Shown here piece after piece: positions 1 to 43,984 of a stretch of 43,984 bases of DNA (its first letter is position 1; every line of letters starts with the position of its first letter). The DNA lies in contig JAUVDP010000007.1 of the NCBI GenBank assembly GCA_030595255.1, forward strand, positions 1-43,984, written 5' to 3'. This DNA is from Mycoplasmatota bacterium. GTDB taxonomy: Bacteria; Bacillota_I; Bacilli_A; Izemoplasmatales; Izemoplasmataceae. The notes beneath the pieces were generated by a model. The model did no database searches. It saw only the letters and a list, made by a program, of their open reading frames with translations, and was not told where the DNA came from. The position numbers and the translations under genes were made by a program.

Positions 1-2
1 AA

Positions 3-94
3 TGGCGGAGTAGGAGAGATTCGAACTCTCGCGCCGCGCGAACGACCTATACCCTTAGCAGGGGCACCTCTTCAGCCAACTTGAGTACTACTCC
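3..94 (-). tRNA. tRNA-Ser (anticodon GCU)
   Basis: Read on the minus strand, a 7-bp acceptor stem (GGAGTAG with CTACTCC) encloses a D arm, an anticodon arm with loop CTGCTAA (anticodon GCT, complement of 57-59), a long class II variable arm and a T arm with a GAGAG/CTCTC stem around TTCGAAT. The long variable arm and the anticodon identify a serine tRNA reading AGC/AGU. The 3' CCA is encoded (3-5) with G as discriminator base. A consensus promoter lies about 16 bases upstream. Nothing can be said of what follows beyond base 1. Confidence 0.96.
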
Positions 95-103
95 ATTTAT
101 GCC

Positions 104-140
104 AGTTAGCCCTTATATAATATAATATTTTAGGCTAACT
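104..140. repeat. Perfect 8-bp inverted repeat bracketing the tRNA-Ser -10 element
   Basis: AGTTAGCC (104-111) and GGCTAACT (133-140) are perfect inverted copies separated by 21 AT-only or AT-rich bases. They lie on either side of the -10 box of the tRNA promoter; the outer copy shares its last base with the -35 box. No T-run follows on the minus strand, so it is not a standard terminator for tex. An operator-like or RNA-hairpin role is inference. Confidence 0.55.
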
Positions 141-145
141 GTCAA
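117..145 (-). promoter_or_regulatory. Sigma-A type promoter of tRNA-Ser
   Basis: On the minus strand, TTGACA (complement of 140-145) is followed by a 17-base spacer and TATTAT (complement of 117-122). This is a perfect -35 with ideal spacing and a near-perfect -10. The expected start is about 110-111, leaving a leader of about 16 bases before the tRNA. It is the only promoter in the window with a perfect TTGACA. Confidence 0.8.
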
Positions 146-159
146 TAAGCTTATTTTAA

Positions 160-2346
160 TTATTTTCCTAAGTTTTCTTGGATCATTGTTAATTGTAATC
201 TATGGCGTTTTAAATCAATATCTTTTACCCATACTTTTACAATATCTCCAACACTAACAACATCTAATGGATGTTTAATAAAACTTTTACTTAGTTGTGA
301 TATATGAACAAGTCCATCATCCTTAACACCACAATCTACAAATACTCCAAAGTCTACTACATTTCTAACTGTACCCATAAGTTCAGTTCCAACAACAATA
401 TCTTCTAATTTTAAGATATCACTTCTAAGTAGTGGCGCAGCCACTTCATCACGAGGATCTCTTAAAGGAGCTACAAATGCTTCTAAGATATCTTCAACAG
501 TGTGAACACCGGCTTCGAATTTAGTTGCTAGTTCTTCTTTGTTTACATTAGCCAATTTTAATTTAAGAGTAGGTTCACCAAGATCTGAAACTTTAATATC
601 TAACTCTTTTAATAAAGCCTTAGCTAACTTATAACTCTCAGGATGTATTCCTGTTTTATCTAAAGGATTTTTACCATTTAATATACGTAAGAATCCAACA
701 GCTTGTTCGTATGCTTTAGCTCCCATTCTAGGAACTTTCTTTAATTCTTTTCTTTCATTAAATTCACCATTGTCTTCTCTGTGAGTAACAATATTTTTCG
801 CTACTGTTTTATTTAATCCAGCAACATATTGTAATAATTGTACTGAAGCAGTATTAACATTAACACCAACCTGGTTTACTGCAGTTTCAACAACAAAATC
901 TAATGAATCACTTAATTTGTTTTGTGCAACATCGTGTTGATATTGTCCTACACCAATACTTTTTGGATCAATCTTAACTAACTCACTAAGCGGATCTTGA
1001 AGTCTTCTAGCTATACTTACTGCGCTTCTTTCTTCAACAGCTAATTTAGGGAATTCATCACGTGCTAAGTCACTTGCACTATATACAGAAGCTCCTGCTT
1101 CATTAACAATTATGTAATATAATTCTTTATCTGCTTTTTTAATTACTTCGATAATGAATTGTTCAGTTTCTCGAGAAGCAGTACCGTTACCAATAGCAAT
1201 TACATCAATATTGAATTTTTTAATTGCTCCAAGTACTTTTTTGAATGAATCAATAAGTCTTTCTTTATTAATTCTCTCTCCTGGATATTTTTGATGTGGA
1301 TAAATTACATCAATAAATGTCATTTTTCCCATTTCATTAACTACGGCTAATTTACAACCTGTACGGTAAGCTGGATCTACTCCTAAAACCATTTTACCTT
1401 TCATAGGTGGTTGTAGTAATAAACTTCTTAAATTTTCACTAAAGATATGAATTGCATTATCTTCAGCTTTATCAGTAAATTCACTTCTAAGTTCTCTTTC
1501 AATAGAAGGTGCAATTAATCTTTTGTAAGCATCTTTAACAGCTGTTTGAAGATATGGATATACAAATGAATTAATATTTTCAATAATTCCATCTTCTAAA
1601 TATCTATGAATTCTATCAACTTCTATTGTAATTTTAGTTGATAATACTTTTTCTTTTTCACCACGGTTAATCGCTAAAACACGGTATAACTTAACTTTCT
1701 TAAGTGGTTCTTTATATTCATAATAAAGCTCATAAGTTTTCATTTCATCTTTAGCATTTTTCTTAATCTTAGATTCAAGTACACCATTATTAAATGTATA
1801 ATTTCTAATCCATTTACGGAAATCAGAAAAATCACTAATCTCTTCAGCAATAATATATAAAGCACCTTCAATTGCTTTTTCAACAGTTAAAACTTCTTCA
1901 GTAATATACTTTTTAGCTTCTTCTTCAAGTGATCCCTCAGTTGGGAAACTAAAGATATAATCAGATAAAGGTTTTAATCCTTGTTTAATCGCAATAGTTG
2001 CTTTTGTTTTCTTTTTCTCTTTGTAAGGACGATATAAATCTTCTACATCAACTAATTTTTCAGCAGCTAAAATCTCATCTTTTAACTCTGGAGTTAGTAA
2101 TCCTTTTTCATCAATTAATCTAATAACGTCTTCTTTTCTTTTTAACAAGTTTACTTTATATTCATACTCTTTATTAATATCTCTGATTTGTTCTTCATCT
2201 AAAGCATCTGTTTGTTCCTTACGATAACGCGCAATGAAAGGAACTGTATTTCCCTCATTTAAAAGGTTTAACACTGTTTCAACTTGTTTTTTTGTAATTT
2301 TTAATTTCTTCATTATTTCTAAAACTAATTTCTCATTTATTACCAT
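160..2346 (-). CDS. tex: Tex-family RNA-binding transcription accessory protein
   Basis: A 728-residue protein with the full Tex layout: helical N-terminal domain, YqgF/RNase H-like core (GVDPAYRTGCK and IGNGTASRETE), helix-hairpin-helix segment (NQVGVNVNTAS; VPRMGAKAYEQAVGFLRI) and C-terminal S1 domain (GTVRNVVDFGVFVDCG; DGLVHISQLS). Tex proteins bind nucleic acid and associate with transcription or RNA handling in the cytoplasm; the precise role is unsettled in most bacteria. Length is typical of the family. The ATG is preceded by AGGGAGG at good spacing. It lies just downstream of the thioredoxin-like gene, separated only by a weak hairpin, so the two may be partly co-transcribed. Nothing looks damaged. 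Confidence 0.95.
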   Translation of the reverse strand: MVINEKLVLEIMKKLKITKKQVETVLNLLNEGNTVPFIARYRKEQTDALDEEQIRDINKEYEYKVNLLKRKEDVIRLIDEKGLLTPELKDEILAAEKLVDVEDLYRPYKEKKKTKATIAIKQGLKPLSDYIFSFPTEGSLEEEAKKYITEEVLTVEKAIEGALYIIAEEISDFSDFRKWIRNYTFNNGVLESKIKKNAKDEMKTYELYYEYKEPLKKVKLYRVLAINRGEKEKVLSTKITIEVDRIHRYLEDGIIENINSFVYPYLQTAVKDAYKRLIAPSIERELRSEFTDKAEDNAIHIFSENLRSLLLQPPMKGKMVLGVDPAYRTGCKLAVVNEMGKMTFIDVIYPHQKYPGERINKERLIDSFKKVLGAIKKFNIDVIAIGNGTASRETEQFIIEVIKKADKELYYIIVNEAGASVYSASDLARDEFPKLAVEERSAVSIARRLQDPLSELVKIDPKSIGVGQYQHDVAQNKLSDSLDFVVETAVNQVGVNVNTASVQLLQYVAGLNKTVAKNIVTHREDNGEFNERKELKKVPRMGAKAYEQAVGFLRILNGKNPLDKTGIHPESYKLAKALLKELDIKVSDLGEPTLKLKLANVNKEELATKFEAGVHTVEDILEAFVAPLRDPRDEVAAPLLRSDILKLEDIVVGTELMGTVRNVVDFGVFVDCGVKDDGLVHISQLSKSFIKHPLDVVSVGDIVKVWVKDIDLKRHRLQLTMIQENLGK

Positions 2347-2360
2347 ATTACTACCTCCCT

Positions 2361-2386
2361 AAAATATAAAAAGCCTCTAAAAGGCT
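2361..2386 (-). terminator. Weak intrinsic terminator after the thioredoxin-like gene
   Basis: On the minus strand AGCCT pairs with AGGCT around a 5-base loop (hairpin 2372-2386), followed by a T-rich run (TTTTTATATTTT). The hairpin overlaps the TAG stop of the upstream gene. The stem is only 5 bp, so termination is probably partial, which fits the absence of a clear separate tex promoter. Confidence 0.5.
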
Positions 2387-2843
2387 AATTAATGTATTGA
2401 TATATTCCGTTATTAATTAAATCAAACACTTGTGGAATTTCCACATTTCCAGATGATACATCTACTACAACACCATCAACAATTGTTAACATGGCAGGTG
2501 TTCCACCAACACCGTATGTATCTGATAAGTATTGAAAATCATTATTTGATATATCTACAGAATCTAAATAGTATAATTTAATTCCTGCATTGTTATCATT
2601 CGCAAACGCAGCTACTTCATCTTTAATTATTTGACAAGCTGAACAAGCATCAGAATATAAATATACTAAATACTCAGATTCATTCATTTCAGTTAAATTA
2701 GAAACTTCAAGTGTTTCATTAAAAGTATTGAATAAAACCATACTAATTAATATTACAAAAAATGTAATCGCAAATCCTATCAATACGTATGATAAGAATT
2801 TATCATTACTATTTCTTTTATGTCTATTTTTGTATGTTGCCAT
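2385..2843 (-). CDS. Membrane-anchored thioredoxin-fold protein (CSAC motif)
   Basis: A 152-residue protein. A basic N-terminus (KNRHKRNSNDK) precedes one membrane helix at about residues 17-40, so the rest should lie outside the membrane. The outer domain has YLYSDACSACQ, a CxxC active site, and GGTPAML, which supplies the cis-proline of thioredoxin folds. Likely role: thiol-disulfide exchange on envelope proteins (inference; oxidase or reductase cannot be told). I chose the ATG at 2843: GGGAG lies 8 bases upstream, whereas an in-frame GTG at 2852 would overlap that Shine-Dalgarno. It has its own promoter, back to back with that of fbp. Confidence 0.85.
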   Translation of the reverse strand: MATYKNRHKRNSNDKFLSYVLIGFAITFFVILISMVLFNTFNETLEVSNLTEMNESEYLVYLYSDACSACQIIKDEVAAFANDNNAGIKLYYLDSVDISNNDFQYLSDTYGVGGTPAMLTIVDGVVVDVSSGNVEIPQVFDLINNGIYQYIN

Positions 2844-2866
2844 AAATACCACTCCCAGCTTAATAT

Positions 2867-2895
2867 ATTGTATATAAAAATAGTGAAAAAATCAA
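2867..2895 (-). promoter_or_regulatory. Promoter of the thioredoxin-like gene
   Basis: On the minus strand TTGATT (2890-2895) and TACAAT (2867-2872) are 17 bases apart. The predicted start near 2860 gives a leader of about 17 bases that just includes the GGGAG ribosome binding site. It is divergent from the fbp promoter; the two -10 boxes are about 100 bases apart. Confidence 0.7.
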
Positions 2896-2964
2896 GTAAA
2901 ACAACCTTTATTCTACTAATTATATGGTTTGATTCATGTTGTTATATATTTGTAATAATTTTAA

Positions 2965-2973
2965 TGATATAAT
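2965..2973 (+). promoter_or_regulatory. Extended -10 promoter of fbp
   Basis: TGATATAAT combines a perfect TATAAT (2968-2973) with the TGn extension. The -35 position 17 bases upstream (TATATT) is poor, so recognition probably relies on the extended -10. Expected start is about 2980, with a 27-base leader carrying AAGGAGG before the ATG at 3007. Confidence 0.7.
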
Positions 2974-3006
2974 TTATTTGTAATAGATATTATGTAAGGA
3001 GGAATT

Positions 3007-4968
3007 ATGGAAAATACATATGAATTAAAATATTTGAATTTACTCGCAAAAGAATATAAAACTGTTCAAGAAGTAAGTACAGAGCTTATTAACTTAACTG
3101 CCATTTTAAACTTACCTAAAGGAACTGAACACTTTATTTCTGATATTCATGGAGAATATGAAACATTTAACCATTTCTTAAAAAATGGATCTGGTGTAAT
3201 TAGAGGTAAAATTGATATTATTTATCCAAATCTATCAGTTACTGAAAAGAATACTTTAGCTTTCTTTATTTATTATCCTAAACAAATGGTAATAAAATAC
3301 AAAGAAAAATTAGATAATGAAGCATATTCACCTTTTATAAGAGAACAATTAATTCATTTAATTGAAATCAGCAAATATGTTTCTCAAAAATATACAAAAA
3401 GTAAAATACGTAAAAGTTTACCTAAATCTTTTGCTTATATTATTCAAGAACTGCTTTATGAAAGTAGTTCAATGATAGACAAGAAAGCGTATTATAACGC
3501 TATATTAGATGCTATTTTTAATACTAAAAGAGAAAGAAGTTTCTTAATAGAGTTATCTTATTTCATTCAAAGATTAACAATTGATAGACTTCATATAGTT
3601 GGAGATATCTTTGATCGAGGTCCTAATGCTCATTTAGTTCTTAATAAAATACTAAAATATCATTCAGTTGATATTGAGTGGGGAAACCATGATGTATTAT
3701 GGATGGGAGCCGCTTCAGGAAGCGAAGTATCAATATGTAATGTATTAAGAATTTCTTCTAGATATAATACTCTAGATACATTAGAAGAGGGATATGGAAT
3801 TAACTTATTACCTCTTGCCACTTTTGCTAGTAAGTTTTACGGTGATGATCCTTGTATAAGTTTCTTACCTAAAAACGGAACATTAAAAATTGATAAAGAT
3901 AAAGAATTACTTGTAGCTAAAATGCATAAAGCAATTTCTATTATGCAATTCAAATTAGAACATAAAGTAATAAAAAGAAACCCACATTTTAATTTAGAAA
4001 ATAGATTATTACTCGATAAAATAGATTATAAAAATAATATAATTACTATCCATAATAAAATATATAAACTAAATGACACTAACTTCCCAACTATAAATTC
4101 TTCTTCTCCATATGAACTTACAAAAGAGGAATCAGATATCATTCATCATCTTAGGGAAGCTTTCTTAAATAATGATTTACTTCAAACTCATGTTAAGTTT
4201 TTATTCCAAAATGGAGCAATGCATCTTAAATACAATAATAACCTTTTATTCCATGGATGTATTCCTTTAAATGATGATGGGACATTCTCAAGTTTAGTAA
4301 TAAATAATGAAGAATATCAAGGTAAATCTTTATTTGATAACCTGGATAAAATGGCTAGAGTTGGTTATTTAAATCGTTATAATAAAACAAATATAGATAA
4401 AGATTATTTTGTATTTTTATGGCAAGGAGGTAATTCTCCTCTCTTTGGTAAAAAGGCCATGAAGACATTTGAAAGATACTTTATTAATGATAAAATAAGT
4501 CATAAAGAAGAAAAAAACAACTATTTCTTACTAAGAGAAGATGAGACTATACTTAAAATGATATACAAAGAATTTGGTATAGACTATAACACTTCTAAAA
4601 TTATTAATGGACATGTTCCAAATGATATTAGTGTTGGAGATAGACCAATCCTCGCAGGCGGTAGGATATACGCTATTGATGGTGGAATGAGTAAACAATA
4701 TATGGCAAAGATATCAATTGGTGGATATACATTAGTAAGTGATTCATATATGATATCACTAATCTCTCATGAAAGGTTTACTTCTAAGAATAAGTTAATA
4801 GAACAAGAAAGAGATATCATTTCTATTAAACATTCAAGAGATATGAATCTGGATCGAGAATATATGTACAATACTGATAAAGGTGTAGTTTTACAAGACA
4901 ATATAAATGATTTATATAAGTTATTAGGAGCATATAGAACAGGATTAATAAAAGAAAAACTAAAATAA
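3007..4968 (+). CDS. fbp: Class III (Firmicutes-type) fructose-1,6-bisphosphatase
   Basis: The 653-residue protein fits the class III fructose-1,6-bisphosphatase family (about 640-670 residues), which hydrolyses fructose-1,6-bisphosphate to fructose-6-phosphate in gluconeogenesis. The metallophosphatase signatures are clear: SDIHGEYE (around 45-52), GDIFDRGPN (around 199-207) and GNHDVLW (around 226-232); the C-terminal part has INGHVPND and GGRIYAIDGG. AAGGAGG precedes the ATG. It is the only plus-strand gene here, converging on acpS through a shared terminator. By my reading all 14 glutamine codons are CAA, a useful baseline for the CAG codons in the glnS leader. Having this enzyme implies sugars can be made from smaller carbon compounds (inference). 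Confidence 0.97.
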   Translation: MENTYELKYLNLLAKEYKTVQEVSTELINLTAILNLPKGTEHFISDIHGEYETFNHFLKNGSGVIRGKIDIIYPNLSVTEKNTLAFFIYYPKQMVIKYKEKLDNEAYSPFIREQLIHLIEISKYVSQKYTKSKIRKSLPKSFAYIIQELLYESSSMIDKKAYYNAILDAIFNTKRERSFLIELSYFIQRLTIDRLHIVGDIFDRGPNAHLVLNKILKYHSVDIEWGNHDVLWMGAASGSEVSICNVLRISSRYNTLDTLEEGYGINLLPLATFASKFYGDDPCISFLPKNGTLKIDKDKELLVAKMHKAISIMQFKLEHKVIKRNPHFNLENRLLLDKIDYKNNIITIHNKIYKLNDTNFPTINSSSPYELTKEESDIIHHLREAFLNNDLLQTHVKFLFQNGAMHLKYNNNLLFHGCIPLNDDGTFSSLVINNEEYQGKSLFDNLDKMARVGYLNRYNKTNIDKDYFVFLWQGGNSPLFGKKAMKTFERYFINDKISHKEEKNNYFLLREDETILKMIYKEFGIDYNTSKIINGHVPNDISVGDRPILAGGRIYAIDGGMSKQYMAKISIGGYTLVSDSYMISLISHERFTSKNKLIEQERDIISIKHSRDMNLDREYMYNTDKGVVLQDNINDLYKLLGAYRTGLIKEKLK

Positions 4969-4991
4969 AGACAGTGCATTTGCACTGTCTT
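4968..4991. terminator. Bidirectional terminator shared by fbp and acpS
   Basis: AAGACAGTGCA (4968-4978) and TGCACTGTCTT (4981-4991) form a perfect inverted repeat of 11 bases per arm, folding with a loop of about 4 bases. T-rich sequence follows on both strands. The arms include the last base of the fbp stop codon and the first bases of the acpS stop codon. Confidence 0.85.
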
Positions 4992-5337
4992 ATTCTTTTA
5001 TACACATAGCTATAACATAGTTCTTAGAATGGGAAATACTCACTTTAACAATATCTTCTGGCATATACTTTGATTCAATATATGGGGCTCCAAATTCATC
5101 AGTTAAGATTTCAACATCTACAAAGTTTAGTGGAGTTAAAAACTTCTTATACACCTTAGTATAGGCTTCTTTAGCTGCGAAGCGTCCTGCGATATATTCC
5201 AATTTTCTTTGTTCATTACTAATTTTATTATATCTTTCTAATTCTCTATTAGATAATATTCTTTTAATAAATTTATCACTTATTCTTTTTTTAATATCAG
5301 CGAATTCAACAATATCTACACCTATCTCTTTACTCAT
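4990..5337 (-). CDS. acpS: Holo-[acyl-carrier-protein] synthase
   Basis: A 115-residue AcpS-type phosphopantetheinyl transferase. It moves 4'-phosphopantetheine from coenzyme A to acyl carrier protein for fatty-acid synthesis. Seen motifs: GVDIVE at the N-terminus (metal-binding Asp8), RFAAKEAYTK (Glu57 region) and SISHSKNYVIA near the end. The length is normal for AcpS. The ATG lies inside the end of whiA (8-base overlap), so it is translationally coupled and probably expressed from the whiA promoter. It ends in the bidirectional terminator shared with fbp. Confidence 0.95.
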   Translation of the reverse strand: MSKEIGVDIVEFADIKKRISDKFIKRILSNRELERYNKISNEQRKLEYIAGRFAAKEAYTKVYKKFLTPLNFVDVEILTDEFGAPYIESKYMPEDIVKVSISHSKNYVIAMCIKE

Positions 5338-6280
5338 TTAGATCATCCAATATTTGTTGAGCTAAATCATTAATATTCCTATATCTATGATTTAAAGCCG
5401 ATTTAGATATTCTTTTATTTAATACTTCTTCGCTCATATCTGAAATTTCATTAAGTGACGATTCTGGGAATTTCTTTCTTAAAGTAATAGCTTCTCTCAT
5501 GCTTTTTGGTAACTTCGTAGTATCTACCATATTTTCAAGAACACTAATATTTCTTAATTGTCTATTTGCTGCATCTAATGTTTTATTTTGATTCGCAATT
5601 TCCATATTAATAACTCTTGTGATTGAATTTACAAAGTCTCTTTTAATTCTTTCATCCTCAAATTCAAACAATGCATTAATTGCTCCAGTTACTCTTAGGA
5701 AGTCTGCGATTTTCTCTGATTCTTTAATATATGTAATATATCCTCTTTTTTTCTTAATAACTTTTGAGTTTAAATAGAAATACGTCATTAACTCTTGAAG
5801 AGCTAAAGCATGCACTTCATCGTTAGAATGAATCTCTAAATGATAACTACTACTCTTTGGTGAATTAATTGATCCAGCTGCGAGGAATGCACCTCTTAAA
5901 TATGATCTTTTACAACATTCTTTAATTATCAATGTACTTTCAATTGCTTCTTGATAGTTATCAGTATTATTCATTAATCCAAGCTCATTAATAATTTCAG
6001 ATGCTTTATCTTTAATAATTATTATGTAGATATCATTCTTTTTTAACTTCATTTGTTTCTTTGATACAATATCTACTTCTACCCTATAAAGTTCCTTACT
6101 ACTTTTAATAACTTTTCTAGCTATTTGAATATTTGTAGTTTGGAATTCTATTCTAAGTCCTTCACTTGAAAGATTAATGTTTCCATTCATCCTTAAAAGA
6201 GCTGATAATTCTGCGAGTTTGCAGCATTTATCGGCTATTAAACTTAATAATTCACTTTTAGTGTCAGATGCAAAACTCAT
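5330..6280 (-). CDS. whiA: WhiA-family DNA-binding protein
   Basis: A 316-residue WhiA homologue. The N-terminal half is a degenerate LAGLIDADG-like domain (YLRGAFLAAGSINSPKSSSYHLEI); the C-terminal half is the WhiA helix-turn-helix domain (TTKLPKSMREAITLRKKFPE; ISKSALNHRYRNI). WhiA acts in sporulation in actinomycetes and in cell division and chromosome segregation in Bacillus subtilis; its role here is not shown by the sequence. AAAGGA precedes the ATG and a good promoter lies 31-59 bases upstream. In B. subtilis whiA follows rapZ and yvcK after the trxB region; here those two are absent and whiA directly follows trxB. Confidence 0.95.
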   Translation of the reverse strand: MSFASDTKSELLSLIADKCCKLAELSALLRMNGNINLSSEGLRIEFQTTNIQIARKVIKSSKELYRVEVDIVSKKQMKLKKNDIYIIIIKDKASEIINELGLMNNTDNYQEAIESTLIIKECCKRSYLRGAFLAAGSINSPKSSSYHLEIHSNDEVHALALQELMTYFYLNSKVIKKKRGYITYIKESEKIADFLRVTGAINALFEFEDERIKRDFVNSITRVINMEIANQNKTLDAANRQLRNISVLENMVDTTKLPKSMREAITLRKKFPESSLNEISDMSEEVLNKRISKSALNHRYRNINDLAQQILDDLNE

Positions 6281-6310
6281 AAAATCAAATCCTTTCTTCC
6301 AAGTTATTTA

Positions 6311-6339
6311 ATTATATCATTGTAGTAATTAAATGTCTA
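6311..6339 (-). promoter_or_regulatory. Promoter of whiA-acpS
   Basis: TAGACA (complement of 6334-6339) and TATAAT (complement of 6311-6316) lie 17 bases apart on the minus strand, and TGA directly before TATAAT makes it an extended -10. Expected start is near 6304, about 24 bases before the whiA ATG. It sits just after the trxB terminator. Confidence 0.82.
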
Positions 6340-6347
6340 TAATAACA

Positions 6348-6369
6348 AAAAGGAGCAAAAGCTCCTTTT
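6348..6369 (-). terminator. Intrinsic terminator of trxB
   Basis: AAAAGGAGC / GCTCCTTTT form a 9-bp stem with a 4-base loop, followed on the minus strand by a T-run. It starts 5 bases after the trxB stop and separates trxB from whiA-acpS. Confidence 0.88.
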
Positions 6370-6374
6370 ATTAA

Positions 6375-7331
6375 TTATTTTCTTAATGTTTCAATATATT
6401 TAGATACTTCAACTGCAGCAATTGAACCGTCACTTGCTGCTGTAATGATTTGACGTAAGTCTTTTTCAATAACATCACCAATTCCAAATATACCAGGAAT
6501 ATTAGTATGCATTTTTTCATTAACTTGGATATATCCCCATTTATTAGTAATACCTAAATCCTTAACAAGTGTAGTTTCAGGTAAATGTCCAATAAATACG
6601 AATGCACCATCACATTTAATATCAGTTTCTTCTTTAGTTTCTGCATGTCTTATTTTAACAGATTCTAATTTGTCTTCTCCATCAAAAGATACAATTTCAT
6701 ATCCTAGTTTAAAGTCCATTTTACCAGTAGCTTTAGCTTGATCTACTGCTTTTGCATCTGCTTGTAATGTAGGAAGAATGTTTACCACAGTTATATGTTT
6801 AACCATTTTAGTAAGGTATGTAGCTTCTTCAATAGCGCTATTTCCTCCACCTACAACTACGATATCTAAGTCTTTAAAGAAAGCACCGTCACATATTGCA
6901 CACCAGCTAACCCCGCGTCCTGTTAATCTTGATTCACCAGGAGCGTTAGTTCCTCTAGGTATTGTACCTGTAGCTATAATTACTGCTTTTGCTTTATAAA
7001 TTTCGTTACTAGAAGTATGTAATTCTTTTAATTCTCCTAAATCTTTAATCTCTACAACATCACCATATTTATATTCAACACCAAGTTCTTGTGTATGATT
7101 AAACATTTTTTCACTAATTTCAAATCCAGTTACTTTACCAAGCCCTGTATAGTTTTCAACTTCATAAGTTGACATCATTTTACCACCAGGAGCGGCTTTT
7201 TCTAACATTAGCGTCTTTAAATTAGCACGTTGTGTATATAGAGCTGCGGTCATTCCACCAGGTCCAGCGCCTATAATTATAACGTCATATTGTCCCATAT
7301 CTTTTACTTCATTATTCATACTACTCATCAT
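6375..7331 (-). CDS. trxB: Thioredoxin reductase-like flavoprotein with atypical nucleotide site
   Basis: A 318-residue class II pyridine nucleotide-disulfide oxidoreductase. FAD site GAGPGG (21-26), redox pair CAIC (144-147, family form CAxCDG), nucleotide fold VVVGGGNSAIEEA (158-170) and C-terminal FAD motif GIGDV with RQIITAASDG are all present, so it should reduce a thioredoxin-like partner. The HRRDxxRA segment that binds the 2'-phosphate of NADPH in Bacillus and E. coli TrxB is replaced by NILPTLQAD, so NADPH use is doubtful. Of several N-terminal ATGs, the first sits 9 bases after GAGG. The cytosolic enzyme could feed the membrane thioredoxin-like protein only through a relay (inference). 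Confidence 0.88.
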   Translation of the reverse strand: MMSSMNNEVKDMGQYDVIIIGAGPGGMTAALYTQRANLKTLMLEKAAPGGKMMSTYEVENYTGLGKVTGFEISEKMFNHTQELGVEYKYGDVVEIKDLGELKELHTSSNEIYKAKAVIIATGTIPRGTNAPGESRLTGRGVSWCAICDGAFFKDLDIVVVGGGNSAIEEATYLTKMVKHITVVNILPTLQADAKAVDQAKATGKMDFKLGYEIVSFDGEDKLESVKIRHAETKEETDIKCDGAFVFIGHLPETTLVKDLGITNKWGYIQVNEKMHTNIPGIFGIGDVIEKDLRQIITAASDGSIAAVEVSKYIETLRK

Positions 7332-7352
7332 AATAAATCACCTCGTTTTATA

Positions 7353-8279
7353 TTATAAAACATTTTCTTCTATAGTATTAGAGTTTTGCTCTTCTATTTC
7401 AGCTAAAGCTTCGTAATACTTCGGTTGTTTAAATATTGTTCGGTTAATTACTAAGAATACAATTCCACCAGCTATCATTATTAAAGAGATAATTTGAGCT
7501 GTTCTTAATCCTGTATCACCTATATAAAGTGAATCTGTACGCATTGCTTCAATAAAGAATCTTCCAACACTATACCAAATTAAGTAAAATCCAATCATAT
7601 CACCAGTTCTAGTTAATTTAGTTCTTCTCAATATTAAAATTATAATAAATCCAATTACATTCCAAATTGATTCATATAAGAATGTTGGATGATAATATCT
7701 TAATCCATCAGGACCATATAAATACATATTATTAGTTATATAATCAGGTAAATGTAGTGTATCTGATAAGAATTCACGTTGTTCATCTAAAGATAAATTA
7801 CCAGCGCCACCTATTACTCCACCGTGAGCTTCTTGATTAAAGAAGTTACCCCATCTACCAAATGCTTGAGCAATTAAAAACCCTGGAGCCATTAAGTCAA
7901 AGACTTTAAATACATTAATCTTCTTATAGTGAGTATATATAATGACACTTACTAATGCAGTTAGGAAACCACCATGGATAGCAAGTCCTCCTTCAGAGAT
8001 ATTAATTATTTTCATTAAAGTATCTCCAACACTACCTGGTACATAAAATCTACTCCACTCAAACGCAACATACCATAGTCTTGTACCTGCTATTGATAAC
8101 GGAACAATAATTATAGCTCCATCAATAATAGTTTCACCACTAATACCTAACTTCTTACCTTCTTTAATACCTAGTAATATAGCGATTGCGAGTCCTAGTA
8201 AAATCATTAAACTATATTTTTGCCATTGGAAAAAACCCAAATCTATAAATATATCTGATAACGGCTGAAATTCATGCAT
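7353..8279 (-). CDS. lgt: Prolipoprotein diacylglyceryl transferase
   Basis: A 308-residue multi-helix membrane enzyme that transfers diacylglycerol from phosphatidylglycerol to the lipobox cysteine of prolipoproteins. Family signatures: GGLAIHGG (catalytic His region), FGRWGNFFNQEAHGG (the Lgt signature) and YHPTFLYESIWN. The C-terminus is a charged extension. AGAGGT lies just before the ATG and overlaps the hprK stop region. Its substrates would include the three lipoproteins of this window (lipobox cysteines at residues 23, 17 and 20 of the genes starting at 36354, 29359 and 28505). The hprK-lgt pair is a conserved Firmicutes arrangement. Confidence 0.96.
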   Translation of the reverse strand: MHEFQPLSDIFIDLGFFQWQKYSLMILLGLAIAILLGIKEGKKLGISGETIIDGAIIIVPLSIAGTRLWYVAFEWSRFYVPGSVGDTLMKIINISEGGLAIHGGFLTALVSVIIYTHYKKINVFKVFDLMAPGFLIAQAFGRWGNFFNQEAHGGVIGGAGNLSLDEQREFLSDTLHLPDYITNNMYLYGPDGLRYYHPTFLYESIWNVIGFIIILILRRTKLTRTGDMIGFYLIWYSVGRFFIEAMRTDSLYIGDTGLRTAQIISLIMIAGGIVFLVINRTIFKQPKYYEALAEIEEQNSNTIEENVL

Positions 8280-8291
8280 AACTTAGTACCT

Positions 8292-9221
8292 CTACTTTAC
8301 TTTCTTTTTTTGTTTTATGTGCGAGTCTATTTTATCTACAAATTCTTTAGCAGAATCTGTTCCTAAAAACTTTAATCTTGAATTCATAGCTGCAACTTCT
8401 ACTAAAGAAGCGATATTTCTACCTGGAGATACTGGAATTCTAACAACTGAAACCTCAGTATCAAAAAGGTGCATAGTTTCATCAGCTATCCCTAAACGAT
8501 CATAATCTTTTTTAGGATCCCATTGTTCTAATTCTACTATTAACATTACTTTCTTGTTTTCTTTATATGCTTTAGCTCCAAATAACTTAACTACATTTAA
8601 TATCCCAATACCTCTGATTTCTAAGTATTCTTTTAATAAATCAGGAGCTTCTCCTACTACTGTACCAATAGCTTTTTGATAGCAATCAACTCTATCATCA
8701 GCTACTAATTGATGTCCTCTTCTAACTAATTCAAGTGCAACTTCACTTTTCCCAAGTCCACTCTTTCCTCTAATTAAAACACCAATACCACTTATATCAA
8801 CTAAAGTACCATGAAGACTTAATCTTTCACTTATTTTACTATTTAAATACTGAAATAAGCTACTAATAAGCTCACTAGATGTTTTTTTAGCTTTTAAAAC
8901 AGGAATATTATACTCATTCCCTTTTCTAATAAAGATATCAGGAACTTCTCCATTTAACGAGAAAATAAATACCGGAGGTTTTCCTTTAAATAACATATCA
9001 ACTCTAGTTTCTTGTTCTTCATGAGATATCCATCCAAGGAAAGTAACTTCTTTACTTCCAAGTACTTGAATCCTTACACTTTCATAAAAATCAAAAAGAC
9101 CAGCAAGTTCAACTCCTGGACGTGATACTTGAGGAATCTCAATTACACTATCAAGTCCTTGTTTACCAGCTAAAACTTTAAATTTATAATCTTGACACAA
9201 ATCTTTAACAGTTAATTCCAT
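8292..9221 (-). CDS. hprK: HPr kinase/phosphorylase
   Basis: A 309-residue HprK. It phosphorylates, and dephosphorylates, Ser46 of the phosphotransferase protein HPr, and so is central to carbon catabolite control in Firmicutes. Seen: N-terminal domain opening with MELTVKDL, His138 in LHGTLVDI, Walker A GKSGLGKS (152-159) and the HprK signature EIRGIGILNV. AGGTGA precedes the ATG. It lies in a run with an upstream small membrane gene (6-base gap) and lgt downstream (12-base gap). Its presence implies a PTS with HPr elsewhere in the genome (inference). Confidence 0.96.
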   Translation of the reverse strand: MELTVKDLCQDYKFKVLAGKQGLDSVIEIPQVSRPGVELAGLFDFYESVRIQVLGSKEVTFLGWISHEEQETRVDMLFKGKPPVFIFSLNGEVPDIFIRKGNEYNIPVLKAKKTSSELISSLFQYLNSKISERLSLHGTLVDISGIGVLIRGKSGLGKSEVALELVRRGHQLVADDRVDCYQKAIGTVVGEAPDLLKEYLEIRGIGILNVVKLFGAKAYKENKKVMLIVELEQWDPKKDYDRLGIADETMHLFDTEVSVVRIPVSPGRNIASLVEVAAMNSRLKFLGTDSAKEFVDKIDSHIKQKKKVK

Positions 9222-9227
9222 CTATAA

Positions 9228-9794
9228 TCACCTCAAGTTCCTTTTACGGAAATTTTGTCTTAACATAGTACTTAAAATATATCTAATAATAGTAAATAAT
9301 CCTACAAATACAACAAATAATGTTTCATTAATAAAGTCTATTGATCTAACAAACAAGTACTGGTCTAGTACAAAGAATATAGCTACATATCCAAAGAAGA
9401 AAATAAAACCTAGTGACTTAACAATAAATTGAAAATGATTCATTAATATATATATACGATAATATGTTTCAATAATTGTATAAGTTAAAACAAATAACGC
9501 TATATAAGTAATATTATCATAAGTCGCAAAATTAAAGACCTCAATCAATAAGAAAGTTAAAGTAAGATTGAATATCAAGTTAAATACGAAGTTAATATAT
9601 ACATTATGATGAAAAACACCGCCAAACTCTATGGCAATGAACCCTTTTTTCTTTTTAGCTCCTAAATCTTCTTTATTAGCTTTTTCAAGTTCTTGAATAG
9701 CTTTTAAAAGACTTTCTAATTCTTTTTTCTCTTCCTCAGAAGGAACTAATTCATCTTCAATCTTCTCTTCTTCAGTAATTGGATCTTTTTCCAT
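9228..9794 (-). CDS. Four-helix membrane protein with acidic coiled N-terminus, function unknown
   Basis: I do not recognise a family. The 188-residue protein starts with about 45 charged residues rich in Glu/Lys (EEEKKELESLLKAIQELEK, likely coiled coil), then a Lys cluster (AKKKKGF), and then four hydrophobic segments at roughly 62-86, 91-113, 122-146 and 151-172, ending in a basic tail (RQNFRKRNLR). Both ends are probably cytoplasmic. It is squeezed between uvrA (4-base gap) and hprK (6-base gap), where other Firmicutes often carry small envelope genes (PspC- or holin-like), but I see no clear match to either. Confidence 0.75.
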   Translation of the reverse strand: MEKDPITEEEKIEDELVPSEEEKKELESLLKAIQELEKANKEDLGAKKKKGFIAIEFGGVFHHNVYINFVFNLIFNLTLTFLLIEVFNFATYDNITYIALFVLTYTIIETYYRIYILMNHFQFIVKSLGFIFFFGYVAIFFVLDQYLFVRSIDFINETLFVVFVGLFTIIRYILSTMLRQNFRKRNLR

Positions 9795-9798
9795 AATT

Positions 9799-12612
9799 CT
9801 ACACCTCTAATACTTTTTTCAAGTAATACCCCGTATAACTATCTTTATTATTACTTACTTCTTCAGGAGTACCTGTCGCTATAACCATACCACCCATATC
9901 TCCACCTTCGGGTCCTAAATCAATAATATTATCTGCGACCTTAATTACATCGAGATTATGTTCAATAATTATAACAGTAGCACCTAAATCAACGATATGA
10001 TTAATTACTTTTAATAACCTTTTAACATCATCAGTATGAAGCCCAGTTGTTGGCTCATCTAAAATGTATAACGTGTTTTCAGTTATACGTTTATGAAGTT
10101 CTTTAGCTAACTTAACACGTTGTGCTTCCCCACCACTTAAAGTAGTTGCTGGTTGTCCTATTTTTAAATATCCAAGACCAACATTATTCAATGTAGTTAA
10201 CTTATTAAAAGCCTTAGGAATATTCTTAAAGAATACCACTGCTTCTTCAATAGTCATTTTTAAGACATCACTAATATTTTTACCTTTATACTTAACTTCT
10301 AATGTTTCAGAATTATATCTTTTACCATTACATACTTCACAAGGTACATAAACATCAGGTAAGAAATGCATTTCTATTTTAATTAATCCGTCTCCACTAC
10401 ATGTTTCACATCTTCCACCTTTAACATTAAAGCTAAATCTACCTTTTTTATATCCTCTAAGCTTAGCTTCATTAGTTAAAGCAAACATATCTCTAATATC
10501 ATCAAATACACCAGTATAAGTTGCAGGATTACTTCTTGGAGTTCTCCCAATAGGTGATTGATCAATATTAATTATCTTCTCAAAGTTCTTTGTACCTTCT
10601 AAGGTATCAAAATCTCCTTGTTTCTTCTTTTTACGATAGATCTGATTAGATAGACCTTTATACAAACATTCGTTTATAAGACTGCTTTTACCACTACCTG
10701 AGACACCTGTGACTACAGTTAAAATACCTTTAGGTACTTTAACATCAATATTCTTTAAATTGTTTTGTCTAGCACCTTTTATTTCAATATATCCGTTATC
10801 ATGTGATCTTCTTGAATCAGGAACATCTATTTTTTTTCTACCTGAAAGATATTCGCCAGTAATACTTTTTCTTGATTTTAAGATTTGATTTACTGTCCCT
10901 TGGAAAATAACTTCTCCACCCATTGAACCAGCACCTGGACCTATATCAATAATTTGATCAGCTTCATACATTGTCTCTTCATCATGTTCAACAATAAGTA
11001 ATGTATTTCCAAGATCTCTCATTTTCTTTAAAGTGTTAATTAGTTTTTTATTATCTCTTTGATGAAGCCCTATACTAGGCTCATCAAGCACATATAATAC
11101 CCCAGTTAATTGAGAACCGATTTGTGTAGCTAATCTAATTCTTTGACTTTCTCCACCACTTAGTGTCGCAGCTTGTCTTGATAAAGTTAAATAGTTTAAT
11201 CCAACATTTTCTAAAAATGACAATCTTCCAATTATCTCTTTTAAAACCATTTCACTTATTTTTTTATCTGTCTCATTTAATTCTAAATTTTCTAAGAATT
11301 TAATAGTCTCTTTAATAGAAAAATCAGTTAAATCAATAATATCCATTCCACCAACTTTAACACTTAAAGCTTTTTCATTTAACTTCTTACCATTACATAC
11401 AGTACAAGAGATTTCACTCATGTATCCTTCAATCCAATCTCTCATAAAACGAGAGGTAGTTTCCATATAACGACGTTCTAAGTTGTTAATAACACCTTCG
11501 TAAGTTCCATTTTTTTCATGTTTATAACTATCTTCAGTATGTCCACCAAAAGAAAACTTAATTTTAGCTTTACTACCATAAAGGATTACATTTAAATCCT
11601 TTTTCTTCATATCACATACAGGTATATTTAAATCAATATTATGATGATTTGCGGTTTGTCTTAACAAACTAAAAGTGTATGTTTCAGTATTTTGCCAGCC
11701 CTTAATAGCGCCACCTTCTATTGATAAATGCTTGTCAGGCATTAATAAATCTGGATCTATATGTCTTTTATGTCCTAGTCCATTACATTCAGCACAAGCT
11801 CCGTAAGGTGCATTAAATGAAAATAATCTAGGTTCTAAATCTCCAATACTAAAATCACAATGAGGACATGCATATTGTTCACTAAATACATGTATTTCAT
11901 CATTAATTAATACATTAGCTTTACCTTCACCAAGACCAGTTGCTGTTTCTAAACTTTCGAATAATCTAGATCTAATACCTTCTTTAATACGTAATCTATC
12001 AACCACTGCTTCAATTGTATATCTTTTATTTTTATCCATTTCAATGTCTTCATCTAAATCGTAAATTACAGAATTTACTCTGACTCTAACATATCCATCT
12101 TTTTTTAATTGTTCAAATATTTTATAGTGTGTTCCTTTTCTTTCTTTAACTAAAGGTGCGAGTATTATTACTCTACCTTCAGCGACTTCTAGCACTTTAT
12201 TAGTCATTTGTTCAATACTTTGGCTAGTTATTTCAACTCCATGAGTTGGACATATTGGTTTACCTATTCTAGCATATAACAGTCTTAAGTAATCGTATAT
12301 CTCAGTAACAGTCCCAACAGTTGATCTAGGATTCTTTGAAGTAGTCTTTTGATCAATACTAATCGCAGGACTTAATCCTTCAATACTTTCTACATCAGGT
12401 TTTTCCATATTACCAAGAAACTGTCTAGCATAAGCACTTAAGCTTTCAACATATCTTCTTTGTCCTTCTTTATATATAGTATCAAATGCTAAAGAAGACT
12501 TACCACTACCACTTAAACCTGTCATTACAACAAGTTTGTTTTTAGGTATACGTAAGTCAATATTTTTTAAGTTATTCTCTTTTGCACCTTTGATAATAAT
12601 TTCATTCAACAT
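9799..12612 (-). CDS. uvrA: Excinuclease ABC subunit A
   Basis: UvrA, the damage-sensing ATPase of nucleotide excision repair, acting with UvrB and UvrC (not in this window). Two ABC-type modules are visible: Walker A GLSGSGKS near the N-terminus with signature TLSGGESQRIRLA, and a second GVSGSGKS with TLSGGEAQRVKLA. Zinc-binding CxxC pairs occur in CPHCDF, CAECNG, CETCSGDG and CEVCNG. About 937 residues, normal. I place the start at the ATG at 12612: AGGTGA lies 5 bases before it and it follows the ligA stop by 5 bases; an in-frame GTG at 12621 overlaps that site and is less likely. Confidence 0.96.
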   Translation of the reverse strand: MLNEIIIKGAKENNLKNIDLRIPKNKLVVMTGLSGSGKSSLAFDTIYKEGQRRYVESLSAYARQFLGNMEKPDVESIEGLSPAISIDQKTTSKNPRSTVGTVTEIYDYLRLLYARIGKPICPTHGVEITSQSIEQMTNKVLEVAEGRVIILAPLVKERKGTHYKIFEQLKKDGYVRVRVNSVIYDLDEDIEMDKNKRYTIEAVVDRLRIKEGIRSRLFESLETATGLGEGKANVLINDEIHVFSEQYACPHCDFSIGDLEPRLFSFNAPYGACAECNGLGHKRHIDPDLLMPDKHLSIEGGAIKGWQNTETYTFSLLRQTANHHNIDLNIPVCDMKKKDLNVILYGSKAKIKFSFGGHTEDSYKHEKNGTYEGVINNLERRYMETTSRFMRDWIEGYMSEISCTVCNGKKLNEKALSVKVGGMDIIDLTDFSIKETIKFLENLELNETDKKISEMVLKEIIGRLSFLENVGLNYLTLSRQAATLSGGESQRIRLATQIGSQLTGVLYVLDEPSIGLHQRDNKKLINTLKKMRDLGNTLLIVEHDEETMYEADQIIDIGPGAGSMGGEVIFQGTVNQILKSRKSITGEYLSGRKKIDVPDSRRSHDNGYIEIKGARQNNLKNIDVKVPKGILTVVTGVSGSGKSSLINECLYKGLSNQIYRKKKKQGDFDTLEGTKNFEKIINIDQSPIGRTPRSNPATYTGVFDDIRDMFALTNEAKLRGYKKGRFSFNVKGGRCETCSGDGLIKIEMHFLPDVYVPCEVCNGKRYNSETLEVKYKGKNISDVLKMTIEEAVVFFKNIPKAFNKLTTLNNVGLGYLKIGQPATTLSGGEAQRVKLAKELHKRITENTLYILDEPTTGLHTDDVKRLLKVINHIVDLGATVIIIEHNLDVIKVADNIIDLGPEGGDMGGMVIATGTPEEVSNNKDSYTGYYLKKVLEV

Positions 12613-12617
12613 ATAAA

Positions 12618-14627
<2,010 letters not shown>

Positions 14628-14635
14628 TAATATAA

Positions 14636-16828
14636 TTAAATCTTCTTAATTGCGTTATGGTCCTTTTTAAAAATTTTAACTCCGTGAGGATGAGAAAACG
14701 CAATTTTACAATTTTCCCCAACTAAACTAATAATAGTTCCTTCACCATATTTATTATGAAAAATCTTATCAGCCTTATTTAGATCATTCTCTTGATAATT
14801 ATCCAAATTAGCCTTTCTTTGTCTTATTGAAGCAACATTTTTAGGTAATACTCTATTTGTTCTTTGTGATACTTTAAAAGTACTACTAGCCTTTTTTCCA
14901 TTAGTTCTAAATCCACTAGGTCTACTTGTGTATGCTTCATATCCTTCAATACTAAGCAACTCATCATCAATCTCTTTAACAAACAAACTTTCAACAGTAT
15001 GTTTGTTTTCTCCATACAAGTTTCTAACATTAGCGTTAGTTAAGAATAACAACTCTTTAGCTCTTGTTACTGCGACATACATTAATCTTCTTTCTTCTTC
15101 TAACATATTTGCTTCATTCGCTCGAATCATTGGGAATATCCCGTTTTCAAGTCCTATTACAAAGACAACTCTAAATTCTAACCCCTTCGCAGAATGTACA
15201 GTCATCAAGGTTACTCTATTATCATAGTCCTCATTATTCTCATCACTCTTCAAACTGATATCTTCAAGCAAGTATAAAAGCATGTCTTGTTTGCTTGATT
15301 GTGTGTAAATGCTTTGATTTTCATGTAAAATTGACTTAAATTCGAGTAAATTACTGTATCTGTCCTCAAATTTCTCATCCTTTTTTAAAGCCTTTAAGTA
15401 TCCTGAATCACTTAATATATAATCTACAAAGTCATTAAGGGGTAAAATATCAAACTGTTTTCTATAATCTATAATACTCTCTTTAAATAACATTAACTTA
15501 TTACTTACACTCTTTCCAAGAAATTCACTACTTTTATCAATTGCTTCAAATATATTAAGATCATATAAATACATATAGTCTTTTATCTTATTCAACGTCT
15601 TTTTACCTATTCCACGTCTTGGATTAGAAATTGCTCTTTCAAAACTAAAGAAGTCAGAAGAACTAAGAATCATCCTTAAATATGCGATAAAGTCCTTTAT
15701 CTCTCTTCTTTTATAAAAACTAGTATTACCTACTATCCCATAAGGGATATGCTTACTTAAGAAGTTATCCTCAAACATTCTAGATAAGTTATTCATTCGA
15801 TATAGAATAGCAAAATCACTAAATTTATATCCTTGTCTAGTTAATTTTAGTATCTTCTTAGAAATATACTCAACTTCATCCCTTTCAGTTGCGCCTTTAT
15901 ATTTAACAATACTTTCTCCAGAACCTTTACTAGAAAATAGTTTCTTCTCAATTCGATTATTATTATTTTGAATTATCTGATTTGCAGCTTTTAAAATATT
16001 GTTTGTGCTACGGTAATTTTCCTCTAATAAGACAATATGGTAATCTGGGTAATCTTCTCTAAACTTAGTGATATTCTTAATGTTAGCACCTCTAAAAGCA
16101 TATATACTCTGGTCCTCATCACCAACTATGAAGATATTTCTATTTTTACCTAGTATTAAAGATACAAGTTCATATTGAACGTTATTAGTATCTTGAAATT
16201 CATCAACTAATACATATTGAAATTTATCATTATATATCTTTTGTATATCAGGAAATTGTTTAAATAAATCAATAGTAAGTAACAATAAATCGTCAAAGTC
16301 TACCAAGTTATTATTAAATAAATACTTTTGATATTCATCAAATATATTTGACACTAAATCATCACTATAGATATCACTCTTATTTTTCATTTTAGAAATA
16401 CTGGTTCTAATCTTCTTTAATTCCTTTTGATCTGCTTCAGGCTTCTCTTCCTTTAAAATATCCTTGATAATCTTTTTAACATCATCATCATCAATAATTT
16501 GGAAGCCTCTTTTATAACCCAATAACTCAATATGGAATCTTAAGATTTTAGCACAAAAAGCATGGAATGTACTTATCCACATTTCACTTAATTTATGGTC
16601 TGTAAGGTTAACTACTCTTTCCTTCATTTCTCTCGCAGCTTTATTAGTAAAAGTAATTGCTAGAATATTACTAATATCCACGTTTTTTTTCTTTATTAAA
16701 TAAGCAATTCTTGTAGTAAGAACGCTTGTTTTACCGCTACCTGCGCCAGCAATTGCCATTACAGGACCCTCTGTCATAAGGACCGCTTCTCTTTGTTTTT
16801 CATTTAAATTTTCTAGTAAATTACTCAT
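14636..16828 (-). CDS. pcrA: ATP-dependent DNA helicase PcrA/UvrD family
   Basis: A 730-residue superfamily 1A 3'-5' helicase. Motif I GAGSGKT (28-34), motif Ia ITFTNKAA, motif II VDEFQDTN, motif III GDEDQSIYAFRGA, motif V TVHSAKGLEFRVVFV and motif VI YVAVTRAKELL are all intact. The tail after a basic linker (KIFHNKYGEGTIISL) is the Tudor-like domain of PcrA that contacts RNA polymerase. Roles: replication, plasmid/phage replication, repair and removal of stalled transcription complexes. The next gene is ligA, the usual Firmicutes pairing. AGGTGA precedes the ATG, and the promoter abuts the terminator of the preceding gene. Confidence 0.96.
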   Translation of the reverse strand: MSNLLENLNEKQREAVLMTEGPVMAIAGAGSGKTSVLTTRIAYLIKKKNVDISNILAITFTNKAAREMKERVVNLTDHKLSEMWISTFHAFCAKILRFHIELLGYKRGFQIIDDDDVKKIIKDILKEEKPEADQKELKKIRTSISKMKNKSDIYSDDLVSNIFDEYQKYLFNNNLVDFDDLLLLTIDLFKQFPDIQKIYNDKFQYVLVDEFQDTNNVQYELVSLILGKNRNIFIVGDEDQSIYAFRGANIKNITKFREDYPDYHIVLLEENYRSTNNILKAANQIIQNNNNRIEKKLFSSKGSGESIVKYKGATERDEVEYISKKILKLTRQGYKFSDFAILYRMNNLSRMFEDNFLSKHIPYGIVGNTSFYKRREIKDFIAYLRMILSSSDFFSFERAISNPRRGIGKKTLNKIKDYMYLYDLNIFEAIDKSSEFLGKSVSNKLMLFKESIIDYRKQFDILPLNDFVDYILSDSGYLKALKKDEKFEDRYSNLLEFKSILHENQSIYTQSSKQDMLLYLLEDISLKSDENNEDYDNRVTLMTVHSAKGLEFRVVFVIGLENGIFPMIRANEANMLEEERRLMYVAVTRAKELLFLTNANVRNLYGENKHTVESLFVKEIDDELLSIEGYEAYTSRPSGFRTNGKKASSTFKVSQRTNRVLPKNVASIRQRKANLDNYQENDLNKADKIFHNKYGEGTIISLVGENCKIAFSHPHGVKIFKKDHNAIKKI

Positions 16829-16844
16829 CTAATCACCTACTTAA

Positions 16845-16853
16845 ATTATACCA
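16845..16853 (-). promoter_or_regulatory. Extended -10 promoter of pcrA
   Basis: TGGTATAAT on the minus strand, a perfect TATAAT with a TGn extension. Its spacer and -35 region fall inside the preceding terminator hairpin, and no good -35 is seen. Expected start is about 16838, some 10 bases before the ATG, leaving room for AGGTGA only. Confidence 0.65.
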
Positions 16854-16880
16854 AAAAAAGCACTGAAAAGATAGTGCTTT
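16853..16880 (-). terminator. Intrinsic terminator of the alkyltransferase-like gene
   Basis: AAAGCACT / AGTGCTTT form an 8-bp stem with an 8-base loop, followed on the minus strand by seven T. It lies 11 bases after the upstream stop and immediately abuts the pcrA extended -10. Confidence 0.85.
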
Positions 16881-16891
16881 ACTAATCAAAT

Positions 16892-17194
16892 TTATATCAA
16901 TTTATATAAGTGTTTCTTTAAATCTATTTTCTTGTTTATTACATCAATTCCTTCACCTGACAACATCTCTGCTTGAATATATCCAGGTTCTCCAGTTAAT
17001 GAAATTATCCCTTTAGAATTAATAACTCTATGCCAAGGTAAATTGTGTTTTCTACTCATTGAATGAAGGATCCTACTAACTTGTCTAGCTCCGCGTGGAT
17101 TATTAGCAAGAGCTGCTATTTGTCCATAAGTCATTACTTTACCGCTTGGTATCATTTTAATTATCTCTAATACCTCTTCAGTAAACTTTGTCAT
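16892..17194 (-). CDS. Alkyltransferase-like protein (Cys replaced by Trp)
   Basis: A 100-residue homologue of the C-terminal DNA-binding domain of O6-alkylguanine-DNA alkyltransferase: IPSGKVMTYGQIA, the helix-turn-helix with its Arg finger (PRGARQVSRIL), then PWHRVINSKG. The alkyl-accepting Cys of the PCHRV motif is Trp54 here, the form seen in alkyltransferase-like (ATL) proteins such as E. coli YbaZ. ATL proteins bind alkylated guanines and channel them to nucleotide excision repair, which suits the presence of uvrA nearby (functional link inferred). Strong AGGAGG before the ATG; own promoter and terminator, so monocistronic. Confidence 0.9.
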   Translation of the reverse strand: MTKFTEEVLEIIKMIPSGKVMTYGQIAALANNPRGARQVSRILHSMSRKHNLPWHRVINSKGIISLTGEPGYIQAEMLSGEGIDVINKKIDLKKHLYKLI

Positions 17195-17222
17195 AAAATT
17201 ACCTCCTAACTGTTACATGTAT

Positions 17223-17231
17223 ATAATAACA
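17223..17231 (-). promoter_or_regulatory. Extended -10 promoter of the alkyltransferase-like gene
   Basis: TGTTATTAT on the minus strand, between the csp terminator and the AGGAGG of the alkyltransferase-like gene. The -35 position is T-rich and lies in the terminator tail. The identical nonamer precedes the glnS leader. Confidence 0.5.
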
Positions 17232-17243
17232 AATAAAAGAAAA

Positions 17244-17271
17244 TAAAAAAAGCTGAATAAATTCAGCTTTT
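17244..17271 (-). terminator. Intrinsic terminator of the cold-shock gene
   Basis: AAAGCTGAAT pairs with ATTCAGCTTT around a very short loop, followed on the minus strand by a run of T. It starts 10 bases after the csp stop. Confidence 0.87.
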
Positions 17272-17281
17272 AATTTTGAAA

Positions 17282-17479
17282 TTAGATACTTTCGATGTTT
17301 GATGCTTGAGGACCTTTGTCCCCGTCAACAACGTCAAAAGATACTCTTTCATTTTCGTCTAAACTTTTGAATCCGTCTTTTTGAATTTGTGAGTAATGAG
17401 CGAAAATGTCTTGCCCTTCATCAGTAGTAATAAATCCGTATCCTTTTTCAGAATTAAACCATTTAACTTTACCAGTCAT
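17282..17479 (-). CDS. Cold-shock domain protein (CspA/CspB family)
   Basis: A 65-residue single-domain nucleic acid chaperone. [14 protein letters not shown] contains RNP1 (KGYGFI, 12-17) and DIFAHY (24-29) is the RNP2 equivalent, slightly altered from the usual VFVHF. Such proteins melt RNA secondary structure and act as transcription antiterminators. I choose the ATG at 17479: GGAGGT sits 7 bases upstream, and an earlier in-frame ATG at 17494 would lie inside that ribosome binding site. The leader of roughly 110 bases is long for this genome, as is common for cold-shock mRNAs. Monocistronic with a strong terminator. Confidence 0.95.
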
Positions 17480-17594
17480 GTTTGTTACCTCCATATTTTA
17501 TTTGTTCCTTACTGCAAATACTGCTTTATAAAATATAAAAGTAACTTGGTTAATTTTCATTTTATTACATTATTTGATTTTTCAGGTCTATTAC

Positions 17595-17622
17595 ATAATA
17601 CACTATACAAATCAAATTGCAA
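17595..17622 (-). promoter_or_regulatory. Promoter of csp with long 5' leader
   Basis: TTGCAA (17617-17622) and TATTAT (17595-17600) lie 16 bases apart on the minus strand. The expected start near 17588 gives a leader of about 109 bases before the ATG, AT-rich with no strong hairpin that I can see by eye. No clear terminator separates glnS from this promoter. Confidence 0.65.
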
Positions 17623-17635
17623 GCGAATTGTATAT

Positions 17636-19273
17636 TTATTTCTTCTTAAATGAAGAACGTAGCGAAACTATGCGGTTAAATACTAGTTTATCTTTTGTAC
17701 TATCAGGATCAACACTATAATAACCATTCCTTGTAAATTGGAATCTATCATGAATCTTAGGATTAATGTCTTTTTCAAAATATCCATGTTTAACAATTAT
17801 TGAATTAGGATTTACTTTTTCAATAAAAGGAACATCCTTATCTTCAAAATCTAAGATTAAATCTTCGAATAATCTAAATTCAGCTTCTACATTGTTAGTA
17901 CCATCAACAAAATGGATATTACCATTAGGTTTTCTTTCATTAAATCCAGATCCTGATTTAGTTATTGGATCATAAGTACAGTTAACTTGAATGATCTTAC
18001 CAGATTCATCTTTAACAATACTATTTGCTTTAACAAAATAAGCATGCATTAATCTCACTTCAATCCCTAAAGCAAGGCGTTTCCACTTCTTATTAGGTTT
18101 TACTTCAATGAAGTCTTCTCTTTCAATATAAACAGTTTTACTAAAAGATATTTGTCTAGTACCTAACTCAACATTCTCTCTATTATTTTCAGCTTCTAAG
18201 TATTCAACTTGTCCTTCTGGATAGTTATCAATAACTAATTTTAAAGGATCAAGTACTGCGTTTACTCTTGGAGCTTCTAACTTTAAAGTTTCTCTAATAA
18301 TTTGATCTAACATATCTATTGATGTTTCACCTTGAGTTTTAGGTAATCCAACTGAATATATAAAATCTCTTATAGCTATTGGTGGAACTCCTCTTCTTCT
18401 AAGTCCACTCAAAGTAATTAATCTAGGGTCATCCCATCCACTAACTACACCGTTATCCACTAAATCTTTAATATATCTTTTGCCAGTAACTTTATGTGCC
18501 ATAATTAATTTACCAAATTCAATTTGTCTTGGCACATCTTTCATTTCTGTATTTTCTACAACCCAATCATATAAAGGTCTATGGTCTTCAAACTCTAAAC
18601 TACATAAACTATGTGTAATCCCTTCAATTGCATCTTCAATAGGATGTGCATAATCATACATTGGATAGATACACCATTCATCTTTAGTATTATGATGATA
18701 AGCTCTTTGTATTCTATATATTACAGGATCTCTTAAATTCATATTAGGGCTTTCCATATCAATCTTCGCTCTTAAAACACGAGACCCATCAGGAAACTTC
18801 CCTTCTTTCATACCTATAAATAATTCTAAGTTCTCTTCAATACTTCTATCTCTATAAGGACTATTCTTCCCTGTATTAGTTAGATTACCGCGGTATTCTC
18901 TAATTTCCTCCGCAGTTAAATCATCTACAAAAGCTTTACCTTTTTTTATTAAAACTAAAGCTCTATTATACATTTCTCCAAAATAATCACTCGCAAAATA
19001 AAGGTTATCCCACTTACAACCAAGCCAAGCAATATCTTCTTTAATCGCTTCAACAAACGATACATCTTCCTTCACAGGATTTGTATCATCAAAACGTAAA
19101 TTGAAATTACCTCCATGTAATTTAGCCATTGAGTAATTTGTGATAATAGCTCTTGCATGTCCTAAGTGTAAAAAACCGTTAGGTTCAGGTGGAAATCTAG
19201 TAACAGCTTTCTTATGTTTTCCACTTCTTATATCTTCTTCGATTATTGTATTTATAAAATGACTTACTTCCAT
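17636..19273 (-). CDS. glnS: Glutaminyl-tRNA synthetase
   Basis: A 545-residue class I synthetase of the GlnRS type: FPPEPNGFLHLGHARAI carries the HIGH-like motif (HLGH, 36-39), RFDDTNP follows, and HKVTGKRYIKDLV stands at the KMSKS position. The C-terminal anticodon-binding beta-barrels are full length, with GYYSVDPDST near the end. It charges tRNA-Gln directly; many Firmicutes lack it and use GatCAB instead. I prefer the ATG at 19273 with GGGTGA 5-6 bases upstream over an in-frame GTG at 19282. A leader peptide with tandem Gln codons precedes it, suggesting control by charged tRNA-Gln (inference). Confidence 0.95.
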   Translation of the reverse strand: MEVSHFINTIIEEDIRSGKHKKAVTRFPPEPNGFLHLGHARAIITNYSMAKLHGGNFNLRFDDTNPVKEDVSFVEAIKEDIAWLGCKWDNLYFASDYFGEMYNRALVLIKKGKAFVDDLTAEEIREYRGNLTNTGKNSPYRDRSIEENLELFIGMKEGKFPDGSRVLRAKIDMESPNMNLRDPVIYRIQRAYHHNTKDEWCIYPMYDYAHPIEDAIEGITHSLCSLEFEDHRPLYDWVVENTEMKDVPRQIEFGKLIMAHKVTGKRYIKDLVDNGVVSGWDDPRLITLSGLRRRGVPPIAIRDFIYSVGLPKTQGETSIDMLDQIIRETLKLEAPRVNAVLDPLKLVIDNYPEGQVEYLEAENNRENVELGTRQISFSKTVYIEREDFIEVKPNKKWKRLALGIEVRLMHAYFVKANSIVKDESGKIIQVNCTYDPITKSGSGFNERKPNGNIHFVDGTNNVEAEFRLFEDLILDFEDKDVPFIEKVNPNSIIVKHGYFEKDINPKIHDRFQFTRNGYYSVDPDSTKDKLVFNRIVSLRSSFKKK

Positions 19274-19318
19274 TTTATTCACCCATTTCTATAGTTTTAT
19301 TGTTAATAGTGTAAATAT

Positions 19319-19348
19319 TCAAAATAGGCTAACCTGCTGGACTTTCAT
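19319..19348 (-). CDS. Putative glnS leader peptide MKVQQVSLF
   Basis: A nine-codon frame ending in TGA, encoding MKVQQVSLF. AGAGGTGA lies 5 bases before its ATG, a better ribosome binding site than that of glnS itself. Codons 4 and 5 are CAG CAG, whereas all 14 Gln codons I read in fbp are CAA. The frame begins about 25 bases after the predicted start and ends 45 bases before the glnS ATG. By analogy with leader peptides of amino acid and synthetase operons, ribosome stalling at the Gln codons could regulate glnS. I see no T-box and no strong GC hairpin with a T-run, so the mechanism is open. Confidence 0.65.
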   Translation of the reverse strand: MKVQQVSLF

Positions 19349-19379
19349 ATGAATCACCTCTATGTATATGATATTCTAT

Positions 19380-19388
19380 ATAATAACA
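19380..19388 (-). promoter_or_regulatory. Extended -10 promoter of the glnS leader
   Basis: TGTTATTAT on the minus strand, 17 bases beyond the preceding terminator hairpin. The -35 position (TTTTAT) is weak. Expected start is about 19373, leaving about 25 bases before the leader-peptide ATG. Confidence 0.55.
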
Positions 19389-19404
19389 CAATAAATAGCA
19401 ATAT

Positions 19405-19436
19405 AAAATCGAGAAAAACTATTTTTTCTCGATTTT
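19405..19436 (-). terminator. Terminator with the stop codon in its loop
   Basis: AAAATCGAGAAAAA pairs with TTTTTCTCGATTTT (14 bp) around a loop that begins with the complement of 19419-19421, the TAG stop codon of the charged-protein gene. The descending arm ends in TTTT. It separates the envelope block from glnS. Confidence 0.82.
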
Positions 19437-20090
19437 TTCTTTGATTTCTTTAAATTGATTAATACTATCTTCAAAAACACCACTTTTTTTACTAAGCCAC
19501 CCATAAAATCTTTCATCATCTAGTACTTCTTGAGATATTACATCAATTTCTAAATAATGATTATTAAGATAATTAATAAAATCCTCAACTTTTGTATATT
19601 TCTTATTTCTAAATATATATACCTTTTGATCTTTGATGTTAGAGAACTTTGTTTCCTTGTTTTTTTGTCTTCTTGATTTTTTCTTATCTTTAATTGGCTT
19701 TTCTTTAATCTTTTTATTATCTTTCTTGCTTTTTTCAAAGTAAGAACTAAGTTCTTTCTTATCTTTTACATCTTCTTTTAAGTCTTCTTTTGCTTCTTTA
19801 TTAACTCGCGCTTCTTTGAGAGAGGTAATTTCTATTTCATCTTCATCAACTACGCATTCAGTAGTTGGGTCATTATCATAGTAAGTGAATTTACCAACAA
19901 CTAATTCTTCTGATTCAGGTACTTCAATCTCAAATTCATCATTAATTATATTAACTTCTTGGATAGTTTCAGTTTCTTTTTCAACTTCTTCTATTTCTTC
20001 TTTTTTATCAGATTTAGGTTCTTCTTTAGAAGTAGCTACAATTATCTCTTCTTCAAATATAACTTCTTTTTTCTTTTTCTTCTTAAACAT
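19419..20090 (-). CDS. Highly charged protein with a compact C-terminal segment, function unknown
   Basis: Not recognised. The 223-residue protein begins MFKKKKKKE, then about 140 residues of Glu/Lys-rich low-complexity sequence, probably disordered. The last 65 residues (from KVYIFRNKKYTKVEDFINYL to the end, with FYGWLSKKSGVFEDS) look like a folded helical domain. There is no signal peptide or membrane helix, so it is likely cytoplasmic. Its ATG overlaps the end of the upstream membrane gene by 8 bases, preceded by GAGGGGG, so the two are translationally coupled and may act together at the membrane (inference). The terminator hairpin holds its stop codon. Confidence 0.7.
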   Translation of the reverse strand: MFKKKKKKEVIFEEEIIVATSKEEPKSDKKEEIEEVEKETETIQEVNIINDEFEIEVPESEELVVGKFTYYDNDPTTECVVDEDEIEITSLKEARVNKEAKEDLKEDVKDKKELSSYFEKSKKDNKKIKEKPIKDKKKSRRQKNKETKFSNIKDQKVYIFRNKKYTKVEDFINYLNNHYLEIDVISQEVLDDERFYGWLSKKSGVFEDSINQFKEIKEKIEKK

Positions 20091-21117
20091 TGATTAACCC
20101 CCTCATAATCGCAAATCCCACACCTATAAATCCTAGGTTAAATAAGAATGCAAGTAAGAATAGTAATCTTATATATGTCATAAATCTCGAATAATTTTTA
20201 GTCATCCAGTCATATTTCTTTTCCACCATTTTAACGTAATTTTTGAATTTATCCATTAATATTTCAGGTCCTATTAAAGTTTTAAGTTCTAACTTACTTT
20301 TTTTAGGTTTCTTAACAACTAAATCTACATAATCTTCTAATATCCCTGATTGTTTTAATCTAGCGTTTTTCATATCATTATCCCATTTATCAAATGTTTT
20401 AACAGCATACTTATTCTTTTCGCCTCTAACATCTCTAATTAGTCTTGAGAACGAGTTATTTAAAACAGCATACAACACAAACAATAATATCGTAAACACT
20501 CCATATAAGCTATACCAAGGCACATCATAAAGTAATTGATTCCAGTCTACTACAAAGTCACTTATAAAAGATACAAAAGAAGGTTGTAACGTTGCTGGAT
20601 TTTTAAATAGTAACATATTCACAAAAGCGATTAAAATAGCTAGTAAAAACATTATTTTACTAGGTTTATGATATTTTCTACTCTTTTTAGGTAAAGCAAT
20701 AATCATATGTCTTAAGTTTTCCATGCTTCTAATACTAGATTCACGGTATTCTTCTACCCATTTATCTAAAATATCGTATAAAATACTTTCCTTATTTACT
20801 TCATTAAACTCTTTTAGTACTAAGAACTCTTTTAAAGTAATTTCTTCTTCTAAAATATCAGTATGTTTTACTTTAAATTGGTCCATACTAACAACATCAT
20901 CTCCCCAATCAGATCTATAAGTTAGGGGATTTCTACTAAAATAATCAAGATTTTCTTCATACAAGTAATGGCTAACTATTAAATCAGCATATTTCTTAAA
21001 CTTATATAAATCAAGATTTCCAGTTTCTTCATACTTAACTTGCATTTTGAGTTTGAATTTTTCTACATCATAATTATTTAACTCAAGTAACAGCATTAAC
21101 TCTTCACTAGGTTTCAT
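20083..21117 (-). CDS. Three-helix membrane protein, function unknown
   Basis: Not recognised. A 344-residue protein with an acidic N-terminal region of about 145 residues ending in a basic stretch (KKSRKYHKPSK), a helix at about 153-170, an outer loop of about 30 residues with several aromatics, a helix at about 203-224, a cytoplasmic segment rich in Lys and Asp, and a final helix at about 316-340. By the positive-inside rule the N-terminal region is cytoplasmic. The ATG has AGGAGGGG 5 bases upstream. It sits between the CvpA-like gene (15-base gap) and the charged-protein gene (8-base overlap), so the three form one unit. Confidence 0.72.
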   Translation of the reverse strand: MKPSEELMLLLELNNYDVEKFKLKMQVKYEETGNLDLYKFKKYADLIVSHYLYEENLDYFSRNPLTYRSDWGDDVVSMDQFKVKHTDILEEEITLKEFLVLKEFNEVNKESILYDILDKWVEEYRESSIRSMENLRHMIIALPKKSRKYHKPSKIMFLLAILIAFVNMLLFKNPATLQPSFVSFISDFVVDWNQLLYDVPWYSLYGVFTILLFVLYAVLNNSFSRLIRDVRGEKNKYAVKTFDKWDNDMKNARLKQSGILEDYVDLVVKKPKKSKLELKTLIGPEILMDKFKNYVKMVEKKYDWMTKNYSRFMTYIRLLFLLAFLFNLGFIGVGFAIMRGLINV

Positions 21118-21132
21118 TTAGTCCCCTCCTCT

Positions 21133-23454
21133 CTATCTAATTAGGCTTCTAACTCTTTGTCTAAATTCCATACTAAACAATTCGTATTCATCATCTGCAA
21201 GAATACGCATAGCTTCAATAGAAATTTGTCCATCGTCATACATTTGTTCTAAAAGTGTATAGTTAGTTGCTTCATCAATCACATTAAATGCGAATTGATC
21301 AGCAAACATTGATATAACTTCTTGTGTTATTACATTATCTTCAACTGATTGATTTGCTTTTTCTAAGAACTCTCTCATTTTGACAGAGTCATAAATAATA
21401 GCTTCATTCTCATCATCAACCATTAAATAAGCTTTAAATAGGATATCAGTAACTAAGAATCTCATATTAAATATTTCTTGTAAGAATCCCCCGTCTTCAT
21501 CAGTTTCGGGGCAAATATAAACATCTAAATTAAGATTACTATTATCTTCTCCCATACAAAACCTTGCAGCATCGTTAAACACTGCGGAGAGTATTGGAGT
21601 ATTACTTAAAGTATCGTATATATCAAGATGATACTTCATTACACTTATTCCAATTTTAAAGACCATTGATAAGTTACCTTCTAAACTATTAGCTATATCT
21701 TTATAATATAGATCATATTCATCAACTAACTCTTTTGTACTAGCTAAAATATCTAATACTTCTTTATAATCCTCAAATTCATCTACAAATCCACCAGCTT
21801 CATAATCATATTTATATTGTAATATAATCCATGAAACGCTATCTCCTTCAAACAAGGTAGTAACAATGTTTAAAGCATCTGAAGTAAAGTCATAATCAGT
21901 TACCAAATCTGTATTAATGTTAGTACATCTATTGGATGAAAGTTCGATTTCATCAAGTGGTACAGTATCTATATTATCCATAGTACAAGTGAGCCAGGAT
22001 GTAAAAACATCATAACTAACAATGCTCATTTGTGCTAAGTATAATTTACTTTCTAATTCTTCATCGCTAATATCTGTGACTATTAAGTCATAGTTATTTT
22101 TAAAACTAACAATAACCTCTGAAATATCACTTCCACTACCTTCTGAAGCCATTATCCCATCTAATTCTTCAATATACCAAGTAAGTAATCCTCTATGATT
22201 TTTAAAGTTTACACCATAAGATCTTAAATTATCTGAAATATCAATTTTATTTTCATATAAAGCTAAATCTGCGATAGCTTCAGTAACTTCTGCTGATTCA
22301 GTTATTACAGAAGGTTCAGTGAGTGCACCTTCATGGATATATCCACTTGGTGTAACTACACTAAATGTTGGTCTATTTAAAATAAATGTATCTGTGAATG
22401 TTCCTCCACTAGTAATTGTATCTACTTTGTTATCAACATAAGTAAACGCAGCATCCATATAATCATCTAAATCGTCTAAATAAGCTTGATATAATAATGA
22501 ATAATCATAATCAATAACATCTTTATCATAAGCTACAAGTAAAGTTTCATATTCAGCAACTAACTCTTCCATAGCTGTTAATTCAGATTCAAATTCATTT
22601 TCTAATACTAATAAATCTAAGTATAAATAGTCACTTGTACTAGTTTTAGTAACAAGTATTAATGAAACTCCTAAATAATTTGATGCAGATAGGTTTTCAC
22701 CGAAGTAATCAAAGTACTCATCATCAAGTAGTTGTTTAGAAGAACTACTAAATTCAGGGTATACATCAATCATAAAGCTAGTTTCATAAGAATCACTACC
22801 AATATATAACTGTTGGTAATCATAAATAGCATCATTATAATATCCTTCAATACCATCAACTGACATTAATTGTTGGAAATCTTCAGCTTTATCTGCTAAT
22901 CCCTTTATTGGAACTGCCTTTTCCGCAGTTCTCGCAATTCTTGAAAATGGTGGAGGATGTTCCAATACAAAATTAGTTAATCCTGCTTCACCACCTACAA
23001 TATTTAATGAAAATGCAGGTAGGATAATGAAATATACTAATACATATCCATTAATAAACGCGAATAAAGCACCTAAGTAGTTATTCTTTTTACCTAGTTT
23101 AGCCCTCATATTCTCATTTAAAACATATCTTCTAGCATAGATAGATAATAAGAATACTCCAAGGAACAACATAATATATGTAAATATATATGCAAATACC
23201 ATCTCAATAGTATTCTTAAATGCCGGCAAGTATGTATCTATAACTTCAAAGAAGAATGTAGACTTAAGTGGTACATACATTAATGTAGTTATATAGCTAC
23301 CTAAGTAGTAAATTACCATGAAAGGAAGTATTAAGTTGATTGATAATCTAATTTGTTTGTGTCCACCAGAAAGATACCCATATACTAGATATGAGATGAA
23401 TATCATTCCTAAAACAATATCAAAATTAAAGTCATACTGAATACTTGGAATCAT
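21133..23454 (-). CDS. CvpA-like membrane protein with a large outer domain
   Basis: A 773-residue protein. The first ~150 residues contain four hydrophobic helices with basic loops after the first and third (SGGHKQIR; YARRYVLNENMRAKLGKK), and resemble the CvpA family (colicin V production/YshB-like). That topology places both termini outside, so the remaining ~600 residues are extracytoplasmic. They are acidic and Tyr-rich, with four cysteines in two groups (LTCTMDN, NRCTNI, RFCMGED, YICPETD). I do not recognise the outer domain. I start at the ATG at 23454 because AGGGGGGA precedes it; an upstream in-frame start at 23487 has no such site. A terminator hairpin lies 34-63 bases upstream. Confidence 0.75.
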   Translation of the reverse strand: MIPSIQYDFNFDIVLGMIFISYLVYGYLSGGHKQIRLSINLILPFMVIYYLGSYITTLMYVPLKSTFFFEVIDTYLPAFKNTIEMVFAYIFTYIMLFLGVFLLSIYARRYVLNENMRAKLGKKNNYLGALFAFINGYVLVYFIILPAFSLNIVGGEAGLTNFVLEHPPPFSRIARTAEKAVPIKGLADKAEDFQQLMSVDGIEGYYNDAIYDYQQLYIGSDSYETSFMIDVYPEFSSSSKQLLDDEYFDYFGENLSASNYLGVSLILVTKTSTSDYLYLDLLVLENEFESELTAMEELVAEYETLLVAYDKDVIDYDYSLLYQAYLDDLDDYMDAAFTYVDNKVDTITSGGTFTDTFILNRPTFSVVTPSGYIHEGALTEPSVITESAEVTEAIADLALYENKIDISDNLRSYGVNFKNHRGLLTWYIEELDGIMASEGSGSDISEVIVSFKNNYDLIVTDISDEELESKLYLAQMSIVSYDVFTSWLTCTMDNIDTVPLDEIELSSNRCTNINTDLVTDYDFTSDALNIVTTLFEGDSVSWIILQYKYDYEAGGFVDEFEDYKEVLDILASTKELVDEYDLYYKDIANSLEGNLSMVFKIGISVMKYHLDIYDTLSNTPILSAVFNDAARFCMGEDNSNLNLDVYICPETDEDGGFLQEIFNMRFLVTDILFKAYLMVDDENEAIIYDSVKMREFLEKANQSVEDNVITQEVISMFADQFAFNVIDEATNYTLLEQMYDDGQISIEAMRILADDEYELFSMEFRQRVRSLIR

Positions 23455-23487
23455 AATGAATTCCCCCCTAAAGTAATAAACTATCAA

Positions 23488-23517
23488 GAAAAACCCTTGG
23501 TTACCTAAGGGTTTTTC
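23488..23517 (-). terminator. Terminator between two envelope genes
   Basis: GAAAAACCCTT / AAGGGTTTTTC form an 11-bp stem with an 8-base loop on the minus strand, running into T-rich sequence. It follows the gene ending at 23558 by 40 bases. I see no strong promoter between it and the next gene, so read-through or a weak promoter ahead of the hairpin must express the CvpA-like gene. Confidence 0.8.
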
Positions 23518-23557
23518 TATATGTGGGTTATATTATTATATTATTTAAATTATGTCT

Positions 23558-25438
23558 TTATGGAGTTTCTGAGAATAAGTCTTCGTAGTCATCAAATATA
23601 CCTTCAGGTATTAAAGCTTCAAATGTTTCTAAGAAAGCTACTTGAGTTTCTGGATCAAGTTCTTCGAAACTTTCAAACATTTCAGTAATTTGTTCTGCAT
23701 CTGGGTTAGTTGCTGGATCATCATCATTTAATAAATCTTGAAGTTCAACAACACTTTCATAAACATCTTGTTCAGGTCCTTCTGTAGTTGTATCTAAAAT
23801 AGCTTCTAGATCATCTATTAATTCAGGACTACCAACAACGTCTTGTAATGCTGTAGTGAAGTCTTCAATTACGTCTGCGTATACAGAGTTAACTGTAATA
23901 ACTAGTTCGATTCCATCTTCAACTAATAAGATTCCATCAACACTAACAGTACCATCATCAGCATCTGCAGAACCATCATTCATTACTGAAGATAATCTTT
24001 CAACACTAATAATTAATGTACCATTTTCATCAAATTCACCAAATTCAACATCTCCAAGATCAGCAAATACTTGTTTAAATGCTTCTAAATCTAAAATACT
24101 TAAATAGTCTCCATCTGATTCTCCATCATCTTTACCGAATGTAATTTCAGCAAATTCAAACATTAATTGTGAATCATCTAGTGGATCAGATACATCAGTA
24201 GCTCTTATTTGAAGCATGCTGTCAATTCCAGCTATTTTAAACAATGCGTTTATATATATTTCCTCAGGAGCTAAATCGAACCAAATTGCTTTTAATCCGA
24301 TATCTAAAACTTCAATTTCTCCTGTAGTTAAGTTTTCATATTCATAAGTAGTTCGTGTATCTTCGAATCCTGAAGCACCATAATAGATTAATTTATTGAA
24401 CGTTTGTTCAGTAATAACAAAGTCTCCACCTACTAAAGCGTAGTTAAAGATATATTCAGTAAATTTATCTGCTAAATAAGTTTCTGGATTAAATGAATCT
24501 ACGTCAAATTCTCCGATTACTTCTACACCTTCAACTAATTCTTTAAAGTGCATATCATATAAGTACTCAGGAATAACTTGTTCATCACTATTTTTAAATT
24601 TTGAAATTCCAGCAGTGAAAACAAATTCTTCTTCAACTAATTCAAAACTAAGTAAGTTATTATCAAATATAATTGATAATACTTCTTGAGCTAATTGAGC
24701 TTGAGCATCAGGTTCTACACCTTCCTCTGAAGCCATTTGCTCTAATATCTCATCTTTTTGTAATGTATAAGTTAAATTAGCAACATCTAATTCACCAACT
24801 GGTACATCATCTGATATATCATCAAAATCTACTTGATCGATTTGTTTATCAATTGTTGAAATAATTGATGAAATTAAGCTACTAGGAATTGGTAAGTTAC
24901 CAATTTGGATTTTATCAAACTTAAGAACATATTCATTTGCTTCATCTTGTAAGATAAAATGTGTTTCCATAATTGTTTTGTATGTAATACCTTCATTAAT
25001 ATCTACTTCAAGGAATACATTAAGAATAAATTTGTCTTGTGCAAATTCAACCCAAACTCCAACAACTCTTAAACTAATATCAAATCCTTCGACTTGAACT
25101 GGTTCAGCAAAAATATAATTACATGAATCCTCTACACAGTCATCAGTTGGCATGTAGTCTGGATTTACATCAGGTTGTCTAATTGCTTCAAAGATAGCAG
25201 TATTGATAATATCTTGACTTAAATTAAAAATCATATCATCAGTAGCCCCGCTTTCTACATCATCAATTGACATAGTTAATTCTTCGTATAACATGTCTTT
25301 CGCACTAGCACCCTCTACATATAGATGAGTAGGCATGTGAGTATCACCTGTTCCATCATACATAAGTGTTGCAACTAATGCTGGTGTCCCTAAAATAAAC
25401 AACACCGGAATAAAAATAGCCATAAATAATCTTCTCAT
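23558..25438 (-). CDS. Membrane-anchored extracytoplasmic protein, larger paralogue
   Basis: Not recognised as a named family. The 626-residue protein starts MRRLFMAIFIPVLFILGTP, a signal anchor or signal peptide without a lipobox, and the rest is acidic and extracytoplasmic. Residues from about 45 to 215 are similar to the neighbour at 25524-26159: both have a Cys-x4-Cys-Asn-Tyr element (DDCVEDSCNY here) after an NPDY/NSDYEP-like stretch, and both end that region with GELD/GELN and a TYT motif. The remaining ~400 residues are additional. I choose the ATG at 25438 because GGAGGAG lies 7 bases before it; the earlier start at 25477 would cross that site. A terminator follows. Confidence 0.72.
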   Translation of the reverse strand: MRRLFMAIFIPVLFILGTPALVATLMYDGTGDTHMPTHLYVEGASAKDMLYEELTMSIDDVESGATDDMIFNLSQDIINTAIFEAIRQPDVNPDYMPTDDCVEDSCNYIFAEPVQVEGFDISLRVVGVWVEFAQDKFILNVFLEVDINEGITYKTIMETHFILQDEANEYVLKFDKIQIGNLPIPSSLISSIISTIDKQIDQVDFDDISDDVPVGELDVANLTYTLQKDEILEQMASEEGVEPDAQAQLAQEVLSIIFDNNLLSFELVEEEFVFTAGISKFKNSDEQVIPEYLYDMHFKELVEGVEVIGEFDVDSFNPETYLADKFTEYIFNYALVGGDFVITEQTFNKLIYYGASGFEDTRTTYEYENLTTGEIEVLDIGLKAIWFDLAPEEIYINALFKIAGIDSMLQIRATDVSDPLDDSQLMFEFAEITFGKDDGESDGDYLSILDLEAFKQVFADLGDVEFGEFDENGTLIISVERLSSVMNDGSADADDGTVSVDGILLVEDGIELVITVNSVYADVIEDFTTALQDVVGSPELIDDLEAILDTTTEGPEQDVYESVVELQDLLNDDDPATNPDAEQITEMFESFEELDPETQVAFLETFEALIPEGIFDDYEDLFSETP

Positions 25439-25476
25439 TAAAAATCTCCTCCATTCGTTATTTCGAATATAACCCA

Positions 25477-25503
25477 ATTATATAGAAAATATGTGAATAT
25501 TTT
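25477..25503 (-). promoter_or_regulatory. Possible promoter and AT hairpin before the larger paralogue
   Basis: In the 85-base gap upstream of the gene starting at 25438, an AT-only 7-bp hairpin (AAAATAT/ATATTTT, 25486-25503) is followed by TATAAT (complement of 25477-25482) without a good -35 or TG extension. Either could be chance in such AT-rich DNA. Confidence 0.3.
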
Positions 25504-25523
25504 ATGAATTTAATATATAAATC

Positions 25524-26159
25524 TTATGAAAAAGGTGAGAACGAAATTGTATAAGTATATTCTTCTAAATTAAGTTCACCTTTTGAAACCTGTGATTCAA
25601 TGTTTTCTGTATCAATTTTACTAAAAATTCTATCTAACATTGCTTTAGATATTTCATAGTCTGCGAGGTAGTATTTGTCTAAAGTAAGCTCTATAGACAT
25701 ACTAAGTATTTTTATATCTACATCAAATACTAAAACTAATATTGTATTTACCTCAATAAATTCTTCTGTTCCAAAACTAATAGTTAAAACTAATTGTTCA
25801 TCATCATTCATTTCTGCGAAAATGTAATTAATATAATAATAATCTTCATAAATAACATAATTACACTCAGTAGTTTCACAATCTCCAAGTGGTTCATAAT
25901 CTGAATTTATATTATTTTTAATAGAATCATAAATTACTAAATTAATAATATCCTCTACTAATGATGATTCATCAGTAGACCCACTTACAAATAAACTTAT
26001 AAATTTATCTTGTAAAATTTCTGTTAAATTTGCATCTTCTTCGTAAACTATAGTTGATAAACTACTATCATCAACGTCTACCTTTATAGCACCAAGTCCG
26101 ATAACTCCTAATGCAATTAATATAATTAATATAATAATTAAATTTCTAATTGTTTTCAT
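25524..26159 (-). CDS. Membrane-anchored extracytoplasmic protein, smaller paralogue
   Basis: A 211-residue protein with an N-terminal hydrophobic helix (IRNLIIILIILIALGVIGLG) and no lipobox, so it is probably anchored with the remainder outside. It aligns by eye with the N-terminal third of the next gene product: GDCETTECNY matches DDCVEDSCNY, and EISKAMLDRIFSKID matches the segment before the GELD/GELN motif. It has just two cysteines, both in that element. It follows tsaD by 8 bases with AGGTGA before the ATG, so it appears to belong to the rimI-tsaD run. Function unknown; a duplicated envelope domain is the most that can be said. Confidence 0.72.
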   Translation of the reverse strand: MKTIRNLIIILIILIALGVIGLGAIKVDVDDSSLSTIVYEEDANLTEILQDKFISLFVSGSTDESSLVEDIINLVIYDSIKNNINSDYEPLGDCETTECNYVIYEDYYYINYIFAEMNDDEQLVLTISFGTEEFIEVNTILVLVFDVDIKILSMSIELTLDKYYLADYEISKAMLDRIFSKIDTENIESQVSKGELNLEEYTYTISFSPFS

Positions 26160-26167
26160 ATTGTCAC

Positions 26168-27160
26168 CTACACTAACTTAATTCTACTAGAACCATTAAG
26201 TTCCATATTATCAGTTTTCTTAGTTTTTAAATATTGATAATAACCAGCAACACCAATCATAGCGGCGTTATCAGTACAATACTTAAACTCAGGTACTATA
26301 ACTTCTACATTATTAATTCTTTCATCTATTTTCTTTCTAAGTCCTTTATTAGCAGCAACTCCCCCTGCGATCATAAACATCTTAGCATCATACTCTTCAA
26401 TAGCTCTAATACTCTTAGTTACTAAAACTTCAGTAACTGTCTCTTGGAAACTAGCACATAAATTAGGAATATTAATCTCTTCATTTCTTTGTTTAATATT
26501 ATGTACTAAATTAATCACATGTGATTTAATCCCACTAAAACTAAAATTATATGTATTACCTAAACTAATATCAGGCATCTTATATAAAGGTTCTCCAGTA
26601 AAAGCAAGTTTATCCACTATAGGACCTCCAGGATATCCTAAACCTACAGTTCTAGCAACCTTATCGTATGCCTCACCTATAGCGTCATCCATTGTTTCAC
26701 CTAGTTTAAAGAAATCATAATGTTCTCTCATTAAGATAAGTTCTGTATGTCCTCCACTTACTACTAAACATATTAAAGGAAATACTAAATCCTTACTTAA
26801 TGCATTTGCGTAAATATGCCCTGCGATATGATGAACACCAACAATAGCAATATCATTACTAAAAGCAAAAGCTTTAGCAGCGTTTACCCCTATTAATAAA
26901 CTACCAATCAGTCCAGGACCTTTAGTAACTGCGACTAAATCAATATCACTTTTTTCTACATTCGCGATATTTAATGCTTCCTCAAAAACCATGGTAATCC
27001 CTTTAATATGCTCTCTAGAAGCAATCTCAGGAACAACTCCACCATATGCTTTATGAATATCTATTTGACTTAGAACAACGTTACTAAGTACATTAATTCC
27101 ATCTTTAATAATACTAACACTTGTTTCATCACAAGAACTTTCAACACTTAAAACAATCAT
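26168..27160 (-). CDS. tsaD: tRNA N6-adenosine threonylcarbamoyltransferase TsaD
   Basis: A 330-residue TsaD (Gcp/Kae1) that transfers the threonylcarbamoyl group from TC-AMP to A37 of tRNAs reading ANN codons, working with TsaB and TsaE (TsaC makes the intermediate; none of these three is in this window). Seen: VESSCDETS at the N-terminus, GPGLIGSLLIG, metal-binding His111 and His115 in HHIAGHIYA, VSGGHTEL and CTDNAAMIG. Its ATG overlaps the rimI stop by one base (TAATG), a coupled pair; rimI-tsaD adjacency is common in Firmicutes. Confidence 0.97.
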   Translation of the reverse strand: MIVLSVESSCDETSVSIIKDGINVLSNVVLSQIDIHKAYGGVVPEIASREHIKGITMVFEEALNIANVEKSDIDLVAVTKGPGLIGSLLIGVNAAKAFAFSNDIAIVGVHHIAGHIYANALSKDLVFPLICLVVSGGHTELILMREHYDFFKLGETMDDAIGEAYDKVARTVGLGYPGGPIVDKLAFTGEPLYKMPDISLGNTYNFSFSGIKSHVINLVHNIKQRNEEINIPNLCASFQETVTEVLVTKSIRAIEEYDAKMFMIAGGVAANKGLRKKIDERINNVEVIVPEFKYCTDNAAMIGVAGYYQYLKTKKTDNMELNGSSRIKLV

Positions 27161-27609
27161 TATTTACCTCCTAAACTAAGTATCATGAGTAATGCATCTT
27201 CTTTATTCTCATAATACTTTTTACGTACTGTGCCAACTTTAAATCCTATATCTTCATACATCTTAATTGCATACTTATTACTTACTCTAACTTCTAAAGT
27301 AAGCATATCAATCTTTTCTTTATTACAAACTTTAATAACTTCATCTATAAGCTTTTTACCTATACCTTGTCCTCTATATTCTTCTAAAACAAACAAATTT
27401 AAAATCTCAGCATTGGGTATAGTAAGCCAACTTCCAACATAAGCCGCTCTTTTTTTATCTACTAAAGCAATAAAATATCTAGACATTTTATTGTGTAGTA
27501 TTTCATTATACAAAGTCATTTCACCGAGGCTCTTCCCAAAGATTTTAATCTCTTCTTCATAAACAAAAGGAACATCACTCATATCCATTTTTCTTATTAA
27601 TAATTCCAA
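27160..27609 (-). CDS. rimI: RimI-like GNAT N-acetyltransferase
   Basis: A 149-residue GNAT acetyltransferase with the RimI acetyl-CoA loop (EYRGQGIGKKLIDEV) and the C-terminal NKYAIKMYEDIGFK motif. RimI acetylates the N-terminus of ribosomal protein S18 in E. coli; in Firmicutes its substrate is less certain. The start is TTG at 27609 with AGGA about 9 bases upstream; starting at the next ATG would remove the first strand (LLIRKM), so TTG is preferred. It lies 26 bases after the upstream lipoprotein gene with no terminator between, so it may be read through from the surface operon. Confidence 0.9.
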   Translation of the reverse strand: MELLIRKMDMSDVPFVYEEEIKIFGKSLGEMTLYNEILHNKMSRYFIALVDKKRAAYVGSWLTIPNAEILNLFVLEEYRGQGIGKKLIDEVIKVCNKEKIDMLTLEVRVSNKYAIKMYEDIGFKVGTVRKKYYENKEDALLMILSLGGK

Positions 27610-27635
27610 ATTATCACATCCTAAAATAGTTTCGG

Positions 27636-28505
27636 TTATTCATCATCAGTTACATCTTCAGGTTCTACTTCTTCAGTACTAATAGCTTCAATTAAATCTT
27701 CAAGCTCATCAAGCGCAATAATTTCTTCTTCATAATCAATCACAAAATCATCAATTAGTGGTGTTATATCACCTAAACTACTTAAATCTAAGATATTAAT
27801 ATCTTCCGTAAATCCACTTATTTCTGCGATTGTTAATTCATTTTCTTGAATCTTTAAGAATAACTGTTCATAAATAGCTATTTCCTGGTAGTAATTAACT
27901 AAATCTGACACAAATCCATCTTTATCAGAATTAAATCCAATACTATAAACTCCAATTGATTTAACTGAATTAGGTAAATCAATAATATCAATAAACTTCT
28001 CAATTGAGTTTTCATCATATACAACAATACTTATAATAGTATCTTGGTTAAACCCTAAAGTATCTTCTAATGCATATCTTCTAGCGTATGTCCCAGTCTT
28101 AATAATGTTATTTCTATCTACTTCTTGATACTCACAATCAATTCTTTCATATTTGAATCTTGTTGAACCTATTTCAATATTTATAGGTACTTCAAAATTA
28201 TCATACTTAGTACACGAATACCCTGCATCAGTGAAGATATCCCCAGTAAACCCTTCAAGTACATAATTATAATCAATTAACGGATTAAAGTATATCATAT
28301 CTTCTATAGATAATAATCTATCAATACTTAGTTTTACTAATTTTCCTTCTTCATTTGTTTTATATTCAACAAGAACATTACCACTTTCACTTACTAAATA
28401 ATCATCTTTTCTAATTTTAAAATTATAAATACTAGCATCTTCACCACACGCAGATAAGAATATAACCAAGAATAAACTAATAACTAATAATATCTTCTTC
28501 ATCAT
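27636..28505 (-). CDS. Predicted lipoprotein, paralogue of the preceding gene
   Basis: A 289-residue lipoprotein: basic N-terminus MMKK, hydrophobic core and lipobox FLSAC with the lipid-bearing Cys20. The mature part is acidic, has two further cysteines (YSCTKY and RIDCEY), and ends in a Glu/Asp-rich tail. It is similar to the product of 28502-29359 in order of elements: YKTNEEGK vs YHTNSIGE, a Cys pair, a Val/Ile-rich strand region, and YEQLFLKIQEN vs FEQYVLDNQS. The start overlaps the upstream stop (ATGA), so the two are translationally coupled. Function unknown; a substrate-binding or accessory role with the upstream ABC proteins is a guess from context. Confidence 0.8.
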   Translation of the reverse strand: MMKKILLVISLFLVIFLSACGEDASIYNFKIRKDDYLVSESGNVLVEYKTNEEGKLVKLSIDRLLSIEDMIYFNPLIDYNYVLEGFTGDIFTDAGYSCTKYDNFEVPINIEIGSTRFKYERIDCEYQEVDRNNIIKTGTYARRYALEDTLGFNQDTIISIVVYDENSIEKFIDIIDLPNSVKSIGVYSIGFNSDKDGFVSDLVNYYQEIAIYEQLFLKIQENELTIAEISGFTEDINILDLSSLGDITPLIDDFVIDYEEEIIALDELEDLIEAISTEEVEPEDVTDDE

Positions 28506-29359
28506 TGGAACATCCCCAATCTACTTAAAGTATCATTTATAATATCTATAATTTCTTGAGAATTAATTAATCTTACTTTCTTAATAATTTCATGATCTCT
28601 ACCTAACACATCAATAGTAGTTTCATCCCATATATTATTAACATCTTCATCTGTGTAGTTTTCTTTTAATACTAATAAATTAATAGATTGATTATCTAAA
28701 ACATATTGTTCAAATACAGTAATCTCTTCTATAAAATCACTATTATCTTCATAAAGATTTCCAGCTTGTTTTGTAGACATAGGAAGAGCGCTAATTAGCT
28801 CTTTAACCCATATATCTTCAAGTTCATCATAGTAAATATTTTCAATAAAGATAATAACTTCAAAAGTATTTATTTTAAAATCAGCATCTTTAAATAAAGT
28901 AACATTTATATTTTCAAGAGGATTAGTTTCTACAACTAAGTATTCAGTTTCTATTGTGTACCCATCTTCATGGAAAATATATTCATCATAAGTACAATAC
29001 CCATTATCTCTAACATTATAATAATAAGTACCATCATTTGTTCGAATAAATTTAGGTATCATAGAATCACTTTCAACACCACAACTCGTTAAATCAACAA
29101 CATTAACAAACGAGTTAAATAAGACGTTTTCACTTAATAGACCTAAATCAAAATTAGTATAATCTAAGGCTTCAAAGAAAGACATGATTTGATCAATTTG
29201 AAAAACATCGATTTCACCAATCGAATTAGTGTGATAACTAATAATCAAATCTTCACTAAGGACATATCCAGTACGATCTTTTTCGTAATTTCCACGGTCC
29301 AAGATCCCACATCCACTTAGTAAAATAACACTAAGCAAAACTAATAAAAGTCTTTTCAT
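28502..29359 (-). CDS. Predicted lipoprotein of the LRR-ABC cluster
   Basis: A 285-residue lipoprotein with signal MKRLLLVLLS and lipobox LLSGC (Cys17). The mature domain has two more cysteines (LTSCGVES and NGYCTYDEY), probably a disulfide. It is a tandem paralogue of the next gene. AGGAGG lies 7 bases before the ATG, and the gene follows the giant LRR lipoprotein by 11 bases. I recognise no known binding-protein fold. Membrane attachment on the outside of the cell follows from the lipobox and the presence of lgt in this window. Confidence 0.82.
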   Translation of the reverse strand: MKRLLLVLLSVILLSGCGILDRGNYEKDRTGYVLSEDLIISYHTNSIGEIDVFQIDQIMSFFEALDYTNFDLGLLSENVLFNSFVNVVDLTSCGVESDSMIPKFIRTNDGTYYYNVRDNGYCTYDEYIFHEDGYTIETEYLVVETNPLENINVTLFKDADFKINTFEVIIFIENIYYDELEDIWVKELISALPMSTKQAGNLYEDNSDFIEEITVFEQYVLDNQSINLLVLKENYTDEDVNNIWDETTIDVLGRDHEIIKKVRLINSQEIIDIINDTLSRLGMFQ

Positions 29360-29370
29360 ATGTCTTCCTC

Positions 29371-32300
29371 CTATCCTATAGTGAACCCGATAAGTCCACT
29401 TTCTGTCGTTGCATGTGTATCTGAATCATCAATAATACTTTGATCAACACTAGTTTCTAAATCAAGTTCTACTATTACTAAAACAGTTTCATCTAAAGTT
29501 GTTTGAATAGAATCTCTAATAGCTTGAACAAATGCTGCATCATTATCAAGTTCTAATTGAGCTTCCGTAGTTCCTTCTCCAGTAGTATAACTATCTAAGT
29601 AGAACTGCATGTCTCCATAACTTTGTCCATCAATTGAAGTGTTTAAATCTGGATCAGTTATATATTGGAAGTAATCATTTGTTCTAATTTCATTAAATGC
29701 ATTTAATATTGCTGTATCTCTAAATCCGTCATATCTAGCGCTATCCAGTAATTCTTGAGCTGTTAAATCATCAAACTCAGTATTATAGAAATCATCATAA
29801 ATATTTTGACTTGTAATCGGACTAAATAATGTAATTCCTGAATCTTTTAAATCTTCAACAATACTTGCTACATTAGCTACATCAAGTGTATTAACTTCAA
29901 GTTCTACTAAAGAAGCTATAAGTCCAACACTCATAAATGATAAATCATCAATAAGAGTGTCAGTCATAGTATATTTATTAGAAGCGGTAAATGTAGTTGT
30001 AGTAACACTATTAATTGCATTTCCTAATAATACTAAATTTGTTACATCTCCACTAAGTATTACGTTACTAGCAAGTGTAGCAGTGATATTTAAATCATTA
30101 ATATTTGTAGTAGTTAAGTTTAAAATATTCGCTGGTGGATATGTAAGATTAACTGCATTACTTGCGGTAAGTGAACTAATATCAATGTTTGTCGCTTCTG
30201 TATTAATATTAATACTAGCCGCAGTATTATTAATATTAAGGTCTGTAATTGAAGTAGTAGTATTAACAGTTGCTAAGGCAGTTCCTCCAACTGTTAATGT
30301 TGTAATAGTTCTTGCTCCTACAGTATCAATTTGTGTATATGTTGTATTATTTGCAGTAACAGTAGTTGCATCTAAATCTAATATTAAAGTTCCAGATCCA
30401 ACACTTTCAGTAAATAAGGCTGTCCCTACTGAACCTGTTATATTATTTATATTAGCTCCTAAGATAACTACATTTGTTGAAAGAGCACTAAAAGTAATGG
30501 TATCTACATTTGTATCTATATTTAAATTAGTTACTGATGTAGTTGTTAAGATTAAATTATGAGTAACTGTACTTGTATAACTTAGTACAGGTACATCAGT
30601 TGTTAAATCAAAGTTATCATTATTAGTAGTGATTTCTAAACTATTACTTACACTTGAGTAAGTGTTAAGTGAATTTAATGAATCACTATTAATTATAAGA
30701 TTATCAACAGTAATACCTGTTAAGTTAATAGATGCAAGTGTTGCTTCATCTAAAGTTACATTATCAATAGAACCATTTAAGTCTAACGTCGTATCTGAGG
30801 CATTTACCGTTAATATTGCATCGGTTACAGCACTATCTACAGTTAGGTTATTTAAGTTAGGTAGATTTAATATTATTGAACTTAAATCATTTCCTGATAT
30901 ATCAAGTGAGGTAGTATTACCACTCATTAAATAAGTTTCTACAGTGGTATTTAATAAATCTAAACTTATAACATTAGTATTTTGTAACTCTATTACATTT
31001 GCCGTAAATCCAATACCTAAATTTAGATTATTTAATGATGTTGAATCTATTGTAAGATTTAATAATGTTCCATCTAACGCATAATTTAGAGCTGGAGTAG
31101 ATAAATTAAGCGTTGCATCATTAGATCCTAAGTTAAGTGTAGAAGCTGTTAATATTGAACTTGTTAAATCAATATCTCCAGTTGAATTAACTGTTATATC
31201 AGCTGTATTAGTACTAATAGTTGATAATGTAGCTCCATTATGAGTAAAATCAACTACTGTAGCTAAGCCAACAGTTGTATTGAATGTAGTTATATCTCCA
31301 ACTACGTCTAAATTAGTTATATTTGTACCTGTTACATCTAAACTACTTGATGAATCTGTTATATCTAAGCTAGTTATATTCGCAGTTCCAGCTGCGACAG
31401 TAGATAAATTACTAGAATCTATTTGTAAAGTAGTTATTGTACTACTATTATCAATATTTATAGTACTTAAAGCGATATCTAAATCGGCTACATCAGCTAT
31501 TAAACTGTATGTTCCTGTTCCCGTTCTAGTTGAGTTAACTACTAAATCATTAGATCCTATATTAACTACTAGATTACCTAATAAATCATCGGTTATAGCT
31601 GTGTTGGCTATATTTGTTCCTGCTAAAGATATTAATCCTGAATTACTACTAATATTTAAATTAGATATATTTGCTGTACCAGTAGTAATAGTATCAACGA
31701 AAGGAGTGGTAAGTAATGATAAAGTACTCATTGTTGAAGTGTTTTGTATATTTAGATCTGTCATATTTGAATCATTTATATCCACAGTATTCGCAATCAC
31801 ATCTAAATCCAGATCTACTACTGTTGAGTTTATTACATAATTTGTACCGGAAGAATTAGCTGATAAATTACTTAAATTATCCATATCTAAAACTACAGAA
31901 GATATAAATTCTCCACTGATAGCTAAATTTACTTCATTTGACGATAATGTAAGTGTATTGATATCTGCATTATTAAATGTAAGTGTATTGATTGAACTAC
32001 CACTACTAATTAATAAGTCTTCAATTGAAGAAGTTGTATTAAATATTACTTCAGGTATGCTATCTCCAATCAATTGAAGAGAATCTACATTCGCTGATAA
32101 GTTTAATACTTCATCATTAATTGAAACCACTGTCACAGTAGCTCCTATTGCGCTTGCTGTTAGGTTATTGATTAAGTTATTAGAAATATCAAGATTAGTT
32201 ATATTACTTCCTGAAACAGCTAATAATGCTTGATTTGATGTAATTGTAGCTGTAGTGATCGAAGTATTGTTTAATGTTGCAGTATCTAGGTTAGTTGAAT

Positions 32301-35300
32301 TGATAACTACTTCATTTAGTGATCCTAATAAATCTACAGTTTCAATTAAATCATATTCTGCGTATAGATTATTTCCTGTAAAATTAACAAGTAAATCTAT
32401 TTGATTACTATTAAGGTGTGCATTTCCATCAGTTACTACTAGTGTGTAATCATTAGCGTTTATATCATTAATATTTAATACTCCAGCATTTATATCAATA
32501 TCTAAAACAGCTTCTTCAGTATTAATATCCATTGTATTAGCATTTGTCTCAGATGTTGTAGATCTGGATATTGTAGTAAGCAAGTCTGTGTTAAATGTTG
32601 TAGTTTGTGATGAATAATCAGACAAATTAGCCGTTACTAAATTAGCACTATTTAATGTAAAGTCTAAGAAATAGCCTGTTAAATTAGCATCAATATTATC
32701 AAGATTTAATACTATATTTCCTGCCGCTATATCTAAATTATATGTGTCATTAACTGTATTTAAAGTTATTGTTGAAAGAGAAGATGTTGATAAGGTTAGA
32801 CTACCGTTTGAAGCGATATCCAGTGTTAATGTATCTACAATAACATCTGTATTTTGAATAATTAAAGATGTAATATTACTGTTATTTAAATCAGTAATGT
32901 TTTTATTTAAATTCTCGATTATTAAGACTGTAAGGTTTGAATAATTATTTAATACCGCAAAACTATCATGTTCACTTATTTCTATTGTTAATACAGCCAT
33001 ATTATCAAAGCTTAAAGCATCAAAGTTAAATGCAGTTTCAGTAGTAGATTCTAGTATTACTTCACCAACATTATTAAAACTATCAATAACATCTATTGAT
33101 CCATTAATAGATACAGAATCTCCACTTGAATACATATCAAAACTTGTATCTAGTGTAGCTAGTGATGTATATAGACCTAGATATGATTCAGATAAATTAA
33201 GACTAGGCATTGTATTAAAGCTATTATTAAACTCTATAAGATTTACTCTATTCACAAAGTTTACTGAATTAAGTGAATTCATTCCATCTAAGTTGTTTAT
33301 AACTAAAGTATTCAAACTATTGAAACTTAAGAATGTTAAATCATCATATTCACTTAAAGAACTAAAATCTGTAGTATCTTGGATGTTTTCCAGAACAAGA
33401 GTTTCTAAGCTAGCTTCAAATACCGCTGTTTCAAAATAGCTTAAATCTACTAAGTCTATCGATATTGATAAATCAGTAAGATTTGCAAAGTTTACTAAGA
33501 AATCAATATTATCTAAGTTATGTTCTAATAAATCTAATTCTGTTATAAGGGTATTAGTAAAGGAATCACTAGTAATAGAAGTGATTGTTCCTCCTTTATT
33601 CACAGATTTACTAAAAATAAATTCTGTGATTGCTATATTCTTTAATCCATCTATTTCAGTTATTAACAACTCATCCATAACTATATTATCAAGTCCTGGC
33701 ATATTATTAATTCCGTCAATAGTACTAAGTGTAAGTAATAATAGATCACTATCATATTGATTAGAAATATCTAAATCTGTTAAATCAGATATTCCATCAA
33801 TGAAACTTACAGTAGTTAATAAGTTATTGCTTATATCTAGGCTTGGAACACTAGCAACTAGATTTAATCCAACTAATGTAGCTAATCTATTATTTTGTAA
33901 ATTTAGCTCAGTTAAAACATCTAGTCCAACTAATGAATCAGTCATAACTTCAAATGCATTATTCGCAATAAATAGTTCTCCAGTAGTTATATTGTTGAAG
34001 CTACTAGTGACAGTTCTAAAATCATTTCCTGAAACAGTAATTGCTTCATCAGTTCCAGTTGAAATATTGTTAAAAGAGCTTGTTATAGCCGTTGTACCAG
34101 TACCTGCGTTATTAATTATATTGATATATCCATGAGTTCCATCATTAAAGCTTCCTGTAATAGTCGCAAAATCATTTCCTGTTATTGCGATATATCCAAT
34201 TGATGAAGTAGTTATATCATTGAATGAACCTGTTATTTCAGTAACTCCTGTACTTAAGTTATCTATAATCTCAATAAAGTTATAATTACCACCATTAAAG
34301 CTTCCAGTGATAATTCCTATCTTACTATCATTGATTTGAATTATATTTTCTACAGTATAAAAATCAAATATATCATTAAAAGAGTCTACAATACTTATTA
34401 ATTCTACAGAATCCAATCTGAAAGTAGTTAACTCAATAAGCGAGTTAAAACTATTTTCTATTGATATAATGTTTGTTCCATCTAATAAGATTATTGATAA
34501 CTCTGGCAACTCAATAAACGAGTCTACTAAATGGTTATCTCCACTTATATTTGATGCTACAACTTGATCTAATTGATCTAAATCATTTGTATCTATTCCG
34601 CTTATCACTGATAAGTTTGATACCGCAGTATCAGAAATATTAAGACTCACTAAGCCAGGATTACCTAATATAAATCTAATATCTTCAATATTTGTATTGG
34701 ATACGTCTATTTTATAAATGTTTGGAAGATTAATAGAAAATTCATCTATAAATGCAATATCCATTCCACTAAAATCAATACCTCCAACACTAATAAGCCC
34801 ATTAATTGAACCTAATATTTGTACACTTTCACCTAATTCAAAGCCAAAATCAAATATATCAGTTACTATTTCAGTTTCAAGTCCTTCATCCTCAATATAT
34901 AGTAGAGGAAGGCTTGGAACGTTATTAAATGAGTTTGTAATAATGCTTATTGAATTTGGATTAGTTTCTAATTCAAATTCAATAGGCCAGTCTTCAACTT
35001 CACCTAGAGGAAGATCCCAAAAGACTTCAAAATACTCAAGTTCAGGTAAATCACTTAACCCAGATATTACAGTTAAGCCATTATCTGATATAATCAACTC
35101 TCTTAAACTAGAGTGTCCTTCAACACCTGAAATATCAGTTAATACGTTGGAATGTAAATCTAAACTATATAAATGAGGCCAATACTCTTTTTCTAACGTT
35201 ACTAAATCGGGTATTGATTCAATCAAGTTTTCACTTAAATTAATATCTTCCAGATTTTCAATACTAAGTAATCCAGAAAAATCAACTATTAAGTTATCAG

Positions 35301-36354
35301 ACAAATCAATTATAGTTAATCCAACCATTCCTGATAGATCACTAATATTTTCAATGTTATTTCCATATAAAACTAGTTTTTTCAAACCTGTATATTCACC
35401 AATAGGTGAAATATCAATAATATTATTATTCTCTAATTGAAGTGTTTCAAGAGGTAAATTAAGGCCTCTAAGTCCCTCAATAGAAACAAGGTCATTATCA
35501 TTTAACTTAATTGTTTTTAGATTAGACGCATTCTCTAAACTAGAGAAATCAGGGCTTTCCCCAGATCCATCACAACCAAGATTATTAAAACTTAAATCAA
35601 GAGATTCAAGGCTAGTTAAGTCATCTAAAGAGCTTAAATCACAAATATTATTATCACGCATTTCAAGTGTTATTAAGGAGCTTAATCCACTTAAGTCATC
35701 CCCAAGAACATGTATATTATTATAGTTAACATACAATTCTGTTAGTTTGGTTAATTGATTAATATTAGGAAATTCAGAAATTTCATTATAACTAAGGTTT
35801 AATGTTGTTAAGTTAACTAAGTTATTTAATCCATCAATATTAACAATTCCATTATCAATTAACTCTAAACTAGTTAATTTAGTCATTTCTTCAACACCAT
35901 CAACACTTTGTAGTGTTTTTGTACCTGTAATATTTAATTCTTTAATCTTACTTAAGTTTTTAAAACTATCAATACTAACTACAGAAGTATTCAATAAAGT
36001 TATTTCTTGAATGTTCTTAAGTGCACTAATAGGGCTAATATCTTTAAAGCTTTGTCCAATTAAAGTAAGTGAAGTAAGGTTTTGGAAACATTGAATACCA
36101 CTTAAATCAACTTCTCTATATGGATCATCAACATCAAACTCTAATTCTATAACTGAAATAGCAGTTAAGTAATCATCTCTAGTTATTCCTCCAACAAGAT
36201 CATATAAGTCTTTACTAGCGATCGACATAAAGCCAGAATATGTTTGACAATATTCTGGTAAATGCTCATTTTCAGCCGTTTCTGCACAACTTCCAAGGAA
36301 AATTATGAGTGGTAAAAAGACTAACAAAATAAGATATCTGTTAATTGTTTTCAT
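29371..36354 (-). CDS. Giant leucine-rich-repeat surface lipoprotein
   Basis: A 2327-residue lipoprotein. Signal peptide and lipobox FLGSC place the lipid at Cys23; no LPxTG or C-terminal membrane helix is visible. Residues ~70-460 are internalin/SDS22-like leucine-rich repeats of about 22 residues (LTTLNLSYNEIS, LESLDLSFNNLG, LKKLVLYGNNIE). Residues ~470-1100 mix degenerate repeats with a recurring [IV]x[GSN]SFN motif. Residues ~1150-2150 are a Thr/Ser/Asn/Leu-rich repetitive tract, probably a beta-solenoid. The last ~150 residues (from SQNIYDDFYN) are non-repetitive. Besides Cys23 there are four cysteines, all before residue 300. The ATG lies one base after the upstream ABC gene stop, with GAGGTG inside that gene. 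Adhesion or binding is the likely role (inference). Confidence 0.88.
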   Translation of the reverse strand: MKTINRYLILLVFLPLIIFLGSCAETAENEHLPEYCQTYSGFMSIASKDLYDLVGGITRDDYLTAISVIELEFDVDDPYREVDLSGIQCFQNLTSLTLIGQSFKDISPISALKNIQEITLLNTSVVSIDSFKNLSKIKELNITGTKTLQSVDGVEEMTKLTSLELIDNGIVNIDGLNNLVNLTTLNLSYNEISEFPNINQLTKLTELYVNYNNIHVLGDDLSGLSSLITLEMRDNNICDLSSLDDLTSLESLDLSFNNLGCDGSGESPDFSSLENASNLKTIKLNDNDLVSIEGLRGLNLPLETLQLENNNIIDISPIGEYTGLKKLVLYGNNIENISDLSGMVGLTIIDLSDNLIVDFSGLLSIENLEDINLSENLIESIPDLVTLEKEYWPHLYSLDLHSNVLTDISGVEGHSSLRELIISDNGLTVISGLSDLPELEYFEVFWDLPLGEVEDWPIEFELETNPNSISIITNSFNNVPSLPLLYIEDEGLETEIVTDIFDFGFELGESVQILGSINGLISVGGIDFSGMDIAFIDEFSINLPNIYKIDVSNTNIEDIRFILGNPGLVSLNISDTAVSNLSVISGIDTNDLDQLDQVVASNISGDNHLVDSFIELPELSIILLDGTNIISIENSFNSLIELTTFRLDSVELISIVDSFNDIFDFYTVENIIQINDSKIGIITGSFNGGNYNFIEIIDNLSTGVTEITGSFNDITTSSIGYIAITGNDFATITGSFNDGTHGYINIINNAGTGTTAITSSFNNISTGTDEAITVSGNDFRTVTSSFNNITTGELFIANNAFEVMTDSLVGLDVLTELNLQNNRLATLVGLNLVASVPSLDISNNLLTTVSFIDGISDLTDLDISNQYDSDLLLLTLSTIDGINNMPGLDNIVMDELLITEIDGLKNIAITEFIFSKSVNKGGTITSITSDSFTNTLITELDLLEHNLDNIDFLVNFANLTDLSISIDLVDLSYFETAVFEASLETLVLENIQDTTDFSSLSEYDDLTFLSFNSLNTLVINNLDGMNSLNSVNFVNRVNLIEFNNSFNTMPSLNLSESYLGLYTSLATLDTSFDMYSSGDSVSINGSIDVIDSFNNVGEVILESTTETAFNFDALSFDNMAVLTIEISEHDSFAVLNNYSNLTVLIIENLNKNITDLNNSNITSLIIQNTDVIVDTLTLDIASNGSLTLSTSSLSTITLNTVNDTYNLDIAAGNIVLNLDNIDANLTGYFLDFTLNSANLVTANLSDYSSQTTTFNTDLLTTISRSTTSETNANTMDINTEEAVLDIDINAGVLNINDINANDYTLVVTDGNAHLNSNQIDLLVNFTGNNLYAEYDLIETVDLLGSLNEVVINSTNLDTATLNNTSITTATITSNQALLAVSGSNITNLDISNNLINNLTASAIGATVTVVSINDEVLNLSANVDSLQLIGDSIPEVIFNTTSSIEDLLISSGSSINTLTFNNADINTLTLSSNEVNLAISGEFISSVVLDMDNLSNLSANSSGTNYVINSTVVDLDLDVIANTVDINDSNMTDLNIQNTSTMSTLSLLTTPFVDTITTGTANISNLNISSNSGLISLAGTNIANTAITDDLLGNLVVNIGSNDLVVNSTRTGTGTYSLIADVADLDIALSTINIDNSSTITTLQIDSSNLSTVAAGTANITSLDITDSSSSLDVTGTNITNLDVVGDITTFNTTVGLATVVDFTHNGATLSTISTNTADITVNSTGDIDLTSSILTASTLNLGSNDATLNLSTPALNYALDGTLLNLTIDSTSLNNLNLGIGFTANVIELQNTNVISLDLLNTTVETYLMSGNTTSLDISGNDLSSIILNLPNLNNLTVDSAVTDAILTVNASDTTLDLNGSIDNVTLDEATLASINLTGITVDNLIINSDSLNSLNTYSSVSNSLEITTNNDNFDLTTDVPVLSYTSTVTHNLILTTTSVTNLNIDTNVDTITFSALSTNVVILGANINNITGSVGTALFTESVGSGTLILDLDATTVTANNTTYTQIDTVGARTITTLTVGGTALATVNTTTSITDLNINNTAASININTEATNIDISSLTASNAVNLTYPPANILNLTTTNINDLNITATLASNVILSGDVTNLVLLGNAINSVTTTTFTASNKYTMTDTLIDDLSFMSVGLIASLVELEVNTLDVANVASIVEDLKDSGITLFSPITSQNIYDDFYNTEFDDLTAQELLDSARYDGFRDTAILNAFNEIRTNDYFQYITDPDLNTSIDGQSYGDMQFYLDSYTTGEGTTEAQLELDNDAAFVQAIRDSIQTTLDETVLVIVELDLETSVDQSIIDDSDTHATTESGLIGFTIG
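29900..32900 (-). repeat. Thr/Ser/Asn/Leu-rich degenerate repeat tract
   Basis: This ~1000-residue part of the giant lipoprotein is built of short hydrophobic strands (LNISSN, LDITDS, LTFNNA, LNLGSN) every 20-25 residues separated by Thr, Ser, Asn and Asp. No Cys and almost no Lys or Arg are seen. The pattern suggests a right-handed beta-helix or an extreme leucine-rich-repeat variant. Its biased codons also create several long but spurious open frames on the plus strand. Confidence 0.65.
33080..34940 (-). repeat. SFN repeat region of the giant lipoprotein
   Basis: Ten copies of a [NSGD]SFN core can be read, at approximately residues 474, 637, 658, 682, 710, 736, 760, 783, 1046 and 1090. Five consecutive copies (682-783) are spaced 28, 26, 24 and 23 residues apart and share an ITxSFN form, each followed by a strand such as YIAITGND or YINIINNA. 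The gene interleaves this with ordinary leucine-rich repeats. Confidence 0.7.
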
Positions 36355-36355
36355 T

Positions 36356-39055
36356 TTAGTCCACCTCTCTTAATATATCTATTGGTTTAGTATTTGCTAG
36401 TTTAGAAACATTTCTATTACTTAAGAATCCTAGCAAAATAAATACAACAACGATATAGAATAATAGATTAAAGAAGCTAATATTAGTTATTGAAGCACTA
36501 TCTCCAATACTTAATTTCATACCTGCAAAGTTAATAACTCCACTTCCTTGATTAATAACATCTAGGAATACGGCGTTAATTACATCATTAGCGTAATAAA
36601 TAATAGCAATACTAAGCACTGAAGCAAGTACAATTTCAAATATAATTTCCATAAAGAACAAGATTTTAATATCTTTACTCGTTGAACCAACAGAGCGATA
36701 TACTCCGATTTCTCCAATTCTCTCAGAAAGGATTACTTGAAGCAAGATATTAAAGAAGACAATACTAATAAACATTAAAACATTAAAGAATACTCCAAAC
36801 AGTATTCTAATACTTGTTAAGTAGTGATAACTTTCTGTATTTATCTTACAACTTGAATAGTCTCTAAGATTGAATACATCGCCTAGTAACTTGACTTCCT
36901 CAAATTCAGAATCACTATTTATTATATTATCAATATCATATATTGAACACACTTCTCCTTGTTCAATATTTTCTTTTCTAATTATCTTATAATCATTTTG
37001 AACACTTTTTGAAACACTATTTAAAGGATATGCAAAGTATTCAAGTGCTATATCTACAGGGGCAAAGTCTTTATTAATACCACTAGCTAAATTAATACTA
37101 TAATATCCAGTTTGAATTACCACGGTTGGACTAGAACTAAATAATTTATTATATGTTTCAAAGTCCATATATACAATTGATTCATTATCATTTTCAATAA
37201 TACCAGTTATAATCATCTCTTTAGTAGATAATTGTTCTTTAAATATACCATCTTCAAAATACGTTAATCCGTTTACCAAAGACGCTTCATCGTATAATGA
37301 ACGATAAACTCTTTCAATATAAAACTGATCAAACGGTGGAATATATCCATTTGTTTCATTTTCATCAATTACGTAATATACTGCTCCACTTCTAAACAAT
37401 ACATCAAAGTAATCAGGATCAATATTATTAACTTGTGCTTTAAATCCATCAATATAATCAATATACTCATCAACACTTTCAAAATATCGACTAAATGATT
37501 CATCATCAATTATCTGATCACAATTATCTTGATAAAACTCATTAATATTATCATAGTAATAACAATATTCAGGAATATTTATATTTAAATACCTTACTTT
37601 AGACGTTTCTAGGTAGAAAGGATTATCTTCCACTATAGAACCATCTTCAAGTTCAACTAAGTTATTAAGGTATTCTTCAACATTATAGATACCTTTCTCA
37701 ATATTAAAACTATATAAAGGCATCTCAATAGAAGTTCCAATAAAGGAATTTAAACTAACAATGTCATCACTTAATTGGAAATACTCTCGATAAAACTTAC
37801 TAGTAACCATAATTTCATCAAAGTTATAAGGATACAAACTATTATCAATAAATAAATCATCAAAAGAATAGTTCTCAACATTAGCTACATCAATTAATCT
37901 TAACTTATGCTGATCAAGTAAATCAGGTCTAGTAGGAATATTAGTAACTCTTTCTATTCCTCCTCGTTCAAGACTAAACGCTATATCTACACTATTTCCC
38001 GCAATAATTTCAGAAGTATCATTAATGAAAAATGATTGATATGAATCTAGTAAATTATCAGATGCAGCTAAATAATCATTTAAGCTCACCACATCATCTT
38101 CAGGTACAAAACTAAACGCATAACTATTAGCTTTATTTAAGGCTTCAAAGTAAGCATCATACGCATCACTAATTCCTCTTTCTACACCATTAAACAAAAT
38201 AGTAAAACTAAATGCTAGCGCTAAAGAAAGCGCTGTGAAGAAAGTTCTTAAGAACTGTGATCTTATTTTTCTAAAAGTTAATTCAACCTTATCTCTAAGA
38301 CTTAAATTTGTAGGTTTTGTTTTCTTATATACATTTTGATATGTTTGTTCAATATCTTCTCTAATTAAATCACTAGTAAATTTACCTTCAGTAAGCTCAA
38401 TAATTCTTGTCGCATGATTATTTGCTATACCTCTATCATGAGTTACTACAAGCACTAATCTCTCTTTACTAAGCCCTTTAATTAGTTCAATTACATTTTC
38501 ACTAGTCTTATGATCTAACGCACCAGTAGGTTCATCAGCTAAAATAATATCAGGGTTCTTAACAAGTGCACGAGCAATCGCTACACGTTGTCTTTGTCCA
38601 CCACTAAGCTGGTTTGGTAGTTTCTTAATATGATCTATAAGTCCTACTTTAGTTAAAATGTCTCTTACTTGAGCATCTCTAGTTTTTCTATTTGTATTAA
38701 CTTGATATTTTAAAGCTATTTCCACGTTTTTATAAACACTCAAATATTCAATTAAATGATATTCTTGGAAAATAAAACCGATTTTCTCATTTCTAATGGC
38801 ATCCCAATGCCCTTCATTAATATTTACAATATTATTTCCCTCTAAGAAATAATCTCCACCATCAGGCGTATCAAGCCCACCTAATATATTAATTAATGTA
38901 CTCTTACCACTACCACTTTTTCCTACAACTGCGACGAATTCACCACGTTTAAAAGACGTAGTCACTTTATTAAGTGCTACAATTTTTCTTCCTTCTTTAG
39001 TCTCGTAAACTCTAGTAACATCTACGAGTCTTAAAATAATATCGCCTCTACTCAT
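36356..39055 (-). CDS. ABC ATPase-permease fusion, MacB/FtsX type (third of cluster)
   Basis: An 899-residue fusion. N-terminal ATPase: Walker A GKSGSGKS (45-52), Q-loop FIFQEYHL, signature [14 protein letters not shown], Walker [13 protein letters not shown] and H-loop THD. A membrane helix follows at about 265-287, then an outer domain of some 460 residues with four cysteines ([26 protein letters not shown]), then three helices near the C-terminus typical of FtsX permeases, ending [12 protein letters not shown]. This is the MacB layout, whose members use ATP to move an outer domain rather than carry solute through the membrane. Separated by 4 bases from the preceding ABC gene and 1 base from the LRR gene. 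Substrate or partner unknown; the giant lipoprotein is the obvious candidate. Confidence 0.9.
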
Positions 39056-39059
39056 AGTA

Positions 39060-41303
39060 TCACTCGCTTCTTAGTGCATCGATAGCTCTCATGTTTGCTG
39101 CTCTAAACGAAGGGATTAACACACTTGCAAACAAGAATCCCACAGCTCCCAAAATAACTAATACACTAAAGTAAATTTCATAACTAAACATTTCATTAAT
39201 ACCAAATATTCCTTCGTAAATTGTTAAATCTACAACAATATTTTTATATAATATCTTGAATCCTAAAGCAATCCCCACGAAAATGGCTGTATTTATCAGC
39301 AATATTCGTAAAGCTATTTCTAATGTCTCAAACACAAACATATTTCTAATACTTTTCTTACTAACTCCAATACAAGAGTAAATACCTATCTCTTTAATCC
39401 TTGAAGTTACACTACTAGCAACAATATTAATATCAATTGTTCCACTAATAACAATCAAACTAATAAAGATAGCTAAATATATATAATCTAACATCTCTTC
39501 TAAAGATTTTGTTTCATTATATTGTCTTAACTGAATATTTGAAACAGTAGCATCAATACTTGTACTAAGCTCTCCAATACTAATTCCTTTATCAAAATCA
39601 TCTAAATAGAATGAAATATATGTATCATAATATTCATCAACTCTAGAGAAATTATAATCATATCTTAAAGATTCAATATATCCATAATTTTTATCTTCAT
39701 CAAGAGCATCTTCAGCAGCTCTTGGAGCCCCTGATTTAAATCCGTTTATCGGAACAAAAATCTTTCCAGTATAATTAACACCGCTATAATAACTGTTTAA
39801 TACACCACTAATAATGAATTCTTCACAATTATCCTGAATAATACCAGTAGTAATATCATCAGATGTTAATATAGTTTCTCCACAAATATATAAAGAATCA
39901 TTAATTAAAGAATTTAAATTAGTTATAGGTGTAGTTGAACCTGGATTATATGCCTTACTAAGGCTATATTCATAAAACCTAGATAAAATAAACTCACTAC
40001 TAACAATAATCTCATTATCCTCTTCTGGGTAATGACCTGCGATTAATTGATCTAACAAATAGAAATTATCCTTATTTTCAGGTAATGTAACTAGTTTAGG
40101 GCTTAATACCCCATTATTTACAGTAGTAACATTTGAAGAAATAGTATAAAACTCTTCTTCATTAACCAAATACATCTCCTGAACATATAGTTCATAATAA
40201 GGTAATGCTTCATCAATATTTTCAGTAGCCTCTAAAACAGATAAAGTAGCCGTTTCATCATCATAATCCGTTACTAAATATTGTACATAATTATTATTTA
40301 CATCAAATAAATTGAAATTATATGAAGTAATATTCTTCATAACAATATTAACAACAAGTAATAAACTAATACTTATCACAAAACTAAGTAATATACGTCT
40401 ATTAATTTTAATCTTTTGTTTAAAGTTCTCTCTAGCTATTTTCCTAGTAAAAACAGGATTATTAGAAACATACTTTCTCTCTAAAGGTACAAAACACTTT
40501 TTACCTTTAACTAAAGTTCCTTCTAACTCAGGAAATTGCTTTTCTAAGCGTTTTTTAAGTCTTCTTGTTACCTTTGTTTCATATGATAATAATCTGTTTG
40601 TTAAATCTCTTGTAGTATTGTTTTTCTCTTTTATAATTTCATCACTAATAACTTCACCATCATGCAACCTAACAACACGTGTAGCGTTCTTATAAGCTAA
40701 ATCTTCATCATGTGTAACCATAATTATTATTCTACCTGCGGAAAACTTTTGTAGTAAGTTCATTATTTCTTTTGCAGTACTACTATCAAGTGCACCTGTT
40801 GGTTCATCAGCAAGTATAATTGTAGGATTAACGATAATAGTACGAGCTATAGCCACTCTCTGACGTTGTCCACCAGATAATTCATTAGCTAATTTATCTT
40901 CAATGCCTTCAAGTTCTACTTCTTTTAATAATCTTCTAGCTATTCCTCTAGCTATATTATTATCACTACCTGTGAGGATTAGTGGTAAAACTACATTCTC
41001 CATCACAGTTAAATGATCTATTAAGTTAAATCTTTGGAAAATAAATCCAATTTCTTGGTTTCTAATTTCTCTCCATTTAGTATCATTAAATTTATCAACG
41101 TCATCTTCGTTAAAGCGAATCTTTCCACTAGATTTTAAATCAATACCACTAATCATATTTAGGAATGTTGTTTTTCCACTTCCAGACTCACCTAAAATAG
41201 CGATAAACTCTCCAGGATCAAATTTTAAATTAACATCCTTAAGGGCAATAAAATCACGTTCTTTAGTTGGATAAATTTTTGTTAATCCATTAACCTCTAT
41301 CAT
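39060..41303 (-). CDS. ABC ATPase-permease fusion, MacB/FtsX type (second of cluster)
   Basis: A 747-residue fusion with Walker A GESGSGKT (38-45), FIFQRFNL, signature [14 protein letters not shown], Walker [13 protein letters not shown] and THDED. A linker of about 70 basic residues precedes the first helix (about 295-318). The outer domain of ~295 residues contains one cysteine pair (YICGET and DNCEEF). Three C-terminal helices follow at about 613-635, 660-690 and 705-730, and the FtsX-type tail ANMRAIDALRSE. Its ATG overlaps the upstream stop (ATGA), with GGTGAG as ribosome binding site. The ATPase part is close in sequence to that of the next gene, while the outer domain differs in size and sequence, suggesting distinct partners (inference). 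Confidence 0.9.
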   Translation of the reverse strand: MIEVNGLTKIYPTKERDFIALKDVNLKFDPGEFIAILGESGSGKTTFLNMISGIDLKSSGKIRFNEDDVDKFNDTKWREIRNQEIGFIFQRFNLIDHLTVMENVVLPLILTGSDNNIARGIARRLLKEVELEGIEDKLANELSGGQRQRVAIARTIIVNPTIILADEPTGALDSSTAKEIMNLLQKFSAGRIIIMVTHDEDLAYKNATRVVRLHDGEVISDEIIKEKNNTTRDLTNRLLSYETKVTRRLKKRLEKQFPELEGTLVKGKKCFVPLERKYVSNNPVFTRKIARENFKQKIKINRRILLSFVISISLLLVVNIVMKNITSYNFNLFDVNNNYVQYLVTDYDDETATLSVLEATENIDEALPYYELYVQEMYLVNEEEFYTISSNVTTVNNGVLSPKLVTLPENKDNFYLLDQLIAGHYPEEDNEIIVSSEFILSRFYEYSLSKAYNPGSTTPITNLNSLINDSLYICGETILTSDDITTGIIQDNCEEFIISGVLNSYYSGVNYTGKIFVPINGFKSGAPRAAEDALDEDKNYGYIESLRYDYNFSRVDEYYDTYISFYLDDFDKGISIGELSTSIDATVSNIQLRQYNETKSLEEMLDYIYLAIFISLIVISGTIDINIVASSVTSRIKEIGIYSCIGVSKKSIRNMFVFETLEIALRILLINTAIFVGIALGFKILYKNIVVDLTIYEGIFGINEMFSYEIYFSVLVILGAVGFLFASVLIPSFRAANMRAIDALRSE

Positions 41304-43984
41304 AAGTTCTCACCATCCCTAATAGCACGAATAGTGTCTATATTACTTAATTTCTTTGTTGAAACTCTTTTGATAATGTATTTATATATGAAGAAATAGA
41401 AAATAATAGTAACTGTGATTAATACTATATAATTCATCACAAATACATCAAATAAATTAAAGTCAAAGAATAACCCCAGTAAAGGCATATAGTAATGTTT
41501 TATTGGAGCATCAATAAATAAGTTTAAATTACCAAGTGCATATAAAATCGCCACAAAACTTCCGTAGCTAAATAAAGCTACTCTTTTATTTTCAAGCCGA
41601 ACCATATCATATATATCATCATAACTAGTACCAAGAACACGTAAACTAGCCAATTCCTTAATTCTTTTCCTTGTCGCAGTTTCATAAATATTTCCATAAA
41701 GGTTTATTAATACAATACTTAAGAAGACAACTGAAAGTAATAATATAAAATAAACAACTATGTATAAAACTACCATAACTAAGCTTCTTATAGCATTTGT
41801 ACTAATACTACTTATTAATAAATCTAAGTTAGTACTTTCCATAAAATTAATAAATCCAGGACTTGATTCTAAGTTCTCCATCATAATTACAAATTTATCT
41901 ACAAATGGCAACATTTCAAGCACAAACCTTGGAACTACTAAGAATACTAAAGATAAAATACTACCAAATTCTCTTTCAAAACTACTTACTAGTTCTAAAG
42001 AATAATAATCTCCTTCATAACTTTCATAAAACTGATTATTAAAGACATGCCCATAGTACTCGTATATAACTCTATTAGTACTTTCTTGATACGTTAATCT
42101 TGAAGGATCTCCATAATTTTCTAATAAATCAACATACTGTAAACTAAGTTTTGCTCTACTGTAAGCTGTTTCTGAGTTGACTAAAAGTGTAGAGAATACT
42201 CTTGTATTCACATTACATGACGGGCATAAATAATTAAATTCCACTCGATCACTAATTACTGACATATGTTGTGCTATATAGTAATTTAGTAAATCTTGAT
42301 ATCTTAATCCAGGAAACATTGAGTTATTAATGATATCTTCTAAAAAGTCTCCATTAGGCGCTTCCCCAGCTAAATCAGCTTCTATATAAACACTGATTAA
42401 TGCTGATGCTTGATTTAATGTAGTAATCCATGCATCAAACTGTCCACCAATTGTTTCTTTAATCTCAGTGATATATGTATCTTCAAATTCTTTAACTATT
42501 AAATCAACTTCATATTCTTCATAGTTTTCTTTACTTATTTCTGCATATTGAATACTTTTTGATAAAGTACCTACACTTGTATTATCAATAACTAAGAAGT
42601 TTATTAAATCTTCAGCTTCTTGACTAAAGATAAAACTAAAGTTAGTACTAGCGTTATTAGCTATAAAGATATCATCTCTCATTTCTAAGAATGGGTTAAT
42701 ATCGCCATCAAAGTTAATTAATCCGACAATTTCAAATGAACTAGTTAAAGTATCATAATCCTCTGTATAAGTACTTCCTTCATCAGTAAAAGTTATAACG
42801 TTTCTAGTGATTTCTAATGTTCTTTCACTAACAGGTAAAGCGAGGAACGCTTCACTAATCATATAACTTGGAATAATCTCTAAGATATTACCAAATTCAT
42901 CTTTAAAGTCATCGGGGTTCAATATTTCATAATCAAATAAATAAGCAACAGGAACTACAACTTCGCTACTAGTTATAGGTAAAACACTACCTTCTAGTAA
43001 ATGATCACTTAATATCTCTTCATTACTTTCAGTGTAAACAAAATTAAACTGATATATTAAGGATTCATCTAAGTCTGTCCCCATAAACTCGGTAACATAT
43101 GTATATGGTTCTGGGTTAGTTACTATGTTTTGATAAGTATATTTCAAATCATCAAATATTACCTCTTCATTTTCCTGTCTTAGAATAATACTTGAATTAT
43201 TATAATAAATTGCGAATATCTTTTCTAGGTTTCTAGCTTCCAACTCACTATAGATATACTTAATTTGTTCTTGTTCATACTGATACCTAAAATATGGATC
43301 TAGTAATAAGTCATCTAAAAACTTACTAGTAACAATCTCAGTTTGTGTGAAATCGCTTATAAAAGGCGTTTCTAAGTCTTCATATAAATTCTGATGTTTC
43401 TCTTCCATTTCAAATTTATCAGTTGCGAAAAAGAGAACATTTTCATTGTTCATTGTTCTAGTATACATAGCTTTTTCGTTAAATCCACCAAATGTCTCAG
43501 TAACAAAGTTAAGTCCAAACACTATTGTTAAGAGGAATACAGTGAATATTAAAGAACTAAACAAATGAAGTCCGATATTTCTTAAAAATGCTTTATTTGC
43601 GTATTTCTTTTTACCAAAAAAGTCGTCACTAGTTTGTAAGAATCGGTATATTCTGGTATTTAGCTTAGAATTTCTCATTCTTTCCTTAATTAGATCTTTC
43701 TTTAACTCATCATCAATACTAAATTCATCAGTTCTATTTAATCTAAAGTTTTGAAGGTCTACCCCTAAATCTTTCAGTACTGTAGCCTTATTCTCTTGTT
43801 CAACATGTTTCTCTATATCAATAATTTTTTTAATTATTTCATCATCTGATTTAATTTCTTTATCAATAATTAAATCTATCTCATCTACCTTAACTAAACT
43901 AGCATCAGTGATAAGTTCGTTTTTAATAGTGTATCCACTTTTTAATTCAATAACTCTAGAACCATAATCACGGACAATAGCTTT
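41300..43984 (-). CDS. ABC ATPase-permease fusion (first of cluster), 5' end beyond the window
   Basis: The frame stays open from the window edge through an internal Met at 43678, so 894 residues are visible and the gene is partial. The first visible residues, VRDYGSRVIELKSGY, match the end of the ABC ATPase domain in the two downstream genes ([26 protein letters not shown]), so the ATPase core lies beyond base 43984. A ~75-residue charged linker leads to a helix (about 138-160 of the visible part), an outer domain of some 470 residues with a single CxxC (YLCPSCN), and three C-terminal helices with the tail LSNIDTIRAIRDGENL. Starting it at 43678 would wrongly turn it into a lone permease. Confidence 0.88.
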   Translation of the reverse strand, partial: KAIVRDYGSRVIELKSGYTIKNELITDASLVKVDEIDLIIDKEIKSDDEIIKKIIDIEKHVEQENKATVLKDLGVDLQNFRLNRTDEFSIDDELKKDLIKERMRNSKLNTRIYRFLQTSDDFFGKKKYANKAFLRNIGLHLFSSLIFTVFLLTIVFGLNFVTETFGGFNEKAMYTRTMNNENVLFFATDKFEMEEKHQNLYEDLETPFISDFTQTEIVTSKFLDDLLLDPYFRYQYEQEQIKYIYSELEARNLEKIFAIYYNNSSIILRQENEEVIFDDLKYTYQNIVTNPEPYTYVTEFMGTDLDESLIYQFNFVYTESNEEILSDHLLEGSVLPITSSEVVVPVAYLFDYEILNPDDFKDEFGNILEIIPSYMISEAFLALPVSERTLEITRNVITFTDEGSTYTEDYDTLTSSFEIVGLINFDGDINPFLEMRDDIFIANNASTNFSFIFSQEAEDLINFLVIDNTSVGTLSKSIQYAEISKENYEEYEVDLIVKEFEDTYITEIKETIGGQFDAWITTLNQASALISVYIEADLAGEAPNGDFLEDIINNSMFPGLRYQDLLNYYIAQHMSVISDRVEFNYLCPSCNVNTRVFSTLLVNSETAYSRAKLSLQYVDLLENYGDPSRLTYQESTNRVIYEYYGHVFNNQFYESYEGDYYSLELVSSFEREFGSILSLVFLVVPRFVLEMLPFVDKFVIMMENLESSPGFINFMESTNLDLLISSISTNAIRSLVMVVLYIVVYFILLLSVVFLSIVLINLYGNIYETATRKRIKELASLRVLGTSYDDIYDMVRLENKRVALFSYGSFVAILYALGNLNLFIDAPIKHYYMPLLGLFFDFNLFDVFVMNYIVLITVTIIFYFFIYKYIIKRVSTKKLSNIDTIRAIRDGENL

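Follow-up and report, generated by a model that had tools for sequence, protein, structure and literature searches.

The window, by which we mean the whole stretch of 43,984 nucleotides analysed, carries on its minus strand the glutaminyl-tRNA synthetase gene glnS, which starts at position 19273, and a short reading frame led by its own ribosome-binding site is located upstream of this start. The features of the region are listed below in the direction of glnS.

19405-19436, called on the plus strand only: intrinsic-terminator-like hairpin between glnS and the upstream gene (scan)
19373-19401, minus strand: promoter-like TTGCTA-N17-TAGAAT ahead of the leader (consensus scan; by-eye match in relatives)
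19354-19361, minus strand: leader ribosome-binding site AGAGGTGA, its AGGTGA core invariant among 11 distinct aligned leaders
19319-19348, minus strand: leader reading frame MKVQQVSLF plus TGA (from sequence; kept at glnS in 12 genomes)
19334-19339, minus strand: putative regulatory codons CAG CAG (Gln4-Gln5); Gln-Gln in 12/12 genomes, CAG CAG in 11/12
19321-19329, minus strand: anti-Shine-Dalgarno segment GCCTATTTT within the reading frame of the leader, paired with the glnS Shine-Dalgarno (SD) sequence in the predicted minimum-free-energy (MFE) structure and ensemble
19280-19288, minus strand: glnS SD region AAATGGGTG, core GGGTG at 19284-19280 (from sequence; predicted pairing)
17636-19273, minus strand: glnS, glutaminyl-tRNA synthetase (GlnRS), 545 amino acids, with 98% identity to the protein of Ca. 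Izimaplasma HR2

The leader DNA reads ATG AAA GTC CAG CAG GTT AGC CTA TTT TGA from 19348 to 19319 on the minus strand, and its stop codon lies 45 nt from glnS. By the identity of its glnS product to that of HR2, the window is assigned to Candidatus Izemoplasma. A preliminary description of this DNA had proposed the MKVQQVSLF frame with its own ribosome-binding site before glnS and CAG CAG at codons 4 and 5, and both were confirmed, the binding site at 19361-19354 and the codons at 19339-19334. The extended -10 that it placed upstream is present, but TTGCTA-17-TAGAAT at 19401-19373 is the better-conserved reading of the promoter. Visual inspection showed a TTG...-17-TANAAT-like match at the corresponding position in almost every genome with the leader and in the leaderless genome G006, and the automatic pick differs from this by-eye match in G002, G003 and G005. 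Judging from its near-symmetric sequence, the hairpin at 19405-19436 may also terminate the upstream gene on the minus strand (19419-20090). A cold-shock-protein gene is located directly 3' of glnS (17282-17494, minus strand), and Rfam reported a cspA thermoregulator near glnS of a relative (L118, 1074-1461).

The leader precedes glnS in 12 genomes of uncultured bacteria that lack a cell wall. They belong to Candidatus Izemoplasma and two related genera. The encoded peptides are MKVQQVSLF (three genomes), MKVQQESRFYQI, MKVQQKALFRVK, MKVQQITLFSEI, MKVQQSALF, MKVQQNTRIRKNRVKIK, MKVQQNTQISIEDVIKK, MEIQQPTQSEDHQPFRPSRENLKG, MKVQQNTRIIKQYRHN and MKYQQNTLSSR. When the family genomes were searched with the DNA pattern RTGRARRTCCAGCARNNNNNCC, it was found once per genome in 11 of 49, in each case at glnS, and the controls gave 0 matches; the twelfth genome has MKYQQ. 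A sequence model recovered the 12 full-length leaders within the order, and across 395 genomes of the class it added none. The glnS genes of other Firmicutes and of the order's remaining families likewise yielded no similar leader. In a scan of 152 regions upstream of glnS elsewhere for SD-led short frames, no comparable leader was detected, and the single further QQ frame (L071) is apparently due to chance.

Detailed comparison of the leaders revealed that Gln4-Gln5 is kept in all of them, the only change being a synonymous one (CAG CAA in G048). Replacements occur at codon 2 (K/E) and codon 3 (V/Y/I, with TAT and ATC among the codons), the sequence from codon 6 on is as free as the length (9-24 amino acids), and the relatives' leaders end with TAA, TAG or TGA at varying places. 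A conserved peptide arrest motif after Gln5 was considered but found no support, because the residues there drift. At the DNA level AAA GTC CAG CAG is almost invariant, and the near-invariance of AAA GTC is more than codon sensing alone needs. The fourfold-degenerate sites of glnS show about 33-46% identity when G000 is compared with most of the other lineages, and only 12 of 129 (9%) are identical between G000 and the GC-rich G048, so that synonymous sites of glnS appear to be near saturation between the lineages with the leader. Since these sites are so diverged, the leader must be regarded as being under selection. Conservation of the frame and its Gln codons in relatives, on which the preliminary description had staked its proposal, thus holds across three genera. 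The leader label on the glnS tree needs three changes, and because the deep forks of the tree are open, gain and loss of the leader are not settled.

G006, which is nested in the genus beside G005 with 100/97 support, has no leader: the promoter and AGAGGTGATTTTG are followed immediately by ATGAAAGTAAGTCATTTT at the glnS start, and glnS now uses the former leader SD as its own. Since the junction falls within sequence common to the leader start (ATGAAAGT) and the glnS start (ATGGAAGTAAGT), a deletion between short matches is the simple reading. Such a loss is as expected if the leader is a dispensable regulator. Two entries for the region, L007 (G006:C70 upstream of glnS) and L022, apparently represent a single MAG record. 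G048 (L100) is the only GC-rich member with the leader (53% GC in glnS), and the TGA stop of its leader overlaps the glnS SD GGGTGA; by analogy, this overlap suggests an additional layer of control by the terminating ribosome, as in the rtpLP leader of Bacillus subtilis discussed below.

We then examined the pairing of the leader with the glnS SD. Ensemble folding predicted that the glnS SD pairs with the leader anti-SD in every genome with the leader at a probability of 0.60-1.00, and the value for the window is 0.79. In genera g6 and g17, CACCC pairs with GGGUG; in Izemoplasma, CCCU or GCCUAUUUU pairs with AGGG or AAAUGGGU. The mean probability of the glnS SD being unpaired was 0.11, compared with 0.41 when the intervening sequence was shuffled. 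The leader/SD duplexes gave p values of 0 to 0.066 per genome against shuffles, and combined p values would overstate the case because the leader lineages are few and related. Own and swapped duplexes differ little (-9.9 vs -8.9 kcal/mol). Pairing of the anti-SD with the SD of the leader itself was rejected, with predicted values of 0.00-0.05. The core of the anti-SD is positioned at leader nt 18-22 in all genomes (20-28 in the version of the window), and the variable elements are the stop position and the distance of the leader to glnS (69-86 nt).

The preliminary description had noted no T-box at glnS, and this was borne out: neither a T-box nor another Rfam family reached the gathering score in the window, and a T-box (RF00230) at glnS was rejected as no covariance-model match lies upstream. 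In 20 other Firmicutes and Mycoplasmatota, glnS was likewise not preceded by a T-box at threshold. The T-box resembles the proposed leader in that it also senses tRNA charging, and it is in regular use in these bacteria. About ten T-boxes per genome are present in the genus ahead of synthetase genes, none of them at glnS. The genome of the window has ten (L294-L303), nine before synthetase genes and one before an amino-acid-type ABC transporter ATPase gene; as read from their translations, the former are homologues of leuS, hisS, ileS, alaS, tyrS, serS, pheS, asnS and thrS. In congeners, valS is probably also preceded by a T-box.

CAG is a rare codon here, accounting for 35 of 293 Gln codons (12%) in 25 open reading frames of the window, and the Val codon GTC for 33 of 948 Val codons in the same frames. 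The glnS gene itself contains 8 CAA and 0 CAG, which is not significant alone at 12% CAG. The search for a tRNA-Gln(CUG) gene that the preliminary description had recommended detected none in the closed relative G046 or the recovered part of the own genome, where tRNA-Gln(UUG) is the only tRNA-Gln found. GatB was not found in eight congeneric genomes (G000-G007), and GlnRS is therefore likely the sole source of Gln-tRNA.

Based on these observations, we suggest, with a probability of about 0.72, that the glnS leader is a translational attenuator that senses charged tRNA-Gln. First, an SD-led short frame is located between the promoter and the regulated gene. Second, the codons conserved in it specify glutamine, the amino acid handled by the product of that gene (Gln4-Gln5, 12/12). 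Third, a segment of the leader is predicted to sequester the downstream SD in all genomes (pairing 0.60-1.00). Ribosomes would start on the short 5' frame at its own strong SD. As long as Gln-tRNA is charged, a ribosome would run through CAG CAG and leave, the segment just after the Gln codons would pair with the glnS SD, and translation of glnS would be low. With charged tRNA-Gln in short supply, the ribosome would instead wait for it at CAG4 or CAG5 in the A site, and its 3' edge at about leader nt 22-25 would cover the anti-SD (nt 18-22, or 20-28 in the window), by which the glnS SD would be freed and GlnRS raised. Translation of the leader, the stalling, and the direction and size of the response are what we infer in this reading. 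In standard geometry the 3' edge of a stalled ribosome lies about 15 nt past the first base of the P site. For a ribosome whose A site holds CAG4 or CAG5, this puts the edge at about nt 22-25, so that the anti-SD core is covered; a Gln stall would thus require just the spacing between Gln codons and anti-SD that is conserved.

That a leader ribosome senses charged tRNA-Gln and acts by translation, as first proposed from this DNA, is therefore supported by the conserved frame and Gln codons and by the failure to find Rho or a terminator. The likely effector, which the preliminary description missed when it considered action by translation without a terminator, is the anti-SD directly after the Gln codons.

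Here, we need to consider that the folding model fails to single out Gln stalling. When the footprint of a Gln-stalled ribosome was masked, the mean accessibility of the glnS SD rose from 0.12 to 0.32-0.36, but a ribosome masked at the leader stop codon gave 0.51 and thus frees the SD as well or better. Masking of the footprint frees the SD best outside the immediate relatives of the window. In HR2, which differs from the window by one base, masking raises the accessibility only from 0.21 to 0.25-0.32. In the sequence of the window itself the fold has a z-score of 0.03, no better than shuffles, and the accessibility is 0.00-0.01 with the stalled ribosome masked and 0.01 after a CC-to-AA change in the anti-SD; the SD stays closed in both cases because another local pairing takes over. 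The window is therefore the weakest case, where the predicted switch is least clear in silico.

These results bear on a constitutive upstream frame, which would keep the region unfolded or couple translation and set a fixed level of glnS without sensing Gln. Any ribosome on the leader would open the anti-SD, including the one at the stop codon described above, and in genus g17 the leader stop is only 5-24 nt from the glnS start, overlapping the SD in G048, as coupling would have it. However, the position of the stop is not conserved, with a gap to glnS of 5-52 nt across genomes, and such a frame leaves unexplained why Gln-Gln is kept in 12/12 leaders when other codons drift, why the rare CAG is used over CAA, and why the spacing from the Gln codons to the anti-SD is fixed. 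We regard this explanation as improbable, yet it survives best among the alternatives to charged tRNA-Gln sensing.

The threonyl-tRNA synthetase of Escherichia coli binds its own mRNA, and the leader could in the same manner be recognised as an RNA element by a factor acting in trans, such as GlnRS or another protein, with the frame being incidental. This would account for ATGAAAGTCCAGCAG being nearly invariant as DNA, including the rare Val codon GTC, beyond the need of the amino acids. On the contrary, AGGTGA, ATG and an open frame are kept in all leaders, Gln is kept even where codon 3 is TAT or ATC or codon 5 is CAA, and a stem-loop resembling the tRNA-Gln anticodon arm was not seen in the MFE structure of the window, which makes this explanation decidedly unlikely.

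The pheST operon of E. coli has a synthetase leader-peptide attenuator that works through a terminator. Likewise, trpS and leuS of Streptomyces have synthetase leader attenuators acting through a terminator/antiterminator (PMC1262725), and these classical systems share with glnS a synthetase gene under a leader rich in cognate codons. Control of transcription or RNA decay through the same leader, for which these precedents speak, has very little probability here, because no intrinsic terminator was found between leader and glnS on the minus strand, as the preliminary description had noted for a strong terminator, a classical attenuator with a hairpin and U tract after the leader was rejected, and so was a Rho-dependent one, the Rho RNA-binding domain (PF07497) having no match in eight family genomes (several incomplete drafts, three closed or nearly so) with nine controls positive. 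Control would thus be exerted on translation (or decay).

The proposed charged tRNA-Gln sensor can be compared with known leaders. The rtpLP leader of B. subtilis rtpA (anti-TRAP), reportedly described by Chen and Yanofsky in 2003/2004, has tandem Trp codons and works mainly by a terminating ribosome that blocks the rtpA SD. The glnS leader differs from it in targeting a synthetase, in having the anti-SD inside the frame and, in the window, in a stop codon 45 nt from glnS; the leader of genus g17, whose stop is close to the SD, is more rtpLP-like. In addition, rtpLP senses Trp and acts with an upstream T-box, whereas no T-box was found with the glnS leader. What the two would have in common is a Firmicute leader on which tRNA-dependent ribosome stalling, for lack of the charged tRNA, controls translation initiation of the next gene (PMC11255114).

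The LEU element upstream of leuA in Actinobacteria, a predicted leader peptide, likewise combines regulatory codons with pairing of the leader region to the SD of the next gene; in contrast to the glnS leader, the Leu codons themselves pair with the SD, a pseudoknot has been proposed, and the gene is a biosynthetic one (PMC1262725). Sequence resemblance between the LEU element and the glnS leader is not expected. In ermC-type translational attenuation a ribosome stalled on the leader also frees a sequestered SD, but there the stall is caused by the antibiotic and nascent peptide and not by codon starvation. By these analogies the mechanism would be of a known kind (rtpLP, LEU element).

A search of the accessible literature found no relevant paper on Gln-codon leaders or glnS leaders, in agreement with the preliminary description, which knew of none, although such absence is not proof of novelty. 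The chances seem about even that this is the first-described Gln-codon leader controlling GlnRS by translation, that it arose in one branch of a T-box-using order, and that the rare, wobble-read CAG stalls the sensor before the CAA-coded glnS message. If the attenuator reading is true, a sensor of tRNA-Gln charging of only about 75 nt would exist in bacteria in which neither Rho nor GatB was detected, and the T-box control used at other synthetase genes of the same genome would be bypassed by a simple reading-frame switch, for which the leaderless congener G006 provides a natural control. Among the glnS matches, L291 (G080:C128:4453-6054), which may be a pseudogene or reflect an assembly error or another cause, contains 5 TGA and 4 TAA codons inside.
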